64,000 nucleotides of DNA from assembly GCA_004293045.1 (NCBI GenBank), contig RDXY01000006.1:1-64000 (forward strand), in the 5' to 3' direction. Under the pieces are notes generated by a model. That model made no database searches. It was not told the origin of the DNA and worked only from the letters and a program-made list of their open reading frames with translations. Below are positions 1-64,000 of this stretch, piece after piece. The translations under genes were made by a program, and so were the position numbers. The first letter of the stretch is position 1. Each line of letters starts with the position of its first letter. The DNA is from Flavobacteriia bacterium (GTDB lineage Bacteria; Bacteroidota; Bacteroidia; Flavobacteriales; Flavobacteriaceae).

Positions 1-5
1 AGTAA
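1..5 (+). CDS. 3' end of an upstream giant paralogue (partial)
   Basis: Only the last bases and the TAA stop (bases 3-5) are inside the window. They are followed by about 95 bases that nearly match those after the stop of the 3154-residue gene at 9906, including the terminator. I infer that the gene to the left is a paralogue, probably with the same sorting-domain C-terminus. Nothing of its body can be seen. Confidence 0.5.
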
Positions 6-65
6 TACAGTAGCACACCAGTACGGATTAAAAATCAGTACAAGTAAACTATATTATTCAATAAG

Positions 66-95
66 AGGAGGCTGTCGAAAGACAGCCTCTTTTTG
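66..95 (+). terminator. Rho-independent terminator of the upstream gene
   Basis: A perfect 9-bp stem (GAGGCTGTC / GACAGCCTC) closes a GAAA tetraloop and is followed by TTTTTG. The same hairpin recurs at 9966-9995. Confidence 0.92.
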
Positions 96-441
96 TTTGT
101 ATATTATAAATCACGTAGTTATAAAATGTAATTTAGTTTAGACGTCTCAGTTTTAATTTATTTTTGTTTTTTATCGATTTTTTTTGCATTTCAACAATTT
201 TTCAAATTAAATGTTGTGTTTAATTTTTTTTTTATTATTTTCACGAATTATTTACAATTAATTAACAAATTTCAACACAAATGAGAGGCAAATAGCTCTT
301 TGTAATGCTGCTGTTAAATAATTGTTTTTTTTAAGATTTAATGATAATTTTTTATAACTAATAAGCATATTTAATTTGTACAACATCCCTTAGGGAGACT
401 ATATATATTCAAATCAATTTTTTTTAACCAATTTTTTATTT
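96..441. other. Intergenic leader region of the giant gene
   Basis: This is very AT-rich, with long T and A runs, and I see no coding sequence. A small TCCC-TTA-GGGA inverted repeat lies at 386-396, about 45 bases before the start codon. I found no clean TAnnTTTG box, so the promoter of the 3154-residue gene is not placed. Confidence 0.5.
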
Positions 442-3400
442 ATGACAAATTTTTACCTATCGTGGAAGACCTCATGGAATGATGGTTTTTTACGAACGAA
501 TGCAGAACCTGTCACGGGTAGCGCTTCGAAAAATGGACTCCTAAAAACAGCAATGCTCTCTTTGTTGTTTTTGTTTGTCTTAGGCATATCCCAGGGATTT
601 GCCCAAACAACATTAATTAGCCCAACTGCTTCGGGTGGTTTTGAAAACGGAACTACTTTTTCAAGCAATTCATGGACGCAAGTAAACTCAGGACAGTCTT
701 TTTTTGTTGGGACATCTGCAGTAACTGCTCCATCAAATGGGTCGTATATGGCTTACACAAGTACAACTTCAGGCTCGTTAACTGCAGGAGCTGTATTTAG
801 TGTGGCTCACATTTATCAAGATGTAGTTATCCCAGCTGGAGAATCTGTACTTAATGTTTCACTTAAGTATAGAATTTCTGCGGTTGATGGAGGGTATGAT
901 TATCTTAAGGTTCATGTGGTTCCAACAACTGTGACTCCGGTTGCAGGTACAGCGTTGACAACAGGTCAATTAGGTGCAAATACAGATGGTACAACAAGTT
1001 TTGCTACGTATAACTTTTCTGGTGTCGTGCAAGCGGGAACTACACAAAGAATTGTTATCTCTTTTAGAGCAGATGGAGTATCTCCTCATGGAGCAGGTGT
1101 ATTTGATGAAATTTCAGTTGCCTCAAGAGCGCCTATTGTGCCTAGTGCGCCAATTACTTTTTCAGCAACGCAGTTAAATGCTGTAGGAATGACAATAAAT
1201 TGGGTAGACAATTCAACTAACGAAACGGCTTTTAAAATTTATCGTTCTACTGATAACGTTACTTTTGCACAAGTAGGTACTAACATTGCATCTACAACAA
1301 GTGTAGGAACGGGTCAGGTATATTCTTCTGTACAAACAGGGCTTTTACCTAGTACTACCTATTATTATAGAATTACTTCTGTTGGTGATGTTGAATCCGA
1401 TTTTTTAACTGGTTCTCAAGTTACAAATGCCCCAGGGAATTTCACTTCTATAATATCAGGAAACTTTGGATCAGCAGGAACTTGGGATGCTAATAGTGTA
1501 CCAAGTTTATATGATAATATCACAGTTAGTAATGGAACTATTGTAACTATTGATGCCGCAAGTCAAGCATCAAATAATGTTACGATCAATGGAAATGGAG
1601 CGCTTGTTTTTGGAGTAACTCCTTCTTCGTTTACCGTTAATGGAAATTTAACCGTTAACGCTAGCGGATTATTTAATGTATTTAATGGTTCAACAGGTAA
1701 AACATTAAACGTTAAGGGGAATATAGTAAATGATGGTCGTATCGATGCTTCACCTACTAGTGCCTCTTTAGTTCTTAATGGATCTACCGTGCAAACGGTT
1801 TCAGGTTCTGGAGTTTTTGGTGGTACTGTAACGTCAACATCAAATACAAATACCGTTGGAATGATTCGTAGTATTACTTTTAGTAATACGAGTACCGCCA
1901 TTCCAAATATTATTTGGCAAGCGGGTAACATCAGAATTGCAAACAACATCACATTTACAGCTTCAAGAGTAAATATGAATGGAAGCACCATGTATTGGGG
2001 GAACTTTGATGCAGTTGGTACTTTAACAGCTCTAGATGGTACGGGTATTATTAATGGAAAATTTTCAAGATGGTGGACTACAGGTCAAACAGGAACATCC
2101 CTTACATCTGGGTCTAATCCAACAACTACAACAAGTAAATTCCCATTTGTTAGTCCTTTAGGAAGTAATAGAAGTGCTTTTATATCTAGATCTTCTACTT
2201 CTACAACAGGAAACACAGCAGGGTATACAACCATGCAATATGTGGATGCACCTGCAAATACTATGACTAGTGGTTTATCAATTGTTGATGGTACTTACAC
2301 CGTAAACCAACGTTTTGACGGAAGTTGGAATGTGGCTGCTGAAAGTGGTTATGTATATGCTTCGGGAACACACGCACTTGCCATTGTTGCAAACAATGCT
2401 TTTACTCCTATAGGTACCACGGCAACGACAAGAATTGTTTCTGCTAGTGCAGTAGCGCCGGGTACGCATCAAACAGGAACTACTACACCTGGTGGGCAAA
2501 GAATCAGTCTTACTACAGCACAATTAACTTCTGGAAGTTTTTATATTGGTGCTAATGCAGCTGATATTTTACAACCATGTACAGATACGCCTGTAGCAGG
2601 TACGTTGAGTGCTGCTAATCAATATATTTGTATTGGTTCAACAACAGCACCTGCGGCCTTAACATTAACTGGTTTTACAACGAATCCTGGAATTACGTTC
2701 CAATGGGAAGAATCTGTGAATGGTGGTGCTACTTGGGCTAATGCAACAGGAGGAACAGGAGCAACAACTTCTTCGTTCACGCCTCCGGTAATTACATCTA
2801 ATATTAAATACCGTGCTAAAGTTACTTGTACAGGTTCAGGAATATCGGTTTATTCTACAGAACAACAAATTGAAATGGTTACTTGTACCTATAACACTAG
2901 TTTTACGGCTGGTGGGGTGGCTTACCAATCAATTATGCCTGCCAAAGGAGGTAGTGGTTTAGCTTACTCTGGAGCATGGACATCAACAACTAGTGGGGAT
3001 GATAATACTTCACCTGTTACCTTATTAACAGGAACAACTTTTAAATACCAAGGACGACCTATCACTGGCTTTAGAGCATGTACAAACGGTTGGATGACTT
3101 TTAATACAGCATCAACAAGTGCATCGTATACGAATGATTTAGCTGCTACTGGTCAAAATTTAGTTTTAGCTCCTTTTTGGGACGATTTAGTTTTAACTGG
3201 TCAATCGTATGCAAATAGAGATAGCTCTATGCGATATTTAGTTGAAGGAACTTTAGGTTCTGGTTCGGCGGTTATTACTATAGAATGGTCAGGTTTGGAA
3301 GTATATAATATTCCTGGTCCAGATTTAAATTTCCAAGTGAAATTATACGAGCAAGGGAATAAAATTGAATACATCTATGGTAACTTTAAAGGGTTTGATG

Positions 3401-6400
3401 GAACGTTCAATTCAGCATATACTTATAGTATAGGTATGAATGGTAGTTTACCTTCAGGTACCACAGCAGCCAATAGATTTGCTTTACAAACTGTAAACTA
3501 CAATCATTTTGATTCAGCTACTGCACCAACTGGTTTGGTAATTATGCCAAACTGTAATTCTAAATATGTCTTTACTCCAGGTACTTATACAGGTTTAACG
3601 GCAGCGCCAACTTTGGTGGCTCCAGTAAATAATGAGCCATCAGGAGCTATAGGTTTAGATGTTGCAACTGCGCCAACTTCTGAATTATGTGGGTTGTACT
3701 ATCACTCTAGATTAGCTACTGATTCAGGTAAAGGACAAGCTTGTGCGACTACAGCGGGTAACCAAGACGATGACGTTTGGTTTGCTTTTGAAACTACAGC
3801 AGCTTCTGAATATTCTATTGTAGTAAGAAGTTCTCCTTTATACGATGCGGTAGTAGAATTATTTGATGAGAATTTAAATTCAATTTCTTGTAAGAATGCT
3901 ACAGGTAGTGGATTAACGGAAACATTAACCGCTACTGGATTAATACCAGATGGAGCTTTTTATTATGTAAGAGTATTCCATAATGGTACTGGTTCTTTTG
4001 CTTCAGGTGGAAGTGGGGAGTTCAGTATTGCTATGAATGAAGTATTATACCCACCAGCAAATGATAACATCGCTGGAGCTATTGCTTTAAACGTAAATGC
4101 TTCTTGCCAAAACACTTCAAGTATTTTACCAAATACATTAGTGGCAACAGCTTCAACAACTACGCCAGCTGCTTGTAATACGGCTGATGATGACGTATGG
4201 TATTCATTTGTAGCAACTTCTACATTAAATGAAGTAAAAGTACAGTCTGGATCGGGTTACAACGCATCCATGCAAATATTATCTTCTTCAGATAATACAG
4301 CTACTGGTACCTTAACTCAGTTAGCTTGTATCAACAATACATCTACAGGAGGTTTAGAAACATATGCAGGACCATTTATTGTTGGTCAAACTTATTTTGT
4401 AAGAGTGTATCATGCAGCAACAGGTGTAGGAACAGGAAACTTTACTATTTGTGTATCGGCTCCAACTCCTTCATGTGCGGTAAATGCAACGCCTGCAAGC
4501 GCAGCTACAAATGTTAGTTTAACACCAACATTAACTTGGGCGGCGGCTACAAATGCAACACAATATGATGTATATTTAGGTAGTACTTCAGGAGCGTTGT
4601 CTCTTGTTGCAGAAAATATTACTACTACTAGTTATACTTTAACTACAAATCAAATTTTAGTTGGTTTAACTAATTATTACTGGTATGTAGTAGCAGAGAA
4701 TGTTAATGGTTCAGCTACATGTACGGTTGCAAATGAAACTTCATTTACTACACAATCAGATTGTTTAGCGCCTACTGCATTAACGTTCTTACCAACTAGT
4801 GCAACTTCAGCTACATTATCTTGGACGTCTCCAGCTATTGGACAAACGCCACAAGGGTATGAATATGCGGTTACAACTACCAACGTAACACCAACTACTT
4901 CTGGTATAGCAACTACTTTAAATTCAGTTTCAGTTGCAGATTTAACTTCAGGTTCAACCTATTATTTCCATGTTAGAAGTATGTGTGCGAATGGCGAAAT
5001 GGGATCTTGGGTAACATCAAGTGCATTAATTATGCCTGTAATTACACCAGTTCCATGGACAGAAGGTTTTGCAACAACTACCTTGCCAGCGCAATGGTCT
5101 AATAATGGATACGCTGTTGGAACTAGTGGTGGTGGTAATCCAGGGAATGCTATTTATGACAATTTATGGTCTTTCTCTACAACTGCTAATTTTGCTACAC
5201 CTAATTTAGGAACTATAGCGGCAAATCATATATTTACATTTGATTATAAATTAGTAAATTATAGTAATTCTGATGCACCTGCTGCAGGTTCAGGTAATTT
5301 TGTAGTTCAAATTTCAAACAATTTTGGAGCTACTTACACTACTTTAGAAACAGTAGATAACGATGGTGTTGCTGGTTGGAGACAAAAGTCGTATGATTTA
5401 GCAGCTTATGCAGGTCAGAACATTAAAGTAAAAATTACAGGAAATTGGATTTCAGGTGATTATTATTTAGCTTTTGATAATATTTCAGTTTCTGCACTTT
5501 GTAGCGGTATGCCTACAGCTGGAACGGTTAGCTTAGCAGCTCAGTCACTTTGTCCTGCAGCGCCTGTTGCATCAATTACGGTTACTGGTGCATCTACAGA
5601 TGCAGGTACAGCTTACCAATGGCAACAATCTACAGACAATGGTGTAGAATGGGTGGATGCAATTGGAGGAACAGGAGTAAATACGCTTACCTATTCTCCT
5701 CCGGTATTTGCTGGAGATCCAATTTTATATCGTTTAAGAGTATCTTGTACGACTACTGGTGACGAAGCGTATTCAAACACGTCTCAAGTGAATGGTAACC
5801 CTAGAGCGGTTCCGTTTACGGAAACATTTGATGATATTGCAAATTTAACAGGATGGGCGTCTACTGCAGGTTTTTATATTGGTTCTACTCGTGGAGCTAC
5901 AGGTAATTCAGGTGCAAATGCTTATATTAATATTTGGTCTAGTACCCCTTCAGGTTATTTAAGAACGGCTAATTATGGGCCTATTACAGCAGGTCAGGCT
6001 TTACGATTTGATTATCAATTATCAAATTATAGTTCACCTTATGCTGCTCCAGCAGCAGGTTCAGGAAATGTTGTAGTAGAAGTAAGTACCGATTGTGGTG
6101 CCACGTATACTACATTAGAAACTATTAATAACGACGGTGAAGCAGGTTATAGAACTAAAACCTATTCATTAGCTGCTTATGTAGGACAAAATGTAGTGTT
6201 CAAAATCACAGGAAACAGAACATCAGGAGATTACGATTTATCTATTGATAATCTTGCTGTTATTGTGCCTGCTCCTGAAGTAGTTTCTTACAGCCCAGCA
6301 ACAGTTTGTGCGGGTAGTACAGTTGCTATTTCTGGAAATTATTTTAGCACGGTTTCTAGTGTGAAAGTAGGTACTACAGAGGTGACTTTCAATATTGTAA

Positions 6401-9400
6401 ATGCTAACACAATTACATTTATTGCACCAAGTACTTCAACGGGTGGAGCTATTACAGTTACCAACCCAGGTGGACAAGGAACAAGTGTACTTAATTTAGT
6501 TATTGATAACACCGCTGCAACAATAACAGCAGACGGTCCAACCACTTTTTGTTCAGGTAGTAGTGTCGTTTTAACGGCTAGCCCTGCATCAAGTTATTCT
6601 TGGTCAACTGGAGCTACTACTCAAAGTATTACAGTTAACCAGTCTGGTAATTATTTTGTTTCGCTAATTAATGCAAACAGATGTGAATTACGTTCAGAGT
6701 CAGTTGCTGTAACCGTAAACCCAGTTTCTTCTGAAACAGTTGAGCAATCAGCATGTGGTAGTTATACCTGGCCATTATCTGGTCAAACGTATACAGAAAG
6801 TGGAGATTACACTTATGTGACAACTAACGCAAGTGGATGTCCACATACTACAACGTTACAATTAATGATTAGTAATGGTGCTATTACGGCTCAGCCAACA
6901 GCGCCTACTATTTGTAAATCAATTGGAGCAACAGCTAGTATTTCGGTTGAAGTTTCAGGAGCTAACTTACCTACTTATCAGTGGCAAGTTCAAACTGCTT
7001 CTAGTACAACTGTTTGGACAAACATTCCACTTTTAGTTGCAGGTAATCCTAATCCTAACTATTCTGGAATTACTTCAGAAACTTTGAATATTACAAGAAC
7101 TACTACATCGCTTCCTGCTACAGGAACGAAGTATAGAGTACTTGTTACTTCATGTGGTACAACGGTAACTTCAAACGCAGTAGCATTAGCAGAATTGGCA
7201 ACATTGTCAAAAGCTGCAACTATTACTGTAGTTAGTTCATTGTCTCCTGCATTAACAACATGTGAAGGTTCAACAGTGAACTTATCATTAGCAGCAGGAA
7301 GTATTGGAAATGTTCAATGGGAAATGTCAACGACATCTGCTACGGCAGGCTTTACTCCTGTTGGATCATTAATTCAACAATCAGCTTTGTCAGCTGTAAA
7401 CACAATAATGTCATTTACTACGCCAACTTTAACTCAAGATACTTGGTTTAGAGTAGTGGCAACAAATGGTGTTTGTAATTCAGCTACCTCTGCAGCTATT
7501 AAAATTAATGTTAGTACTATACCAACAGCAGGAACAATTGCTGGAGGAGACGTAACAGTTTGTGCGCCACTTGTGGCACCATCAAGTACTGTATTTGATG
7601 TAACTGGAAGTGCTTTGGCAAATTCAATTACAAACAGTACAACATTATCATTAGAAGGCACTACTTCAGGAACAACCATAGTTTGGGAAAGAAGTATAAA
7701 CTTTGTAAACGCTACTAATGCTGCACCAGTATGGTCAACGGTTACTAATGTAACGGCTACTACAGCAACAGGTGCTTCTTATTCAGGTGCAGGTACTGGA
7801 GAATTAGTGGTAGGTAACTTAGCTGCAACTACATGGTTTAGAGCACGCGTAATCAATGGCGCTTGTTCAGTAATAACAGATGAAGTTAAGATTACAGTTT
7901 CACCAGCTGCTAAAGCTGGAACAGTTACTTCTCCAACAACAGTATGTACAGGAGGAAGTATTACATTTACTTCAGCGGCTTACACAGGAAGTGCGATTGC
8001 ATGGGAAGTTTCAACTACTTCTGCAACTACAGGATTTAGTACTGTAGCAGGAGCTAACGAACTTACTTTTACCATGGATAATGTTACTTTAGTAGCACCA
8101 GGTCAAAAATTCTATGTAAGAAGTGTGGTAACAAGCGGTGCTTGTACACAAGCACGTAGCGCTGTAAGAACTGTTACAGTTGATCCAACATCAGTAGCAG
8201 GAACGGTTACTGGAGCAGGAATCGTTTGTTCAGGTGGCGGAGCTACATTAAGATTAGCAGGAAATGTTGGATTAATCCAATGGGAATATTCTGCTGATGG
8301 TGTAGATTATGTGAATGTACCAACTGCAACAGTAGGAAGTGCATCATCATTTAGCACTACATCTGCTACTGGTACTTCAGCAACTTATGTTCTTACGAAT
8401 GTAACAGCGGGTACTTACTTTAGAGCTAAAGTAACAAGCGGATCTTGTTCAGCAAGTTATACAACACCAGTCCAAATGGTTATTGGAACAGAAGCTGTAG
8501 CAGGAACTGCAACAGCAGCAAGTTCTACAATTTGTGCAGCGAGTGGTACTACAATCACCTTAACAGGTAATGTTGGTGCAATTCAATGGCAAAGATCATC
8601 AAACTGGACGGCTGCAACTCCAACATGGACAGCGGTTTCAAATGCAACAGCATCAACGTTAGCAACAGGAAACTTAACAGCTTCTACCGCTTTCAGAGCC
8701 GTGGTGTCAATAGGTTCATGTTCAACAGTTGAAACTGAACCAGTGATTATTACAGTGAATCTTGCAGCAAAAGGAGGAACAGCAGCTATTGCTACTACAA
8801 ATCCAGGAGCTACAATATGTACAGGATCTAGTAAAACATTAACCGTAACAGGAAATGTTGGATCGATCCAATGGCAAATGTCTACAGAATCTGCTACAGC
8901 AGGATTTGAAAACGTTGCTGGAGCAACTAGTTCACCATATACGTTTACTAACATTACTCAAAACACTTGGTTTAGAGCGGTAGCAACAAGTGGTGTATGT
9001 ACTGCAACAGCAAATTCAACAGTTGTAGCAATTACAGTAACGACAATTCCAGCAGTAGCAGGAACAATTTCAGGTAACAACTCGGTTTGTACTGCAACAG
9101 GTTCTACGTTAACTCTAGAAGGGTCAACAGGAAGTATTGTTTGGCAAAAAGCAGTTGCTCCATTTACAACATGGGCAGCGATTTCAGGTCAAACAACTGC
9201 AACGCTAGCAACAGGAAACTTAACAGCTACTACAGCGTTCAGAGCAATTTTAACTAGCGGTTCATGTACGGCTACAACAAGTGCTTATGTAGTAACAGTT
9301 TCTCCATTAGCTAAAGCAGCTACGATATCTGGAAACAGTTTAATTAAAACATTAGCAAATGCAATTTGTACTACTACTACAGCACCTTTAACTTTAGGTT

Positions 9401-9906
9401 CAGGTACAGTAGGTACAATTCAATGGCAGTTTTATAATGCTGGAAGTTCAGCTACAGCTGTAACTGCAACAACGGCCAATTCATTTACATGGACAGATAT
9501 TGCTGGAGCAAATGCATCAGTATTAGCAGCATCAAGTGCTACTATCGGTAATGTTTGGTTCCGTGTTAAAATGACAAGTGGACCATGTTCAGTTGTGTAT
9601 AGCGCGCCAGTTAATGTTTGGTTTAAATCTTGTACTACAAGAGAGGAAGCTCCAATCACAATTTTTACAGTGAAAGGATATCCAAACCCATATTCTACAA
9701 ACTTCACATTATCGTTAGATACACCGAGCGATTCTATGGTTTATGTAAGTGTATTTGATATGACAGGAAAACTGATCGAGAATAGAGAAGTTATGCCTTC
9801 AGATTTAGAAGACTTACAGTTAGGTTCAAATTGGTCTACAGGTGTTTACAATGTTATTGTAACACAAGACAACCAAGTGAAAACTATGAGAATGATTAAA
9901 AAGTAA
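442..9906 (+). CDS. Giant T9SS-secreted multidomain surface protein
   Basis: A 3154-residue cell-surface or secreted protein. Residues 1-54 form a long signal peptide with a hydrophobic core and a GISQGFAQ cleavage region; the N-terminal extension before the core is unusual, but ATG 442 keeps it in frame. Visible modules are a MAM/jelly-roll-like domain (about 55-225), a fibronectin type III domain (about 235-330), a beta-solenoid-like stretch (about 340-720), two pre-peptidase-like domains (about 1060-1330), FN3 domains (about 1335-1530), two more jelly-roll domains (about 1540-1690 and 1790-1930), an IPT/TIG-like domain (about 1945-2030) and about nine Ig-like repeats with FRAxVTSGxC and IQWQ-type motifs (about 2200-3060). 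The C-terminus (YPNPYSTNFTLSLD...) is a type A T9SS sorting domain. The architecture suggests adhesion or a glycan-binding role, but no catalytic domain was recognised. Its tail and terminator are duplicated at the window start. Confidence 0.93.
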   Translation: MTNFYLSWKTSWNDGFLRTNAEPVTGSASKNGLLKTAMLSLLFLFVLGISQGFAQTTLISPTASGGFENGTTFSSNSWTQVNSGQSFFVGTSAVTAPSNGSYMAYTSTTSGSLTAGAVFSVAHIYQDVVIPAGESVLNVSLKYRISAVDGGYDYLKVHVVPTTVTPVAGTALTTGQLGANTDGTTSFATYNFSGVVQAGTTQRIVISFRADGVSPHGAGVFDEISVASRAPIVPSAPITFSATQLNAVGMTINWVDNSTNETAFKIYRSTDNVTFAQVGTNIASTTSVGTGQVYSSVQTGLLPSTTYYYRITSVGDVESDFLTGSQVTNAPGNFTSIISGNFGSAGTWDANSVPSLYDNITVSNGTIVTIDAASQASNNVTINGNGALVFGVTPSSFTVNGNLTVNASGLFNVFNGSTGKTLNVKGNIVNDGRIDASPTSASLVLNGSTVQTVSGSGVFGGTVTSTSNTNTVGMIRSITFSNTSTAIPNIIWQAGNIRIANNITFTASRVNMNGSTMYWGNFDAVGTLTALDGTGIINGKFSRWWTTGQTGTSLTSGSNPTTTTSKFPFVSPLGSNRSAFISRSSTSTTGNTAGYTTMQYVDAPANTMTSGLSIVDGTYTVNQRFDGSWNVAAESGYVYASGTHALAIVANNAFTPIGTTATTRIVSASAVAPGTHQTGTTTPGGQRISLTTAQLTSGSFYIGANAADILQPCTDTPVAGTLSAANQYICIGSTTAPAALTLTGFTTNPGITFQWEESVNGGATWANATGGTGATTSSFTPPVITSNIKYRAKVTCTGSGISVYSTEQQIEMVTCTYNTSFTAGGVAYQSIMPAKGGSGLAYSGAWTSTTSGDDNTSPVTLLTGTTFKYQGRPITGFRACTNGWMTFNTASTSASYTNDLAATGQNLVLAPFWDDLVLTGQSYANRDSSMRYLVEGTLGSGSAVITIEWSGLEVYNIPGPDLNFQVKLYEQGNKIEYIYGNFKGFDGTFNSAYTYSIGMNGSLPSGTTAANRFALQTVNYNHFDSATAPTGLVIMPNCNSKYVFTPGTYTGLTAAPTLVAPVNNEPSGAIGLDVATAPTSELCGLYYHSRLATDSGKGQACATTAGNQDDDVWFAFETTAASEYSIVVRSSPLYDAVVELFDENLNSISCKNATGSGLTETLTATGLIPDGAFYYVRVFHNGTGSFASGGSGEFSIAMNEVLYPPANDNIAGAIALNVNASCQNTSSILPNTLVATASTTTPAACNTADDDVWYSFVATSTLNEVKVQSGSGYNASMQILSSSDNTATGTLTQLACINNTSTGGLETYAGPFIVGQTYFVRVYHAATGVGTGNFTICVSAPTPSCAVNATPASAATNVSLTPTLTWAAATNATQYDVYLGSTSGALSLVAENITTTSYTLTTNQILVGLTNYYWYVVAENVNGSATCTVANETSFTTQSDCLAPTALTFLPTSATSATLSWTSPAIGQTPQGYEYAVTTTNVTPTTSGIATTLNSVSVADLTSGSTYYFHVRSMCANGEMGSWVTSSALIMPVITPVPWTEGFATTTLPAQWSNNGYAVGTSGGGNPGNAIYDNLWSFSTTANFATPNLGTIAANHIFTFDYKLVNYSNSDAPAAGSGNFVVQISNNFGATYTTLETVDNDGVAGWRQKSYDLAAYAGQNIKVKITGNWISGDYYLAFDNISVSALCSGMPTAGTVSLAAQSLCPAAPVASITVTGASTDAGTAYQWQQSTDNGVEWVDAIGGTGVNTLTYSPPVFAGDPILYRLRVSCTTTGDEAYSNTSQVNGNPRAVPFTETFDDIANLTGWASTAGFYIGSTRGATGNSGANAYINIWSSTPSGYLRTANYGPITAGQALRFDYQLSNYSSPYAAPAAGSGNVVVEVSTDCGATYTTLETINNDGEAGYRTKTYSLAAYVGQNVVFKITGNRTSGDYDLSIDNLAVIVPAPEVVSYSPATVCAGSTVAISGNYFSTVSSVKVGTTEVTFNIVNANTITFIAPSTSTGGAITVTNPGGQGTSVLNLVIDNTAATITADGPTTFCSGSSVVLTASPASSYSWSTGATTQSITVNQSGNYFVSLINANRCELRSESVAVTVNPVSSETVEQSACGSYTWPLSGQTYTESGDYTYVTTNASGCPHTTTLQLMISNGAITAQPTAPTICKSIGATASISVEVSGANLPTYQWQVQTASSTTVWTNIPLLVAGNPNPNYSGITSETLNITRTTTSLPATGTKYRVLVTSCGTTVTSNAVALAELATLSKAATITVVSSLSPALTTCEGSTVNLSLAAGSIGNVQWEMSTTSATAGFTPVGSLIQQSALSAVNTIMSFTTPTLTQDTWFRVVATNGVCNSATSAAIKINVSTIPTAGTIAGGDVTVCAPLVAPSSTVFDVTGSALANSITNSTTLSLEGTTSGTTIVWERSINFVNATNAAPVWSTVTNVTATTATGASYSGAGTGELVVGNLAATTWFRARVINGACSVITDEVKITVSPAAKAGTVTSPTTVCTGGSITFTSAAYTGSAIAWEVSTTSATTGFSTVAGANELTFTMDNVTLVAPGQKFYVRSVVTSGACTQARSAVRTVTVDPTSVAGTVTGAGIVCSGGGATLRLAGNVGLIQWEYSADGVDYVNVPTATVGSASSFSTTSATGTSATYVLTNVTAGTYFRAKVTSGSCSASYTTPVQMVIGTEAVAGTATAASSTICAASGTTITLTGNVGAIQWQRSSNWTAATPTWTAVSNATASTLATGNLTASTAFRAVVSIGSCSTVETEPVIITVNLAAKGGTAAIATTNPGATICTGSSKTLTVTGNVGSIQWQMSTESATAGFENVAGATSSPYTFTNITQNTWFRAVATSGVCTATANSTVVAITVTTIPAVAGTISGNNSVCTATGSTLTLEGSTGSIVWQKAVAPFTTWAAISGQTTATLATGNLTATTAFRAILTSGSCTATTSAYVVTVSPLAKAATISGNSLIKTLANAICTTTTAPLTLGSGTVGTIQWQFYNAGSSATAVTATTANSFTWTDIAGANASVLAASSATIGNVWFRVKMTSGPCSVVYSAPVNVWFKSCTTREEAPITIFTVKGYPNPYSTNFTLSLDTPSDSMVYVSVFDMTGKLIENREVMPSDLEDLQLGSNWSTGVYNVIVTQDNQVKTMRMIKK
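7200..9620 (+). repeat. Tandem Ig-like repeat modules inside the giant gene
   Basis: Roughly nine modules of 80-110 codons share the pattern AGT...CxG...LTGNVGxIQWQxS...TxFRAxVTSGxC. Some pairs match at nucleotide level: GCAACAGGAAACTTAACAGC occurs near 8660 and again near 9204. This suggests recent duplication or gene conversion rather than old divergence. Confidence 0.85.
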
Positions 9907-10001
9907 TACAGTAGCTTGCAAGTACGGATTACCATCTGTATAAGTAAACTATATTATTCAATAAGAGGAGGCTGTCGAAAGACAGCCTCTTTTTGTTTGT
10001 A
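9902..10001 (+). repeat. Direct repeat copy 2 (gene tail plus terminator)
   Basis: Near-identical to bases 1-101. It begins in the last codons of the 3154-residue gene and ends just after the terminator T-run. Downstream of it the two loci have no evident similarity. Confidence 0.95.
9966..9995 (+). terminator. Rho-independent terminator of the giant gene
   Basis: GAGGCTGTC and GACAGCCTC pair around a GAAA loop and are followed by TTTTTG, about 60 bases after the stop codon. It is identical to the hairpin at 66-95. Confidence 0.93.
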
Positions 10002-10660
10002 TGGCTTTGTAATAAAAATCTTATTTTCTTTCCTGAGTACCGTTTGTACTTTAATTCCTCTTATATAAATATACTTTTTTGAGGCACAAGATTTCATTGT
10101 AAACTCTACAATAGTCCTATTGTAAAATTTTTACTTTAGTAGTACTTCGATTTTTTTGACATTCTCAAAACATTAGGACCTGATTTTGCAGGACTTAATA
10201 TACTAGTAAAACAGCAATCTATTATGATTCGTTTGTATTAAGCAATGATTGCTTTTGCTTTTGATATTAATGCTGTATAGGCTATTATAAAAGAGCTGTT
10301 TACTCCAAAACACGGGTAAGATTGAAGCGATACGTTTCAATTCGTTAGTTATTTCCTTCTTCTAAATAGTTGAATTGGATTAATTTCTTACTTGATTTTG
10401 AATCTTTTCGTTAATTATATTCTATAAATATTTAACTCACTACATCAAATTCTTAAAAAAATTTTTGCCAATGCTAAAGCAAAGTAAGTTTGGTATTACA
10501 AATTAGCCCATTTATAGCTTAATTGCGCCATTTTGTTCTTTAAAGCTTGAATAATATTATAAATTATATTTTCTGTGTTATATGAGTAATAAAACAATAA
10601 TAGAAGTGAAGTAAATAGTTAGTTTATCGAATATAAAAATGACAATTAAATTTGTGGGAT
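10002..10660. other. Gene-poor intergenic stretch
   Basis: About 660 AT-rich bases with stops in all frames and no ORF in the track. I read both strands for a decayed transposase or a structured RNA and recognised neither. A short minus-strand run (near 10220-10340) reads as protein-like before hitting stops, but it matches nothing I know. It may be degenerate sequence left by rearrangement next to the duplicated giant genes. Confidence 0.5.
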
Positions 10661-10694
10661 AAAAAAAGCACCAACTTTTGTTGGTGCTTTTTTT
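10661..10694 (-). terminator. Terminator of the small T9SS cargo gene
   Basis: AAAAAAAGCACCAAC and GTTGGTGCTTTTTTT pair around a TTTT loop. The hairpin has an A-run on one side and a T-run on the other, so it could work from either strand. It lies about 60 bases past the stop of the minus-strand gene at 10755. Confidence 0.9.
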
Positions 10695-10754
10695 ATTATC
10701 TTATTCTAATCTTGATTATTGTGAATTTTTACAAGAATCAAATCAGTAGAAAAG

Positions 10755-11672
10755 TTATTCAATAACTAATTTTTTTGTAGCAGTTTTACCCTCTTCAGTA
10801 ATTTTTACTAAATAAACTCCAGCAGCTAATCCAGAAACGTTCATAGTAGAATTGATTTCTTTCGAGCTTAAAACTTCTTTACCTAAAATATCGAAAATTT
10901 GAACAGACTTGTTTGCATTTGCAGTAGATGTAAAGAATAGAGTATCTCCTTTTAAAGGATTTGGATACATAGTTAAACCCTCGATTGCATTAAATGACGA
11001 AGAAGACATTGTAGCTATTTCTCCAGAAATTACTACATCATCTATACTAAAGTTACCACCAGCAGCTTCAGCATTCCATCCATAAAATCTTAAAGTAGTA
11101 GGCCCAGTTAAATTTGTGAAAGAAGGACCAGATAAGGTTATAGTGCTTCCAACTTGTGCCGTATTATTATCTGTATTATAAAAGAAAATATTTCCAGTAA
11201 CCACCTCTAAACTAGCATTTGCAGGATTAATTGATGCAGGTAAATTAGCTGCATAGGAATCTACACTAGATCTAACCGAATAATTTCTAACACCTGTTCC
11301 AGATCTTTGTACTTTAAACGTAACCCCTGTTAAATTATATGCCGTGCCAGAAGTTGGCGTAATAGTTACTTGATAGTAGGTAGTTGCACTTAATGCACCT
11401 GTAAAATTAGCAAATACATTATCTCCATTTGCCGCTCCTAATGGTTGATTTGCAAAAGCAAATCTTCCAGTACTAGCAGAATTAGTTGGTGGAGAAGTTG
11501 TGTTAACCGCTGAAAAATTCCCAAAAGTTAAACCAGCCACAGTTGGAACAGGGCTTGGATCAGTAGCTCCAGATGTAGCCGTAACACCAGCAAAATCATA
11601 AGTCGCTGTAAATACTTGAGCAAATGAAATAGAAGCAAATGAAATAAAAAATAATGTGTATAGTTTTTTCAT
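10755..11672 (-). CDS. T9SS sorting-domain secreted protein
   Basis: A 305-residue exported protein. Residues 1-19 are a signal peptide ending SISFAQ. Residues about 20-215 form one beta-rich jelly-roll-like domain that ends with a FSIDDVVISGEI motif of the kind seen in PEP-CTERM/T9SS cargo. The last 75 residues (LTMYPNPLKGDTLFF to KKLVIE) are a type A T9SS sorting domain with the usual YPNP start and GVYLVKI strand. No active-site motif is visible, so its substrate is unknown. It stands alone with its own -7 box and terminator. Confidence 0.9.
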   Translation of the reverse strand: MKKLYTLFFISFASISFAQVFTATYDFAGVTATSGATDPSPVPTVAGLTFGNFSAVNTTSPPTNSASTGRFAFANQPLGAANGDNVFANFTGALSATTYYQVTITPTSGTAYNLTGVTFKVQRSGTGVRNYSVRSSVDSYAANLPASINPANASLEVVTGNIFFYNTDNNTAQVGSTITLSGPSFTNLTGPTTLRFYGWNAEAAGGNFSIDDVVISGEIATMSSSSFNAIEGLTMYPNPLKGDTLFFTSTANANKSVQIFDILGKEVLSSKEINSTMNVSGLAAGVYLVKITEEGKTATKKLVIE

Positions 11673-11696
11673 AGTATTTTTTTTTAAATTAATTTA

Positions 11697-11704
11697 CAAA
11701 TATA
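11697..11704 (-). promoter_or_regulatory. -7 box of the small T9SS cargo gene
   Basis: The minus strand reads TATATTTG, a perfect Bacteroidota TAnnTTTG -7 element, about 25 bases before the ATG at 11672. No clear -33 TTG was found at the expected spacing. Confidence 0.6.
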
Positions 11705-11990
11705 AAAATTTTGATTTAATAAAATAAAGTATTTTATATTATTTAATAAATTCTTAATTTCGATCATTAATTCTATCAAAAAATGCAAATATTTTTTATA
11801 ATCTTTATCTTGAATTAAGGGAAAGCTATATTAAATTATTTGGAATAAATTTACTATAAAGTGGTTTAGCCTATAAAAAAAATTAATTTATAGTCTAAAT
11901 TTATCATATGCCTTAAGAACAGAACTATTAAATAAAGAAAGCAACAAATAAAATAAAGATTCTGTACCAGGCTTTATTGAATGCCATATG
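11705..11990. other. Intergenic region between divergent genes
   Basis: AT-rich sequence between the T9SS cargo gene and the aminotransferase gene. No ORF, hairpin or repeat stands out. Confidence 0.5.
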
Positions 11991-11994
11991 ATTT

Positions 11995-12024
11995 TTGTAA
12001 AATTCACTGCTTTGACTATATTTG
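11995..12024 (+). promoter_or_regulatory. Promoter of the DegT-type aminotransferase gene
   Basis: A TTTTTG ending at 11997, a 19-base spacer, then TATATTTG at 12017-12024. This is a full match to the Bacteroidota primary sigma consensus (TTG, about 19 bases, TAnnTTTG). The ATG follows 15 bases later, so the leader is very short. Confidence 0.82.
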
Positions 12025-12039
12025 TAAAAAAATTACAGT

Positions 12040-13179
12040 ATGTCCCAATCTAAAATTTGGTTGTCTTCCCCTCACATGGGAGGTACCGAACAAAAATATA
12101 TACAAGAAGCGTTTGAAGCCAATTGGGTAGCTCCTTTAGGGCCTAATGTTAATGGTTTAGAGCAAGATTTACAAGACTATCTTTCTAGTGACGCTAAAGT
12201 TGGGGCCCTAAGTTCAGGAACCGCAGCCATCCATTTAGGGTTAGTTTTGTTAGGTGTGAAGGCCGGAGACGAGGTAATCTGTCAAAGTATGACGTTTTCA
12301 GCCTCTGCTAATCCAATTTTATATTTGGGTGCCACTCCTATTTTTATTGATAGTGAAACACAAACCTGGAATATTTGCCCGGTTGCTTTAGAAGAAGCCA
12401 TTGAAGATCGAATTAGCAAAGGGAAAAAACCTAAAGCTATTATCGCGGTGCATTTATATGGAGTGCCGTATCAAGTGGAGGAAGTAAGAGCTGTAGCCGA
12501 TAAATATAACATACCTATACTAGAGGATAGCGCAGAAGCTTTAGGAAGCTCATACAAATTACAAAAATGCGGGACCTTTGGTGATGTTGGGGCGCTATCA
12601 TTTAATGGCAATAAAATTATAACTACTTCAGGGGGTGGGGCTATCGTAACAAGAACCACTGCACAAAAAGAGAAAGCCGTTTTTTATGCCACACAATCCC
12701 GAGACAATGCACCACATTACCAACATTCCGAAATTGGCTACAACTACCGCATGAGTAATATTTGTGCAGGAATCGGAAGAGGACAAATGGAAGTCTTAGA
12801 TAAGCACGTAAGTTTACGAAGAGCCATGCACGATTTTTATGTGGAAGCCTTTAAGGGAATTGAAGGGGTAACCGTTTTTTCAGCTCCTAATGAAGATTAT
12901 TTTGCCAATTATTGGCTAAGTGCAATCACCATTGATGCATCTCAAACAAATGGGATTACCAGAGAAACCTTACGTTTGGCTTTTGATGCTGCTAATATCG
13001 AATCACGTCCTTTGTGGAAACCTATGCATATGCAGCCTATATTTGAAAAATACCCTTACTTTGGAGGCACTATAGCTGAAACCCTATTTGAAAACGGTTT
13101 GTGTTTGCCTTCAGGATCTAATCTTACCGATAGTGATCGTAATCGAATTTTAACGGTAATTAAGCAAGTGTTTGGTTAA
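12040..13179 (+). CDS. DegT/DnrJ/EryC1/StrS-family PLP aminotransferase
   Basis: A 379-residue pyridoxal-phosphate sugar aminotransferase of the family that aminates keto-sugar nucleotides for polysaccharide or glycan synthesis. Visible hallmarks are SSGTAAIHLGL (phosphate-binding region, about 58-68), VHLYGVP (about 137-143), LEDSAEALGS (about 161-170, the PLP-pyridine Asp) and SFNGNKIITTSGGG, in which K192 should form the Schiff base. The length is normal. The family normally sits in O-antigen, capsule or protein-glycosylation clusters; here it is a single gene with its own promoter and no sugar genes beside it. The exact sugar substrate cannot be told; PglE/LegC-like enzymes are the nearest I recognise. 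Confidence 0.92.
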   Translation: MSQSKIWLSSPHMGGTEQKYIQEAFEANWVAPLGPNVNGLEQDLQDYLSSDAKVGALSSGTAAIHLGLVLLGVKAGDEVICQSMTFSASANPILYLGATPIFIDSETQTWNICPVALEEAIEDRISKGKKPKAIIAVHLYGVPYQVEEVRAVADKYNIPILEDSAEALGSSYKLQKCGTFGDVGALSFNGNKIITTSGGGAIVTRTTAQKEKAVFYATQSRDNAPHYQHSEIGYNYRMSNICAGIGRGQMEVLDKHVSLRRAMHDFYVEAFKGIEGVTVFSAPNEDYFANYWLSAITIDASQTNGITRETLRLAFDAANIESRPLWKPMHMQPIFEKYPYFGGTIAETLFENGLCLPSGSNLTDSDRNRILTVIKQVFG

Positions 13180-13515
13180 GAGGTAATCTATTATTGGAAG
13201 ATTTGAAAATTCAATTTTGTTTTTCAATATTAAAAGCATATAACTTCCTTGTACCTATACAGCTCGTAATTCTTTCATAAAATTACTTTCATGTTTTTGT
13301 TTTAAACGCAAAGTAACGTTATAGTTTTTAATACTTTAAATTTAGCTTTTTGGTTTTTCTTAAAGGTAGTTGTTATTTTCTTGGATCATTTCGTAATTAA
13401 ATAGTAAAGACGATCTCTTTAACTTAAAACTTTAAAAATTTTTACCAAAATAATATAAAAAATCACATTTATAAATACATTTTTTTTACATTCGCACAAA
13501 ATAAGTATTTTAATT
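13180..13515. other. Intergenic region
   Basis: AT-rich, no ORF. A weak TTGAAAA / TTTTCAA inverted repeat lies just after the aminotransferase gene. TACATTCG at 13487-13494 is a near-match to a -7 box 22 bases before the next ATG, but no -33 element accompanies it. Confidence 0.45.
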
Positions 13516-14157
13516 ATGAAAACAACGAGTAAACTCCATTTAATATTTTTTTTAATAGTGTCTTCCTCACTTTATTCTCAGTTCAACGTGAATAATATTT
13601 CAGTTGAAGCGAACTATGGGTACACTGGAGCCATTTCACCTTATCAGAAAAAATTCAAATCTAATTTTTCGGGGATGAATCACTACGATATCGGAATACG
13701 ATATATGTTCAATGAAAAATTTGGTGCAAAAGTTACTTACAAATTAGATCATTTTGTAAACGATCCAGGTGGAAAAATAGGAATTACTTACAGTACGGTT
13801 TCATTATCAGGAATTTATAACGTTGGAAAACAATTGGGACTTACCTATTTAACTAGAGATAAACTAGGACTTAATGCCCACTTGGATGCCGGAATGGCAT
13901 TAGGTTATATTATTGGTAAAAATGATAGTGAGCAGGTAAAAATAGTAGGAATTGGAATTACACCGATGTATAAGGTTTCTAATAAATTAGCTCTAACGGC
14001 GGATTACACCCATAGCTTTACCATGGATCAAAATTATGGTTTTGACGGAATAATTTTAAATAAAAACAAAACGCCACAATCAGGGGCCTTTTATAACTTT
14101 TCAGTGGGTTTAATTTATTATTTAGGTGAAAACAAATACCATTCAGATTGGTATTAA
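13516..14157 (+). CDS. Outer-membrane beta-barrel protein
   Basis: A 213-residue protein with a signal peptide (residues 1-21, ending SSLYSQ) followed by alternating amphipathic beta-strands: HYDIGIRYMFNEKFGAKVTY, STVSLSGIYNV, and a final FYNFSVGLIYYLG strand. This pattern fits a small eight-stranded outer-membrane barrel like the N-terminal half of Bacteroidota OmpA-type porins. There is no C-terminal OmpA peptidoglycan-binding domain. The gene is monocistronic, with a terminator directly after it. Its exact function is unknown. Confidence 0.8.
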   Translation: MKTTSKLHLIFFLIVSSSLYSQFNVNNISVEANYGYTGAISPYQKKFKSNFSGMNHYDIGIRYMFNEKFGAKVTYKLDHFVNDPGGKIGITYSTVSLSGIYNVGKQLGLTYLTRDKLGLNAHLDAGMALGYIIGKNDSEQVKIVGIGITPMYKVSNKLALTADYTHSFTMDQNYGFDGIILNKNKTPQSGAFYNFSVGLIYYLGENKYHSDWY

Positions 14158-14179
14158 TTTAAATAAGTAAATATCAATA

Positions 14180-14225
14180 AGCCGTCTATTATTTTAATTT
14201 CTCAAAATAATAAACGGCTTTTTTG
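14180..14225 (+). terminator. Terminator after the barrel gene
   Basis: AGCCGT-C-TATTATTTT pairs with AAAATAATA-A-ACGGCT across one mismatch, then a T-run. It is a long stem 23 bases after the stop codon. Confidence 0.88.
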
Positions 14226-14284
14226 TTACATAATATATTGCTCACTTTTCAATTAAACCATTTGCTTAGAACACCTGTGTAAAT

Positions 14285-14944
14285 ATGAATAAATTTATTT
14301 TTTTATTATTTTTTTGGTCTTCTGTCTATTGTCAAGAGTTTAAATTTGATAAAATGGCTGTTTATCAATCCAAATCAGAAATTCAAGAAACACTTTTTTG
14401 TAATTCTAAAGATGGAGACTATGTTTTAAAAATAGGAAATGATGTTTTTGGTACATATGCTTATTTAGATGATTTCAAAAACAAATTGTCACATCGTTTT
14501 ATTGTTAATTCTATAAAACAAAATAATAACGAAATTCGACTTATATTTAATTACGAATATAGTATGAGAGATACAGTTGTTAATTTTGAAAATTATCTTG
14601 AGTATGAAGTTATTTCAGAAGATGACACTTATATTTATGGATCTATCACTAGTTATAAGAACAAAAGGAAGAAAAAACCATTTTCAAAATTTGAAATTAA
14701 AGTTTTAAAAGCAAAAGAAAGTTACTTTTATTTGTCCAGGTATCTGTTTTTTCATCCCTTTGAAAATAATAGTAGCTTTAATTTAAATATTAACGGAATT
14801 ATTCAGGAAGTAACTAAAGTAAGTGTTTTTAAATCTGGTAAAGAAGTTGATAAAACCGATTCCTACAATGATAAAAAATTAGCTTCTTTTCAGGAAGTTG
14901 ATTTTAATGTTACTGTTCCAAAAAGTTTCTACATAAAAAATTAA
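14285..14944 (+). CDS. Uncharacterised secreted protein
   Basis: A 219-residue protein with a signal peptide (residues 1-16, ending SSVYCQ). The rest is a hydrophilic, lysine-rich, beta-strand-like sequence without any motif I recognise. It has no T9SS sorting domain, lipobox or extra membrane segment, so it is probably periplasmic. It lies between two terminator-bounded units and upstream of the MoxR operon, separated by about 155 bases, so it is probably transcribed separately. It is similar in style, but not clearly in sequence, to the secreted protein at 32916. Confidence 0.7.
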   Translation: MNKFIFLLFFWSSVYCQEFKFDKMAVYQSKSEIQETLFCNSKDGDYVLKIGNDVFGTYAYLDDFKNKLSHRFIVNSIKQNNNEIRLIFNYEYSMRDTVVNFENYLEYEVISEDDTYIYGSITSYKNKRKKKPFSKFEIKVLKAKESYFYLSRYLFFHPFENNSSFNLNINGIIQEVTKVSVFKSGKEVDKTDSYNDKKLASFQEVDFNVTVPKSFYIKN

Positions 14945-15099
14945 AACGGCTAAAACGGCAAATTATTCTTAATTTTTTCTAAAAAAACACCATAAACCAC
15001 ATAATTTAACGGACAATTAACAACTTATATTATTTTTATATAGCAACTTGCGTTGTTAAAGTGTTTTTTTAAAATGTATAGAAAATAATTCAAAATAAA

Positions 15100-16104
15100 A
15101 TGCAAGAAAATAATACAGGGATAGACATTAGTGCGCTAAATGAAAAAATTGAAAACGAAAGTGCCTTTATTGATTTACTTACGTCAGAATTAGGAAAAGT
15201 AATAGTTGGGCAAAAATCAATGATAGAACGCTTGTTAATCGGCTTATTAGGTCAAGGACATGTTTTATTAGAAGGGATGCCTGGATTAGCCAAAACGTTG
15301 GTCATAAATACCTTATCTAAAGCCGTTCATGCGAGTTTTCACCGCATTCAATTTACACCAGATTTACTACCTGCGGATGTGGTAGGAACAATGGTGTACA
15401 ATTTTAAAGAAAATGAATTTTCTGTAAAAAAAGGACCCATTTTTGCCAATTTTGTCCTGGCAGATGAAATTAATAGAGCACCTGCTAAAGTCCAATCTGC
15501 TTTGCTTGAAGCTATGCAAGAAAAGCAAGTAACAATTGGCGAAACTACTTATAAATTAGACACTCCTTTTTTAGTTTTAGCTACACAAAACCCAGTAGAA
15601 CAAGAAGGAACATATCCGTTACCAGAAGCTCAAGTAGACAGATTCATGCTAAAAACCATTGTCGATTACCCGAAAATGGAAGAAGAACAACTTATTATTC
15701 GTAATAGTTTAAAGGAAACTTCTGCAACAATAAATCCAGTGGTAAGCATCGCGCAAATCATCAAAGCGCAACAAACCGTTAAGGAAGTGTACATGGATGA
15801 GAAAATTGAAAAATATATTTTAGATATTGTTTTTGCTACGCGTTACCCAGAAAAATATAGATTAGACAATTTAAAGCCATTAATTAGTTTTGGAGCTTCG
15901 CCACGTGGGAGTATCAATTTGGCATTGGCAGCAAAATGTTATGCTTTTATCAAACGAAGAGGCTATGTAATCCCTGAAGATGTTAGAGCCGTAGTACACG
16001 ATGTATTACGTCACAGAATAGGTATTACCTATGAAGCCGAAGCCGAAAACATCACTTCAGAAGATATCATAAATAAAGTTTTAAATCAGGTACAAGTACC
16101 TTAA
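15100..16104 (+). CDS. MoxR-family AAA+ ATPase
   Basis: A 334-residue cytoplasmic ATPase, first gene of a MoxR-Bat operon. The Walker A motif is EGMPGLAKT (about residues 58-66), the MoxR variant with AKT, and Walker B is LADEINRAP (about 119-127). Further marks are QNPVEQEGTYPLPEAQ and DRFMLK, and a C-terminal helical lid. MoxR ATPases are thought to act as chaperone-like factors together with von Willebrand factor A proteins, which follow here. The first 20 residues are a family-typical N-terminal helix, and the ORF length is normal. Confidence 0.95.
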   Translation: MQENNTGIDISALNEKIENESAFIDLLTSELGKVIVGQKSMIERLLIGLLGQGHVLLEGMPGLAKTLVINTLSKAVHASFHRIQFTPDLLPADVVGTMVYNFKENEFSVKKGPIFANFVLADEINRAPAKVQSALLEAMQEKQVTIGETTYKLDTPFLVLATQNPVEQEGTYPLPEAQVDRFMLKTIVDYPKMEEEQLIIRNSLKETSATINPVVSIAQIIKAQQTVKEVYMDEKIEKYILDIVFATRYPEKYRLDNLKPLISFGASPRGSINLALAAKCYAFIKRRGYVIPEDVRAVVHDVLRHRIGITYEAEAENITSEDIINKVLNQVQVP

Positions 16105-16160
16105 ATTTGGTTTAAACAACAGTTACAGTTAAAAATCTGTTACTGAAACAGAATGCCAAA

Positions 16161-17027
16161 ATGGAAACGAAAGCGTTACTAAAAAAAGTCAAAAAAATTG
16201 AAATTAAAACCCGAAGATTGAGCGATCATATTTTCTCGGGACACTATCACACGTCTTTTAAAGGACGAGGTATGACTTTTTCTGAAGTGCGCCAATACCA
16301 ATATGGTGATGATTTTAGAGCCATAGATTGGAATGTTTCCGCAAGAAATAATGATGCATTTGTAAAAATATTTGAAGAGGAACGCGAATTAACCATGATG
16401 TTAGTTATCGACTGCTCAGCATCTCAGAATTTTGGAACCTCTTCTCAAAACAAAAAAGATATGGTTACCGAAATTGCTGCAACGTTGGCTTTTTCGGCTA
16501 CACAAAATAACGATAAAATAGGGTTAGTGTTATTTACCAACGAAATAGAATTATATATTCCACCTAAAAAAGGAAAATCACACGTTTTAAAAATTATCCG
16601 CGAATTAGTCGAATGGCAACCGAAAAGCAAAACTACCAATGTGGCCTTTGCGTTAGAATTTTTATCAAGCGTAATAAAAAAACGAGCTATTGTGTTTTTA
16701 ATTTCCGATTTTATGACTTCCGATTTCCAAAAACCGCTGCAAATTGCTTCTAAAAAACACGATGTAACAGGAATTAGAATATTTGATTCCCGCGAAAAAT
16801 CACTCCCAAATGTAGGAATTATTCAAATGCAAGATGCAGAAACGAAACAAATGATTTGGTTAGATACACAAACCGCAACTACCCGTTTGGAATATGAAAA
16901 AAATTACAAAAACAAGGTTGAAATTTGCCAAAATATTTTTCGTAAATGTGCCGCAGGATTGGTAGAAACAGAAACAAATGAAAGTTACGTAACAAAATTA
17001 GTAACCTATTTTAAAAGTAGAGCCTAA
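16161..17027 (+). CDS. DUF58 domain protein of the Bat operon
   Basis: A 288-residue cytoplasmic protein with the DUF58 signature: FSGHYHTSFKGRGMTFSEVRQYQYGDDFRAIDW near residues 25-58, then a VWA-like fold with VIDCSASQNFG (about 98-108) where a MIDAS DxSxS motif is partly kept. DUF58 proteins nearly always accompany MoxR ATPases. It starts 56 bases after moxR. Its stop overlaps the next start in TAATG, so translation of the two is probably coupled. Confidence 0.93.
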   Translation: METKALLKKVKKIEIKTRRLSDHIFSGHYHTSFKGRGMTFSEVRQYQYGDDFRAIDWNVSARNNDAFVKIFEEERELTMMLVIDCSASQNFGTSSQNKKDMVTEIAATLAFSATQNNDKIGLVLFTNEIELYIPPKKGKSHVLKIIRELVEWQPKSKTTNVAFALEFLSSVIKKRAIVFLISDFMTSDFQKPLQIASKKHDVTGIRIFDSREKSLPNVGIIQMQDAETKQMIWLDTQTATTRLEYEKNYKNKVEICQNIFRKCAAGLVETETNESYVTKLVTYFKSRA

Positions 17028-18622
17028 TGCAAATTAAATTTATTTTTCTTTTCATATTTTCTGCAGTTGTTGGGTTTTCTCAAACAATAGAAACGGCTGT
17101 ATCTAAAAAAGAAATTAAAATTGGCGAACAAATTCAGCTTACTTTAAAAACAAAAGTAAACCAAAAAGAGGTGGTTTTTTTCCCCGATTTAGATTCGATT
17201 GGTACACTTGAAGTGGTGCAATCTTTTCCAACAGAAAAGAATAAGAAGGGCAACCAAACCGAGTGGATAAAAAAATACAACCTTACGCAATTTGATGCGG
17301 GCACCTATAAAATTCCAGCATTAGAAGTACTAATAAATAGCAAAAAAATAAATTCAGAAAGCATTACTGTAGTGGTAACAGATGTAGTAGTAGATACTAC
17401 CAAGCAAAAAATGCACGAGATAAAAGAAGACGAAGTTCTTTCTATACAACCAGAAGAAAAGTCTCATGAACTTTCAGACTATCAAATAATTTTAGGTGTA
17501 TTTTTTGCTTTTGTCTTAGCAGGACTACTTTATATAATTTTGCGAATAAAACAGCGTAAAAAAACAAAATCTGAAGCCTATATTTCTCCATATAATAGAG
17601 CCTTTTTAGCTTTTTCAGAAGTAAATGCCAATGCCAATTCTAAAGAATATTATTCTAATTTAACCCAAATAATAAAATCATATTTTGAAAAAACGTTAGA
17701 ATTTTCTGCGTTAGAAAGTACTACGGAACAGTTTATTTTTAAACTAAAAAACGCAGTAAAAAACAAGAAATTTGAAATCACAGAAACGGCTATTGCTCAA
17801 ATTGAAACCCTTTTTACTAAGGCAGATTTAGTAAAGTTTGCCAAAATTATTATTTCGCTACCAGAACAAAATGCAGATAAAATAGCTTCGGAAAATTTAA
17901 TTAATGTTTTTCATAAAACAATACCTGTTACTGCCGAAGAACAACAAGTTGCGTTAGCCAAATTAGTAGAAATAGGACAACAAAATAAATATAAAAACAT
18001 CAGACAAACAGCATTTATTGTAACCTTTTTAGTGGCAATGGTTGCTGTTGTAACCTTTTTTGGATGGGAAAATGTAACCCATCATTTTTCCGCAAAAATT
18101 AACGGGAAAGATGCCGATTATTATCTAAAAAAAGAATGGATAGTCTCTGAATATGGATTACCTATTTTGCAAGTAGAAACGCCAGAAGTTTTAGTTCGTG
18201 ATTTGGTTACATCAAAGAACCCAAATATTAAAAATATCGCACAATTTTCTTGGCAAAAACCGGAGGATAAATTAGCGGTCTCAGTTCAAACCATCGCGTA
18301 TAAAGATTCTGTAAAAGTAAATTTAAAACAGCTTTTTAATGACGAATTAAGTCAGTTAATGCAAGAACAAGCTAATAAAATTCAAACTACAGCTAAAAAA
18401 TTTAAAAACGTTAAAGCGCTTTCTGGAGATGTTTTAGAAGGAACTTTTGAAATAACTGAAACGAATGAAACCAAAAAAATGCGATTTTTTACCGTTTTTA
18501 TTACTGATAGTTATGGCTTACAAAAAGTCAGAATTACCCATGATGCTAAGGACAAATTAGCTAAAGATTTTATAGATCGAATTACAAATAGTCTCGAACA
18601 ACTAAATCAAGAAGATGAATAG
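17027..18622 (+). CDS. Bat-operon membrane protein (BatD-like N-terminus, DUF4381-like middle)
   Basis: A 531-residue exported membrane protein. Residues 1-18 are a signal peptide (AVVGFSQ). An immunoglobulin-like region resembling BatD follows (about 19-120, KKEIKIGEQIQLTLKTK). There is a transmembrane helix at about 153-172 (YQIILGVFFAFVLAGLLYII), a cytoplasmic helical region resembling DUF4381 (SNLTQIIKSYFEKTLEFSAL), and a second transmembrane helix at about 327-346. The remaining 180 residues are soluble. The exact role is unknown. Its place between DUF58 and batA is the usual one for this class. It overlaps batA by 8 bases. Confidence 0.8.
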   Translation: MQIKFIFLFIFSAVVGFSQTIETAVSKKEIKIGEQIQLTLKTKVNQKEVVFFPDLDSIGTLEVVQSFPTEKNKKGNQTEWIKKYNLTQFDAGTYKIPALEVLINSKKINSESITVVVTDVVVDTTKQKMHEIKEDEVLSIQPEEKSHELSDYQIILGVFFAFVLAGLLYIILRIKQRKKTKSEAYISPYNRAFLAFSEVNANANSKEYYSNLTQIIKSYFEKTLEFSALESTTEQFIFKLKNAVKNKKFEITETAIAQIETLFTKADLVKFAKIIISLPEQNADKIASENLINVFHKTIPVTAEEQQVALAKLVEIGQQNKYKNIRQTAFIVTFLVAMVAVVTFFGWENVTHHFSAKINGKDADYYLKKEWIVSEYGLPILQVETPEVLVRDLVTSKNPNIKNIAQFSWQKPEDKLAVSVQTIAYKDSVKVNLKQLFNDELSQLMQEQANKIQTTAKKFKNVKALSGDVLEGTFEITETNETKKMRFFTVFITDSYGLQKVRITHDAKDKLAKDFIDRITNSLEQLNQEDE

Positions 18623-19616
18623 CGCCTTTATGCATCCTCATTTTTTATGGTTGCTATTGATTATTCCAATAGCCGTGTTTTGGCATTTTGTAACAATCAA
18701 ACAACAACACCCAGCCATAAAAATAAGCACAACAGAAGGGTTTTCCGCACCAAAATCTTTGGTAATGAAATGCCGCCCTTTTTTGTTTTTGTTAAAAGTA
18801 GTGGTGTTAGGATTTGTTATTATTGCTTTAGCACGACCAAGAAACACTCAAAAATCAAATTATACAGCTAGTAATAATGGGATTGATATGGTTATTGCTA
18901 CTGATGTATCAGGAAGTATGCTGGCTACCGATTTTAAGCCAAACCGATTGGAAGCCATAAAAAAAGTAGCCGAATCATTTATAGAGAAACGAACAAATGA
19001 CAGAATTGGTTTAGTGGTTTACGCAGGTGAAAGTTACACCAAAACGCCAATAACATCAGATAAAATAATGTTGCTAAACGCTTTAAGAGAAGTACAATAC
19101 AACGGCTTAGTTTTACAAGACGGAACTGCAATAGGAATTGGTTTAGGAACCGCAATAAACCGAATTAAAAATAGTAAAGCAAAATCAAAAATCATCATAT
19201 TATTAACTGATGGTGTAAATAATGTAGGTAGTTTAGATCCCATTTCAGCAGCAGAAATTGCCAAAGATTATGGAATAAAAGTATATACCGTTGGAGTAGG
19301 AACAAACGGAATGGCTAATTTTCCTGTTGCAAAAGACAGTAATGGGAATATTGTTTTTCAACCACAAAAGGTTGAAATAGACGAAAAAATTTTACAAGAA
19401 ATTGCAGCAATAACTAAAGGAAAATATTTTAGAGCTACTGATAACAATAAATTAGAGGCTATTTATGATGAAATTGACGGTTTAGAAAAGTCTAAAATTT
19501 CAGAAAATCGCTTGATGCTATTTGACGAACAATTTCGTATTTGGTTACTTTTGGGATTATTTGTTTTGGTTTTAGAAATGATTTTAAGTCGCACACTATT
19601 TAAAAGTTTTATATAA
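18615..19616 (+). CDS. batA: BatA-type von Willebrand factor A membrane protein
   Basis: 333 residues. Two N-terminal transmembrane helices (about 8-25 and 57-75) are followed by a VWA domain whose MIDAS motif DVSGSM begins near residue 97, with the conserved TDG (LLTDGVNN, about 195-202). A C-terminal transmembrane helix (about 307-325, WLLLGLFVLVLEMIL) closes it. Bat proteins are linked to stress tolerance and envelope integrity in Bacteroides and Leptospira. The start overlaps the previous gene by 8 bases, and the stop overlaps batB in TAATG. Confidence 0.92.
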   Translation: MNSAFMHPHFLWLLLIIPIAVFWHFVTIKQQHPAIKISTTEGFSAPKSLVMKCRPFLFLLKVVVLGFVIIALARPRNTQKSNYTASNNGIDMVIATDVSGSMLATDFKPNRLEAIKKVAESFIEKRTNDRIGLVVYAGESYTKTPITSDKIMLLNALREVQYNGLVLQDGTAIGIGLGTAINRIKNSKAKSKIIILLTDGVNNVGSLDPISAAEIAKDYGIKVYTVGVGTNGMANFPVAKDSNGNIVFQPQKVEIDEKILQEIAAITKGKYFRATDNNKLEAIYDEIDGLEKSKISENRLMLFDEQFRIWLLLGLFVLVLEMILSRTLFKSFI

Positions 19617-21268
19617 TGTTTGAATTTGAATCGCCCTATTATTTTATTTTGTTATTGCTTATTCCAATTGGAATTGTAGCGCAAAATAGCTATGTAAAAT
19701 GGCAAACCGAAAAACAAGCAGCATTTGGAGAGCAGCAAGCAATGGAGAAACTTTTTGTGCAAGCGTCTAAAAACAAATCAAGATTAAAATTTATGCTACA
19801 AATCATGGCTGTTTTTTTTATTGTTTTAGCGTTGGTGAATCCAAAACTGGGGTCAAAAGTTGAAACAGTTCCTGCAAAAGGAGTAGAAATCGTCTTTGCC
19901 ATTGATGTATCAAAAAGTATGTTATGTGCAGATGTTCAGCCCAATCGATTGGAAAAATCCAAGCAAATAATAACTCAAATACTCAATTCAATTGGTAGCG
20001 ATAGAATAGGAATTGTAGCTTATGCCGGAAGTGCTTACCCTGTGTTGCCTATGACAACCGATTATGAATTGGCAAAAATGTTTACACAAAGTATGAATAC
20101 AGATATAATATCTTCTCAAGGCACAGCAATTGAAAGTGCTATTCAAACTAGTGTGGATTTCTTTGACAATCCAACTTCGGGAAAAGCTATTATTTTGCTT
20201 TCAGATGGTGAAGATCACGAAAATACTTCTTTTGATGTTTCTAAACTAACAAAAGAAAAAAACGTAAAAATAATTACTGTTGGAATTGGAACTATAAACG
20301 GTGGCACAATTGAATTTACGGATGAATTGGGCTTTCAACAAGTTAAAAAAGATAAAAACGGCCAAGTTGTAACTACGAAACTAAACCAAGAAGTATTACA
20401 AAAAATTGCTTCAGAAACCAATGGAACGTATTGTAATGATCCACAACTTTCAAAAGTGGTAGCTATTATAAAATCGGCATTAGCATCGGTAAAACAACAA
20501 GAATTTAAAGCCCAACAATTGGCTCAGAAACAATCGCAATTTCAGTGGTTTTTAGGCATTGCATTTGTATTGTTACTAGTAGAATTTTTTATTACTAATC
20601 AGAAGTTTAAAGGTTTTCATATAAAAAATTGGTTTCAAAATAAACAAATTAGTTTAGTTTTTCTTTTGTTTTTTGTGACTGCACCTGCTTTTTCACAGGA
20701 AAATAAGTCGTTGAATTTTCAACAAAACGAAAAACTATTACGAGTAATAAAAGCCAAAGAAAAAACGCAAAAACAACAAGCAGAATACAATTTAGGCAAT
20801 ACTATTTATAATAATAAAAAGTATAGTGAAGCCATCACAAATTATAAAAATGCCGCCCAAACTGCAAAAAATAATTTACAAAAACACAAAGCATATCATA
20901 ATTTAGGTAACGCTTACATGCAAGATAAAAATTATAAATTAGCTGTTGATTCCTATAAAAATGCTTTAAAGGCCAATTCAAAAGACGAAAAAACCAGATA
21001 TAATTTAGCATTAGCAAAAAAATTATTAAAAAAATATCCGCCAAAACCAAATCCTAAAAAGAAGAAAAAAGATAAGGAAAACAAACAGAAAAAAGACCAA
21101 AACAATTCAAATAAAAAAGATAAAAAAACACCAAAAAAACCAAGCGCCAACAAACAGCGAATGGATAACGTGCTAAAAGCAATTAGCAATGAAGAAAAAA
21201 AAGTACAAGAAAAAGTAAACGCAAACAAAACAAAAACAAACACTACTAGTACAGAAAAAGATTGGTAA
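19616..21268 (+). CDS. batB: BatB-BatC fusion (VWA plus TPR protein)
   Basis: 550 residues. Residues 1-330 are a BatB VWA protein: two transmembrane helices, MIDAS DVSKSM near residue 97, LLSDGEDHE, and a transmembrane helix about 305-323. A second hydrophobic segment follows (about 340-357, ISLVFLLFFVTAPAFSQ) that looks like a complete signal peptide with cleavage site. After it come two or three TPR motifs (about 383-470, AEYNLGNTIYNNKKYSEAI and AYHNLGNAYMQDKNYKLAV) and a lysine-rich tail. The second half matches BatC, which is commonly a separate gene in relatives, so this reads as a gene fusion. It overlaps batA by one base; batD starts 1 base after its stop. Confidence 0.9.
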   Translation: MFEFESPYYFILLLLIPIGIVAQNSYVKWQTEKQAAFGEQQAMEKLFVQASKNKSRLKFMLQIMAVFFIVLALVNPKLGSKVETVPAKGVEIVFAIDVSKSMLCADVQPNRLEKSKQIITQILNSIGSDRIGIVAYAGSAYPVLPMTTDYELAKMFTQSMNTDIISSQGTAIESAIQTSVDFFDNPTSGKAIILLSDGEDHENTSFDVSKLTKEKNVKIITVGIGTINGGTIEFTDELGFQQVKKDKNGQVVTTKLNQEVLQKIASETNGTYCNDPQLSKVVAIIKSALASVKQQEFKAQQLAQKQSQFQWFLGIAFVLLLVEFFITNQKFKGFHIKNWFQNKQISLVFLLFFVTAPAFSQENKSLNFQQNEKLLRVIKAKEKTQKQQAEYNLGNTIYNNKKYSEAITNYKNAAQTAKNNLQKHKAYHNLGNAYMQDKNYKLAVDSYKNALKANSKDEKTRYNLALAKKLLKKYPPKPNPKKKKKDKENKQKKDQNNSNKKDKKTPKKPSANKQRMDNVLKAISNEEKKVQEKVNANKTKTNTTSTEKDW

Positions 21269-21269
21269 T

Positions 21270-22997
21270 ATGAACACTAAAATAAAAATTTTATTAGCCT
21301 TACTACTTTTCCCTTTTCTTTCCTTTTCACAAGTAAAATTGGAGGTAAAAGCAGAAAAAACAAACCTTAAAATTGGGGAAGTGATTCAGGTTACTTATAT
21401 TTTTAACGAAGAAGGCACCAATTTTACACCGCCTAATTTTAATGGGTTTAATAAAGGGGGTTCGTATGTCTCATCTAATGAAGAATACAGTAATGGAAAT
21501 TACGTTATACAACAAGTGTATACCTATGTAATTCAGGCTGCTAAAGCGGGAAAATTAGTTATTTCTCCAGCAACTATTAAATTTAACGGAAAAACATTTG
21601 CATCAAAATCTGTAGCGGTTTCTGTTTCCAATGAAAAAGCGACCGATGCCATACAGAGAAACCAAAATTCAAACACCATACCGAAACCTACTACAGTAAA
21701 TAAATCCATTTCTGGTGCAAATAATTTATTGTTTATTGATGTAGAAGTTAGTAAAACCAGCGCCTTTGTAAATGAACCAGTTGAGGTGTTTTATCGTATT
21801 TATTTGGCACCCAATTTAGAGATTGAGCTAAATAAAAATATAGTTACTAAATTCAATAATTTTTGGAGTCAAACGGAAGAGGTACAAGGCGGATGGGAGC
21901 GAAAGGTTGTAAATAACAGAGTATTCAAATCTAAAATTTTCAAAAAGGCCATATTGTACCCACAAAAAATTGGAAAATTAGAAATAACACCCATCACCTT
22001 AGATTTAAATATTAGTTATCCAACAGGAGATTTTGATTTTTTTGGTGATCCAGAATTTGATGTAGCTAGAAGAGAAATTGTTTCCAATTCTAAAAATCTT
22101 CAAGTATTTCCTTTGCCAGAAAAAGGGAAACCAGATAATTTTACAGGTGCAGTTGGTACTTTTGCATTTAAAGCAAGTGTTACAAAAAACGAGTTAAAAT
22201 CAGGAGAATCTTTACAACTAGATCTGATTGTTTCAGGAAAAGGAAATTTAAAATTATTTGAAATTCCTAAACCTAATGTACCAGCTAATTTTGAAATTTA
22301 CGAACCAAAACATCAAGAATTTGTAAACGAAAACATAAACGGAATTTCAGGAAAAATAGTAGATAGTTATACCATAATCCCTCAAGAAAAAGGAAATTTT
22401 AAAATAAAATCACAAAATTTCTCTTTTTTCGATATAACATCAAAAACATATAAAACCATTTCAACTGAAGCTATTAATTTAGACGTTTCACAAGGCGTAA
22501 ACCAAGCGCTTGACACTTCGGCTTCAAAATCTAAATTAGCTGAAAAATCGCAAAAAACAGCAACAGGTTTTGAATTTACATTTTTTCATTTTATTGGATG
22601 TGTAACTTTAGTTGGTTCTGCTTTATTGTTTTTTATGCTAAAAAGAAACCAATCAGATGTTACTGAAGCGATAATTACAGAAATAAAACCTGAAAAAAAG
22701 GAGTTTTCTGTAAACGATATGCAACAATTTATAACAAATAAAGAAGTGTTTTACCAAGAAATGGAACTCAAAATGAACGCCTTTTTACACTATAAATTTG
22801 GTTTAGAAAAAGCGGACTTGAATAAAGAAAACATCATTCAAAAATTTCAGGAGAACCACATTTCTCAAGAAAACACAAACGATTTTATAAAGCTGTTACA
22901 AAATTGCGAAAAAGTAAGATATATGCCAACATCTGATGGAAATATGCAATTGGATTTTGAAAAACTACAACAGTTAGTACAAATTATTAACGTATAA
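21270..22997 (+). CDS. batD: BatD-type periplasmic/membrane protein
   Basis: 575 residues with a signal peptide (1-20, LFPFLSFSQ), several repeated immunoglobulin-like domains (about 21-420; the first begins VKLEVKAEKTNLKIGEVIQVTYIF), a transmembrane helix (about 435-455) and a cytoplasmic helical tail with charged residues. This is the normal BatD layout and length. It is the last gene of the MoxR-Bat operon. Its partner proteins are presumably BatA and BatB, but no mechanism is established for this family. Confidence 0.93.
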   Translation: MNTKIKILLALLLFPFLSFSQVKLEVKAEKTNLKIGEVIQVTYIFNEEGTNFTPPNFNGFNKGGSYVSSNEEYSNGNYVIQQVYTYVIQAAKAGKLVISPATIKFNGKTFASKSVAVSVSNEKATDAIQRNQNSNTIPKPTTVNKSISGANNLLFIDVEVSKTSAFVNEPVEVFYRIYLAPNLEIELNKNIVTKFNNFWSQTEEVQGGWERKVVNNRVFKSKIFKKAILYPQKIGKLEITPITLDLNISYPTGDFDFFGDPEFDVARREIVSNSKNLQVFPLPEKGKPDNFTGAVGTFAFKASVTKNELKSGESLQLDLIVSGKGNLKLFEIPKPNVPANFEIYEPKHQEFVNENINGISGKIVDSYTIIPQEKGNFKIKSQNFSFFDITSKTYKTISTEAINLDVSQGVNQALDTSASKSKLAEKSQKTATGFEFTFFHFIGCVTLVGSALLFFMLKRNQSDVTEAIITEIKPEKKEFSVNDMQQFITNKEVFYQEMELKMNAFLHYKFGLEKADLNKENIIQKFQENHISQENTNDFIKLLQNCEKVRYMPTSDGNMQLDFEKLQQLVQIINV

Positions 22998-23029
22998 AGG
23001 CAATAATCGTAATATCATTTTGTTTAGTG

Positions 23030-23037
23030 TATATTTG
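23030..23037 (+). promoter_or_regulatory. -7 box before the porZ leader
   Basis: TATATTTG fits the TAnnTTTG consensus and lies 33 bases after the batD stop. No good -33 element is visible. If used, it gives porZ a leader of about 105 bases that contains a 27-codon ORF. Confidence 0.55.
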
Positions 23038-23053
23038 TAGTGCAACTTATTTT

Positions 23054-23137
23054 ATGAAATCGCCATTAACAAACGGTTTGCGCAAGCAAACACCAATAAA
23101 TAAAAAAGCGATACCATATATGACCGCTAAAAAATAA
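23054..23137 (+). CDS. Possible 27-residue leader ORF before porZ
   Basis: An ATG-started ORF of 27 codons ends in TAA 11 bases before the porZ ATG. The peptide would be strongly basic (MKSPLTNGLRKQ...AKK) without hydrophobic segments. It is not in the ORF track because of its size. It fills most of the predicted porZ leader, directly after the TATATTTG box. It could be a regulatory leader peptide, a small protein, or chance. Confidence 0.3.
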   Translation: MKSPLTNGLRKQTPINKKAIPYMTAKK

Positions 23138-23148
23138 ATTTTACATAT

Positions 23149-25419
23149 ATGAAAAAAATACTTTTCTATTTATGCTTTTGTTTTTCGATACTTTCTTTTT
23201 CACAACAGAAATTATGGAAAGGCTATTTTTCATTTAATGAAATTACAGACATTTGTATTTCTGATCAGAAGGTATATTCCAGCACTAAAAATTCTGTTTT
23301 TAATAAAGACGTTTCCTCAAATATTTTAACCACTTTTACTTCAATAAACGATGTAAAACCAGATGAAATTACCGCTATTTTACACACTTCAAATAATTGT
23401 ACTTTAATTGGAAATAAAAACGGATTAATTATCCTTATAAAACCAGATGGCACTACGTTAAATAAAGTAGACATCATTACCGATGTGCCTGTACCCGCCA
23501 ATAGTAAAAAAATTAACGATTTTTATGAATATAATGGTAAAGTTTACGTGTCCACACAATACGGAATTAGCGTAATTAAATTGTCTAATTTTGAAATTGA
23601 AAGCAGTTTTTATATCGGAAATTCAGGGGAATTTATAGATGTTTTACAAACTACAATTTTTAATAATGAAATTTTTGCAGTAACCCGAACTCAAGGCATA
23701 AAAAAAGCAAGTGTAACCAATCCTTTTTTATACGATTTTTCGCAATGGTCGGTCTTTAACTCGTTAAATTGGTTAAGTATTGTTACATTTAGTAATCAAT
23801 TAGTTGCGATGAACACTAATGGAATTACCTATAAATTTTCTAGTAATATTGCGGTTCCATTTTCGCAACAGGTAACAAATGGGTTAAAACTTAGAACCGA
23901 TTCCGTTTATTTAACCCTAACCAACCAGTGGCAAATTTTACTTTATAATCAAAATTTTACATTGGTAAATAGTATTTATCAAGTGCCCAACTTCCCGGAT
24001 TCGTTTACTTGCGCCCATACTAAAAATGAAAAATTATACATCGGAACCTCTAAAAACGGATTGTTTGAAACCACTTGTTCTAATTCTATTGTTTTTACAA
24101 ATATATCACCAAACGGGCCTATTGAAGATTTAGCTTTTAAAGTAACCAAAACCAAAACGGATTTATGGTTAACTCACGGAAGTTATGATAAAACATATAC
24201 GCCTGATTATAAGTTACAAGGCATTAGTATTTTTAATACCAATACGGGTTGGACTAAAATTCCTAACACCGAAGTAGCAGGTGCTGTTACGCTGGCAGCA
24301 ATTATAGAAAACCCAAGAAATAACAGTGAAGTTTTTATAGCTTCTGGACAAAGTGGTTTATTGAAATTTACGAATAAAACAAATCCCTTTTTATTCAATC
24401 AAACCAATTTTTTAGAATCGGTAACGCTACCGCCGCCAAACCAAAACTACGTTTCGGTGCGAATTAACGGAATGAAATATGATAAAGACGGGAATTTATG
24501 GCTAACAAACGCTTTAGTTAACAACGGAATAAAAGTATTAAAAAGCAACAATACTTGGCAGTCGTATAATTTAAGTACCGTAATTCAAAATCCTACTGCA
24601 TTGCATTATGGCAACATAGACATCGATAAAAATGGCACAAAATGGGCAGCAACATATGCAGGTGGGGTACTTGCTTTTAATGAAAAATACAATAATAAAT
24701 TCATAATCATAAATGAAGAAAACGGGAATTTACCAAACAATGACGTGCGATGCGTGGCTGTGGATAATAAAAACCAACTTTGGATTGGAACGTTTAAAGG
24801 ATTAAGAATTTTAAATAGCGTAGATAGATTTATTTCCGAGACAGCACTATCAACAACAAATATTGTCATTCAGGATGGTGATTTGGCTCAAGAATTATTT
24901 TACCAACAAGTAATTCAAGATATTAAAGTAGATGGCGCCAACAACAAATGGGTAGCTATTGCGGATGCTGGCGTTTTTCAGGTTAGTTCAAATGGACAAA
25001 CTACTTTACGAAGATTTACAAAAGAAAACTCGCCTTTACCAAGCAATAATGTGTTAGATATTGAAATTGATGAGGTTTCAGGCGAAGTGTTTTTTGCAAC
25101 CGATAAAGGGCTAGTTTCCTTTTTAGGAGCAGCTACAAAAGGAGACGATGATTTACAAAACGTATACATATATCCAAATCCGGTACGTCCTGAATATTCA
25201 GGAACAGTAAAAATATCTGGATTGATGGACAAAGTAAATTTGAAAATCACAGACATCGAAGGAAATTTGGTTTTTGAAACCACATCTTCTGGTGGAACGG
25301 TAGAATGGGACACCACAGCGTTTGGAAAATATAAAGTAGCGTCGGGCGTATATATGGTTTTTGTATCGTCTAGTGATGCAGCTGAAACTACAGTAAAAAA
25401 AATAATGGTAATTAGATAA
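23149..25419 (+). CDS. porZ: PorZ-like T9SS surface protein
   Basis: 756 residues. A signal peptide (1-18, SILSFSQ) precedes two seven-bladed-propeller-like regions with repeated blade motifs such as NKNQLWIGTFKGLRILN and GNLWLTNALVNNGIKVLK. A C-terminal sorting-type domain (about 670-756, VYIYPNPVRPEYSGTVKISG to VKKIMVIR) completes it. In Porphyromonas gingivalis, PorZ has this architecture and works with PorU in the surface attachment complex that removes sorting domains and adds anionic LPS. The co-location with recO is one I recall from flavobacterial genomes. It would act on the T9SS cargo encoded elsewhere in this window. Its stop overlaps the recO start in TAATG. Confidence 0.85.
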   Translation: MKKILFYLCFCFSILSFSQQKLWKGYFSFNEITDICISDQKVYSSTKNSVFNKDVSSNILTTFTSINDVKPDEITAILHTSNNCTLIGNKNGLIILIKPDGTTLNKVDIITDVPVPANSKKINDFYEYNGKVYVSTQYGISVIKLSNFEIESSFYIGNSGEFIDVLQTTIFNNEIFAVTRTQGIKKASVTNPFLYDFSQWSVFNSLNWLSIVTFSNQLVAMNTNGITYKFSSNIAVPFSQQVTNGLKLRTDSVYLTLTNQWQILLYNQNFTLVNSIYQVPNFPDSFTCAHTKNEKLYIGTSKNGLFETTCSNSIVFTNISPNGPIEDLAFKVTKTKTDLWLTHGSYDKTYTPDYKLQGISIFNTNTGWTKIPNTEVAGAVTLAAIIENPRNNSEVFIASGQSGLLKFTNKTNPFLFNQTNFLESVTLPPPNQNYVSVRINGMKYDKDGNLWLTNALVNNGIKVLKSNNTWQSYNLSTVIQNPTALHYGNIDIDKNGTKWAATYAGGVLAFNEKYNNKFIIINEENGNLPNNDVRCVAVDNKNQLWIGTFKGLRILNSVDRFISETALSTTNIVIQDGDLAQELFYQQVIQDIKVDGANNKWVAIADAGVFQVSSNGQTTLRRFTKENSPLPSNNVLDIEIDEVSGEVFFATDKGLVSFLGAATKGDDDLQNVYIYPNPVRPEYSGTVKISGLMDKVNLKITDIEGNLVFETTSSGGTVEWDTTAFGKYKVASGVYMVFVSSSDAAETTVKKIMVIR

Positions 25420-26132
25420 TGCAAATAAAAACCAAAGCTATTGTTTTAAGTGCCATTAAGTACCAAGAAAAAAGTTTAATTGTTAAATGTTTTACACAAT
25501 CAGACGGGTTAAAATCTTATTTCATAGCCAGTGCTTTTTCTTCTAAAAAAACCAATCAAAAAATAGCTTATTTTCAGCCATTAACTATTTTAGATATTGA
25601 AGCCAATCATAAAAATAAAGGCGCCTTAGAGCATTTTAAAGAAGTAAAACTCGCGTATAATTATCAAAACATAAATACAGATATTGTAAAAAGCGCTATG
25701 GTTTTTTTCTTGTCAGAAGTTGTAAATAATAGTGTTTTTGAAGAAGAAAAAAACGAGAATTTATTTTCATTTTTAGAAACGTCTTTGTTGTGGTTAGATG
25801 CGAATGATTCGGTTACCAATTTTCATCTGATCTTTCTTTTAGAACTCACCAAATTTTTAGGGTTTTATCCACAAACTCAAGAAACAGATTTTGCCTATTT
25901 TGAAATGATTGATGGTGTGTTTTCTCCATTTCAAGGAACAAGTTGCCTAAACGCACACGAAACGAATTTGCTAAAAAAGGCATTACGATTAAGATATGAC
26001 GACAATCAGAAAGCATTTGCTGGAACAGAACGACAAATACTGTTAAAAATCCTTCTAGATTATTATGCCATTCATTTAGACGGTTTTAAAAAACCAAAAT
26101 CATTAGAGGTCTTAAAAGAAGTTTTTTCTTAA
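25419..26132 (+). CDS. recO: DNA repair protein RecO
   Basis: 237 residues. The N-terminal OB-fold begins with the family pattern KTKAIVLSAIKYQEKSLIVKCFTQSDGLKSYFI. A helical domain follows, and there is no obvious zinc-binding cysteine cluster, as in many Bacteroidota RecO proteins. RecO loads RecA on SSB-coated single-stranded DNA together with RecR. It shares one base with the porZ stop codon, so the two are co-transcribed. Confidence 0.92.
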   Translation: MQIKTKAIVLSAIKYQEKSLIVKCFTQSDGLKSYFIASAFSSKKTNQKIAYFQPLTILDIEANHKNKGALEHFKEVKLAYNYQNINTDIVKSAMVFFLSEVVNNSVFEEEKNENLFSFLETSLLWLDANDSVTNFHLIFLLELTKFLGFYPQTQETDFAYFEMIDGVFSPFQGTSCLNAHETNLLKKALRLRYDDNQKAFAGTERQILLKILLDYYAIHLDGFKKPKSLEVLKEVFS

Positions 26133-26154
26133 CCTACAACTTTTGCCTTATACC

Positions 26155-26186
26155 TTTTGCCTTTTCTCATTAAATCCTTACTTTCG
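26155..26186 (+). promoter_or_regulatory. Promoter of ileS
   Basis: TTTTG at 26155-26159, a 19-base spacer, and TACTTTCG at 26179-26186. The -7 box differs from TAnnTTTG at one position. The ATG follows 25 bases later. The -33 lies inside a short word repeat (CTTTTGCCTT twice) in the recO-ileS spacer. Confidence 0.6.
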
Positions 26187-26211
26187 CAAATTGATTTAAG
26201 ATAGCGACAAA

Positions 26212-29200
26212 ATGAGCACAAAATTTACAGAATACAAAGGACTTGACTTACCAACGGTAGCCTCAGAAGTTCTTGATTTTTGGAAGGAAAATAACATCTT
26301 TGAAAAAAGTGTATCTACACGGGAAGGCAACCCACCATTTGTGTTTTTTGAAGGACCGCCTTCAGCAAACGGATTGCCAGGAATTCACCACGTGATGGCG
26401 CGGGCTATTAAAGATATTTTTTGTCGATATAAAACTCAAAAAGGATTTCAAGTAAAACGAAAAGCAGGTTGGGATACACACGGATTACCTGTAGAATTGG
26501 GTACGGAAGCCGCTTTAGGAATCACAAAAGAAGATATCGGAAAAACCATTTCTGTTTCAGATTACAATGAAGCATGTAAGAAAACAGTAATGCGTTATAC
26601 CGATGTGTGGAACGATTTAACCGAAAAAATGGGCTATTGGGTAGATATGGAAGATCCCTATGTGACTTATAAATCCAAATATATGGAATCGGTTTGGTGG
26701 CTTCTAAAACAAATTTACAATAAAGATTTATTATACAAAGGGTACACCATTCAACCGTATTCACCAAAAGCGGGTACAGGATTATCTTCGCACGAAGTAA
26801 ATCAACCTGGTTCGTATCGTGATGTTACAGATACGACAGTTGTAGCACAATTTAAAACTAAACAAGATACATTACCAAACTTTTTACAAGGTTTTGGAAC
26901 CATTCATATTTTAGCTTGGACCACCACCCCTTGGACGTTGCCATCGAATACAGCGTTAACAGTTGGGCCAAAAATAGATTATGTTTTAGTACAAACTTTT
27001 AATCAATATACTTTTGAGCCCGTAACGGTTATTTTAGCTAAGAATTTAGTAGGAAAACAATTTGGAAAAGGATTTTTTGCAAGCACAGAAGCCACTGATT
27101 TTCAGAATTTTAAAGCAGGCGATAAAAATATCCCATATCAAATTTTAACCGAATGCAAAGGTTCAGCTTTAGTTGGAATGCGTTACGAACAATTGATGCC
27201 ATTAGCATTACCCTATCAAAACCCAGAAAATGCGTTTCGAGTAATTGCTGGAGATTTTGTAACTACCGAAGACGGAACAGGTATAGTTCACACCGCACCT
27301 ACTTTTGGAGCAGATGATGCTAAAGTAGCCAAAGAAGCCACTCCAGAAGTACCGCCAATGTTGGTTTTAGATGAAAATGGAAACGCAGTTCCTTTGGTAG
27401 ACTTACAAGGAAAATTCATTTCTAATTTAGGTGAATATTCTGGGAAATATGTTAAAAACGAATACTATAACGAAGGCGAAGCACCAGAACGCTCTGCCGA
27501 CGTAGAAATTGCTATCCAATTAAAAGAAGAAAACAAAGCCTTTAAGGTTGAAAAATACGTACACAGTTACCCACATTGCTGGAGAACAGACAAACCTATT
27601 TTATATTATCCATTAGATTCTTGGTTCATTAAAGTAACAGAAATCAAAGATAGAATGTTCGATTTAAACGAAACCATCAACTGGAAGCCAAAAGCTACAG
27701 GAGAAGGTCGTTTTGGAAATTGGCTAAAAAACGCCAATGATTGGAACTTATCACGTTCAAGATACTGGGGAATTCCTTTGCCAATTTGGAGAAATGAAGA
27801 AGGAACAGAAGAAATTTTAGTAGGTTCGGTAGCAGAATTATATGAAGAAATTGAAAAAGCAATTGCTGCTGGTTTTATGACCGAAAATCCATTTAAAGGA
27901 TTTGAAATCGGAAACATGACCGAAGAAAATTACGATTTAGTCGATTTACACAAAAATGTGGTGGACGAAATTATATTGGTTTCTGCATCGGGCAAACCCA
28001 TGAAACGAGAAAGTGATTTAATTGACGTTTGGTTCGATTCGGGTGCGATGCCTTATGCACAATGGCATTATCCTTTCGAGAACAAAGATAAAATTGACGA
28101 AAACAAAGACTTTCCTGCCGATTTCATTGCAGAAGGAGTAGACCAAACGCGTGGTTGGTTTTATACCCTACACGCCATTTCTACCTTAGTTTTTGATAAA
28201 ATTGCTTATAAAAATGTAGTGTCAAATGGTTTAGTATTAGACAAAAACGGACAAAAAATGTCAAAACGTTTAGGTAATGCCGCCGATCCATTTGATACGT
28301 TAGCCGAATATGGCCCTGATGCTACGCGTTGGTATATGATTTCAAATGCCAATCCGTGGGACAATTTAAAATTTGATTTAGAAGGTATTGCTGAGGTACG
28401 AAGAAAATTCTTTGGAACGCTTTATAACACCTATTCTTTCTTTGTATTATACGCCAATATTGATCGTTTTACTTACAGTGAGGACGAAGTTCCTTTAGCA
28501 GAAAGACCAGAAATTGACCGCTGGATTTTGTCCGAATTACATACGCTTATTCAAGTAGTTGATGTCGCTTACGCAGATTACGAACCTACTCGTGCTACAA
28601 GAGCAATTTCTGATTTTGTTCAGGAGAATTTGAGCAATTGGTACGTGCGTTTATGTCGTCGTAGATTTTGGAAAGGCGACTATGCTCAAGACAAAATTGC
28701 CGCCTATCAGACGCTTTATACCTGCTTAGAAACGGTTGCAAAATTAGCCGCCCCGGTAGCGCCTTTCTTTATGGATAGACTATATAAAGACCTGAATGCC
28801 AATACTAATAAGGAAAAATTTGAAAGCATCCACTTGGCAAATTTCCCTATTTCGGTTGAAAACTTTGTTGATAAATCACTAGAAAGTAGAATGCAGAAAG
28901 CACAAACTATTTCCTCGTTGGTTTTATCACTACGTAAAAAAGAAATGATAAAAGTACGTCAACCTTTACAAAGAGTAATGATTCCAGTACTTGACGCTAC
29001 TTTTAAAGCTGAAATTTTAGCTATTGAAGACTTGATCAAGGCAGAAGTTAATGTAAAAGAAATAGAAGTATTAGAAGATGCTTCTGGGGTATTAGTTAAA
29101 CAAATTAAACCTAATTTTAAAGCATTAGGACCCCGTTTTGGAAAAGATATGGGCTTGATTGCCAAAGAGATACAGTCTTTTTCGCAAGATCAAATTAATG

Positions 29201-29613
29201 AATTAGATAAAACAGGCGAACTAACCATAATTAATTCTGAAAAAAGCATTACTTTAACACTCGAAGATGTGGAGATTTCATCTCAAGATATCCCGGGTTG
29301 GTTAGTGGCCAATTCAAACGGAATTACAGTAGCTTTAGACATCACAATTTCTGAAGCATTACGTAAGGAAGGGATAGCAAGAGAGTTAGTCAACAGAATT
29401 CAAAATATTCGTAAAGATTCTGGTTTTGAAGTTACAGATAAAATTAAAGTTCAACTACTAAAAAATGATAGTATTGAACAAGCAGTACTAGCAAATGAAT
29501 CTTACATTAAATCAGAAACGCTAACCAATGAACTAATTTTTGTGTCAGAAATAACAAATGGTACGGAAGTTGAGTTTGATGAGTTAAAAACAATAATACA
29601 AATTTCAAAATAA
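26212..29613 (+). CDS. ileS: Isoleucyl-tRNA synthetase
   Basis: 1133 residues, the long form usual in Bacteroidota. The class I HIGH motif appears as GIHH in PPSANGLPGIHHV (about residues 48-60) and KMSKR at about 682-686. The editing (CP1) domain lies between them, with LAWTTTPWTLPSNTAL and GTGIVHTAPTFGADD. The C-terminus is a long anticodon-binding domain of the eukaryote-like type, without the zinc-finger tail of E. coli IleS. It charges tRNA-Ile in the cytoplasm. Confidence 0.98.
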   Translation: MSTKFTEYKGLDLPTVASEVLDFWKENNIFEKSVSTREGNPPFVFFEGPPSANGLPGIHHVMARAIKDIFCRYKTQKGFQVKRKAGWDTHGLPVELGTEAALGITKEDIGKTISVSDYNEACKKTVMRYTDVWNDLTEKMGYWVDMEDPYVTYKSKYMESVWWLLKQIYNKDLLYKGYTIQPYSPKAGTGLSSHEVNQPGSYRDVTDTTVVAQFKTKQDTLPNFLQGFGTIHILAWTTTPWTLPSNTALTVGPKIDYVLVQTFNQYTFEPVTVILAKNLVGKQFGKGFFASTEATDFQNFKAGDKNIPYQILTECKGSALVGMRYEQLMPLALPYQNPENAFRVIAGDFVTTEDGTGIVHTAPTFGADDAKVAKEATPEVPPMLVLDENGNAVPLVDLQGKFISNLGEYSGKYVKNEYYNEGEAPERSADVEIAIQLKEENKAFKVEKYVHSYPHCWRTDKPILYYPLDSWFIKVTEIKDRMFDLNETINWKPKATGEGRFGNWLKNANDWNLSRSRYWGIPLPIWRNEEGTEEILVGSVAELYEEIEKAIAAGFMTENPFKGFEIGNMTEENYDLVDLHKNVVDEIILVSASGKPMKRESDLIDVWFDSGAMPYAQWHYPFENKDKIDENKDFPADFIAEGVDQTRGWFYTLHAISTLVFDKIAYKNVVSNGLVLDKNGQKMSKRLGNAADPFDTLAEYGPDATRWYMISNANPWDNLKFDLEGIAEVRRKFFGTLYNTYSFFVLYANIDRFTYSEDEVPLAERPEIDRWILSELHTLIQVVDVAYADYEPTRATRAISDFVQENLSNWYVRLCRRRFWKGDYAQDKIAAYQTLYTCLETVAKLAAPVAPFFMDRLYKDLNANTNKEKFESIHLANFPISVENFVDKSLESRMQKAQTISSLVLSLRKKEMIKVRQPLQRVMIPVLDATFKAEILAIEDLIKAEVNVKEIEVLEDASGVLVKQIKPNFKALGPRFGKDMGLIAKEIQSFSQDQINELDKTGELTIINSEKSITLTLEDVEISSQDIPGWLVANSNGITVALDITISEALRKEGIARELVNRIQNIRKDSGFEVTDKIKVQLLKNDSIEQAVLANESYIKSETLTNELIFVSEITNGTEVEFDELKTIIQISK

Positions 29614-29668
29614 TAAAACCATTTGGTGCTATTGGATTGAAATAATAAATTTTAAAAACAGGTTAATT

Positions 29669-30049
29669 ATGATAGATCAACAAATAAGATTCTCAGATGC
29701 AGAATTACAAGAATTTAAAGACTTAATTAATTTAAAGTTAAATAAAGCAAAAAATGACTTAGAATTAATTAAAAGTGCCTATTTAAATGATTCTAACAAC
29801 GGAACGGAAGATACTTCCCCAACATTCAAAGCATTTGAAGAAGGTAGCGAAACCATGAGTAAAGAAGCCAATTCGCAATTAGCTATTCGTCAAGAAAAAT
29901 TTATACGCGATTTAAAAAACGCATTGGTTCGTATTGAAAACAAAACATACGGAATATGTAAAGTTACTGGACAATTAATTAATAAAGAACGCTTAAAAAT
30001 TGTACCTCACGCTACTATGAGCATTGAAGCTAAAAATTTACAGCGTTAA
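29669..30049 (+). CDS. DksA/TraR-family protein with a degenerate zinc finger
   Basis: 126 residues. Helical coiled-coil residues about 5-75 (AELQEFKDLINLKLNKAKNDLELIKSAY) precede a C-terminal region YGICKVTGQLINKERLKIVPHATMSIEAK. This aligns with the DksA zinc finger (YGxCxxCGxxIxxxRLxxxPxaxxCxxC), but only the first cysteine remains. The usual second, third and fourth cysteines are V/T, M and K-type residues. It therefore cannot bind zinc in the normal way. It may still bind RNA polymerase, as cysteine-poor DksA forms do elsewhere. It lies between ileS and lspA with a terminator after it. Confidence 0.88.
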   Translation: MIDQQIRFSDAELQEFKDLINLKLNKAKNDLELIKSAYLNDSNNGTEDTSPTFKAFEEGSETMSKEANSQLAIRQEKFIRDLKNALVRIENKTYGICKVTGQLINKERLKIVPHATMSIEAKNLQR

Positions 30050-30069
30050 AAAACGGCATTAAAAATAGA

Positions 30070-30093
30070 AACGCTCCTTTTGGGGCGTTTTTT
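30070..30093 (+). terminator. Terminator after the DksA-like gene
   Basis: AACGCTCC and GGGGCGTT pair around a TTTT loop (one G-T pair), then a T-run. It lies 20 bases after the stop codon. Confidence 0.9.
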
Positions 30094-30108
30094 ATTAGTT
30101 AAAATTAC

Positions 30109-30116
30109 TACTTTTG
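30109..30116 (+). promoter_or_regulatory. -7 box of lspA
   Basis: TACTTTTG matches TAnnTTTG and precedes the lspA ATG by 16 bases, right after the upstream terminator. The -33 position falls near the terminator T-run and has no TTG. Confidence 0.6.
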
Positions 30117-30132
30117 CACAAACATTAAAAAA

Positions 30133-30726
30133 ATGAACCTAAGAAAAGCCGCTTTATTTGTATTTCTTATTTTACTTGTTGATCAAGCCAGTAAAATTTA
30201 CATCAAAACAAATTTTTATATTAACGAACAAGTAAAAGTGTTTGATTGGTTTAGAATTTACTTTGTAGAAAACGAAGGAATGGCATGGGGCGCTGAAATT
30301 CCAGGTAATTATGGCAAATTATTTTTAACACTTTTCAGAATTATTGCTGTGGGTGGAATTTCATGGTGGTTGTATGATTCTATTAAGAAAGGGTTGTCCA
30401 ATTATTTAACTTTTGCCATTACTTTAATTTTAGCTGGGGCTATTGGTAATATAATTGACTCTGTTTTTTATGGTGTAGTTTTTAATGATAGTTATAGTCA
30501 AGTAGCTACAATGTTTGCTGACAAACCTTATGGAACCTGGTTTCATGGTGAAGTAGTGGATATGTTTTATTTCCCAATAATTAAAGACATTCCAATGCCA
30601 GAATGGGTCCCTTTTATTGGCGGCAGACCTTTTACGTTTTTCAACGCTATTTTCAACGTGGCCGATGTAGCCATTTCAACAGGTTTTGGAATTCTAATTG
30701 TATTCAACAAAAGATGTTTTAACTAA
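30133..30726 (+). CDS. lspA: Lipoprotein signal peptidase (signal peptidase II)
   Basis: 197 residues with four hydrophobic membrane spans. Family boxes are all present: DQASKIYIK (about 16-24), VENEGMAWG (about 44-52), GAIGNIIDSVFYGVV with the first catalytic Asp (about 108-122), and FNVADVAISTG with the second (about 176-186). A longer loop after the third span (about 120-165) explains the length above the E. coli protein, and is normal in this phylum. It cleaves prolipoprotein signal peptides, such as those of the lipoproteins at 32051 and 54965. Confidence 0.97.
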   Translation: MNLRKAALFVFLILLVDQASKIYIKTNFYINEQVKVFDWFRIYFVENEGMAWGAEIPGNYGKLFLTLFRIIAVGGISWWLYDSIKKGLSNYLTFAITLILAGAIGNIIDSVFYGVVFNDSYSQVATMFADKPYGTWFHGEVVDMFYFPIIKDIPMPEWVPFIGGRPFTFFNAIFNVADVAISTGFGILIVFNKRCFN

Positions 30727-30789
30727 AAACAAAACATAATTTTCTGTTATTTTAATTCTTATTTATTCCTATTTTAAATAATCATATCG

Positions 30790-30797
30790 TAAATTTG
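30790..30797 (+). promoter_or_regulatory. -7 box of the sufS cluster
   Basis: TAAATTTG fits TAnnTTTG and lies 17 bases before the sufS ATG. There is no clear -33 TTG. Confidence 0.55.
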
Positions 30798-30814
30798 CAT
30801 TAAATACTTATGAT

Positions 30815-32035
30815 ATGTTCGATGTACAAAAAATAAGAGCCCAATTTCCAATCTTATCACAAAGTGTTAACGGAAAACCTTTAGTGTATTTTGATAATGG
30901 AGCGACTTCACAAAAACCGCAAGTTGTAATTGATAGTATTGTAGATTATTATTCTAAATACAATGCAAATATTCATAGAGGGGTTCATACGTTGAGTCAA
31001 TTAGCTACTGATGCCTACGAACAAGCGCGATTTAAAATCCAAAAGCATTTTAATGCGAAACAACCGTTTGAAATCATTTTTACATCAGGTACAACCGAAA
31101 GTATTAATTTAGTTGCCAATGGTTTTGCTTCTTTAGTAGATAAAGACGATGAAATTATTATTTCAGCATTAGAACATCATAGTAATATTGTGCCTTGGCA
31201 GATGTTGTGTGAACAAACGGGTGCGATTTTAAAAGTTATTCCAATAGATAGTAATGGCGAGTTAATTATGTCGGAATACGAAAAATTACTTTCCAATAAA
31301 ACCAAATTAGTTTGTTGCAATCACATTTCAAATGCTTTAGGAACGCTAAATCCAATTGAAGAAATCATTAAAAAAGCACATGCTGTTGGGGCAGCCGTTT
31401 TAATTGATGGGGCACAATCTTGTCCACATATTAAACCAGATGTTCAAGCTTTAGATGTTGATTTCTATGTAACTTCTGCTCATAAAATGTGTGGTCCAAC
31501 AGGTGTTGGAATGCTTTATGGTAAAGAAGAGTGGTTACGCAAATTGCCACCCTACAAAGGCGGCGGAGAAATGATTGCTACCGTAACTTTCGAAAAAACA
31601 ACCTATGCCGATTTGCCTCATAAATTTGAAGCCGGAACGCCAAATATTTGCGGTGGAATTGCTTTTGGAGCGGCAATTGATTATATGAATGAGGTTGGTT
31701 TTGACAACATAGCCCAACACGAACATGAATTATTGCTTTACGGAACAAAAAAGTTACAAGAAATTGAAGGCGTAACCATTTATGGCCCTTCAGATTTAAC
31801 TAAAAAAGCTTCGGTAATTTCATTTAACATTGAAAACATTCATCCGTATGATATTGGCACGATTATAGATAAATTAGGTATAGCGGTTCGAACAGGCCAT
31901 CATTGTGCGCAGCCAATTATGGATTTTTATAAAATTCCAGGTACATTAAGAGCCAGTTTTGCCTTTTACAATACCAAAGAAGAAATTGATATATTTGTAG
32001 CAGCTGTTAAAAAAGCTAAAATGATGTTATCGTAA
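30815..32035 (+). CDS. sufS: Cysteine desulfurase SufS
   Basis: 406 residues, a class II PLP cysteine desulfurase that supplies sulfur for Fe-S cluster assembly. Hallmarks are YFDNGATSQKP (about 24-34), ALEHHSNIVPWQ (PLP-stacking His), a Schiff-base lysine in SAHKMCGPTG (about residue 224) and the catalytic persulfide cysteine in RTGHHCAQPIM (about residue 364). The short active-site loop is of the SufS type. It heads a run of SUF accessory genes; sufB, sufC and sufD are not in the window. Confidence 0.96.
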   Translation: MFDVQKIRAQFPILSQSVNGKPLVYFDNGATSQKPQVVIDSIVDYYSKYNANIHRGVHTLSQLATDAYEQARFKIQKHFNAKQPFEIIFTSGTTESINLVANGFASLVDKDDEIIISALEHHSNIVPWQMLCEQTGAILKVIPIDSNGELIMSEYEKLLSNKTKLVCCNHISNALGTLNPIEEIIKKAHAVGAAVLIDGAQSCPHIKPDVQALDVDFYVTSAHKMCGPTGVGMLYGKEEWLRKLPPYKGGGEMIATVTFEKTTYADLPHKFEAGTPNICGGIAFGAAIDYMNEVGFDNIAQHEHELLLYGTKKLQEIEGVTIYGPSDLTKKASVISFNIENIHPYDIGTIIDKLGIAVRTGHHCAQPIMDFYKIPGTLRASFAFYNTKEEIDIFVAAVKKAKMMLS

Positions 32036-32050
32036 CTAAAATCTCAACTT

Positions 32051-32485
32051 ATGAAAAGATTTTTAATACTTTTTACTGTGACGCTACTTCATTTTGCGTG
32101 TAGCGAAACTAAAAGTGTCGTTATAGAAAACGTACCTACAATTTATTATGAGGCAAGTAGTAGAGGTTATTTTTTATCTTTAAAAGTAGAAAATAAAATG
32201 ATTTATATCTATAAAGACAGAAATAGTAAAGAATATTCAGATAAATTAGTGCTTTCAGAGCAAGATTGGTCAGAAATTTCAACTTTAGCAAAAGGTGTCG
32301 ATTTAGAAAAAGTAAAAGACTTAAAGTGGCCAACAGAAAAAAGATATTATGACGGTGCAGCATTTGCCAATATTATTTTCGAATCAAAAGGCGTTAACTA
32401 TCCAGCTAATGGTTTCGACCACGGTTTTCCGCCATTAGAAATAGAAAAATTAGTTACTATAATTACGAAACTAGCCGAAAAATAA
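32051..32485 (+). CDS. Uncharacterised lipoprotein of the suf cluster
   Basis: 144 residues. A signal peptide with lipobox LHFAC (cleavage before Cys17) marks a lipoprotein. The mature part contains LVLSEQDWSEISTLAKGVDLEKVKDLKWPTEKRYYDGAAFANIIFESKG, a small alpha/beta region I do not recognise as a named domain. It lies 15 bases after sufS and 2 bases before sufE, so it is clearly in the operon. A link of this envelope protein to Fe-S assembly is inferred from position only. Confidence 0.8.
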   Translation: MKRFLILFTVTLLHFACSETKSVVIENVPTIYYEASSRGYFLSLKVENKMIYIYKDRNSKEYSDKLVLSEQDWSEISTLAKGVDLEKVKDLKWPTEKRYYDGAAFANIIFESKGVNYPANGFDHGFPPLEIEKLVTIITKLAEK

Positions 32486-32487
32486 TA

Positions 32488-32919
32488 ATGAATATTAAAG
32501 AAATACAAAACGAAATTGTTTCCGAATTCTCTATGTTCGATGATTGGATGGAACGATACGAATACATTATCGAATTAGGAAAAGGCTTACCAATTATTGA
32601 AGAGCAATTCAAAACAGAAGACAATATCATTAAGGGTTGTCAGTCTAAAGTTTGGGTTCATGCAGAAGAAAAAGATGGGAAAGTCGTTTTTTCAGCGGAT
32701 AGCGATGCCATTTTAACTAAAGGCATAATTGCTATTCTAATTAGAGCTTTTTCGAACCAAACCCCTGCTGCAATTTTAGAAGCAAATACCGATTTTGTTG
32801 ATGAAATTGGATTAAAAGAGCATCTTTCAGCCACTCGAGCCAACGGCTTGGTTTCGATGATAAAAAAAATAAAAATGTATGCTTTAGCATTTAATTCATT
32901 AAATTCATTAAATAAATGA
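32488..32919 (+). CDS. sufE: Sulfur acceptor protein SufE
   Basis: 143 residues, normal length. SufE accepts persulfide from SufS. The conserved sulfur-accepting Cys51 is in IIKGCQSKVWV, and the fold signature LIRAFSNQTPAAIL follows (about 89-102). Its last codons overlap the start of the following unknown gene in ATGA. Confidence 0.96.
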   Translation: MNIKEIQNEIVSEFSMFDDWMERYEYIIELGKGLPIIEEQFKTEDNIIKGCQSKVWVHAEEKDGKVVFSADSDAILTKGIIAILIRAFSNQTPAAILEANTDFVDEIGLKEHLSATRANGLVSMIKKIKMYALAFNSLNSLNK

Positions 32920-33629
32920 AGTTAATAACGACTTTTATTTTATTGTTTTGTTTTTCAAATGTTTTTTCTCAAAGCATTTTTGAAAAAATGCCTGAAAACG
33001 CAAAGGAAATTCATTTTGAGTATACATCAAAGTCAAATTTTTATTATAATGAAGTTGGAATATATGCAGATCCTTTATTGTTTGAATTAGAGCTACAAAA
33101 TGTAAAATACATAAAATTAAATCATCCAAACGAAAATTATATCTGCGGTTTTGTCTCTTTTTTAAATATGGATTCAGAAACTAAAGATAAAGTGGCTTCA
33201 ATTTTTTTTCATAGTAATATAATTTTTAAAGCGGTTTATAATTTTAAGAAAAACAGAACCACAATTGTTGCCGTAAGAAATGAAGAAGATAGAAAATTTT
33301 TTACTAATATATTTGGAAAAGATTATTCACGGTTTAAATTTAAAATTGACTTGAATTATAAGAAAAATATAAAAACCACCTTTTACCCAAATATTTATTA
33401 CACTGATAAATTTGAAGAAATAAAAAAAAGTATAAAATGGAGTGATAGTATAAATGGCACATTTAATGATAAGAGGAAAAATACACTATTAACGAATTTT
33501 GTAAAATCAGATGAGAATCTTCCTAAACAAATTACATTAGGAATACTATTTGAAAATAATAATTTTGGAATTACAAAAGTAAATAATCTTTATTCAACAA
33601 TAGAACTTAAATATGTATCATACAGGTAA
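32916..33629 (+). CDS. Uncharacterised secreted protein coupled to sufE
   Basis: 237 residues with a signal peptide (1-18, FSNVFSQ), then a lysine- and asparagine-rich, beta-strand-like sequence without recognised motifs, cysteine clusters or membrane segments. The start overlaps the sufE stop in ATGA, so translation is probably coupled. The sequence is more AT-rich and less regular than its neighbours. It may be a recent insertion into the suf cluster; the sufT-like gene follows only 15 bases later. Confidence 0.65.
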   Translation: MKLITTFILLFCFSNVFSQSIFEKMPENAKEIHFEYTSKSNFYYNEVGIYADPLLFELELQNVKYIKLNHPNENYICGFVSFLNMDSETKDKVASIFFHSNIIFKAVYNFKKNRTTIVAVRNEEDRKFFTNIFGKDYSRFKFKIDLNYKKNIKTTFYPNIYYTDKFEEIKKSIKWSDSINGTFNDKRKNTLLTNFVKSDENLPKQITLGILFENNNFGITKVNNLYSTIELKYVSYR

Positions 33630-33644
33630 ATAAAAAACAAAAAA

Positions 33645-33968
33645 ATGGAAGAATTTAAAGACGAAATTAACTTAGGCGAAAGCGTAGTATCTGCATTAAA
33701 AGGAATTTACGATCCAGAAATTCCTGTAGACATTTATGAATTAGGTTTAATATATGACGTAATGATTAACGAAGACAATGAAGTTAAAATATTAATGACG
33801 TTAACCTCGCCAAATTGTCCAGTTGCTGAATCGCTACCAAAAGAAGTGGAAGAAAAAGTTGAAAAAATTGATACGATTAAATCTTGTGAAGTAGAAATTA
33901 CTTTTGATCCACCATGGAGTAAAGATTTAATGAGCGAAGAAGCTAAATTAGAATTAGGAATGCTTTAA
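33645..33968 (+). CDS. sufT: SufT-like MIP18/DUF59 Fe-S assembly protein
   Basis: 107 residues. The DUF59 core is complete: IYDPEIPVDIYELGLIYDV (about 22-40), TLTSPNCPVAESLP with the conserved cysteine (about 53-66) and a FDPPWSKDLMSEEAKLELGM end. Proteins of this type act in Fe-S cluster maturation and carry over to target proteins. The position directly after sufS and sufE supports a SUF role rather than phenylacetate degradation (PaaD), which has related sequences. Confidence 0.92.
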   Translation: MEEFKDEINLGESVVSALKGIYDPEIPVDIYELGLIYDVMINEDNEVKILMTLTSPNCPVAESLPKEVEEKVEKIDTIKSCEVEITFDPPWSKDLMSEEAKLELGML

Positions 33969-34013
33969 TATAGTTTCCAGTTTCTGAACACTAATTTCTG
34001 AACCCTACTAGTT

Positions 34014-34517
34014 ATGAGTGAAATAGTAAATAAAGTGGCCAACAGCACCTTAATGGTTTTCGATTTAGAAGATTATTATCCGGATAATCATGTGATAGCA
34101 GTTGATGTATCGCAATGGCTGTTTGGTGGTGTTATTTTGAAGGAATCCGAATTTAGAGCGCAATTAAAAGCAACGGATTGGTCAGTTTACGAAGCTAAAT
34201 ACGTAGCATTATATTGTTCAGAAGACGCCATATTGCCCGCTTGGGCGTACACGTTAGTTGCTGTTCATTTGGCGCCATTTGCGTTAAAAGTAATTCAAGG
34301 CACAAAAGAATTGGCAATAATCGATTGGTATCAAGATATTTTAAACAAATTAGACTACACAGATTATTTTGAAAAACCGATTATATTAAAAGGGTGTTCT
34401 AAAAAAGAAGTACCCAATGAAGTATACACTTTGGCAATTCAAAAATTAATGAAAGTAGCAAAAAGTATTATGTTTGGCGAAGCGTGTTCTGCAGTGCCTT
34501 TGTATAAAAAGAAATAA
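34014..34517 (+). CDS. DUF2480 family protein
   Basis: 167 residues, cytoplasmic. The sequence (DLEDYYPDNHVIAVDVSQWLFGGVILKESEFR at about 17-48, YCSEDAILPAWAYTLV at about 67-82, LKGCSKKEVPNEVYTLAIQKL at about 122-142) fits the Bacteroidota family DUF2480. Its members I recall sit next to SUF genes. Three cysteines (about 68, 125 and 155) could bind a metal or cluster, but this is inference. It is the last gene of the suf run and converges on hflX, 2 bases away, with no hairpin between. Confidence 0.82.
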   Translation: MSEIVNKVANSTLMVFDLEDYYPDNHVIAVDVSQWLFGGVILKESEFRAQLKATDWSVYEAKYVALYCSEDAILPAWAYTLVAVHLAPFALKVIQGTKELAIIDWYQDILNKLDYTDYFEKPIILKGCSKKEVPNEVYTLAIQKLMKVAKSIMFGEACSAVPLYKKK

Positions 34518-34519
34518 AT

Positions 34520-35746
34520 CTAATCTTCTTCCTCAATTACATCTTTGTAATCTGGATATAAAAATTTATTGTAAGGAAAACGACTGATATGTATGCTTCG
34601 CACCGCTTCATATACTTTTTCTCTAAAAGCTTCAAAGTTTTCTTTTTCGGTTGCCGAAATAAAAAGCGTGTTGTTTTCGCCTAAATTACTCATCCAAGTT
34701 TTTTCCCAATCTTGAAGTGAGAAATTTTTTGATGTTTTTTCAATAGTTTCATCGCTTTCATCAATTTTTACATATTTGTACGCGTCAATTTTATTAAAAA
34801 CCATAATTGTTGGTTTATCGGCACTTTTGATGTCTAATAAAATTTTATTTACAGCTGCAATATGATCTTCAAATTCAGGATGAGAAATATCTACCACATG
34901 TAAAAGCAAATCAGCTTCTCTTACTTCATCTAACGTACTTTTAAAAGAATCTACCAATTGAGTAGGTAGTTTTCTAATAAACCCAACGGTATCAGAAAGC
35001 AAGAAAGGTAAATTTTTAATAACCGTTTTTCTAACAGTAGTATCAAGGGTGGCAAAAAGTTTATTTTCTACAAATACTTCGCTTTTCCCAACAGCGTTCA
35101 TTAAAGTAGATTTCCCAACATTGGTATAGCCCACTAAAGCCACGCGTACCATAGCACCACGATTCCCTCTTTGGGTAGACATTTGTTTGTCTATGATTTT
35201 TATTTTTTCTTTTAGCAAGGAAATTCTATCCCTTACAATTCGTCTATCGGTTTCAATTTCTGTTTCCCCAGGACCACGCATACCAATTCCACCACGTTGA
35301 CGTTCTAAGTGCGTCCACATTCCTGTTAATCTAGGTAATAAATATTGGCATTGTGCTAATTCAACTTGCGTTCTCGCATAAGAGGTTTCGGCACGTTGAG
35401 CAAAAATATCTAAAATTAAATTGGTACGATCTAACACTTTACAATCTAACTCTCTAGTGATGTTTTTTTGCTGTGAGGGCGTTAATTCATCATCAAAAAT
35501 TACTGAATTGATATCATATTCTTTGATGTACGTTTTAATTTCTTCAAGTTTTCCAGTCCCTACAAACGTTTTTGGATGGGGTTTATCTGTTTTTTGCCAA
35601 AATCGTTTTACTACTTCACCGCCAGCTGTAAAGGTTAAAAATTCTAACTCGTCTAAGTATTCATTTAATTTTTCTTCACTTTGATTTTGAGTGATAAGCC
35701 CAACAATAGCGGTCCTTTCAAAGATATGTTTTTCAACTTCTAGCAT
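34520..35746 (-). CDS. hflX: GTPase HflX
   Basis: 408 residues. The N-terminal HflX domain (VGLITQNQSEEKLNEYLDEL, SEQ of TFVGTGKLEEIKTYI) is followed by the signature RQRGGIGMRGPGETEIETDRR, then a GTPase domain with G1 GYTNVGKS (about 205-212), G3 DTVGF and G4 NKID. HflX binds and splits stalled ribosomes after stress. It shares a short divergent-free gap with prfC; both are on the minus strand, each with its own -7 box. Confidence 0.97.
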   Translation of the reverse strand: MLEVEKHIFERTAIVGLITQNQSEEKLNEYLDELEFLTFTAGGEVVKRFWQKTDKPHPKTFVGTGKLEEIKTYIKEYDINSVIFDDELTPSQQKNITRELDCKVLDRTNLILDIFAQRAETSYARTQVELAQCQYLLPRLTGMWTHLERQRGGIGMRGPGETEIETDRRIVRDRISLLKEKIKIIDKQMSTQRGNRGAMVRVALVGYTNVGKSTLMNAVGKSEVFVENKLFATLDTTVRKTVIKNLPFLLSDTVGFIRKLPTQLVDSFKSTLDEVREADLLLHVVDISHPEFEDHIAAVNKILLDIKSADKPTIMVFNKIDAYKYVKIDESDETIEKTSKNFSLQDWEKTWMSNLGENNTLFISATEKENFEAFREKVYEAVRSIHISRFPYNKFLYPDYKDVIEEED

Positions 35747-35751
35747 ATTTA

Positions 35752-35785
35752 CAAAAATAGGTATTAATATTCATATTGTTACCAA
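35752..35785 (-). promoter_or_regulatory. Promoter of hflX
   Basis: On the minus strand TTG (35785-35783), a 23-base spacer, then TATTTTTG (35759-35752) precede the hflX ATG by 5 bases. The -7 box fits TAnnTTTG; the spacer is at the long end. A transcript from here would be nearly leaderless. Confidence 0.5.
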
Positions 35786-35793
35786 TAGAAATA

Positions 35794-37395
35794 TTAATTT
35801 TCGTTTTTATGATAATCTGAAGTATAATATAATTTCACACTTGGGTATTTTTGATGGGTCATCTGTATTGAAAATTCACTATCAGCCAAAAATACCAATT
35901 GTCCGTGTTTATCATGTCCTAAAAACTTCTGTTTCACACGTTTAAATTCTTTATATTCTTCATTTTTTGGGTCGTCTGGAAGTACCCAACACGCTTTGTA
36001 TGCAGGAAAGTTTTCGTAAGTACATTTCGCTCCGTATTCGTGTTCTAAACGGTATTGAATCACCTCATATTGTAACGCTCCAACAGTTCCAATTACTTTT
36101 CTACCATTCATTTCAATCGTAAATAATTGCGCTACTCCTTCATCCATTAATTGATCGACACCTTTTTCTAGTTGCTTCGCTTTTAACGGATCGGCATTGT
36201 TAATGTATCTAAAATGTTCTGGAGAAAAACTCGGAATTCCTTTAAAATTCATTGTTTCACCTTCTGTAAGGGTATCGCCAATTTTAAAATTTCCAGTATC
36301 GTGTAAACCTACAATATCGCCTGGATAGGAGATGTCTACAATTTCTTTTTTCTCGGCAAAAAATGCATTTGGACTACTAAATTTCATGTTTTTTCCTTGT
36401 CGAACATGAAGGTAAGGTTTGTTTCTTTCGAAAGTTCCCGACACAATTTTTATAAATGCCAATCTATCGCGATGTTTAGGATCCATATTGGCATGAATTT
36501 TAAATACAAAACCGCTTAATTTTTTTTCATCCGGTTGCACTAATCTGGTGTCAGACTCTTTTGGGCGTGGTGTAGGAGCAATGGTAATAAAACAATCTAG
36601 TAATTCACGAACTCCGAAATTATTTAATGCTGAGCCAAAAAACACAGGTTGTAATTTTCCTGATAAATACTCTTCTCTTTTAAAAGCAGGATATACTTCT
36701 GTAATAAGTTCTAATTCTTCTCGTAACTTATTGGCTGGTTTTTCACCGATAATTTTTTCTAATTCAGGGCTTTGGATGTCTGAAAAAGCAATGGTTTCTT
36801 CAATATTTTTTCGACTATCACCTTCGAATAAATTAATATTTTTCTCCCAAATATTATAAATCCCTTGAAAATCATACCCCATACCAATTGGAAAACTCAA
36901 TGGCGTTACATGCAAACCTAGTTTTTGTTCCACCTCGTCCATTAAATCAAATGCATCTTTACCTTCACGATCCAGTTTGTTGATGAAAACAATCATAGGA
37001 ATGCTTCTCATTCTACATACTTCTACTAATTTTTCTGTTTGCTCTTCAACGCCTTTCGCAACGTCAACAACAACAATAACGCTATCTACAGCAGTTAGTG
37101 TTCTAAATGTGTCTTCCGCAAAATCCTTGTGACCAGGAGTATCAAGTATATTTATTTTTTTTTCTTTATAATTGAACGCTAAAACGGAAGTAGAAACTGA
37201 AATTCCACGCTGACGTTCAATTTCCATAAAATCGGAAGTAGCGCCTTTTTTAATTTTATTGCTTTTTACGGCCCCCGCTTCTTGAATGGCACCCCCAAAA
37301 AGAAGTAACTTTTCTGTTAAGGTAGTTTTACCAGCATCTGGATGCGAGATGATTCCAAAAGTTCTTCTTCGGGCAATTTCTTTTTCGAAACTCAT
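35794..37395 (-). CDS. prfC: Peptide chain release factor 3
   Basis: 533 residues, normal length. A translational GTPase that recycles class I release factors. G1 is SHPDAGKTTLTEK (about 17-29), followed by FGGAIQEAGAVK. The switch region RQRGISVSTSVLAF and G3 DTPGHKDF lie before G4 NKLD. The C-terminal domain GTVGALQYEVIQYRLEHEYG is typical of RF3 and separates it from EF-G or LepA. Confidence 0.97.
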   Translation of the reverse strand: MSFEKEIARRRTFGIISHPDAGKTTLTEKLLLFGGAIQEAGAVKSNKIKKGATSDFMEIERQRGISVSTSVLAFNYKEKKINILDTPGHKDFAEDTFRTLTAVDSVIVVVDVAKGVEEQTEKLVEVCRMRSIPMIVFINKLDREGKDAFDLMDEVEQKLGLHVTPLSFPIGMGYDFQGIYNIWEKNINLFEGDSRKNIEETIAFSDIQSPELEKIIGEKPANKLREELELITEVYPAFKREEYLSGKLQPVFFGSALNNFGVRELLDCFITIAPTPRPKESDTRLVQPDEKKLSGFVFKIHANMDPKHRDRLAFIKIVSGTFERNKPYLHVRQGKNMKFSSPNAFFAEKKEIVDISYPGDIVGLHDTGNFKIGDTLTEGETMNFKGIPSFSPEHFRYINNADPLKAKQLEKGVDQLMDEGVAQLFTIEMNGRKVIGTVGALQYEVIQYRLEHEYGAKCTYENFPAYKACWVLPDDPKNEEYKEFKRVKQKFLGHDKHGQLVFLADSEFSIQMTHQKYPSVKLYYTSDYHKNEN

Positions 37396-37411
37396 GAGTA
37401 TTAATTTTATG

Positions 37412-37419
37412 CAAAAATA
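37412..37419 (-). promoter_or_regulatory. -7 box of prfC
   Basis: The minus strand reads TATTTTTG, fitting TAnnTTTG, 16 bases before the prfC ATG at 37395. No -33 TTG was found. Confidence 0.5.
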
Positions 37420-37551
37420 CTATTTTTAATACGAAATTCTATATTGATATGGTTTTATTGATAAGATTTTAAAGCTTGAAAGGAAATTAAAAATCGTAAA
37501 ATTGCAACATTCACAATAAATTAATAATACATTTGAAAGTATATGCCAATA

Positions 37552-37582
37552 AAAAACGGCTAATTTGTATTAGCCGTTTTTA
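37552..37582 (-). terminator. Terminator of the secreted protein gene at 37603
   Basis: AAAAACGGCTAAT and ATTAGCCGTTTTT pair perfectly over 13 bases around a TTGT loop. It lies 21 bases past the stop of the minus-strand gene, and its A- and T-rich flanks would also end plus-strand transcripts. Confidence 0.9.
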
Positions 37583-37602
37583 ATTAATTTAAACTAATTT
37601 AA

Positions 37603-38436
37603 TTAGTTAATTTTTACCGCATAAAAACGATTTCCTTTCCAAGTTGACCCACCTAAATCAGCGTAGATAGGTTCAAATCCATTAAAATTTTCGGTATTAG
37701 CTAAACCTCCTTCGTGAAAAAACAAATAATATGTTTTAGTATCTGAGGTGGCATTATTAATATAAAAACTCCCATTGTGCTCTGCTCCGATAGTTGCTCC
37801 CATTTGAGCTATTGGTTTTGTAAATAAACCACTTCCAGAAAACATAACATCGGATGTTATATTTGTAGGAGTTGTTGGATAACTATAATTTAGCGGACCT
37901 GTTGTTTCTGTATCTGTTAACCAGTATGACATTAATAATGAAACAGGCATACCCCAATTTATATCATACTGAACCATTAAACAGGTTAAATTTAATTTCA
38001 CTTCCCATCTTCCAGGAGGCAAAGTAATATTAGCGCCGCAGGTTTTCGATGAAGAACCACCTGGTGCAAACCATTCTGAGCCGCCAATAAATGGTGTCCC
38101 TAAATTTCCATTCACAAATGTTGTAGTCGTTGCTGATGATTGATCAGCAACTCTTTGCCATGTTGTTCCAGTGTAGTAATAAATCCCTGGAGTTACAGCG
38201 GTTGAGCCATTGCCTGCGGTTGCAGTATTGTAAACCATTAAACCTGTAGCAGGCGATGCAATTGTACTGGCATCAGTTGTACCGGTTAAGGTAACTCTAG
38301 GTTGAAGAAAACCTTTGTTTTCTGAATCTATTTGAAGTTTTGCTGAGGCGTCAACATTTGTAGTACCTATTCCTATTTGAGCAATAATAATTGAAGGGAT
38401 AAAGAATATGGCAAATAATAAAAATTTTGTTTTCAT
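37603..38436 (-). CDS. Secreted protein with tail-fibre-like N-terminal motif
   Basis: 277 residues. A signal peptide (1-19) is followed directly by QIGIGTTNVDASAKLQIDSENKGFLQPRVTL (about 20-50), a repeat-like motif widespread in Bacteroidota secreted proteins. Next is MVYNTATAGNGSTAVTPGIYYYTGTTWQRV and a beta-rich C-terminal domain (about 105-277), which might be a C1q/TNF-like jelly roll. No T9SS sorting domain or lipobox is seen. Function is unknown, and a surface or structural role is plausible. It is the last gene of a minus-strand run with the small membrane protein and the broken T9SS gene. Confidence 0.75.
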   Translation of the reverse strand: MKTKFLLFAIFFIPSIIIAQIGIGTTNVDASAKLQIDSENKGFLQPRVTLTGTTDASTIASPATGLMVYNTATAGNGSTAVTPGIYYYTGTTWQRVADQSSATTTTFVNGNLGTPFIGGSEWFAPGGSSSKTCGANITLPPGRWEVKLNLTCLMVQYDINWGMPVSLLMSYWLTDTETTGPLNYSYPTTPTNITSDVMFSGSGLFTKPIAQMGATIGAEHNGSFYINNATSDTKTYYLFFHEGGLANTENFNGFEPIYADLGGSTWKGNRFYAVKIN

Positions 38437-38478
38437 TTGTTTTAAGAAGTTACTTTGGTTAAGTTTTAACTGTTTATT

Positions 38479-38673
38479 TTAACTTTTTTTTTTTGAAAAT
38501 AAATAAACAATTACAATTGCTAAAATAATAATAATTGGTATGTAGTTGTTAATAGGCACGTCTTCTACATCATCATCAAAATCCGGTTGTCCGAACAAAT
38601 TTATTGTATCGAACAAGAACATAAACAAAAAACATATTAGTTTATGTTTTCTAAGAATTAACTTTTTATCCAT
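38479..38673 (-). CDS. Small membrane-anchored protein (PID-CTERM-like)
   Basis: 64 residues. An N-terminal signal/hydrophobic segment (about 12-29) is followed by an acidic spacer QPDFDDDVEDV, then VPINNYIPIIIILAIVIVYLFSKKKS, a C-terminal membrane helix with a basic end. The PINNYI-helix-KKK layout resembles the short Bacteroidota PID-CTERM family that I recall as being encoded beside T9SS proteins. The start codon overlaps the end of the broken T9SS gene upstream by 16 bases, so it was probably translated together with it. Confidence 0.7.
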   Translation of the reverse strand: MDKKLILRKHKLICFLFMFLFDTINLFGQPDFDDDVEDVPINNYIPIIIILAIVIVYLFSKKKS

Positions 38674-40598
38674 TTTTTTACAATATTTTTGGAGTCCTTA
38701 CTAATTTCTATTTGGTAAATCCCTGTTGCTAAATTTTCAGGGACTTTACAATTTATTACATTATTTTCTATTGCATTTAGTTCCACATCAAGTAACTGTC
38801 CTAATGAATTGTACACTTTTACAGTATAGTTTGAAGTATCTAATGGCAATTGTAAATTAAAATAATTACTAGATGATGGATTAGGAAATAAATTAATGGA
38901 ATCAACATTAAAATCATCAGTGTGTAAGGCTTCAGTATTATAGACAATTTCAAATCTATCATAGGCAGTAGAAGCGGAATTAGCAACATCAACAGAAAAA
39001 TTGTAATTTACAATTGGGTTTACTTCAGTATATGTTTGAGTGAATTTATCATGTATGTATGGTGTTATCCCGTTATAATTGTTCAGTTTAGCTACTAAAG
39101 TGTAGTTTGAGTAACGATATGAGGTAAAATTTAATGGGTAAATAGTATTGATTTGCGGGGATTGGGAACTTGCGATACTCAAATTTGTATTATCCACAAG
39201 TACAGAAATAGTTTTTTCTAGATTAGTTAATTTTTTTGCATCATTAGAATCAACTGAATTTGAATAGGTAGTTCCAAAATACAAAAGAGCACCATCTAAA
39301 GAAATTGGCTGTTGGTTAAAACTAGATCCTTCATACAAAGTAAGACGTAAAGAACCTAAATTTGCGCTAGATTGGGAATGATTAGTCCTATATACATTTT
39401 CGTTGGTTGCATCAGTATATTTATTATTTTCATTAAAGGTTATACTTGCTGCTCCATTTGAATTGGTTGTTACAAAACAAGCTTGCATAGGTTGTAAATA
39501 TTGATTTACATAGGAACCATCAACATTATTTTCATCGTTTAAAAAGGTATAGGTTACATAAGCTCCTCTTCCGTTTGCTCCTCCTACTTTTGGATCCCAA
39601 ACATAGTAAAAATTGCTATTTAAATTTGTACTGTTAGTTAATACGTCACGCATATCCACCGGAGATTGATACGGATTGCCTATAAAATTATAACCACCAT
39701 TTACTTGGCTTAAAGAAGAATTTGTATATGTTCCAATTTTTAAAGTTCCTGTAGTTCTTAAAGTTGTTACTGAAGGAGTTGCTGCATTATTATTTAAATC
39801 TACAGCACGACTTCCCCTAATCATTATTCTGTAAGGATCACCAGCTACAAATGTATTAACATTTGTATAGGAAATGGCCGACCAAGCCTGAGTGTTATTA
39901 TTATAAGTAAACATAGATGGTGCACCGGATTGTTGCGCATCAAAACCATTAGCGCCAGTTACTGAACCCGTAATATGAGTACCATATCCAGGGGACGTGT
40001 TTAAATTATTAGCATACGGAGTTGTTGTATTGTTTTGGTTCTCTTGCCAATTATATTTTATAGAAGTTGAAGTTGTTACTGGCGAACTTAAAAATCTAAA
40101 AGCACGCTTTGAAGGAATGTATCGTTCAACAACTATATTTTGGACCGTCCCACCAGTCGATTGCTTCACAATGGCTGTTTTGGTCGCGGTACTTCTCATA
40201 ATTAATTTTCCGTCACCGTCAATAGTGCCTTGAGTAGCTTGTAAGCCATCTGTAATAATTAAGTTTCCTGAAGTAACACTTGCCGTTCCTTCGGTCTTAT
40301 TAAGCTCTATTCTTTTAACAATAGTGGAAGAGCCAAAATCAAATGTTTGAGCAGGGCTATTCCCTGTAATATTTAGAGTACCATCAACTAAAGTTAAGGT
40401 TCCATTATTATCAATATTCCCAGCAACAAATAACTTACCAGTACCTAAAGTAATCGTACCATCATTTATAATATCACTTGCAGAATATTAATTTTCTGAA
40501 TTTGAAATATAAATTTGACTTCCTGCGCTAACTTTTAATTGGGCAAAGCAACAAGTACATGTTGCTATAATAAAAAATAAAAATAATTTTACTCTCAT
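38658..40598 (-). pseudogene. T9SS sorting-domain protein gene broken by one in-frame stop
   Basis: The full reading frame runs from ATG at 40598 to the stop at 38658, 646 codons. It starts with a signal peptide MRVKLFLFFIIATCTCCFAQ. Codon 37 is TAA (40490-40488), after which the same frame continues without any shift (YSASDIINDGTITLG and NGTLTLVDGTLNITGN, a beta-solenoid-like region). The ORF track lists only the part from Met 40199 (513 residues). The C-terminus (LFPNPSSSNYFNLQLPL to IVKKWIKS) is a type A T9SS sorting domain, and the middle resembles large surface proteins with FIGNPYQSPVDM motifs. Without readthrough, the product lacks export and is dead. Sequencing error is the alternative explanation. 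Confidence 0.88.
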
Positions 40599-40960
40599 AA
40601 CAATGCAAATTAGTTTGTGTAACTTTTTATACCAAATTTAATTAAAAAAACCATATAAACCTATATTTAATGGGATTTTTTTATCACTAAATTTAATAAA
40701 AAAATTTAGTTTTGAAATTAATAATTTTTTTGAGGTCAAATTTTTTAAAAACCTATCAAAATTCTATGAAAGTTTGTAGTATAACCCAAAAAGAGCATTC
40801 CAAAAATTGTGGTTTCCTGAAGGGATACGAAACGTATAAAAAACAGAGCATATCTAACCTATAACAGGGCTATTCTTAGAACTAACTACAACTTTTTGAT
40901 GTAACTATGAACTTGAAAATAAAAAAACTTACCAAGAAAAACCTGATAAGTCTCTTACAG
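40599..40960. other. Intergenic region between the broken T9SS gene and tRNA-Leu
   Basis: AT-rich sequence with no ORF, repeat or strong hairpin. No TAnnTTTG box was found upstream of the ATG at 40598, so the promoter of the interrupted gene is not placed. Confidence 0.45.
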
Positions 40961-41040
40961 TACCCGGAGTGGGAATCGAACCCACACTCCAAGGAACACG
41001 AGTTTGAGTCGTGCGCGTCTACCAATTCCGCCATCCGGGC
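40961..41040 (-). tRNA. tRNA-Leu (anticodon CAA)
   Basis: The minus strand starts GCCCGGATGGCGGAATTGG and ends TCCGGGTA, with acceptor arms pairing over seven positions (one G-U). The anticodon arm CACGA-CTCAAAC-TCGTG shows CAA. A short class II variable arm and a GGTTCGATTCC T-loop region are present. The CCA end is not encoded. It reads UUG codons. Confidence 0.96.
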
Positions 41041-41093
41041 ATTGAAAAACATTAAATAAAGTAATATTTTATTTATTGCTTTTAAAGTGAGTG

Positions 41094-41101
41094 CAAATAT
41101 A
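41094..41101 (-). promoter_or_regulatory. -7 box of tRNA-Leu(CAA)
   Basis: The minus strand reads TATATTTG about 54 bases before the mature tRNA 5' end. No -33 TTG at normal spacing. The same GTGCAAATATA context occurs upstream of the other tRNA-Leu gene at 55400. Confidence 0.55.
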
Positions 41102-41166
41102 ACCAAAGTTTCTAATTTCATTGTAAAAATACTTAAAATTTTACTTTCAGAGTTCAATTAAATTAC

Positions 41167-41174
41167 TAACTTTG
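41167..41174 (+). promoter_or_regulatory. -7 box of prs
   Basis: TAACTTTG fits TAnnTTTG, 52 bases before the prs ATG. At -33 there is TTTC instead of TTTG, 18 bases upstream. Confidence 0.55.
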
Positions 41175-41226
41175 CACCCAAAATGCACAACACAACAACT
41201 AACTAACTACTAAACAACAAATTAAA

Positions 41227-42168
41227 ATGTCATACAAAGAGCCTGAAGCAAAAATATTTGCGTGTTCTCAAAGTGTGTATCTAGCAGAAGAAATCGCCAG
41301 TAAATATGGTGTGCCGCTAGGTAAAGTAACATTCTCAAAATATAGTGATGGTGAATTTCAACCCTCTTTTGAAGAATCTATTAGAGGTCTTCGTGTATTT
41401 TTAGTGTGTTCCACTTTTCCAAGTGCAGATAATTTAATGGAATTGTTATTAATGATTGACGCTGCTAAACGAGCATCTGCCAGACATATAACCGCTGTTA
41501 TTCCTTATTTTGGATGGGCACGACAAGACAGAAAAGACAAACCAAGAGTGCCGATAGGGGCAAAATTGGTGGCAAAATTATTAGAAACAGCAGGAGCTAC
41601 TCGAATTATGACCATGGATTTACATGCAGATCAAATTCAAGGTTTCTTTGAAAAACCAGTAGATCACCTGTTTGCTTCCACTATCTTTTTACCTTATGTA
41701 AGAAGTTTAGGGTTGCAAAATTTAACAATCGCATCACCGGATATGGGCGGTTCTAAAAGAGCATATGCTTATTCAAAATTTTTAGAATCTGATGTGGTTA
41801 TATGTTATAAACAAAGAAAAGTAGCCAATGTAATTGACACAATGGAATTGATTGGCGAAGTGAAAGGAAGACATGTTATTTTAGTAGATGACATGATTGA
41901 TACGGGTGGAACATTAGCAAAAGCTGCTGATGTAATGATTGAAAAAGGCGCTTTGAGTGTTAGGGCCATTTGTACACACCCTATTTTATCTGGTGAGGCG
42001 TACGAAAAAATTGAAAACTCAAAATTAGAAGAGTTAATCGTTACAGATTCTATTCCGTTAAAGAAAGAATCTAAGAAAATAAAAGTAGTGAGTTGTGCGC
42101 CGTTATTTGCAGAAGTAATGCGCATGGTTCAGAATAACACTTCCATAAGTGGGAAGTTTTTAATGTAA
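41227..42168 (+). CDS. prs: Ribose-phosphate pyrophosphokinase
   Basis: 313 residues, normal length. It makes PRPP from ribose 5-phosphate and ATP in the cytoplasm for nucleotide, His and Trp synthesis. Signatures are VTFSKYSDGEFQPSFEESIRG (about 33-53), YFGWARQDRKDKPR (about 97-110), TMDLHADQIQGFFEKPVDHL (about 130-149) and the PRPP-binding loop ILVDDMIDTGGTL (about 217-229). It is followed by rplY after 74 bases, with no terminator between, the usual pairing. Confidence 0.97.
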   Translation: MSYKEPEAKIFACSQSVYLAEEIASKYGVPLGKVTFSKYSDGEFQPSFEESIRGLRVFLVCSTFPSADNLMELLLMIDAAKRASARHITAVIPYFGWARQDRKDKPRVPIGAKLVAKLLETAGATRIMTMDLHADQIQGFFEKPVDHLFASTIFLPYVRSLGLQNLTIASPDMGGSKRAYAYSKFLESDVVICYKQRKVANVIDTMELIGEVKGRHVILVDDMIDTGGTLAKAADVMIEKGALSVRAICTHPILSGEAYEKIENSKLEELIVTDSIPLKKESKKIKVVSCAPLFAEVMRMVQNNTSISGKFLM

Positions 42169-42242
42169 AGTTAGTGGGTTTGAAGATGTTCATTCCTTTA
42201 AACTACTAACCAATTTTTTTTATTAATTTTAATTTATTTCAA

Positions 42243-42848
42243 ATGAAATCAATTACGATCAAAGGATCACAAAGAGAAAGCGTGGGCAAAGTAGCTACTA
42301 AAGCCTTACGTAATGCTGGAATGGTTCCTTGCGTTATTTACGGAGGGGAAAATCCAGTACATTTTAGTGCTGAAGAAAGAGCATTTAAAGGTTTAGTTTA
42401 CACTCCAGAAGCGCACACTGTAGTAATTGAATTAGAAGGGGGAAAGAAATTTGACGGTATCTTACAAGATATTCAATTTCACCCAGTTTCTGACAAAATT
42501 TTACACGTAGATTTCTATAATCTAGATGCAGCAAAAGAAATTACAATGGAAGTTCCTGTTAAAATTACTGGAACATCTCCAGGGGTTTTATTAGGAGGGG
42601 TTTTACGTTTAAATCAACGTAAACTTAAAGTAAGAGCTTTACCTGCAAACTTACCAGATTTCGTAGAAGCAAACATTTCTGAATTAGAAATGGGTAACAA
42701 ATTATACGTTACTAAATTAGCTGCTGAAAATTACAAAATTTTACATCCAGACAATACGGTTGTTTGTCAAGTAAGAATTTCTCGTGCGGCTATGAAAGCG
42801 GCTCAAGAAGCGGCAAAAGCAGAAAAAGGTGGAAAAAAGAAAAAATAA
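42243..42848 (+). CDS. rplY: 50S ribosomal protein L25 (Ctc form)
   Basis: 201 residues, the long form with an N-terminal 5S-rRNA-binding L25 domain (about 1-90, [38 protein letters not shown]) and a C-terminal beta domain (about 95-180). It ends with an Ala/Lys-rich tail ([21 protein letters not shown]). It is probably co-transcribed with prs and ends at a strong terminator. Confidence 0.96.
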
Positions 42849-42870
42849 TTTCATTTTCTATAAAAGTAAA

Positions 42871-42897
42871 AATCCCGAGCATTGCTCGGGATTTTTT
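42871..42897 (+). terminator. Bidirectional terminator between rplY and the hydratase gene
   Basis: AATCCCGAGC and GCTCGGGATT pair over 10 bases around ATT, followed by a T-run. It lies between convergent genes, 22 bases after rplY. Confidence 0.93.
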
Positions 42898-42922
42898 TAT
42901 TAAATTAAATTATAATTTATTT

Positions 42923-43699
42923 TTATTTCCCAACAAAAACCGCTTTTCTTTTTTCTAAAAATGCAGTGGTGCCTTCTTTAAAATCTTCCGTAGCAAAACT
43001 AGCCCCGAAGTTTTTAATTTCAACATGAAATCCATTTACACCATCTATAAAGTTGGCATTTATTGCTTCAATGGCTTTTGCAATTGCTACACTTGAATTT
43101 TGACTGATTTTTGTAGCCAAAGCTTTCGCCAAATCTAATAACTCCTCTTGTGGCACGACATGATTTACTAACCCGTATGATTTTGCCGTTTCAGCATCTA
43201 TCATATTAGCAGTCATTATCAATTCCATGGCTCGGCCTTTTCCAATTAATTGTGTCAATCGTTGTGTACCGCCATATCCTGGAATGACACCTAAAGTAAC
43301 TTCTGGCAGTCCCATTTTTGCATTAGTTGAGGCAATTCTGAAATGACAACTCATGGCTAATTCTAATCCGCCTCCTAAAGCAAATCCGTTTACTGCAGCT
43401 ATAACTGGAGTTTGTAAATTTTGAACAAAATCAAATAATAACTCTTGTCCTTTTGCGGCCAATAGTTCTCCTTCTGCAGCAGAAAAATGCGCAAACTCAG
43501 AAATATCGGCTCCAGCTACAAATGCTTTTTCCCCACTTCCAGTTAAAATAATAACTTTGGTACTACTATCGTTATTTAAATTACTAAATGCAGTATGTAA
43601 TTCTTCAATTGTAGCTTTGTTTAAAGCATTTAATTTTGTGGGTCTGTTAATAGTAACAATCGCAAAATTGTCTTGTTTTTCAATTAAAATAGTTTCCAT
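42923..43699 (-). CDS. Enoyl-CoA hydratase/isomerase family protein
   Basis: 258 residues, crotonase fold, normal length. The oxyanion-hole and catalytic motifs are AFVAGADISEF (about 59-69), NGFALGGGLELAMSCHF with the first catalytic Glu (about 103-119), and GLPEVTLGVIPGYGGTQRL with the second (about 130-148). It hydrates 2-enoyl-CoA in fatty-acid or amino-acid breakdown; the exact chain length is unclear. It starts 2 bases after the histidine kinase stop, so it is the last gene of the araC-hemH-hemJ-kinase run. Confidence 0.93.
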   Translation of the reverse strand: METILIEKQDNFAIVTINRPTKLNALNKATIEELHTAFSNLNNDSSTKVIILTGSGEKAFVAGADISEFAHFSAAEGELLAAKGQELLFDFVQNLQTPVIAAVNGFALGGGLELAMSCHFRIASTNAKMGLPEVTLGVIPGYGGTQRLTQLIGKGRAMELIMTANMIDAETAKSYGLVNHVVPQEELLDLAKALATKISQNSSVAIAKAIEAINANFIDGVNGFHVEIKNFGASFATEDFKEGTTAFLEKRKAVFVGK

Positions 43700-43701
43700 A
43701 T

Positions 43702-45171
43702 TTATATTTTTATAGGTAGTTTTACTGTAAATAGCGTTCCTTTATCTTCTTCGGATTCAAAAGTAATGCTTCCGTTATAATTTTCTATAATTTTTTTAAT
43801 AATAGCCAATCCCAATCCCATTCCTGAATTTTTAGTGGTAAATTTTGGTTCAAAAATATAAGCTGCGTTTTCAGTTGTAATTCCAATTCCATTATCTGAA
43901 ATCTTTAAAACAAAATTGGTGTCTTCTTTTAAAATTTCAACCACTACCGATTTAGTTTCTTGGTTTTCAGGTATGGATTGAATCGCATTTTTTACCAAAT
44001 TTGTAACTATTCTTGTCAATTGCGTTCTGTCAAATGAAGTGTAAATTTCATTTTCTGAAGTCTTAAAATTAATATAATCTTCATTAAAAATTTCTAATGC
44101 CGTTTTACAAACCTGAACTAGGTTTAATTGTTCATTTTGTTGTGTGGGCATATTAGCAAAATTTGAAAAGGCACTAGCTACAGTGCTCATGGTATCGATT
44201 TGCTGAATAAGTGTTTCTGAAAAATCATGAACTTTCTGACTTATTTTTGGATCGTTAATATCAAATTTTCTTTGAAAACTTTGAATGGTTAATCGCATTG
44301 GAGTGAGTGGGTTTTTAATTTCATGCGCCACTTGTTTTGCCATTTCGCGCCAGGCATGTTCTCGTTCACTTTGGGCTAGTTTTTGTGCGCTTTCTTCTAA
44401 GGTATCTACCATATTGTTATAGGCCAAAATTAGCCCATTAATTTCTTGATTTCCTGGTTGAAGTTTTAGTTTTTGATTGCGTTCATTTAATTGTGTAATC
44501 CCTAATTTTTCTGAGATTTGAGAAATTGATTTGGTAATAGTACTGGATAATAAATAAGAAATTAATATAGAAATAATAAACATGATTCCAAAAACTTGCG
44601 CGTATCTTGTTAAGAAGTTTTCCGCTTCTTGATTATAAAAATCGCTATTCTCTTCATACGGGATATTTAAAATCGCAAGATTTTTAAAATCGGCATCTTT
44701 AATATAACTATAAGACGATTTTATATATGTTTCGTTTTCTTTAATTTTTGTAATTACAATTCGTTTTTTTGAAGAATTTTTTAAGCTTTCAAGAATTTCG
44801 GCATTAATTTTCGCTTTCTTTTTATTATTTAGATCAGATTTAGAAGATAAAAGTAATTTCCCTTTTAAATCAAAAAAATTAACTTCCAGACTATGAATAT
44901 CTGATAATTCAAGAATTCTACCGGTAAAAATTCTTGGTATGTTTTTGGTTGTAAGTGGAAATTTTGAAGTTTGTAAAATGTATTCTATATGTTCTTTAAT
45001 GGCATTTTCCTTTCGAGACAAACGTTCTTCGTGGTATTCTTTAGCTTCATATCTAAAGTGAATTAACGAAACAATTGTAATTAATATTGTTGAAAATGTT
45101 GTTAGAAACAACATCGACAAAAATATTCTTCGTCTTAATGAAAGCGTATGTATTTTTAAAAATTTAATCAC
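43702..45171 (-). CDS. Membrane sensor histidine kinase (NtrY-like)
   Basis: 489 residues. A transmembrane helix (about 15-38), a periplasmic sensor region (about 39-190), a second transmembrane helix (about 195-213) and a HAMP linker lead to the phospho-acceptor region EMAKQVAHEIKNPLTPMRL. The ATPase domain shows N box TNLVKNAIQSIP, G1 DNGIGI and G2 GMGLGLAIIKK. No response regulator is nearby. The kinase overlaps hemJ by 8 bases, so heme status or envelope stress could be its signal, but this is inference. Confidence 0.93.
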   Translation of the reverse strand: MIKFLKIHTLSLRRRIFLSMLFLTTFSTILITIVSLIHFRYEAKEYHEERLSRKENAIKEHIEYILQTSKFPLTTKNIPRIFTGRILELSDIHSLEVNFFDLKGKLLLSSKSDLNNKKKAKINAEILESLKNSSKKRIVITKIKENETYIKSSYSYIKDADFKNLAILNIPYEENSDFYNQEAENFLTRYAQVFGIMFIISILISYLLSSTITKSISQISEKLGITQLNERNQKLKLQPGNQEINGLILAYNNMVDTLEESAQKLAQSEREHAWREMAKQVAHEIKNPLTPMRLTIQSFQRKFDINDPKISQKVHDFSETLIQQIDTMSTVASAFSNFANMPTQQNEQLNLVQVCKTALEIFNEDYINFKTSENEIYTSFDRTQLTRIVTNLVKNAIQSIPENQETKSVVVEILKEDTNFVLKISDNGIGITTENAAYIFEPKFTTKNSGMGLGLAIIKKIIENYNGSITFESEEDKGTLFTVKLPIKI

Positions 45172-45703
45172 TTTTTTTATTTCTTATTCTTTTATAGAAT
45201 TTAAAACCAAGCATAATAATTATTGAAAATAAAATAATTCCAATTACGCCATAAATCCAATTGATTGCATTTTTTAAAATTACTAAAAAAACTACGGCAA
45301 ACAAAATTATAGTAGCACCTTCATTCCATAATCGCATAAAAGTAGAACTGTAGTTTACCTGATTGTTTTGTAATTCGGTATATATTTTTTGACATTTAAA
45401 ATGATAGATGAACAATAAAACCACAAATCCTAATTTGACTTGCATCCATGGCATTTCCAAAAATGCAGGGTTTAAATGCAATAACGAAAGCGCAAAAATT
45501 GTAGCTAAAACGGCACTTGGCCATGTAATAATGTACCACAAACGATACGTCATTATTTGGTATTGCTTTTGTAAAATTTCTTTTTCCGGTGAAGGTTTGT
45601 CATTCGCTTCAATTTGATATACAAATAAACGTACAATGTAAAACAACCCTGCAAACCAAGTAATTACAAAAATTAAATGTAAAGATTTTAGGTATTCATA
45701 CAT
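45164..45703 (-). CDS. hemJ: HemJ-type protoporphyrinogen oxidase
   Basis: 179 residues with four or five membrane spans. The N-terminus YLKSLHLIFVITWFAGLFYIVRLFVY carries the conserved His of the HemJ/UPF0093 family, and the conserved MxxxKLGFVVLLFIYH and FMRLWNE regions follow. HemJ is a heme-b-containing membrane enzyme that oxidises protoporphyrinogen IX in bacteria lacking HemG/HemY. Position directly after hemH supports this over a general CopD-like assignment. It lies 15 bases after hemH. Confidence 0.88.
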   Translation of the reverse strand: MYEYLKSLHLIFVITWFAGLFYIVRLFVYQIEANDKPSPEKEILQKQYQIMTYRLWYIITWPSAVLATIFALSLLHLNPAFLEMPWMQVKLGFVVLLFIYHFKCQKIYTELQNNQVNYSSTFMRLWNEGATIILFAVVFLVILKNAINWIYGVIGIILFSIIIMLGFKFYKRIRNKKSD

Positions 45704-45718
45704 AAAATAAACGTTTTA

Positions 45719-46738
45719 CTAATTACTACTCTTAAATTCCTCTATCCATTTGGCTACTACACCGCACCATTCGTCTTCATCATTCATACACGGAATGGCC
45801 ATAAATTCTTCCCCGCCGTGATGTAAAAATTGTTCATTGGCTTCCATAGCAATTTCTTCCAAAGTTTCTAAACAATCCGCTACGAATGCTGGAGTTACAA
45901 CAGCTAATTTCTTAATTCCTTTTTCTGGCATTTTGTTGATTTCCACATCGGTGTAAGGTGTTAACCATTTGTCACCTGCTAAACGAGATTGAAACGTTTG
46001 ACTGTATTTTCCTTCCGGAATACCTAAAGATGTTACAACTTGTTTGGTAGTTTCATAACATTGATGACGGTAACAAAATTCGTGTGCTGGCGAAGGCGTA
46101 TTGCAACAAGAACCATCAATTTTACAATGCGATTTCGTTATGTCTGTTTTACGAATATGACGTTTCGGAATACCATGATAGGAAAACAATAAATGATCAT
46201 ACTCAAAACCTTCCAAATGCTTTTTTATCGAATTGGATAACGCTTCAATATAACCTGGTTTGTTATAAAACGCAGGAACCGTAGTAAATTTCATAGTTGG
46301 GAAATGCTTTGCACGAAGTTCTTCTGCCAATACTAAAATAGTTGTGGTTGAAGCCATAGCGTGTTGCGGATATAAAGGAAAAAGCATCACTTCCGTTACG
46401 CCTTTGTCGTGTAATTCTTGCAACCCTTTTAAAATAGTAATGGTTCCATAACGCATGGCTAAAGCGACCGGAATGTCAACCAAACCTTTCACTTTTTCAT
46501 GCATTTTTTTTGAAATTACAATTAATGGCGACCCTTCTTCAGTCCAAATTCTTGCATAGGCTTCAGCAGATTTTTTTGGTCTTGTTTGTAAAATAATTCC
46601 TCTTACTAATAAAGCACGTAATAAAAACGGAACGTCAATTACGTATTTATCCATTAAAAACTCATCTAAATAGGGTTTTACATCTTTTGCAGTAGGGCTT
46701 TCTGGCGAACCAAGATTTACTAATAATACTCCTTTCAT
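45719..46738 (-). CDS. hemH: Ferrochelatase
   Basis: 339 residues, normal length. It inserts Fe2+ into protoporphyrin IX, the last step to protoheme. Signatures are GVLLVNLGSPESPTAKDVKPYL (about 3-24), LLFSYHGIPKRHIRK with the metal-binding His (about 183-197) and PAFVADCLETLEEIAMEANEQF (about 284-305) with the conserved Glu. Several cysteines (CKIDGSCCNTPSPAHEFCYRHQC) might form a [2Fe-2S] site or be structural. It starts 12 bases after the araC gene. Confidence 0.96.
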   Translation of the reverse strand: MKGVLLVNLGSPESPTAKDVKPYLDEFLMDKYVIDVPFLLRALLVRGIILQTRPKKSAEAYARIWTEEGSPLIVISKKMHEKVKGLVDIPVALAMRYGTITILKGLQELHDKGVTEVMLFPLYPQHAMASTTTILVLAEELRAKHFPTMKFTTVPAFYNKPGYIEALSNSIKKHLEGFEYDHLLFSYHGIPKRHIRKTDITKSHCKIDGSCCNTPSPAHEFCYRHQCYETTKQVVTSLGIPEGKYSQTFQSRLAGDKWLTPYTDVEINKMPEKGIKKLAVVTPAFVADCLETLEEIAMEANEQFLHHGGEEFMAIPCMNDEDEWCGVVAKWIEEFKSSN

Positions 46739-46750
46739 TGTATTGTAATT

Positions 46751-47623
46751 TTATAAATTAACGTTTAAGTTTAATAGGTATTTTTTTGGCGTGGTGCCAA
46801 ATTTCTTTTTAAAGGCTGCAATAAAATGACTTGAGGTGCTGTACCCAATTTTTAATCCTACTTCATTTACATTATACGAACCGGTATCCAAAAGTTTTCG
46901 TGCAAATTCCATTTTATAATCGAATAAAAAATTAAAAACGGTGTCGCCATAAATTTCTTTAAAACCTGCTTTTAATTTTTTTAATGAAATGCCCACTTCA
47001 TCAGCTAATTCTTGTAAGCCAGGTGGTTCTGCCATGTTTTTAATGATAATTTCTTTGGCTTTTTTAATTTTTAATACATTTTCTTCGTCGGATAAAAACG
47101 GACAATGTTCTGCATTTGGATCTTCATTGGTATTAAAAAAAAGGCTCAATAACTCGTAACTTTTTCCTTTTAAATACAAGGTTTTAATTGAAGAATTTTG
47201 GTTGTAATGAAAAATCTGATTCAAAACAATAGCCATTGACGGACTAATACTTTCTTCAGTATAATATTTTTTTTCTAAATTATCTTTACTTAAAAAAGGA
47301 ATCATTTCCGAATCAGATGAAAATAAAGTATGGAATTTTTTTATTGAAATAAGAATAGAAATGATCCAACTTTTCGGAGCAATTTCTAAATGAAGCGGCA
47401 ATTCTTTTTGCGGATTGTATAGCAAAAGTGCTTTTTCTTCATTTAAATCTAAAATGTACGAATTGTTATTAAAAATAAATTTTCCTTTTCCTTTTACATT
47501 AAAATGGAATTGAATCAAACCAGAACCTACTTGTTTTTCTAACGTTTCTGTGCTATCAGAATCGTTTTGAAATCGTAATAAAGTAAAATCAGTATCAATT
47601 TTTATTTCTTCAAATGAACTCAT
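46751..47623 (-). CDS. AraC-family transcriptional regulator of the heme region
   Basis: 290 residues. The N-terminal part (about 1-185) is a ligand-binding-type region, and the C-terminal double helix-turn-helix is clear: LQELADEVGISLKKLKAGFKEIYGDTVFNFLFDYK (about 200-235) and NVNEVGLKIGYSTSSHFIAAFKKKFGTTPKKY (about 251-282). It is of the PchR/YbtA-like class often linked to iron or siderophore use. It is divergent from hemA and directly upstream of hemH, so control of both heme units is likely. Two related palindromes lie in the divergent spacer. Confidence 0.93.
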   Translation of the reverse strand: MSSFEEIKIDTDFTLLRFQNDSDSTETLEKQVGSGLIQFHFNVKGKGKFIFNNNSYILDLNEEKALLLYNPQKELPLHLEIAPKSWIISILISIKKFHTLFSSDSEMIPFLSKDNLEKKYYTEESISPSMAIVLNQIFHYNQNSSIKTLYLKGKSYELLSLFFNTNEDPNAEHCPFLSDEENVLKIKKAKEIIIKNMAEPPGLQELADEVGISLKKLKAGFKEIYGDTVFNFLFDYKMEFARKLLDTGSYNVNEVGLKIGYSTSSHFIAAFKKKFGTTPKKYLLNLNVNL

Positions 47624-47655
47624 AGCGTTATTTTTTTATGAATTGTTTAACAAAA

Positions 47656-47667
47656 AACAAGCTTGTT
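47656..47667. promoter_or_regulatory. Palindrome in the araC-hemA spacer, site 1
   Basis: AACAAGCTTGTT is a perfect 12-bp palindrome, 33 bases before the araC start. It shares the half-site ACAAGC/GCTTGT with site 2, whose centre is about 30 bases away, close to three helix turns. A candidate operator. Confidence 0.45.
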
Positions 47668-47682
47668 ATTTATAATTAATCT

Positions 47683-47699
47683 AAACAAAGCGCTTGTTT
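47683..47699. promoter_or_regulatory. Palindrome in the araC-hemA spacer, site 2
   Basis: AAACAAAGCGCTTGTTT has 6-bp arms (AAACAA/TTGTTT) around AGCGC and shares its half-site with site 1. It could bind the AraC regulator or another factor controlling hemA and hemH. Confidence 0.45.
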
Positions 47700-47793
47700 G
47701 GTGCTGAATTTGTTACAAAGTTAGTAGTTTATATCAAAATAAGTGCAATTTATTTAAAAAAATCCAATTCCGATATAAAAAGTACTTTCAGCG

Positions 47794-47825
47794 TTGTTTT
47801 TGTACACATGGAAACAATAATTTTG
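47794..47825 (+). promoter_or_regulatory. Promoter of hemA
   Basis: TTG at 47794-47796, a 21-base spacer and TAATTTTG at 47818-47825 fit the Bacteroidota consensus. The hemA ATG lies 26 bases downstream. Confidence 0.65.
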
Positions 47826-47851
47826 TGCATCTTTAAGAGATAAAGCAATTT

Positions 47852-49105
47852 ATGGACAATCATTCACCTGCAAAACAAACTACTTTCTATGCCATCGGTC
47901 TTAGCTATAAAAAAGCGGATGCCGAAATTAGAGGTAAGTTTAGTTTAGACGCTACTTCCAAAGCAACCCTTTTGAAACAGGCAAAAACAAACGGGATTGA
48001 AAGTCTGATTGTTACTTCCACTTGCAACAGAACTGAAATTTACGGTTTTGCACAGCATCCTTTTCAATTGATTCATTTATTGTGCGAAAACAGTTTAGGA
48101 ACGGTTGAAGAATTTCAAAAATACGCTTACGTATACAAACAAAAGGAAGCTTTAAACCATATGTTTCGGGTAGGAACGGGTTTGGATAGTCAAATTTTAG
48201 GAGATTTTGAAATCATTGCTCAACTTAAAAATGCTTTTGTAGAAAGTAAAAAACACAATTTAGCCAATGCGTATTTAGAGCGATTGGTAAATTCGGTGAT
48301 TCAAGCGAGTAAGAAAGTTAAAAATGAAACTGAAATTTCAAGTGGTGCTACTTCCGTTTCCTTTGCAGCCGTTCAATATATTTTTAAGCATGTTGAAGCC
48401 ATTTCTAAAAAGAATATTTTACTTTTTGGAACAGGAAAAATTGGAAGAAATACTTGTGAAAATTTGGTAAAACATTCTAAACACGATCAAATTACGCTAA
48501 TTAATAGAACAAAAGATAAGGCCGAAAAATTAGCCAAAAAACTCAATCTTATTGTTAAAGATTATTCCGATTTGCAAATAGAATTACAAAAGGCAGATGT
48601 AGTGGTTGTAGCGACTGGCGCTCAAAATCCTACAGTGGATTTAGACATATTAAATCTAAAAAAACCTTTGTTGATTTTGGATTTATCAATACCTAAAAAT
48701 GTCAACGAAAACGTAAAACAAAATCCCTTAGTTACTTTAGTTCACATGGATTATTTATCGGAAATTACCGATGAAACTTTAGAAAACAGAAAACTACATA
48801 TACCTGCTGCCGAAAAAATAATTACAGAAGTGTTAACTGAATTTTTAACTTGGTCAAAAGGCAGAAAATATGCGCCCACCATTCACGCTCTAAAGGCCAA
48901 ATTAAACGCCATTAAAGAATCTGAAATCAATCATTTAAAAAAGAAAAATGCCGATTTCAATGAAGAATATACCGAAATTGTTACCGCAAAATTAATTCAA
49001 AAAATAACCAGTCATTTTGCCAATCATTTAAAAGATGACAACACCGTTGTGGACGAAAGTGTAGAGTGGATTAATAAAGTTTTTCAAATAGAAAACCAAA
49101 AATAG
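47852..49105 (+). CDS. hemA: Glutamyl-tRNA reductase
   Basis: 417 residues. First enzyme of the C5 route: reduces Glu-tRNA to glutamate-1-semialdehyde with NADPH. The catalytic cysteine is in VTSTCNRTEIYG (about 48-59). Further marks are FRVGTGLDSQILGDFEIIAQLK (about 107-128), the NADPH fold ILLFGTGKIGRNTCENL (about 188-204) and ILDLSIPKNVN. It heads the plus-strand heme operon; hemL, the next step, is not in the window. Confidence 0.97.
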   Translation: MDNHSPAKQTTFYAIGLSYKKADAEIRGKFSLDATSKATLLKQAKTNGIESLIVTSTCNRTEIYGFAQHPFQLIHLLCENSLGTVEEFQKYAYVYKQKEALNHMFRVGTGLDSQILGDFEIIAQLKNAFVESKKHNLANAYLERLVNSVIQASKKVKNETEISSGATSVSFAAVQYIFKHVEAISKKNILLFGTGKIGRNTCENLVKHSKHDQITLINRTKDKAEKLAKKLNLIVKDYSDLQIELQKADVVVVATGAQNPTVDLDILNLKKPLLILDLSIPKNVNENVKQNPLVTLVHMDYLSEITDETLENRKLHIPAAEKIITEVLTEFLTWSKGRKYAPTIHALKAKLNAIKESEINHLKKKNADFNEEYTEIVTAKLIQKITSHFANHLKDDNTVVDESVEWINKVFQIENQK

Positions 49106-49113
49106 TATATTTG
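49106..49113 (+). promoter_or_regulatory. -7 box before the GxxExxY gene
   Basis: TATATTTG, just after the hemA stop codon and 38 bases before the ATG at 49152. It is outside the left inverted repeat. There is no -33 TTG. It suggests the inserted gene could be transcribed on its own. Confidence 0.5.
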
Positions 49114-49119
49114 TTTTCG

Positions 49120-49139
49120 AAACATTAAGAAATTAAGTT
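49120..49139. repeat. Left 20-bp inverted repeat flanking the GxxExxY gene
   Basis: AAACATTAAGAAATTAAGTT is the exact reverse complement of 49574-49593. A related 15-mer (CATTAAGAGATTAAG) occurs in the hemF-hemB spacer. Confidence 0.93.
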
Positions 49140-49151
49140 GCTTTAAGCAAA

Positions 49152-49562
49152 ATGAATATGACAAAAAAAGAAGTAACCAAATTATCTTTCGAAATTACTG
49201 GATTTGCAATAAAAGTTCATAAAAACCTTGGTCCAGGGTTACTTGAAAGTGTTTATGAGCAATGCTTAAAGTTTGAGTTAGAAAGGAATGGTTATGATGT
49301 AAAACAACAAGTTGTTGTTAAAATTGAATATGATGATTTGGAACTTGAATCAACATTAAGAATTGATTTATTGGTAAACGATACTGTAATTATAGAATTA
49401 AAAACAGTTGAAAGTATTTTGCCCATTCACGAAGCACAACTTTTAACTTATATGAAATTATTAGAAAAACCTCAAGGATTGCTGATAAATTTCTACACAA
49501 CAAATATTACAAAATCTTTGAAACCATTTGTGAATGAATATTTTTCAAGACTTGATGACTAA
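49152..49562 (+). CDS. GxxExxY family protein
   Basis: 136 residues. The family signature is GPGLLESVYEQCLKFEL (about 27-43), followed by a PD-(D/E)XK-nuclease-like core with RIDLLVNDTVIIELKTVE (about 75-92), in which D, E and K are in the usual order. The biological role of these common proteins is not established. It is inserted between hemA and hemC, framed by perfect 20-bp inverted repeats and with its own -7 box. It is not needed for heme synthesis, so this looks like a mobile or accessory insertion. A second in-frame ATG lies two codons in. Confidence 0.9.
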   Translation: MNMTKKEVTKLSFEITGFAIKVHKNLGPGLLESVYEQCLKFELERNGYDVKQQVVVKIEYDDLELESTLRIDLLVNDTVIIELKTVESILPIHEAQLLTYMKLLEKPQGLLINFYTTNITKSLKPFVNEYFSRLDD

Positions 49563-49573
49563 ATACTTAATGA

Positions 49574-49593
49574 AACTTAATTTCTTAATGTTT
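49574..49593. repeat. Right 20-bp inverted repeat flanking the GxxExxY gene
   Basis: AACTTAATTTCTTAATGTTT is the exact reverse complement of 49120-49139. It lies between the GxxExxY stop and the hemC GTG start. In RNA the two arms could pair across the gene. Confidence 0.93.
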
Positions 49594-49607
49594 TAAAATA
49601 TAAAATA

Positions 49608-50534
49608 GTGAGTAAAACCATACGAATAGGAACACGCGATAGCGAATTAGCCCTTTGGCAAGCCAAAACAGTTGAAAAACAGTTGAATGATTTGGGCTAT
49701 AATACAGAAATTATCGCAGTAAAATCCGATGGCGATATTGTTTTAGACAAACCCTTATACGAATTAGGAATTACCGGAATTTTTACAAAAACGTTAGATG
49801 TAGCAATGATTCAAGGCAAAATTGACATGGCAGTACATTCTATGAAAGATGTGCCAACACTTTTACCTATTGGTATTGTACAAGGCGCCGTTTTGGAAAG
49901 AGCATCAGCATTTGATATTTTGGTTTACAAAGAAAATTTAGAGTTCTTAAACGAAGAAAACGCTTCAATTGCGAGTAGTAGCTTGCGAAGAAAAGCAAGT
50001 TGGTTGCACAAATACCCAAGTCATAAAATAGAAGATATTCGTGGTAATGTAAATACGCGCCTGCAGAAAGTAGCTGATTCAAATTGGGGCGGCGCTATTT
50101 TTGCAGAAGCCGGTTTAGATCGCATCCACTTAAAACCAGAAAAAGCAATTCTTTTAGATTGGATGATTCCTGCACCCGCTCAAGGGGCTATGGTAGTGGT
50201 ATGTAATGCAGAGGATTTCTTTTCTTTAGATGCCGTTTCGCAATTAAATCATATTGAAACAGAAATATGTACGTATATAGAACGTCAGTTTTTAAGAACG
50301 TTAGAAGGAGGTTGTACAGCACCAATTGGAGCAATTGCTACGTATAATGAAAAAGAAGATGTAATTGATTTTACAGGTGTTTTATTATCAATAGACGGAA
50401 AACAAAAATTAGAAGTTACTAAAACCGTAGCGGTTTCGGAATGGAAAAAATTAGGATTTCATGCCGCTCAAGAAATTTTGAGTAATGGTGGCGAATCCAT
50501 AATGTTGTCCATTAAAAACGAAATAAAAAAATAG
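49608..50534 (+). CDS. hemC: Hydroxymethylbilane synthase
   Basis: 308 residues from a GTG start (GTGAGTAAAACC), which gives the normal N-terminus SKTIRIGTRDSELALWQAK. It polymerises four porphobilinogens. Marks are HSMKDVPT (about 80-87), SLRRKASWLHKYPS, DIRGNVNTRLQKV and the dipyrromethane-cofactor cysteine in LRTLEGGCTAPIGA (about residue 243). It belongs to the plus-strand heme operon. Confidence 0.97.
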   Translation: MSKTIRIGTRDSELALWQAKTVEKQLNDLGYNTEIIAVKSDGDIVLDKPLYELGITGIFTKTLDVAMIQGKIDMAVHSMKDVPTLLPIGIVQGAVLERASAFDILVYKENLEFLNEENASIASSSLRRKASWLHKYPSHKIEDIRGNVNTRLQKVADSNWGGAIFAEAGLDRIHLKPEKAILLDWMIPAPAQGAMVVVCNAEDFFSLDAVSQLNHIETEICTYIERQFLRTLEGGCTAPIGAIATYNEKEDVIDFTGVLLSIDGKQKLEVTKTVAVSEWKKLGFHAAQEILSNGGESIMLSIKNEIKK

Positions 50535-50542
50535 TATCTTTG
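50535..50542 (+). promoter_or_regulatory. -7 box abutting the kinase-like gene
   Basis: TATCTTTG starts directly after the hemC stop and ends one base before the ATG at 50543. A transcript starting 5-7 bases later would lack that ATG but would carry the ATG at 50565 of the overlapping 49-codon ORF. No -33 TTG at normal spacing (one is 27 bases away). Confidence 0.4.
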
Positions 50543-51172
50543 ATGAATTTTAAAGCAATAAAAGATGAAATCCAAAATATCATTTACGGAAAGAGCGGAA
50601 ATAGCCCAAAAACTCTTATCCGAACAATTGCCGATTACCTTAGAGCAAGCGAAAGAGCAAGCACTTTGGTTAAAAAAGATAAGCAATACAAACAAGAAGA
50701 AACTAAGAAATTAATTGAATTTTGTAACCAAAATAACCTTTGGGTAAACGAAAAAGTTAATTTTGATTTATTTGTTTCTGAAGGAGCTGAGCAAAAAGTG
50801 TATATTAAAAACAACACAACAGTTTTTAAACTTAATGATGCTATATATTATGAATCGTGGGAAGATTATTTAATTAATTTACAAATTAATAATTATTTTT
50901 TTCCTGACACTACCTATACTTTAGTGGGTTTTTGCTTGATTGATGAAATCTTTTATGCTTTGTTAGAACAACCATTTGTTACGGCTAATGAGTCAACAGA
51001 TTTAGAAAAAGTCGCTGAGTTTATGTTGGAAAACGGTTTTGAAAATACAAGAAATCACGATTATTTTAATTCTGAATTAGGTATCATTTTAGAGGACTTA
51101 CATGATGAAAACGTATTAACCAAAGATGGAGTTTTATATTTTATTGACACTGTTTTTTATCTCAAATCATGA
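50543..51172 (+). CDS. Polyvalent-protein-type kinase-like protein
   Basis: 209 residues from ATG 50543; the ORF track begins one codon earlier at TTG. The C-terminal 130 residues look like a compact protein-kinase-like fold: VSEGAEQKVYIKNN as nucleotide loop, VFKLNDAIYYESWEDYL, LEDLHDENVL as a catalytic-loop-like D/N motif (about 185-194) and LYFIDTVF in the DFG position. This agrees with the 'putative polyvalent protein kinase' family usually found in conjugative elements and phages. Here it sits between hemC and hemD, and its TGA overlaps the hemD start in ATGA. Function is unknown. A second ORF overlaps its first 50 codons. Confidence 0.8.
   Translation: MNFKAIKDEIQNIIYGKSGNSPKTLIRTIADYLRASERASTLVKKDKQYKQEETKKLIEFCNQNNLWVNEKVNFDLFVSEGAEQKVYIKNNTTVFKLNDAIYYESWEDYLINLQINNYFFPDTTYTLVGFCLIDEIFYALLEQPFVTANESTDLEKVAEFMLENGFENTRNHDYFNSELGIILEDLHDENVLTKDGVLYFIDTVFYLKS
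50565..50714 (+). CDS. Overlapping 49-residue ORF inside the kinase-like gene
   Basis: In another frame than the kinase-like gene, ATG 50565 opens 49 codons: KSKISFTERAEIAQKLLSEQ, then LPITLEQAKEQALWLKKIS and a basic end. The sequence looks like a real small helical protein (amphipathic helix, LPIT cap, second helix with WL). It begins 22 bases after a TATCTTTG box. It is below the ORF-track size. An antitoxin-like or small regulatory protein is possible; its family is not identified. Confidence 0.45.
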   Translation: MKSKISFTERAEIAQKLLSEQLPITLEQAKEQALWLKKISNTNKKKLRN

Positions 51173-51849
51173 CAAATCAAACCGCAATACTTTCTACCAA
51201 AATACTTTCGCCAATTCAAAAACAAGAATTAGTTAAAGCGAATATTAAAGTAATAGAAACAGATTTTATTAAAACAGAAAACGCTGCTTTCGAAATAAAA
51301 AATCTGAACAAAAATTTGATTTTTACGAGTCAAAACGCAGTTTTAAGCATTTTGCAACACCCAACAATTGAGCAATTAAAACAGAAAACCGTTTTTTGTG
51401 TCGGATTAAAAACTAAAGAGTTATTAAACGAAAATGGTTTTACAGTAGAAGCGTACACCGGTTTTGCAGAAGATTTAGCGGAAATTATTACATTGGTCTA
51501 TTCCGATGAAAGTTTTACTTTTTTTAGTGGCAATCTTCGTAAAGCTACCTTGCCAGAAATGTTAACTGAAAACGAAATTATTTTCAATGAAATTAAAGTG
51601 TACGATACAACGTTAACACCTCATAAAATTTCAGATAAAGTAGACGGGATTTTGTTTTTCAGCCCATCTGCCGTAACCAGTTATTTGAAAAAAAACACAC
51701 TTGGCAACGAAAAATTATTTTGTATAGGCAATACAACTGCCGATGCTTTAAGAGCGGTATTGTCTGAAACTAAAATTAAAAATATAAAAACAGCATATCA
51801 ACCAAGTATTGAAAACGTAATAGAATTAGCAATAAGCCATATGCAGTAA
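51169..51849 (+). CDS. hemD: Uroporphyrinogen-III synthase
   Basis: 226 residues. The family is poorly conserved, but two alternating alpha/beta domains, LIFTSQNAVLSIL (about 44-56), FCVGLKTKELLNENGF (about 75-90) and DGILFFSPSAVTSYL (about 157-171) fit HemD. It cyclises hydroxymethylbilane to uroporphyrinogen III. Its ATG overlaps the stop of the kinase-like gene. Confidence 0.93.
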   Translation: MTNQTAILSTKILSPIQKQELVKANIKVIETDFIKTENAAFEIKNLNKNLIFTSQNAVLSILQHPTIEQLKQKTVFCVGLKTKELLNENGFTVEAYTGFAEDLAEIITLVYSDESFTFFSGNLRKATLPEMLTENEIIFNEIKVYDTTLTPHKISDKVDGILFFSPSAVTSYLKKNTLGNEKLFCIGNTTADALRAVLSETKIKNIKTAYQPSIENVIELAISHMQ

Positions 51850-51909
51850 GTATTAGGCATAAAAACAAACGCTTAAAGCCTAGTGCTTAAAGCATAAAGC
51901 AAACAGAAA
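51850..51909 (+). repeat. Word-repeat spacer between hemD and hemE
   Basis: GCTTAAAGC occurs twice (CGCTTAAAGCCTAGTGCTTAAAGC) and is followed by ATAAAGC. The spacer seems built from slightly varied copies of one short word. Similar spacers with other words lie elsewhere in the window. Confidence 0.6.
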
Positions 51910-52935
51910 ATGATAAAAAACGATTTATTCCTACGTGCCTTAAACAACGAAAAAGTAGAACGCCCACCCGTTTGGATGATGCGTCAAGCCGGAAGATATT
52001 TACCAGAATTCAGAGCTTTGCGTGACAAATACGATTTCTTTACCCGTTGCGAAACTCCAGAGTTAGCAGCAGAAATCACCGTGCAACCGATTCGTATCGT
52101 GCAACCAGATGCAGCCATTTTGTTTTCTGATATTTTGGTGGTACCCAGAGCGATGGGAATTCACGTGGAATTAAAAGACAATTTAGGGCCGATAATTCCA
52201 AATCCAATTCGTACTTCTCAAGACGTAGAAAAAGTATTTGTTCCAGATGTGAATGAAACCTTAGGCTATGTTTTTGATGCGATTAAATTGACCAAGCAAA
52301 TGCTGAACGATGAGGTGCCGTTAATAGGTTTCGCAGGTTCACCATGGACAATTTTTTGTTATGCCGTGGAAGGAAAAGGATCGAAAAGTTTTGATACTGC
52401 AAAGGGATTTTGTTTTTCTAACCCAGTAGCAGCGCACACTTTGTTGCAAAAAATTACCGATACCACGATTTTATATTTGAAAGAAAAAGTAAAAGCAGGT
52501 TGTAATGCCATTCAGATTTTTGATTCTTGGGGCGGTATGTTGTCTCCGGTTGATTATCAAGAATTTTCATTTCAATATATCAATCAAATTACTGAAGCTT
52601 TAGCAGAAATAACTCCAGTTATTATTTTCGGAAAAGGCTGTTGGTTTGCATTAGGAGATATGGCAAAATCAAAAGCTTCGGCTTTAGGCGTAGACTGGAC
52701 TTGTTCGCCAAGAAACGCTCGTTATTTAACAGGTGGAAATATAACTTTACAAGGGAATTTCGATCCAAGTCGTTTATTGTCACCTATTCCAACCATCAAA
52801 AAAATGGTGCATGAAATGATTGACGAATTTGGGGCAGCCAATTATATCGTTAATTTAGGTCACGGAATTTTACCGAATATACCGGTGGATCACGCGAAGG
52901 CGTTTGTGGAAGCGGTGAAGGAGTACAATAAATAA
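51910..52935 (+). CDS. hemE: Uroporphyrinogen decarboxylase
   Basis: 341 residues, normal length. Removes four carboxyl groups to give coproporphyrinogen III. The N-terminal signature [17 protein letters not shown] (about 20-36), the conserved Asp in FSDILVVP (about 74-81), [16 protein letters not shown] (about 140-155) and the C-terminal [11 protein letters not shown] (about 316-326) are all present. Confidence 0.98.
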
Positions 52936-52973
52936 GCTGACAGCTAACAGCTTTTAGCAAAACGCTATTTACA
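52936..52973 (+). repeat. Word-repeat spacer between hemE and hemF
   Basis: AGCTGACAGCTAACAGCTTTTAGC contains four imperfect copies of an (ac)AGCT word. It resembles in style the hemD-hemE spacer but uses a different word. Confidence 0.5.
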
Positions 52974-53876
52974 ATGAAAGACCAATTTTACCAATACATA
53001 CAAACCCTTCAAGATCAAATCTGTAAAGGATTAGAGGATATTGATGGCTTTACTAAATTTCGAGAAGACATTTGGGAACGACCAGAAGGCGGTGGCGGAA
53101 GAACACGCGTAATTGAAAATGGAGCTGTTTTTGAAAAAGGTGGCGTAAATATTTCAGCGGTTCACGGGAAACTACCCGAAGCTATGCAAAAAATGTTTAA
53201 TGTTGGCGAAGCCGATTTCTTTGCTTGCGGATTGAGTTTGGTGATTCATCCAAAAAATCCAATGGTGCCAACGGTGCATGCCAATTGGCGTTATTTCGAA
53301 ATGTATGACGATAACGGCAATGTAATTAATAGTTGGTTTGGTGGCGGACAAGATTTGACGCCCTATTATTTATTTGAAGAAGATGCGATTCATTTTCATC
53401 AAACTTGTAAAACTGCTTGTGACAAACACAATCCAGATTTTTATCCGAAATACAAAAAACAATGCGATGCCTATTTTTGGAACGCACATAGAAATGAAGC
53501 GCGAGGAGTAGGCGGGTTGTTTTTCGATTATTTGAAAGAAACGGAAACCATGAAAATGGAAGATTGGTTCAATTTCGTTACAGAAGTTGGGAATTCTTTC
53601 CTTGAGGCGTATTTGCCAATCGTAACAAAAAGAAAAGACTTGCCGTATTCAGCTGAGCAAAGAACTTGGCAAGAAATCCGTCGTGGACGTTATGTCGAGT
53701 TCAATTTGGTTCACGACAAAGGCACGTTATTTGGTTTAAAAACCAACGGAAGAATTGAAAGTATTTTGATGAGTTTACCACCCCACGTACAATGGCATTA
53801 CGACCATCATCCCGTGTCGGGAAGTGAAGAAAAAAAAATAATAAAAGTATTAGAAAAACCTATAAATTGGGTATAA
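52974..53876 (+). CDS. hemF: Oxygen-dependent coproporphyrinogen-III oxidase
   Basis: 300 residues, normal length. Uses O2 to convert coproporphyrinogen III to protoporphyrinogen IX. Marks are RPEGGGGRTRVIENGAVFEKGGVN (about 36-59), VHANWRYFE (about 100-108), WFGGGQDLTPYYL (about 120-132) and the long signature FWNAHRNEARGVGGLFFDYL (about 168-187). It shows that the organism makes heme aerobically. Confidence 0.98.
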   Translation: MKDQFYQYIQTLQDQICKGLEDIDGFTKFREDIWERPEGGGGRTRVIENGAVFEKGGVNISAVHGKLPEAMQKMFNVGEADFFACGLSLVIHPKNPMVPTVHANWRYFEMYDDNGNVINSWFGGGQDLTPYYLFEEDAIHFHQTCKTACDKHNPDFYPKYKKQCDAYFWNAHRNEARGVGGLFFDYLKETETMKMEDWFNFVTEVGNSFLEAYLPIVTKRKDLPYSAEQRTWQEIRRGRYVEFNLVHDKGTLFGLKTNGRIESILMSLPPHVQWHYDHHPVSGSEEKKIIKVLEKPINWV

Positions 53877-53880
53877 ATTA

Positions 53881-53941
53881 AACCATTAAGAGATTAAGAA
53901 AATTTAGTCAAACCCTTAATAAACTAAATCCCTTAATGGTT
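53881..53941. repeat. Inverted repeat in the hemF-hemB spacer
   Basis: AACCATTAAGAGATT (53881-53895) and AATCCCTTAATGGTT (53927-53941) are reverse complements with one mismatch. CCCTTAAT also occurs twice in direct orientation. The core CATTAAGAGATTAAG matches the repeat around the GxxExxY gene at 14 of 15 bases, so both belong to one dispersed family. The two arms here enclose no gene. Confidence 0.85.
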
Positions 53942-53958
53942 CAAAAAAATAAAATAGT

Positions 53959-54957
53959 ATGTTTCCATTACAAAGAGGACGTCGTTTAAGAATTAACGAA
54001 TCCATAAGAAGTTTAGTTCGCGAAACCACATTAAGTCCGGCCGATTTTATGTTTCCTATGTTTATTGCTGAAGGAGAGAATATTCAAGTTGAAATTCCAT
54101 CGATGCCTGGAATTTACCGTCGTTCGATAGATTTAACCGTAAAAGAAGTCCAAGAATTATTTGATTTAGGGATTCGTGCCGTGAATATCTATGTGAAAGT
54201 TAGCGAAGATTTAAAAGACAATACGGGCAAAGAAGCGTGGAATCCAAACGGATTGATGCAACAAGCTATTATTGCTATCAAAACAGCTTGCCCAGAAATG
54301 ATTGTGATGCCCGATGTGGCTTTAGATCCGTATTCTATTTATGGTCACGACGGAATTATTGAAAAGGGCGATGTGGCCAATGATGCTACTAACGAGGCGT
54401 TGGTAAAAATGGCGGTTTCTCATGCACAAGCGGGAGCTGATTTTGTAGCACCAAGCGATATGATGGACGGACGCGTATTGCGTTTGCGTCAAGGATTGGA
54501 TGCAGCAGGTTTCCAAAACGTAGGGATAATGAGTTATTCGGCGAAGTATGCTTCGGCTTTTTATGGTCCGTTTAGAGATGCCTTAGACAGTGCGCCAAGA
54601 GAATCGGATATAGCAGTGCCGAAGGATAAAAAAACGTACCAAATGGATTATGCGAATCGCATCGAAGCCATCAAAGAAGCCCTATGGGATGTAGAAGAAG
54701 GTGCCGATATGGTCATGGTAAAACCAGGAATTGCTTATTTGGATATTGTTCGCGAAGTAAAAAATGCGGTGAATGTTCCTGTAACCGTTTTTCATGTTTC
54801 TGGTGAATACGCCATGATTAAAGCCGCAGCCGAAAGAGGTTGGCTTGACCACGACAAAATTATGATGGAACAATTAATGTGTATCAAACGCGCCGGAGCC
54901 AGTTTGATTTCCACTTATTTTGCGAAAGAAGCCGCAATTTTATTAAAAAAACAATAG
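53959..54957 (+). CDS. hemB: Delta-aminolevulinic acid dehydratase (porphobilinogen synthase)
   Basis: 332 residues. Condenses two 5-aminolevulinate molecules. The substrate-binding lysines are in MSYSAKYASAFYGPFRDA (about 193-210) and MVKPGIAYLD (about 253-262). PSDMMDGRV (about 153-161) and a metal region VALDPYSIYGHDG are visible; the usual cysteine triad is replaced here by a D-rich pattern, suggesting Mg rather than Zn dependence. It is placed late in the operon although it acts second. Confidence 0.97.
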   Translation: MFPLQRGRRLRINESIRSLVRETTLSPADFMFPMFIAEGENIQVEIPSMPGIYRRSIDLTVKEVQELFDLGIRAVNIYVKVSEDLKDNTGKEAWNPNGLMQQAIIAIKTACPEMIVMPDVALDPYSIYGHDGIIEKGDVANDATNEALVKMAVSHAQAGADFVAPSDMMDGRVLRLRQGLDAAGFQNVGIMSYSAKYASAFYGPFRDALDSAPRESDIAVPKDKKTYQMDYANRIEAIKEALWDVEEGADMVMVKPGIAYLDIVREVKNAVNVPVTVFHVSGEYAMIKAAAERGWLDHDKIMMEQLMCIKRAGASLISTYFAKEAAILLKKQ

Positions 54958-54964
54958 ACTAGTT

Positions 54965-55366
54965 ATGAAAGTGTATTTCAAATTTCTTCTGATTGGATCT
55001 TTTGTTTTAAATCTTATTAGTTGTGGTAAAAAAGCAGAAACGGATGCTATAGGAAATCCTATTGAACAAACAGAAACTTCAGCAAACCAAACACCTAAAG
55101 CGTTAGGTAAAGAAATATTTGAAGGAAAAGGAATGTGTGCTACTTGTCATAAAGCAGATGTAGCAACTTCAGGACCAAGCATTAAAGACATTTCTAAAAT
55201 ATATACAGAGAAAAAAGCAAGTATTTCCTTATTCTTACAAGGTGAAACAGATCCTATTGTTGATCCTTCGCAATATGAAATTATGAAAGCCAATCTCGAA
55301 ATCACAAAAACCATGACGAATGAAGAAGTGCAAGCTTTGGAAGCGTATATGTTAAGTATCAAATAA
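54965..55366 (+). CDS. c-type cytochrome lipoprotein
   Basis: 133 residues. A lipobox LISC (Cys20) follows a signal peptide, then a linker rich in Thr, Glu and Ala. A single class I cytochrome domain follows, with heme-binding CATCHK (about 58-63) and a likely axial methionine near IMKANLEI or MTNEEVQAL. It would be anchored at the membrane on the periplasmic side. It is the last gene of the heme operon, 7 bases after hemB, which links heme making to a heme user. Confidence 0.92.
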   Translation: MKVYFKFLLIGSFVLNLISCGKKAETDAIGNPIEQTETSANQTPKALGKEIFEGKGMCATCHKADVATSGPSIKDISKIYTEKKASISLFLQGETDPIVDPSQYEIMKANLEITKTMTNEEVQALEAYMLSIK

Positions 55367-55399
55367 AAAAAGCTCAAAACATGGTTTTGAGCTTTTTTG
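55365..55399 (+). terminator. Terminator of the heme operon
   Basis: AAAAAAGCTCAAAAC and GTTTTGAGCTTTTTT pair around ATG. It starts at the stop codon of the cytochrome gene and ends at the 3' end of the convergent tRNA, so it can serve both. Confidence 0.93.
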
Positions 55400-55481
55400 T
55401 GCGGGTAAAAGGACTCGAACCTTCACACCTTGCGGCACCAGATCCTAAGTCTGGCGTGTCTACCAATTTCACCATACCCGC
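55400..55481 (-). tRNA. tRNA-Leu (anticodon UAG)
   Basis: The minus strand starts GCGGGTATGGTGAAATTGG and ends TACCCGCA, with acceptor arms pairing fully. Anticodon arm CCAGA-CTTAGGA-TCTGG shows TAG. The class II variable arm (TGCCGCAAGGTGT) and GGTTCGAGTCC T-arm are clear. The CCA end is not encoded. Confidence 0.97.
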
Positions 55482-55494
55482 GATAATTGGAGTG

Positions 55495-55525
55495 CAAATA
55501 TATAAACTAAGTTTTCTTTTAGCAA
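55495..55525 (-). promoter_or_regulatory. Promoter of tRNA-Leu(UAG)
   Basis: On the minus strand TTTG (ending at 55523), a 20-base spacer and TATATTTG (55502-55495) make a full Bacteroidota promoter 13 bases before the tRNA 5' end. Confidence 0.75.
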
Positions 55526-55540
55526 ATTAATTTCTTCTTT

Positions 55541-56932
55541 TTATTTTTTATACATCTCTGTAAAATATTTATAAAATAACGGAATGGTTTCAATTCCTTT
55601 CATATAATTGAAAATTCCATAATGTTCATTAGGCGAGTGAATGGCATCACTATCCAAACCAAATCCCATTAAAATCGTTTTGCTTTTCAATTCTTTTTCA
55701 AACAAAGCCACAATTGGAATACTTCCACCTGAACGAACAGGAATTGCCGAAACACCAAACGATTCTGTGTAGGCTTTATTCGCGGCTTGGTAACCAATAC
55801 TGTCAATTGGAGTTACGTAACCTTGCCCTCCGTGGTGAGGTGTTACCTTAACTGTAACGGCACTTGGCGCAATACTTTCAAAATGTTTTTTAAATAATTC
55901 TGTTATGTTTTCCCAATCTTGATTTGGAACCAATCGCATAGAAATTTTCGCAAATGCTTTACTTGCAATTACGGTTTTTGCACCTTCACCAGTGTAGCCA
56001 CCCCAAATTCCGTTTACATCTAAAGTTGGACGAATAGAATTTCTCTCATTTGTAGTGTAACCTGCTTCACCATAGGTGTCTGCAATATTTAATGCTTTTT
56101 TGTAATCCTCTTCAGAATACGGTCTTTTTGCCATTTCGGCTCTTTCTTCTAGCGCTAATTCTTCCACACCATCGTAAAAACCAGGAATCGTAATATGATT
56201 ATTTTCATCGTGTAACGAAGCAATCATTTTGGTTAATATATTTATAGGATTGGCTACTGCACCACCATATAAACCAGAATGCAAATCTCTATTTGGACCT
56301 GTTACTTCTACTTCCACATAACTTAAACCACGTAATCCAGTTGTAATTGAAGGTTGCGTGTTTGAAATCATTCCAGTATCTGAAATTAATATTACGTCAC
56401 AAGATAATTTTTCTTGATTGCGTTCCACGAACCAACCCAAGCTTTTTGAACCCACTTCTTCTTCGCCTTCAATCATAAACTTTACATTACAAGGCAAGTT
56501 GTTATTGGCAATCATGTATTCAAAAGCTTTCACGTGCATGTACATTTGACCTTTGTCGTCACAAGCCCCACGAGCAAAAATGGCACCTTCTGGATGAATT
56601 TCTGTAGTTTTAATTACGGGTTCAAATGGGGGAGACGTCCACAATTCAATTGGGTCTGCGGGTTGTACATCATAATGGCCATAAACTAAAACTGTAGGAA
56701 GATTTGGATCAATTATTTTATGTCCGTAAACGATTGGATAGCCTGGTGTTTCGCACATTTCTACTACATCACAACCCGCTTTTTCTAAACTAGATTTTAC
56801 AGATTCGGCAGTATTAATTACATCTTGAGCATAGGCGCTATCTGCACTAACAGAAGGCATTTTTAGTAATTCAATTAATTCTTTAATAAAACGTTCTTTG
56901 TTGTCCTGAACGTATTGTTTTATGTTTTCCAT
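55541..56932 (-). CDS. M20-family dipeptidase
   Basis: 463 residues, normal length for the CNDP/DapE-like M20 group. Metal and catalytic motifs are VYGHYDVQPADP (about 83-94), ARGACDDKGQMYMH (about 120-133) and MIEGEEEVGSKSL (about 159-171), with a bridging domain (about 210-370) and a C-terminal His in DAIHSPNEHYG (about 436-446). It hydrolyses di- or short peptides with two zinc ions, and lacks a signal peptide. Monocistronic with its own promoter. Confidence 0.95.
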   Translation of the reverse strand: MENIKQYVQDNKERFIKELIELLKMPSVSADSAYAQDVINTAESVKSSLEKAGCDVVEMCETPGYPIVYGHKIIDPNLPTVLVYGHYDVQPADPIELWTSPPFEPVIKTTEIHPEGAIFARGACDDKGQMYMHVKAFEYMIANNNLPCNVKFMIEGEEEVGSKSLGWFVERNQEKLSCDVILISDTGMISNTQPSITTGLRGLSYVEVEVTGPNRDLHSGLYGGAVANPINILTKMIASLHDENNHITIPGFYDGVEELALEERAEMAKRPYSEEDYKKALNIADTYGEAGYTTNERNSIRPTLDVNGIWGGYTGEGAKTVIASKAFAKISMRLVPNQDWENITELFKKHFESIAPSAVTVKVTPHHGGQGYVTPIDSIGYQAANKAYTESFGVSAIPVRSGGSIPIVALFEKELKSKTILMGFGLDSDAIHSPNEHYGIFNYMKGIETIPLFYKYFTEMYKK

Positions 56933-56951
56933 GATTTTTCTTTATAAAGTT

Positions 56952-56980
56952 CAAATATACGAAATGAATATCAATGTCAA
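56952..56980 (-). promoter_or_regulatory. Promoter of the M20 dipeptidase gene
   Basis: On the minus strand TTTTTTG ending at 56978, an 18-base spacer and TATATTTG (56959-56952), 19 bases before the ATG. A full match to the consensus. Confidence 0.75.
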
Positions 56981-57020
56981 AAAACAAATTCAAAGTTCAA
57001 TATCAATATTTAATATCAAA
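56960..57020. repeat. Word-repeat spacer upstream of the dipeptidase gene
   Basis: ATATCAAT, TCAATATCAATATTTAATATCAA and CAAATTCAAAGTTCAA are varied copies of short TCAAT/TTCAA words. Style as in the other intergenic word repeats, partly overlapping the promoter. Confidence 0.45.
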
Positions 57021-57140
57021 ATAGTTTAGAATACAGATTTGAGGTATTTCTTAGATTTCTAAAATTTATCCAATCAGCGCTCATAAAATCAAGTGAAACA
57101 GCATTAAAACACTGATTTAAAAATAATTATACATAAAACA

Positions 57141-57169
57141 TTGAAATTTAATAATTATTATTATCTTTG
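57141..57169 (+). promoter_or_regulatory. Promoter of rpsP
   Basis: TTG at 57141-57143, an 18-base spacer and TATCTTTG at 57162-57169. The rpsP ATG lies 48 bases downstream, leaving a leader of about 40 bases. Confidence 0.75.
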
Positions 57170-57217
57170 CACCCTTAATTAACCGAGGTCGAGTACCTCA
57201 AATTTAATCACAAGATT

Positions 57218-57904
57218 ATGCCAGTAAGAATTAGATTACAAAGACATGGTAAAAAAGGGAAACCTTTTTTCTGGATCGTAGCGGCAGATGCTCGCTCAAA
57301 AAGAGATGGTAAATTCCTAGAAAAAATAGGAACGTACAATCCAAACACTAACCCTGCAACTATTGATTTAAATATTGATAGTGCTGTTCAATGGTTACAC
57401 AACGGTGCCCAACCAACTGACACGGCTAAAGCAATTTTATCTTATAAAGGTGCTTTGTTGAAACATCATTTAGATGGTGGCGTTAGAAAAGGTGCTTTAA
57501 CTCAAGAACAAGCGGATGCTAAATTAGCAACTTGGTTAGATGCAAAAGCTGGAAAAGTTGATGCTAAAAAAGATGGTTTAAGCAAAGCGCAAGCAGATGC
57601 TAAAGCTAAAGCTTTTAAAGCAGAACAAGCAGCAAACGAAAAACGTATAGCTGCTATTGCTGATGCAGCAAAAGTAGAAGAAGTAGTTGAAGCTGCTGCT
57701 GAAGTAACTGAAGAGGTTGCAGAAGAAGTAGTTGAAGTTGAAGCTGCTGCTGAGGTAACTGAAGAAGTTGCTGCAGAAGAAGTAGTTGAAGCTGCTGCTG
57801 AAGTAACTGAAGCGGTTGCTGTAGAGGAAGTGGTTGAAGCTGCTGCAGAAGAAACTACAGAAGCGCCAGCTGCTGAAGAAAACAACGAAGAAAAAGAAGC
57901 TTAA
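57218..57904 (+). CDS. rpsP: 30S ribosomal protein S16 with a repetitive acidic tail
   Basis: 228 residues. Residues 1-80 are normal S16 (PVRIRLQRHGKKGKPFFWIVAADARSKRDGKFLEKIGTYNP). After a helical, lysine- and alanine-rich linker (about 85-145) comes an acidic tail (about 146-228) of repeated VVEAAAEVTEEVA units, ending APAAEENNEEKEA. Extended S16 proteins are usual in flavobacteria, but the repeat is long and perfect enough to suggest slippage or unequal recombination. It is followed by rimM after 14 bases, the usual operon. Confidence 0.96.
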   Translation: MPVRIRLQRHGKKGKPFFWIVAADARSKRDGKFLEKIGTYNPNTNPATIDLNIDSAVQWLHNGAQPTDTAKAILSYKGALLKHHLDGGVRKGALTQEQADAKLATWLDAKAGKVDAKKDGLSKAQADAKAKAFKAEQAANEKRIAAIADAAKVEEVVEAAAEVTEEVAEEVVEVEAAAEVTEEVAAEEVVEAAAEVTEAVAVEEVVEAAAEETTEAPAAEENNEEKEA

Positions 57905-57918
57905 TATATACTGCGATA

Positions 57919-58446
57919 ATGCGTAAAGATGAATGTTTCTATTTAGGCAAAATCGCTAAAAAATTTAGTTTCAAAGGGGAAGTTCTTATCTTTTTAGATA
58001 CAGACGAACCTGAACTTTATCAAAATTTGGAATCAGTTTTTATTGAATACAATAAAAATCTGGTTCCATTTTTTATTGATAAATCATCCATTCATAGAGA
58101 TAAATTTTTACGCGTTAAATTTGAAGATGTTGATACGGAACTAGAAGCCGACAACATGAAAAATTTAGAAGTGTATTTACCTCTAACGATGTTACCAAAA
58201 CTAGAAGGTACCAAGTTTTATTTTCACGAAATTATAGGTTTTAAAGTTACAGATCAACGTTTAGGCGATATTGGAACTGTTCATGCCATTTTGGATAATG
58301 CTGCACAACCTATTTTTGAAATTTTCAAAGGACAAAAACAAGTTTTAGTTCCTATGATTGACTCTTTTATTATTGAAGTCAATAGAAAAGAAAAAGAATT
58401 GGTTTTAAACACACCAATCGGCTTAGTGGATTTGTATTTGGAGTAG
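57919..58446 (+). CDS. rimM: Ribosome maturation factor RimM
   Basis: 175 residues. The N-terminal RimM beta-barrel (CFYLGKIAKKFSFKGEVLIFLDTDEPE, about 5-31) and a C-terminal PRC-barrel-like domain (FYFHEIIGFKVTDQRLGDIGTVHAILDNAAQPIFEI) are complete. It helps 30S head maturation and normally follows rpsP. The spacer after it carries a word repeat (CAACATTC). Confidence 0.95.
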   Translation: MRKDECFYLGKIAKKFSFKGEVLIFLDTDEPELYQNLESVFIEYNKNLVPFFIDKSSIHRDKFLRVKFEDVDTELEADNMKNLEVYLPLTMLPKLEGTKFYFHEIIGFKVTDQRLGDIGTVHAILDNAAQPIFEIFKGQKQVLVPMIDSFIIEVNRKEKELVLNTPIGLVDLYLE

Positions 58447-58493
58447 CAAAAAACTTCAACATTCAACATTCGTTACTCAATATTCATAATTAA
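58447..58493 (+). repeat. Word-repeat spacer between rimM and the methyltransferase gene
   Basis: CAACATTC occurs twice in a row (TTCAACATTCAACATTCG) and again as CAATATTC. Same style as the hem-operon spacers. Confidence 0.6.
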
Positions 58494-58496
58494 TTT

Positions 58497-59213
58497 ATGA
58501 TTTTTTCATTTAAACAATTTTCAGTTCAACAAGAAAAATCTGCCATGAAAGTGGGAACAGATGGTGTTTTGTTGGGTGCTTGGACACCACTAATTAACCA
58601 TCCCTACAACCTACTTGATATTGGAGCGGGAACAGGAATAATTTCGCTTATGTTAGCACAAAGAAGCTATGCCGAACAGATTGATGCAATTGAAATTGAA
58701 GAAAATGCCTACGAAGAATGTGTAGCTAATTTTGAAAATTCGCCTTGGGCAGACCGATTATTTTGCTATCATGCTGGTTTAGATGAATTTGTTGCCGAAT
58801 TAGAAGAAATTGAAGAAAAATACGACATCATTGTTTCCAATCCGCCCTTTTATTCTGAAGATTATAAAACAGATAACGCATCACGAGATTTAGCTCGTTT
58901 TACAGATGCATTACCTTTTGATGAGTTGATAGAAGCGGCCTATTTGTTATTGTCAGAAAACGGAATCTTTTCTGTAATTATTCCCTATTCTGCGGAAGAA
59001 GATTTTATCGCTTTAGCAAAACAATCGTTATTATTTCCTTTAAAAATTACTCGAGTAAAAGGCTCGCCAACATCCGAAATTAAAAGGAGTTTATTGGCAT
59101 TTACCCGTATCGAACAAACGCCAGTTGTTGATGAATTAGTCATAGAAACGGCGCGTCATCAATATACTCCAGAATACATTGAACTTACCAAAGATTTTTA
59201 TTTGAAAATGTAA
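58497..59213 (+). CDS. trmN6: tRNA1(Val) (adenine-37-N6)-methyltransferase-like protein
   Basis: 238 residues. Rossmann methyltransferase with SAM motif DIGAGTGIISLMLAQR (about 39-54) and the N6-adenine catalytic motif IIVSNPPFYSEDYKTD (about 118-133). The N-terminus FSFKQFSVQQEKSAMKVGTDGVLLGAW is typical of TrmN6 (YfiC). It modifies A37 in tRNA1-Val in the cytoplasm. Ribosomal/tRNA maturation genes precede it. Confidence 0.93.
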   Translation: MIFSFKQFSVQQEKSAMKVGTDGVLLGAWTPLINHPYNLLDIGAGTGIISLMLAQRSYAEQIDAIEIEENAYEECVANFENSPWADRLFCYHAGLDEFVAELEEIEEKYDIIVSNPPFYSEDYKTDNASRDLARFTDALPFDELIEAAYLLLSENGIFSVIIPYSAEEDFIALAKQSLLFPLKITRVKGSPTSEIKRSLLAFTRIEQTPVVDELVIETARHQYTPEYIELTKDFYLKM

Positions 59214-59253
59214 GTTTTAACTTTTGTTTTCTAATAAATCTAACAATTCAATT

Positions 59254-59281
59254 TACTTTTGTTAAAAAATAATTACTTTTG
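59254..59281 (+). promoter_or_regulatory. Two tandem -7 boxes before the acyl-CoA dehydrogenase gene
   Basis: TACTTTTG occurs at 59254-59261 and again at 59274-59281, 20 bases apart. The second lies 32 bases before the ATG. No clear -33 TTG fits either at normal spacing. Confidence 0.45.
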
Positions 59282-59313
59282 TCATTCAAATCGATTTATA
59301 AAAAAATTTATAT

Positions 59314-60492
59314 ATGAAACCAGATTTATTTCAATCACCTGATTATTATTTGTTAGACGATTTATTATCAGAAGAGCACAAATTAGTTCGTGATGCAGCC
59401 AGAGCATGGGTAAAAAAAGAGGTTTCTCCTATTATTGAAGACTTTGCACAACGTGCTGAATTTCCAAAACAAATTGTAAAAGGACTTGGAGAAATTGGAG
59501 GTTTTGGACCTTACATTCCAGTGGAATATGGTGGTGCAGGATTAGACCAAATTTCTTATGGTTTAATCATGCAAGAAATTGAAAGAGGTGACTCTGGCGT
59601 GCGTTCTACTTCTTCGGTACAATCTTCATTGGTCATGTATCCAATTTGGAAATACGGAAACGAAGCACAACGTATGAAATATTTACCAAAATTAGCAACC
59701 GGTGAGTTTATTGGTTGTTTTGGTTTAACAGAACCTGATCACGGTTCAAATCCGGGTGGGATGACATCTAATTTTAAAGATATGGGCGACCATTATCTTT
59801 TAAATGGTGCTAAAATGTGGATTTCAAATGCACCTTTTGCTGATATTGCTGTAGTTTGGGCAAAAAATGAAGAAGGCAGAATTCACGGATTAATTGTAGA
59901 AAGAGGCATGGAAGGATTTACCACTCCAGAAACACATAATAAATGGTCGTTACGTGCTTCGGCAACTGGGGAGCTTATTTTTGATAATGTTAAAGTACCT
60001 AAAGAAAATTTATTACCAAATAAATCTGGACTTGGAGCCCCGCTAGGATGTTTAGATTCGGCTCGTTACGGAATTGCTTGGGGCGCTATTGGTGCTGCAA
60101 TGGACTGTTATGATACAGCTTTGCGTTATTCTAAAGAACGTATTCAGTTTGACAAACCAATTGGAGCAACACAATTGCAACAAAAGAAATTGGCAGAAAT
60201 GATTACAGAAATCACAAAAGCACAATTATTAACGTGGCGATTAGGCGTTTTAAGAAATGAAGGAAGAGCAACAACTGCTCAGATTTCTATGGCGAAAAGA
60301 AACAACGTAGATATGGCTTTAACGATTGCTCGTGATGCCCGTCAAATGTTAGGCGGTATGGGAATTACTGGTGAATATTCAATTATGCGTCATATGATGA
60401 ATTTAGAATCGGTTGTTACTTACGAAGGAACGCATGACATTCACTTGTTGATAACAGGAATGGATGTAACTGGTTTTCCTGCTTTCAAATAA
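59314..60492 (+). CDS. Acyl-CoA dehydrogenase, glutaryl-CoA-dehydrogenase-like
   Basis: 392 residues, a flavoenzyme of normal length. FGLTEPDHGSNPGGM (about 135-149) and VYEGTHDIH-type end (VVTYEGTHDIHLLITG, with the catalytic Glu, about 368-383) are standard. RGDSGVRSTSSVQSSLVMYPI (about 91-111) matches the glutaryl-CoA dehydrogenase subgroup better than short-chain forms. It would oxidise an acyl-CoA in lysine/tryptophan breakdown, but the substrate is inferred. It is monocistronic, bounded by a terminator. Confidence 0.92.
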   Translation: MKPDLFQSPDYYLLDDLLSEEHKLVRDAARAWVKKEVSPIIEDFAQRAEFPKQIVKGLGEIGGFGPYIPVEYGGAGLDQISYGLIMQEIERGDSGVRSTSSVQSSLVMYPIWKYGNEAQRMKYLPKLATGEFIGCFGLTEPDHGSNPGGMTSNFKDMGDHYLLNGAKMWISNAPFADIAVVWAKNEEGRIHGLIVERGMEGFTTPETHNKWSLRASATGELIFDNVKVPKENLLPNKSGLGAPLGCLDSARYGIAWGAIGAAMDCYDTALRYSKERIQFDKPIGATQLQQKKLAEMITEITKAQLLTWRLGVLRNEGRATTAQISMAKRNNVDMALTIARDARQMLGGMGITGEYSIMRHMMNLESVVTYEGTHDIHLLITGMDVTGFPAFK

Positions 60493-60523
60493 TTATTGAT
60501 TAAACAATAAATAAAATTGATAT

Positions 60524-60556
60524 AAAATGCTTCTCTATTTGGAGAAGCATTTTTAC
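60524..60556 (+). terminator. Terminator of the acyl-CoA dehydrogenase gene
   Basis: AAAATGCTTCTC and GAGAAGCATTTT pair over 12 bases around TATTTG, then a T-run. It lies 31 bases after the stop codon. Confidence 0.92.
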
Positions 60557-60561
60557 TTTTG
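60554..60561 (+). promoter_or_regulatory. -7 box of the DUF3050 gene
   Basis: TACTTTTG fits TAnnTTTG and starts in the T-run of the preceding terminator, 30 bases before the ATG. Confidence 0.5.
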
Positions 60562-60591
60562 TGCTACTATTAGAAACATAATAACATCGGG

Positions 60592-61368
60592 ATGAACACG
60601 AATACTATAAGTACCAAAATTGAACCATTAAGACAAGAATTATTACATCATTCTTTGTACTCAAAAATTCAAACAATTGAAGATTTACATATCTTTTTAA
60701 CGCACCATGTTTATGCCGTTTGGGATTTTATGTCTCTTTTAAAGGGATTGCAAATTCATTTAACTTCGGTTTCTATACCTTGGACCGCTTCCCCAAATCC
60801 AGAATTACGTTATTTAATTAATGAAATTGTGGTAGCAGAAGAATCAGATTTGGCTTTAGATGGATCGCGCCAAAGTCATTTTGAAATGTATTTAGATGCT
60901 ATGAAAGAATGTGGCGCTACTACACAACCCGTTTTAGATTTTTTAGAACAAGTAGCGGCGACTAAAAATGTTTTTGTGGCGATAAAAAATGCCAAGTTAC
61001 CAGAAGAAGTTAAAGACTTTTTACATTTTTCATTTACTGTAATTGAAACAGGGCAACCTCATAAAATAGCGTCTGCCTTTACATTTGGTCGTGAAGATTT
61101 AATTCCGAATATGTTTACCGAGATTGTGAAACGTTTTCAGGAAAATTTACCAGAAACTAATTTATCTAAATTAATTTATTACTTTGAAAGACACATTGAA
61201 TTAGACGCAGACGAACACGGGCCAATGGCTATGAAAATGATTGATTACTTATGTGGGGATGACATTAAAAAATGGCAAGATGTTGAACAAGTTGCCCTAG
61301 AAGCATTAGAAAAAAGAATTGGGTTATGGAATGCTATTGAACATTTAATTGTTCCAGAATTAGTATAA
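60592..61368 (+). CDS. DUF3050 domain protein (heme-oxygenase-like fold)
   Basis: 258 residues, all-helical. LHIFLTHHVYAVWDFMSLLKGLQ (about 32-54), EIVVAEESD (about 82-90) and ERHIELDADEHGPMA (about 199-213) carry His, Asp and Glu residues in the positions expected for a diiron or heme-oxygenase-like protein. DUF3050 is the family I recognise. Its reaction is not known. Single gene with its own -7 box, ending at a bidirectional terminator. Confidence 0.88.
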   Translation: MNTNTISTKIEPLRQELLHHSLYSKIQTIEDLHIFLTHHVYAVWDFMSLLKGLQIHLTSVSIPWTASPNPELRYLINEIVVAEESDLALDGSRQSHFEMYLDAMKECGATTQPVLDFLEQVAATKNVFVAIKNAKLPEEVKDFLHFSFTVIETGQPHKIASAFTFGREDLIPNMFTEIVKRFQENLPETNLSKLIYYFERHIELDADEHGPMAMKMIDYLCGDDIKKWQDVEQVALEALEKRIGLWNAIEHLIVPELV

Positions 61369-61380
61369 TTCATATAGTAT

Positions 61381-61411
61381 AAAAAAAGGTGTCTATTTAG
61401 ACACCTTTTTT
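61381..61411. terminator. Bidirectional terminator between DUF3050 and the GH13 gene
   Basis: AAAAAAGGTGTCT and AGACACCTTTTTT pair perfectly around ATTT. It lies between convergent genes. Confidence 0.93.
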
Positions 61412-61427
61412 ATTTGTAATTTATTTC

Positions 61428-64000
61428 TTATTCCTTGATTAATTTCTTACTTACAGAAATTGAATCAGAATTGGTAATTTTTACAATATAAATTCCTTTA
61501 GCTAAGTTAGAAATATTTATTTCTTTGTTTGCCACACAATTATTTTCAGTTTGAATTAATTGTCCGGTTAGCGAATAAATTTCCACTTTTTTAGCATCTA
61601 CAGAAATTTGAAAAGCATTCATGGTAGGATTTGGATACAGTTCTACTTTAGAAATTGTTTCAAAACTATCAGTAGCTAATGCTGCAGAAACTTGATTTCC
61701 AAAAATTCGGTATTCTCCTGGGCCTAATGTAATTTGCATGTTTGTTGCAGTTACGTTAGTTGTTGTATTATCCATTAAATTATACCAAGTTCCTGTATAA
61801 GGAAAATCCGCTGTAATACTTTGTGCTGCTACGGAATAGTTAGCTAAAATAACTACATTTTTTAATTGCGAAGCAGGTAAGGTATTATCATAGATATAAA
61901 TTCTTTGTTTGATATTATTTCCGTTTATACTAATAGCATAATCACCGTTAAAAACAGGATCATTTTTTTTCATTTTTATGAATTTTGCATAATCGGAATA
62001 AATGGAGCTTCTTGGCGAAGTGGTAAGCCAGTTTTCCACCCATTGTGGCTGTTGTTTTGTTGCTAATTTGCAATCGCCAGGTGTTGAATCAGAATCACTA
62101 TTTACAGTACCATTTGTACAAGCAAAAATAGAATCGTCCATTCCTAATTCTTGAAAATGCCAAATCATTTTTGGGCCAGGAATTAATAAGCTAGTGGCAC
62201 CTATAGTTGCCATTCTGTTTAAGGCATTATTTAAATTTCCGCCAACAGGTGCTGTTCCTGCACTATTTCCATAAGTAAATGCTTGGTACATTAATCGGTC
62301 TTTATCATGACTTTCGGAATACCCAATTAAACGTTTTCCGGTAAATCCTCTACTTACGTGTCCCATTCTTGTAATGTCTCCATTTGTAGAATATCCTAAA
62401 GCAAGTTGTTTATAAGGCTCGTATAATTCGCCCCACATCATAATTCCTTTACCTTCAGATAACCTGTAATTCGCCCATTGTTGTTCTTCAGAATCAGAAC
62501 CTAAATGTTCGAAAATATTATAAAAATTTGCATCCAAATTCCAAGTGTAATCTGCGTAATCTTTAAGTATTTCGACTCTATCCGCTTGATAGTTATTAGT
62601 ACAATTTTGATCACTAGCCGTACAATTTTGAGTAAATCCTTTGGTTAAATCCCAACGAAAACCATCAATTTTAAATTCGGTTATCCAGTGTTTAATGGTT
62701 TTTTTTACATATTCTTTTGTGTAATTTGAAGCATGATTAAAATCTTCACCTACACTATAACTATGTTTTGCTACGGTATTAAAATAAGGATTTTCTGTGC
62801 TTGGACTTCCCCAGCCGTCTCCATCAGGATCATTCATCCACATTCTTATCATAGGGTTTCTTCCGAAGGCATGGTTAAAGGCAATATCTAATATTACAGC
62901 TATCCCGTTTTGATGACATAAATCTACAAATTCTTTAAATTTATTTTTTGTCCCATAAAATTTATCTAATGCCATGTGATAGGCGGTATTATAACCCCAA
63001 CTTTCGTTTCCTTCAAATTCCATAATAGGCATTAATTCGATGGCGTTAACCCCTAAGTTTTTGAAATAATCTATTTTATCAATTAAGTCTTGATAATTTC
63101 TATCCGAATCAAAATCTCTTACAAGAACTTCATAGATAACTAATTTGTCTTTATTTGGTTTTGTAAAACTTGTATTTTGCCATATATATGGACTTTGTCC
63201 TGTCTGTAAAACAGTAATTTCTCTATCTTGACCAATTGGATAAGCAGGAATATTAGGATAACTTCCAGATGGAATATATGGGTCATCATATGAAGATAGG
63301 ACCAAAGTGGAACATGGATCGGCTGTTTTTACTATACTAGGTGAATTTGCAATTGGTGTTGTATCCACTACCCAATATTGATATAAATATTCTGTTCCTG
63401 AAGTTAAGTTATTTAATTCTAACCAAAATTTCCCATTAGTTGGATCTTTTTTCATGGCATAACTTGAAGTAGGTTGCCAGTTATTGAAGGTTCCCGCTAC
63501 ATATACATAATCTTTTCCTGGTGCTTCTAAAACTAAAGTGGCTTTTGTAGCGTCGGTAGAATTATAATTTATTCCTATTTCTAAACCATTCGGTAAGGCT
63601 TGAGAAAGTATTCCAGGATTAATAATAGCACTAAATCTTTTAGTATAAGTTGTGCCGTTTTGTGTTATTTGTAATTCATAATTTTTATTAGAAGTAATAT
63701 TTACATCAGTATAGGTATAAGTTGCCCCTATAGAAGTATTTATACTAGTTCCGTTAGCAAATAAATTATAAGTGGCATTTCCATTTGTGTTATTGGCTGT
63801 AATTAGTAAGTTTTGCCCAGAATTTAATAGTGTAGTGCTGTTTTCGTTGGGTGCCGTTAAGGTGGCTTGATAAGCGCCTACATTTAATTGCAAATCTACG
63901 GTTTGTTGGGCTCCTGTAGCGCTTCTAAAAACAATATTGACTTTAGATATAGCGCCAGTAGTTACTGAGTAAAAATTTTGTAACGATGGATTTAAATCTA
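61428..64000 (-). CDS. GH13 alpha-amylase-family protein with T9SS sorting domain (partial)
   Basis: The ORF track starts at an internal TTG (63893), but the frame stays open to the window edge (SATGAQQTVDLQLNVGAYQ), so the gene is cut off at its 5' end. In order, the protein shows Ig-like N-terminal domains, a CBM48-like domain (VYVAGTFNNWQPTSSYAM), then a GH13 barrel. GH13 marks are VILDIAFNHAFGRNP, GFRWDLTKG (nucleophile Asp), MWGELYEP (acid/base Glu) and SESHDKDRL (third acid). A C-terminal beta domain and a type A T9SS sorting domain (VELYPNPTMNAFQISVD to SVSKKLIKE) follow. It would cleave alpha-glucans such as starch or glycogen outside the cell. Confidence 0.94.
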   Translation of the reverse strand, partial: DLNPSLQNFYSVTTGAISKVNIVFRSATGAQQTVDLQLNVGAYQATLTAPNENSTTLLNSGQNLLITANNTNGNATYNLFANGTSINTSIGATYTYTDVNITSNKNYELQITQNGTTYTKRFSAIINPGILSQALPNGLEIGINYNSTDATKATLVLEAPGKDYVYVAGTFNNWQPTSSYAMKKDPTNGKFWLELNNLTSGTEYLYQYWVVDTTPIANSPSIVKTADPCSTLVLSSYDDPYIPSGSYPNIPAYPIGQDREITVLQTGQSPYIWQNTSFTKPNKDKLVIYEVLVRDFDSDRNYQDLIDKIDYFKNLGVNAIELMPIMEFEGNESWGYNTAYHMALDKFYGTKNKFKEFVDLCHQNGIAVILDIAFNHAFGRNPMIRMWMNDPDGDGWGSPSTENPYFNTVAKHSYSVGEDFNHASNYTKEYVKKTIKHWITEFKIDGFRWDLTKGFTQNCTASDQNCTNNYQADRVEILKDYADYTWNLDANFYNIFEHLGSDSEEQQWANYRLSEGKGIMMWGELYEPYKQLALGYSTNGDITRMGHVSRGFTGKRLIGYSESHDKDRLMYQAFTYGNSAGTAPVGGNLNNALNRMATIGATSLLIPGPKMIWHFQELGMDDSIFACTNGTVNSDSDSTPGDCKLATKQQPQWVENWLTTSPRSSIYSDYAKFIKMKKNDPVFNGDYAISINGNNIKQRIYIYDNTLPASQLKNVVILANYSVAAQSITADFPYTGTWYNLMDNTTTNVTATNMQITLGPGEYRIFGNQVSAALATDSFETISKVELYPNPTMNAFQISVDAKKVEIYSLTGQLIQTENNCVANKEINISNLAKGIYIVKITNSDSISVSKKLIKE

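Follow-up and report, generated by a model that had tools for sequence, protein, structure and literature searches.

The 3' end of a probable second giant T9SS surface-protein gene and a proposed exchangeable 3' module at the start of a contig from a Flavobacteriia bacterium

Background

The closest described systems to the locus studied here are RemA, a gliding adhesin of Flavobacterium johnsoniae, and its homologue RemZ (PMC10994853; PDB 8gl6, 8gl8). In Flavobacterium psychrophilum, surface proteins with leucine-rich repeats (LRR) are encoded by tandem genes that vary in number with the strain, from 16 to 23 ORFs, and short reads pile up on these genes to about tenfold coverage (PMC8400371). 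Surface proteins of Porphyromonas gingivalis, including the gingipain adhesin domains, undergo domain rearrangement and allelic exchange and are mosaic across strains (PMC5266723).

The present locus resembles each of these systems in part. It encodes a protein of 3154 residues which is like RemA and RemZ in the profile of its Ig-like units, in a match to RemA residues 42-188 and in a type A T9SS tail, the likeness covering only part of the protein. It is two to three times longer than RemA and RemZ and a Pfam scan of it found no lectin family, so that we regard it as RemA-related and not as RemA. Whereas the LRR proteins of F. psychrophilum come in many copies, the proteins here are few, giant, built on Ig-like arrays and unrelated in their front parts. 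Exchange in P. gingivalis concerns a single pathogen species; here it concerns different species and paralogues.

By the window we mean the whole stretch of 64,000 nucleotides that was analysed. It corresponds to bases 1-64,000 of contig C52 (77,154 bp) in a single metagenome-type assembly of 55 contigs which is 75.6% complete. Since base 1 of the window is base 1 of the contig, the gene lying to the left is absent from C52. In this study, we describe the tail with which the window opens, its second copy at the end of the 3154-residue gene, and a second giant gene on contig C37. We put at roughly 0.7 the probability that the window opens at the 3' end of a second giant T9SS surface gene of the same modular RemA/RemZ-related adhesin family, that this family has an exchangeable 3' module and that the gene on C37 is the missing left-hand gene.

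Results

A search of the whole genome assembly aligned window 1-102 with 9902-10002 at 91% identity (E 9.6e-35), and the same search with window 1-102 found no third copy of the tail in the assembly. The repeat is a real observation. Both copies open at a stop codon (AG-TAA), in agreement with the original prediction that the match begins at the end of a coding sequence. The same prediction had called the match nearly base for base. This is true of the terminator half, where 61 bases are exactly identical (42-102 and 9942-10002) and form the longest exact repeat within window 1-10100, the next-longest having 23 bases; it is not true of the first 41 bases, to which the alignment confines all 10 mismatches. 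The exact block holds the terminator hairpin GAGGCTGTCGAAAGACAGCCTC, which is present twice in the window and absent from all of 100 shuffles, and about 22 bases 5' of the hairpin are likewise identical between the copies. Past base 102 the two copies run into unrelated sequence. As the contig end cuts the match, its observed length is set by that end and not by biology. The opening tail and the next family gene, that of the 3154-residue protein, are 340 bases apart; C52 lacks the body of the left-hand gene.

Table 1. Position, strand and supporting evidence of the features at the left end of the window
Feature	Position	Strand	Evidence
End of upstream gene	1..5	+	Last two bases of a Lys codon and TAA stop, at contig end; aligned with 9902-9906
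Tail copy 1: 3' end of upstream gene, 3' UTR, intrinsic terminator	1..102	+	91% identity to 9902-10002; hairpin fold z -7.3; homologous G115 tail
Giant surface protein gene, 3154 aa: hydrophobic leader, fn3/G8-like and MAM-like regions, Ig-like array, type A T9SS tail	442..9906	+	ORF, family scans, RemA match
C-terminal array of about nine or ten Ig-like units, seven aligned, with invariant Cys-Trp-Cys	6883..9660	+	Alignment; model pLDDT 78; profile matches to RemA and RemZ
40 bases identical to the last 40 of C37	7084..7123	+	Sole exact match of at least 18 bases between C37 and window 1-10100
Type A T9SS sorting domain (Por_Secre_tail, TIGR04183)	9679..9891	+	Residues 3080-3150, 38 bits against a cut-off of 27
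Tail copy 2: 3' end of the 3154-aa gene, 3' UTR, terminator	9902..10002	+	Search, alignment, folding
Convergent secreted protein, 305 aa, with its own T9SS tail; neighbour outside the repeat	10755..11672	-	PF18962, 56.8 bits
DegT/DnrJ sugar aminotransferase	12040..13179	+	Family scan; locus comparison in relatives

A repeat exactly at a contig end, where misjoins are common, might be an artefact in which the 3154-residue gene's 3' end was wrongly assembled a second time. We find this hardly credible, given the 10 differences between the copies, the unrelated sequence that follows after base 102, and the presence of such a tail in a second species (G115), just upstream of DegT. In that genome, contig C19 begins 15 bases before the apparent stop of such a gene, and its tail, homologous to window 1-100, is located upstream of homologues of DegT and of P0002, a gene at window 13516-14157.

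Between stop and terminator the sequence can fold into a further hairpin, with an internal AA/AA loop, in both tails (window 6-52 and 9907-9953) and in G115. A conserved RNA element after the stop was considered and rejected: the three sequences, too few to show selection, hold a single covarying pair, which is no better than in shuffles. Its covariance model matched mainly terminators elsewhere, and an Rfam search returned no family.

The 3154-codon ORF was confirmed as real. Tested as a T9SS substrate, its C-terminal sorting domain (residues 3080-3154) scored above the curated cut-offs of both PF18962 (Pfam, 38.1 bits against 27) and TIGR04183 (NCBIfam, 36.4 against 23). A hydrophobic segment LLKTAMLSLLFLFVLGISQGFAQ near residues 33-55, a candidate N-terminal export signal, was spotted by eye, and the genome encodes the SprA translocon (PF14349, 423.9 bits, contig C6). 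One Ig-like unit was modelled as a seven-stranded sandwich (pLDDT 78) which resembles Fn3 and Ig domains, with no match below E 0.001. The profile of the units detects residues 613-698 of RemA (E 5.8e-15) and 307-393 of RemZ (E 4.1e-13) in F. johnsoniae; both were reached by the repeat profile only, a phmmer search of the PDB with the whole array as a single sequence giving no match. Residues 841-1002 align with the N-terminal part of RemA (42-188, E 4.1e-8). Judged by this homology, the protein is likely a surface adhesin exported via SprA/PorV, whose Ig-like array would form a stalk beside the anchor. Two further T9SS-tailed proteins are encoded in the window, one of 513 aa (38658-40199) and one of 821 aa with an alpha-amylase domain (61428-63893).

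C37 (9,066 bp) was retrieved when residues 1-853 of the 3154-residue protein were used as a query against the genome. On this contig an ORF extends from position 3135 to the right end and comprises the first 1,977 codons of a giant gene without a stop. Both giants begin with MTNFY. The last 40 bases of C37 match the array of the window gene perfectly (Table 1); the match stops precisely at the end of C37, and identity just before it is about 70%. By BLASTP the last 109 residues encoded on C37 are 51% identical to residues 2127-2227 of the 3154-residue protein, and the two proteins share 30% identity over 401 middle residues and 30% over the first 236. What the two have in common is the leader, a single domain in the middle and the C-terminal array. 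The prediction that the left gene is a close paralogue is borne out in so far as a second giant exists whose contig ends in a perfect match to the array, and goes too far in so far as the bodies of the two proteins are mostly about 20-30% identical. Shared promoter or leader DNA of the giant genes was also considered; past the start codons there is only short AT-rich similarity, which is unconvincing.

The break of C37 inside a perfect match looks like an assembly break in a shared repeat, and the shared 3' end probably explains why the assembly breaks exactly at the window start. The exact match at the start of C52 extends for only 14 bases before the first mismatch, so that this break, unlike the end of C37, is not a simple k-mer overlap. 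An assembler k-mer signature was rejected: end overlaps among 110 contig ends vary from 18 to 99 bases and no single k fits both breaks. A DNA search of the genome with window 6800-9901 detected no other copy of the remaining array; contigs C10, C16, C31 and C38 (1.7-2.9 kb), whose first and last 600 bases read N, were left out of the contig-end comparison and of the array check. Since the genome contains one giant without its 3' part and one 3' tail without its gene, joining C37 to C52 is the most economical reading and the C37 gene the best candidate for the left-hand gene, from which we infer a joined protein of roughly 2,900 residues. The genome being incomplete and some contig ends reading N, another family member may supply the left-hand tail. 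In a synteny check of the join with P0006 and P0002 in relatives, the neighbours of C37 were not kept beside the locus; in G081 and G262, homologues of the C37 genes and of the window locus lie on different contigs, tens of kilobases apart, so that conserved gene order lends the join no support.

The upstream gene could instead be a different T9SS-tailed gene, perhaps not a giant one, that shares only its last codons and terminator with the 3154-residue gene, through local gene conversion or because the terminator type is common in the genus. At 75-96% identity, the hairpin part alone turns up in about 50 of 400 genomes from the genus. The terminator part makes up the 61-base exact block, all the differences falling in the first 41 bases, and a non-giant T9SS tail is encoded close by, at 10755-11672. 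We nevertheless consider a different gene unlikely, as the bases just before the hairpin are identical too, the UTR 5' of the hairpin is common to the window and G115 and to no other genome, and C37 and the contig start would complement each other as the two parts of a single gene.

Tails of this kind are shared in other genomes of the comparison. In G002, four paralogues on different contigs are 76-89% identical over their last 600 bases, and two of them are 94% identical over 66 bases past the stop, terminator included. Contigs of this genome end inside the tail, at contig starts in C7, C9, C12 and C53, and C8, C21 and C42 hold short end-limited frames. Contig breaks in the tail recur across relatives, as a repeat would lead one to expect. 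An adjacent pair of such genes is present on contig C3 of G002, and the closed chromosome of G010 shows that tandem T9SS paralogues exist within the genus: its adjacent paralogues of 594 and 244 aa are 67% identical at the N-terminus and 72% at the C-terminus, the middle not being shared. The expectation of T9SS paralogues with shared ends is supported by the array match between C37 and the window and the arrays, tails and terminators shared among relatives.

Orthologues of the C37 gene permit its C-terminus to be compared between species. The orthologue in G262 is complete (2396 aa) and 60% identical over C37 residues 5-1935; that in G064 is 50% identical over residues 10-1906. Between C37 and G262, identity is about 70-80% across residues 1800-1900 and then drops to about 15-25%. 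Past the motif (R)VPVTATV the three proteins have unrelated C-termini: C37 continues into Ig-like units of the type of the window protein (P0001), G262 into NNVFFFIGNL-type repeats and a tail of its own, and G064 into DADGDGYG-type repeats and further domains. As orthologues match for about 1,900 residues and then carry unrelated C-termini, the C-terminal module appears to be exchangeable; on the alignments, at least two of the three lineages have acquired a different C-terminus at a single boundary. The comparison supports an exchange of C-terminal modules in the course of evolution, as distinct from antigenic switching.

In G262 the C37 orthologue is followed after about 80 bases by a giant of 2367 aa and then by a PorP/SprF-like gene (L289, 1781-16151), so that two giants adjoin.

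Adjacent genes might also swap segments within a strain, making this a locus of phase or antigenic variation. Shared tails and arrays offer homology for recombination, and C37 carries a serine recombinase gene. That gene belongs to a conserved tRNA-associated cassette which is unlinked to the giants in the relatives examined, no inverted repeats stand out around the start of the C37 gene, and we judge such a switch very improbable. A search for invertible DNA near the recombinase gave only AT-rich imperfect repeats.

The cassette itself (C37 1-2616, L048) consists of the serine recombinase, truncated where the contig ends, and proteins of 284 and 145 aa. It is conserved at 60-95% in G081, G086, G195 and G064 and partly in G039. 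In those relatives the ORF of the recombinase extends into a gene for tRNA-Leu or tRNA-Met, and by its arrangement the cassette looks like a tRNA-integrated element.

Between the end of the glycan cluster and P0002, relatives carry large but unrelated surface genes: two adjacent ones of 1663 and 758 aa in G081, one of 1420 aa in G241 and one of 1951 aa in G262. The site upstream of P0002 (window 10000-13516; L176, L179, L180) looks like a variable surface-protein site and is possibly a hot spot.

Discussion

We propose that the members of this family consist of gene-specific N-terminal and central regions followed by an exchangeable 3' module, which would run from the Ig-like array through the type A T9SS sorting domain and a short 3' UTR to an intrinsic terminator. 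Among members, this module would be copied by duplication and by homologous recombination or gene conversion, with the effect that genes with unrelated fronts may end alike. An assembler would be unable to place the repeated 3' part twice: C37 would halt where its gene enters the array, C52 would start just past the shared part, and the assembly would contain a single copy of the common stretch, which could be as long as about 2.8 kb. The proteins would be exported through SprA/PorV and displayed at the surface as Rem-type adhesins.

More tentatively, in this group of Flavobacterium the array, sorting domain, UTR and terminator could form a portable 3' cassette, recombination at a fixed domain boundary swapping whole C-termini, with stalk and anchor, onto unrelated giants. 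The one front with three back ends in three species (C37, G262, G064) is the example we have in mind; we hold this extension to be possible, at less than even odds. The shared ends fit ordinary domain shuffling of adhesins and are ordinary in kind, with a clean example of a module swap.

The locus is one place at which giant Bacteroidota adhesins can be seen to be assembled from swappable parts. A shared 3' module that breaks contigs suggests why giants go missing from short-read genomes, and a suggested consequence is that the copy number and architecture of giant genes are under-counted. The exact junction VPVTAT provides a testable site of module exchange.

Follow-up and report, generated by a model that had tools for sequence, protein, structure and literature searches.

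A small gene nested out of frame in Kinase-PolyVal genes of Bacteroidota, a candidate antitoxin encoded within its effector gene

Among type II toxin-antitoxin modules, HipBA and HipBST have kinases as toxins. The locus described here resembles them in that a small partner accompanies a predicted kinase-fold effector, the module is mobile and patchily distributed, and the effector is lost more often than the partner. It differs in that the effector gene contains the partner gene, in another frame, and that the partner shows no sequence relation to known antitoxins. Lambda Rz/Rz1 and Bacillus subtilis srfAB/comS are nested out-of-frame gene pairs, and share with this locus that the whole coding sequence of a small functional protein lies within a second gene, in a different frame. 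The two products of Rz/Rz1 act together, a further likeness to the arrangement proposed below. However, Rz/Rz1 is a lysis pair and srfAB/comS involves an unrelated regulator, and in neither is a kinase paired with a restraint-like protein that survives its loss. Nested genes are known, and so are kinase toxins, but to our knowledge their joint occurrence at one fixed site throughout a protein family is new. A toxin gene that physically contained its own antidote would be a layout that we know from no other toxin-antitoxin or defence system. A search of the open-access literature for nested antitoxins, or for the small protein itself, found nothing.

The Kinase-PolyVal family was described in 2017 as part of the conflicts between phages, plasmids and their hosts (Iyer et al., 2017, PMC5512222). 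Its members retain the active-site residues and have lost the C-terminal lobe; they carry a glutamate in the Gly-loop and a glutamine that closes the N-lobe (PMC5512222). Within the window, i.e. the whole 64,000-nucleotide stretch of DNA analysed, which is Flavobacterium-like, a stand-alone member of 209 amino acids and predicted effector is encoded at 50543-51172 on the forward strand, with its ATG at 50543 and a TGA stop at 51170-51172. It matches PF18762 with 215 bits (cut-off 27; E 7e-64) over residues 50-208, which places the catalytic domain, as far as it is matched by Pfam, at 50690-51166 (forward strand). The conserved residues comprise the Gly-loop GAEQKVY, E83, K96, Q143, D185, H187 and N190 (EDLHDEN), and D202 (FIDT), and hence the glutamate, the glutamine and the active site of the family. 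The AlphaFold2 model (pLDDT 87.8) displays an N-terminal helical extension and a kinase fold that has no C-lobe. Fold matches to CK2 and Legionella Lpg2603 in the PDB are weak, and those to viral PolyVal kinases in BFVD are stronger. The published family description mentions no nested gene (PMC5512222); all intact close relatives of the window kinase and 33 of 34 divergent members have one.

This nested gene is a 49-codon open reading frame at 50565-50714 on the forward strand, with an ATG at 50565 and a TAA stop at 50712-50714. The initial annotation of the DNA had reported it with exactly these coordinates, and on re-reading it lies in the +1 frame relative to the kinase gene. The name Nip (nested in PolyVal kinase) is proposed here for the 49-residue product. 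AlphaFold2 predicts a two-helix hairpin (residues 7-20 and 26-39) followed by a basic tail, with a pLDDT of 87.6. The overlap falls mainly in the helical N-terminal extension of the kinase and reaches about eight codons into the Pfam domain. Pfam, NCBIfam and PADLOC contain no model for the small protein and gave no significant match, known antitoxin families included, the TIGR02574 match of one small-protein member having an E value of 0.026; neither a sequence nor a fold match was found in the PDB. No RNA element was recognized by Rfam. Directly 3′ of the upstream gene, and abutting the kinase ATG, is TATCTTTG (50535-50542, forward strand), which fits the Bacteroidota −7 promoter box TAnnTTTG. 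The upstream gene, an open reading frame at 49608-50534 (forward strand), we take to be of the hemC type from its own sequence and its position beside hemD. The hemD gene (51169-51849, forward strand; PF02602, E 2e-27) follows on the other side, its ATG overlapping the kinase stop codon as ATGA.

Kinase homologues were gathered by tblastn-type and profile searches, homologues of the small open reading frame were searched for independently, and both frames were read. This gave 74 distinct loci, mostly from Flavobacterium, with others from Pedobacter, one Cytophagales MAG and other Bacteroidota. The start, the length of about 49 codons and the stop of the small frame are retained in some 70 of them; one locus (L133) has a GTG start, and a few have longer or shorter C-termini. 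It had been suggested at the outset that homologues with a broken or startless second frame would refute the overlapping pair; a single locus of the 74, L142, has no standard start (ATG changed to ATA), and there the kinase is broken as well. The consensus of the small protein is MNYKISFQERAKLGMExLSKQxPVTLExARxQAxxLKxxSxSKxKKQRx. It includes a conserved lysine-rich tail (K45, K46) and conserved S6, S19, T25 and S40.

Substitutions in 11 independent close pairs fall unevenly between the two frames. Those that change the kinase and are silent in the small protein occur at 3.15 times the expected number, those silent in the kinase that change the small protein at 0.63 times, and those altering both proteins at 0.36 times; stops in the kinase frame number none against 4.9 expected. 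From these ratios the small protein is under strong purifying selection, stronger than that on the kinase N-terminus over the shared bases, and the kinase N-terminus is constrained weakly, yet really. If the kinase protein is held fixed and synonymous codons are randomized, the +1 frame stays open across 47 codons with a mean probability of 0.075 per locus. Conversely, fixing the small protein leaves the kinase frame open with a probability of 0.004 per locus; it is actually open in 44 loci. In addition, at all 44 of these the AT of the small ATG belongs to a kinase codon of the form xAT; comparable downstream codons have this form in 76%. The initial annotation had proposed an overlapping two-gene module in which the kinase-like frame is a true N-terminus, and had called for a selection analysis of both frames. 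Homologue conservation, substitution classes and codon shuffles all bear out two coding frames, and on this comparative evidence the nested gene can be regarded as established.

The two genes are lost asymmetrically. All 44 intact kinases of the close set are accompanied by the small frame, with L093 scored as intact by length although its final 15 residues are frameshifted; Flavobacterium aquatile LMG 4008 (L027) is one carrier of an intact module. At the remaining 30 loci of the 74, stops or frameshifts interrupt the kinase frame or no kinase frame is left, and 29 of these 30 keep the small frame intact; over the shared bases, 15 loci carry 44 kinase-frame stops in total and none has an internal stop in the small frame. 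Small frames that stand without a kinase are still constrained, with omega of about 0.06-0.2 in the closest pairs and a median of 0.2 where dS between the pair is below 1.5. On a tree of the overlap the kinase has to switch 16 times between the intact and the broken state, at least seven of the switches being forced by well-supported branches, with the tree drawn from 138 columns and many of its forks left open. Among 396 Bacteroidota genomes, PF18762 is found in 12 and the small frame in 13, with both in 10. Of the two genomes with a kinase only, G310 holds a decayed pair, and G404 a frameshifted kinase together with an intact, divergent small frame. The close set thus displays what is looked for in toxin-antitoxin pairs, i.e. 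no intact effector without its partner, and partners without an effector.

Eight loci without a recognizable kinase (L119, L120, L128, L130, L131, L133, L134 and L135) belong to one Flavobacterium lineage in which the small frame is under purifying selection. At L164 (G231 C2:201446) the small frame has no stop and continues into a 242-codon open frame. By eye the long frame has the look of a signal peptide and a parvulin-like protein, and is perhaps a young stop-loss fusion.

The divergent set comes from PF18762 searches of viral contigs and, within the same phylum, of a different family and order. An ATG-started open reading frame of 42-89 codons is found in the +1 frame at the same place in 33 of 34 kinases, that of the window included, and in the +2 frame in none of the 34. 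These frames end 20-130 nt before the Gly-loop codon, mostly at 65-110 nt. When the kinases are grouped into 14 clusters at 50% identity, each represented by its least favourable member, 13 have the nested frame versus 4.2 expected from codon shuffles (P ~9e-8). Across five close pairs of divergent members, substitutions that change the kinase and are silent in the small protein number 55 against 27 expected, with no stops in the small frame against 7.2 expected. A pattern, K/R-x-P-x-S/T...Q...L, recurs in the divergent small proteins, whose matches to PHROG families are weak and to entries of unknown function (best E 0.002). A profile comparison with the Flavobacterium type of small protein gave a probability of 66% (P 5e-5), which is suggestive of common descent but is not proof. 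In viral contig L196 the kinase begins a polyvalent protein of 447 amino acids, and the nested frame is intact. Perhaps Kinase-PolyVal genes throughout the family, in Bacteroidota chromosomes, giant polyvalent proteins and viral contigs, hide a cognate antitoxin in the +1 frame at a fixed site before the ATP-binding loop; we place this generalization a little short of an even chance.

Several members of the divergent set have individual features. In L221, L223, L229 and L233 the nested +1 frame lies deep within polyvalent open frames of more than 1000 codons, and in L221 and L229 a TAnnTTTG-like box stands about 20 nt before the nested ATG, within the long coding frame. The kinase subgroup of L217 and L219 has a nested frame (MEEKLSRLYLRDGQNALRYVQ...) that is quite different in sequence and unchanged in position. 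L240 (G745 C34) is the sole Kinase-PolyVal gene of the set with no nested frame at the expected place.

Promoter and start signals described here are matches to consensus and context, and are to be read as predictions. TAnnTTTG occurs 17-30 nt 5′ of the small ATG in 57 of the 74 loci, against a background of about 0.03 per interval searched. In Flavobacterium johnsoniae this box ends at −5 (PMC6847099). By that rule, the transcript in the window would start at ~50547, past the kinase ATG and 18 nt 5′ of the small ATG. The initial annotation had noted a box so close to the kinase ATG that a transcript from it would serve the small gene first, and this geometry proves to be conserved. Nearly all kinases start either 7 nt (21 loci) or 19-22 nt (22 loci) before the small ATG. 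In the latter class the kinase ATG is at, or slightly 5′ of, the predicted transcript start, and thus the kinase would need upstream read-through or leaderless translation. An A at −3 is a positive determinant in Flavobacterium (PMC6847099); 41 of 44 small starts have it, versus 7 of 44 kinase starts, which usually have T, and the small protein is therefore expected in excess. The layout, an overlapping small partner and effector with one box (by consensus match) before both starts, is one found in toxin-antitoxin modules. A sigma70 consensus scan showed no excess, as expected for this phylum. In a few polyvalent genes the nested frame has neither a promoter-like box nor an A at −3.

With confidence only slightly above even, the locus is interpreted here as a conflict module of about 640 bp and two genes: a Kinase-PolyVal effector, and a nested cognate restraint of 49 residues that is antitoxin-like. 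We infer an antitoxin role for Nip from the asymmetry of loss and the expression signals, as the small frame is never absent from an intact kinase of the close set, outlives the kinase and has the stronger signals. The asymmetric losses agree with a toxin-antitoxin or a kinase-regulator role. In the window and its hem-operon relatives, the internal-promoter transcript from ~50547, which does not include the kinase ATG, would yield the small protein alone, and read-through from the hem operon would yield both proteins. Nip, made in excess, would bind the kinase and hold it inactive; if the supply of Nip failed, or on a trigger such as an infecting phage, the kinase would be released and would phosphorylate proteins of the cell. 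Nesting may safeguard the pair, since many mutations that kill the restraint would also strike the kinase, and recombination cannot part the two. As the antitoxin of a long-dead toxin should decay, and small-only lineages keep the frame under selection, the small protein may have a further job besides restraint.

Other readings have to be weighed against restraint. A chance open frame in AT-rich DNA is conceivable at any single locus, where codon shuffles leave the +1 frame open in 1-31% of cases, but it is contradicted by conservation, selection and recurrence across the family and retains a negligible probability; conservation, substitution classes and codon shuffles together rule it out. 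A small toxin with the kinase as its antitoxin, as in type VII pairs, is ruled out by survival of the small frame where the kinase is broken. It is very improbable that the small frame tunes kinase translation, through a peptide of immaterial sequence, as a leader or coupling frame or as the opening segment of a −1 frameshift fusion. In favour of such a role, the small frame of the window contains the slippery sequence A AAA AAG, and the distance from the kinase start to the small ATG is 7-22 nt. However, any slippery heptamer is found in just 13 of 44 loci and that of the window in only 2, so a programmed −1 fusion into the kinase is rejected; the kinase N-terminus has an open frame and a start codon of its own, and the amino acid sequence of the small protein is strongly conserved even where there is no kinase. 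Purifying selection in the kinase-less loci largely refutes a leader or frameshift role.

The main rival to restraint is that Nip is a true nested gene product with its own main function, e.g. a small regulator or a host-factor binder and no kinase inhibitor, with the kinase a travelling accessory that is often lost. The persistence of small-only lineages under purifying selection speaks for it, as do the better conservation of the small frame relative to the kinase N-terminus and the conserved K45 and K46 of the tail. It is nevertheless considered unlikely, though by no means negligible, given that no intact kinase of the close set is without the small frame, and that nesting at a fixed place across highly divergent kinases points to partnership. 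The own-function and restraint readings would be reconciled if the small protein protected against an incoming sister module. Less probable still is that the small protein serves the kinase as activator, adaptor or substrate in a defence system and does not inhibit it. Strict co-occurrence with intact kinases, a common promoter geometry and the conserved Ser/Thr residues S6, S19, T25 and S40 are compatible with such a role, yet an activator or substrate would have no reason to outlast the kinase, as the small frame does in broken-kinase loci, and its stronger start context suits a restraint made in excess.

The findings add an unannotated gene to the kinase family described in 2017 and supply a candidate partner for it. 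Should the small protein neutralize the kinase, toxin and antitoxin would be encoded by the same stretch of DNA in a self-contained design, and whoever expresses a PolyVal kinase gene would unwittingly express the antidote as well. More generally, same-strand nested genes, which gene callers overlook, can stay stable in bacteria over long evolutionary times.

The module is found in many unrelated genomic contexts, typically as a single copy per genome. When flanks of unrelated loci were compared for an associated mobile element, nothing was common to them but the module itself. Sequenced phages and plasmids gave no match to the kinase or to the small frame; viral contigs with relatives numbered four in a first scan, and three more were added by later scans. 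In a clade of about ten loci the module is fixed between hemC and hemD. Many relatives that do not have the module show the hemC stop overlapping the hemD ATG (TAATG), which indicates that the module entered this junction precisely. The hem operon of the window also carries another small gene of mobile type: a GxxExxY-type PDDEXK_3 gene (PF13366, E 1e-38) at 49152-49562, between hemA and hemC. Among the hem loci compared, this insertion is present in the window genome only.
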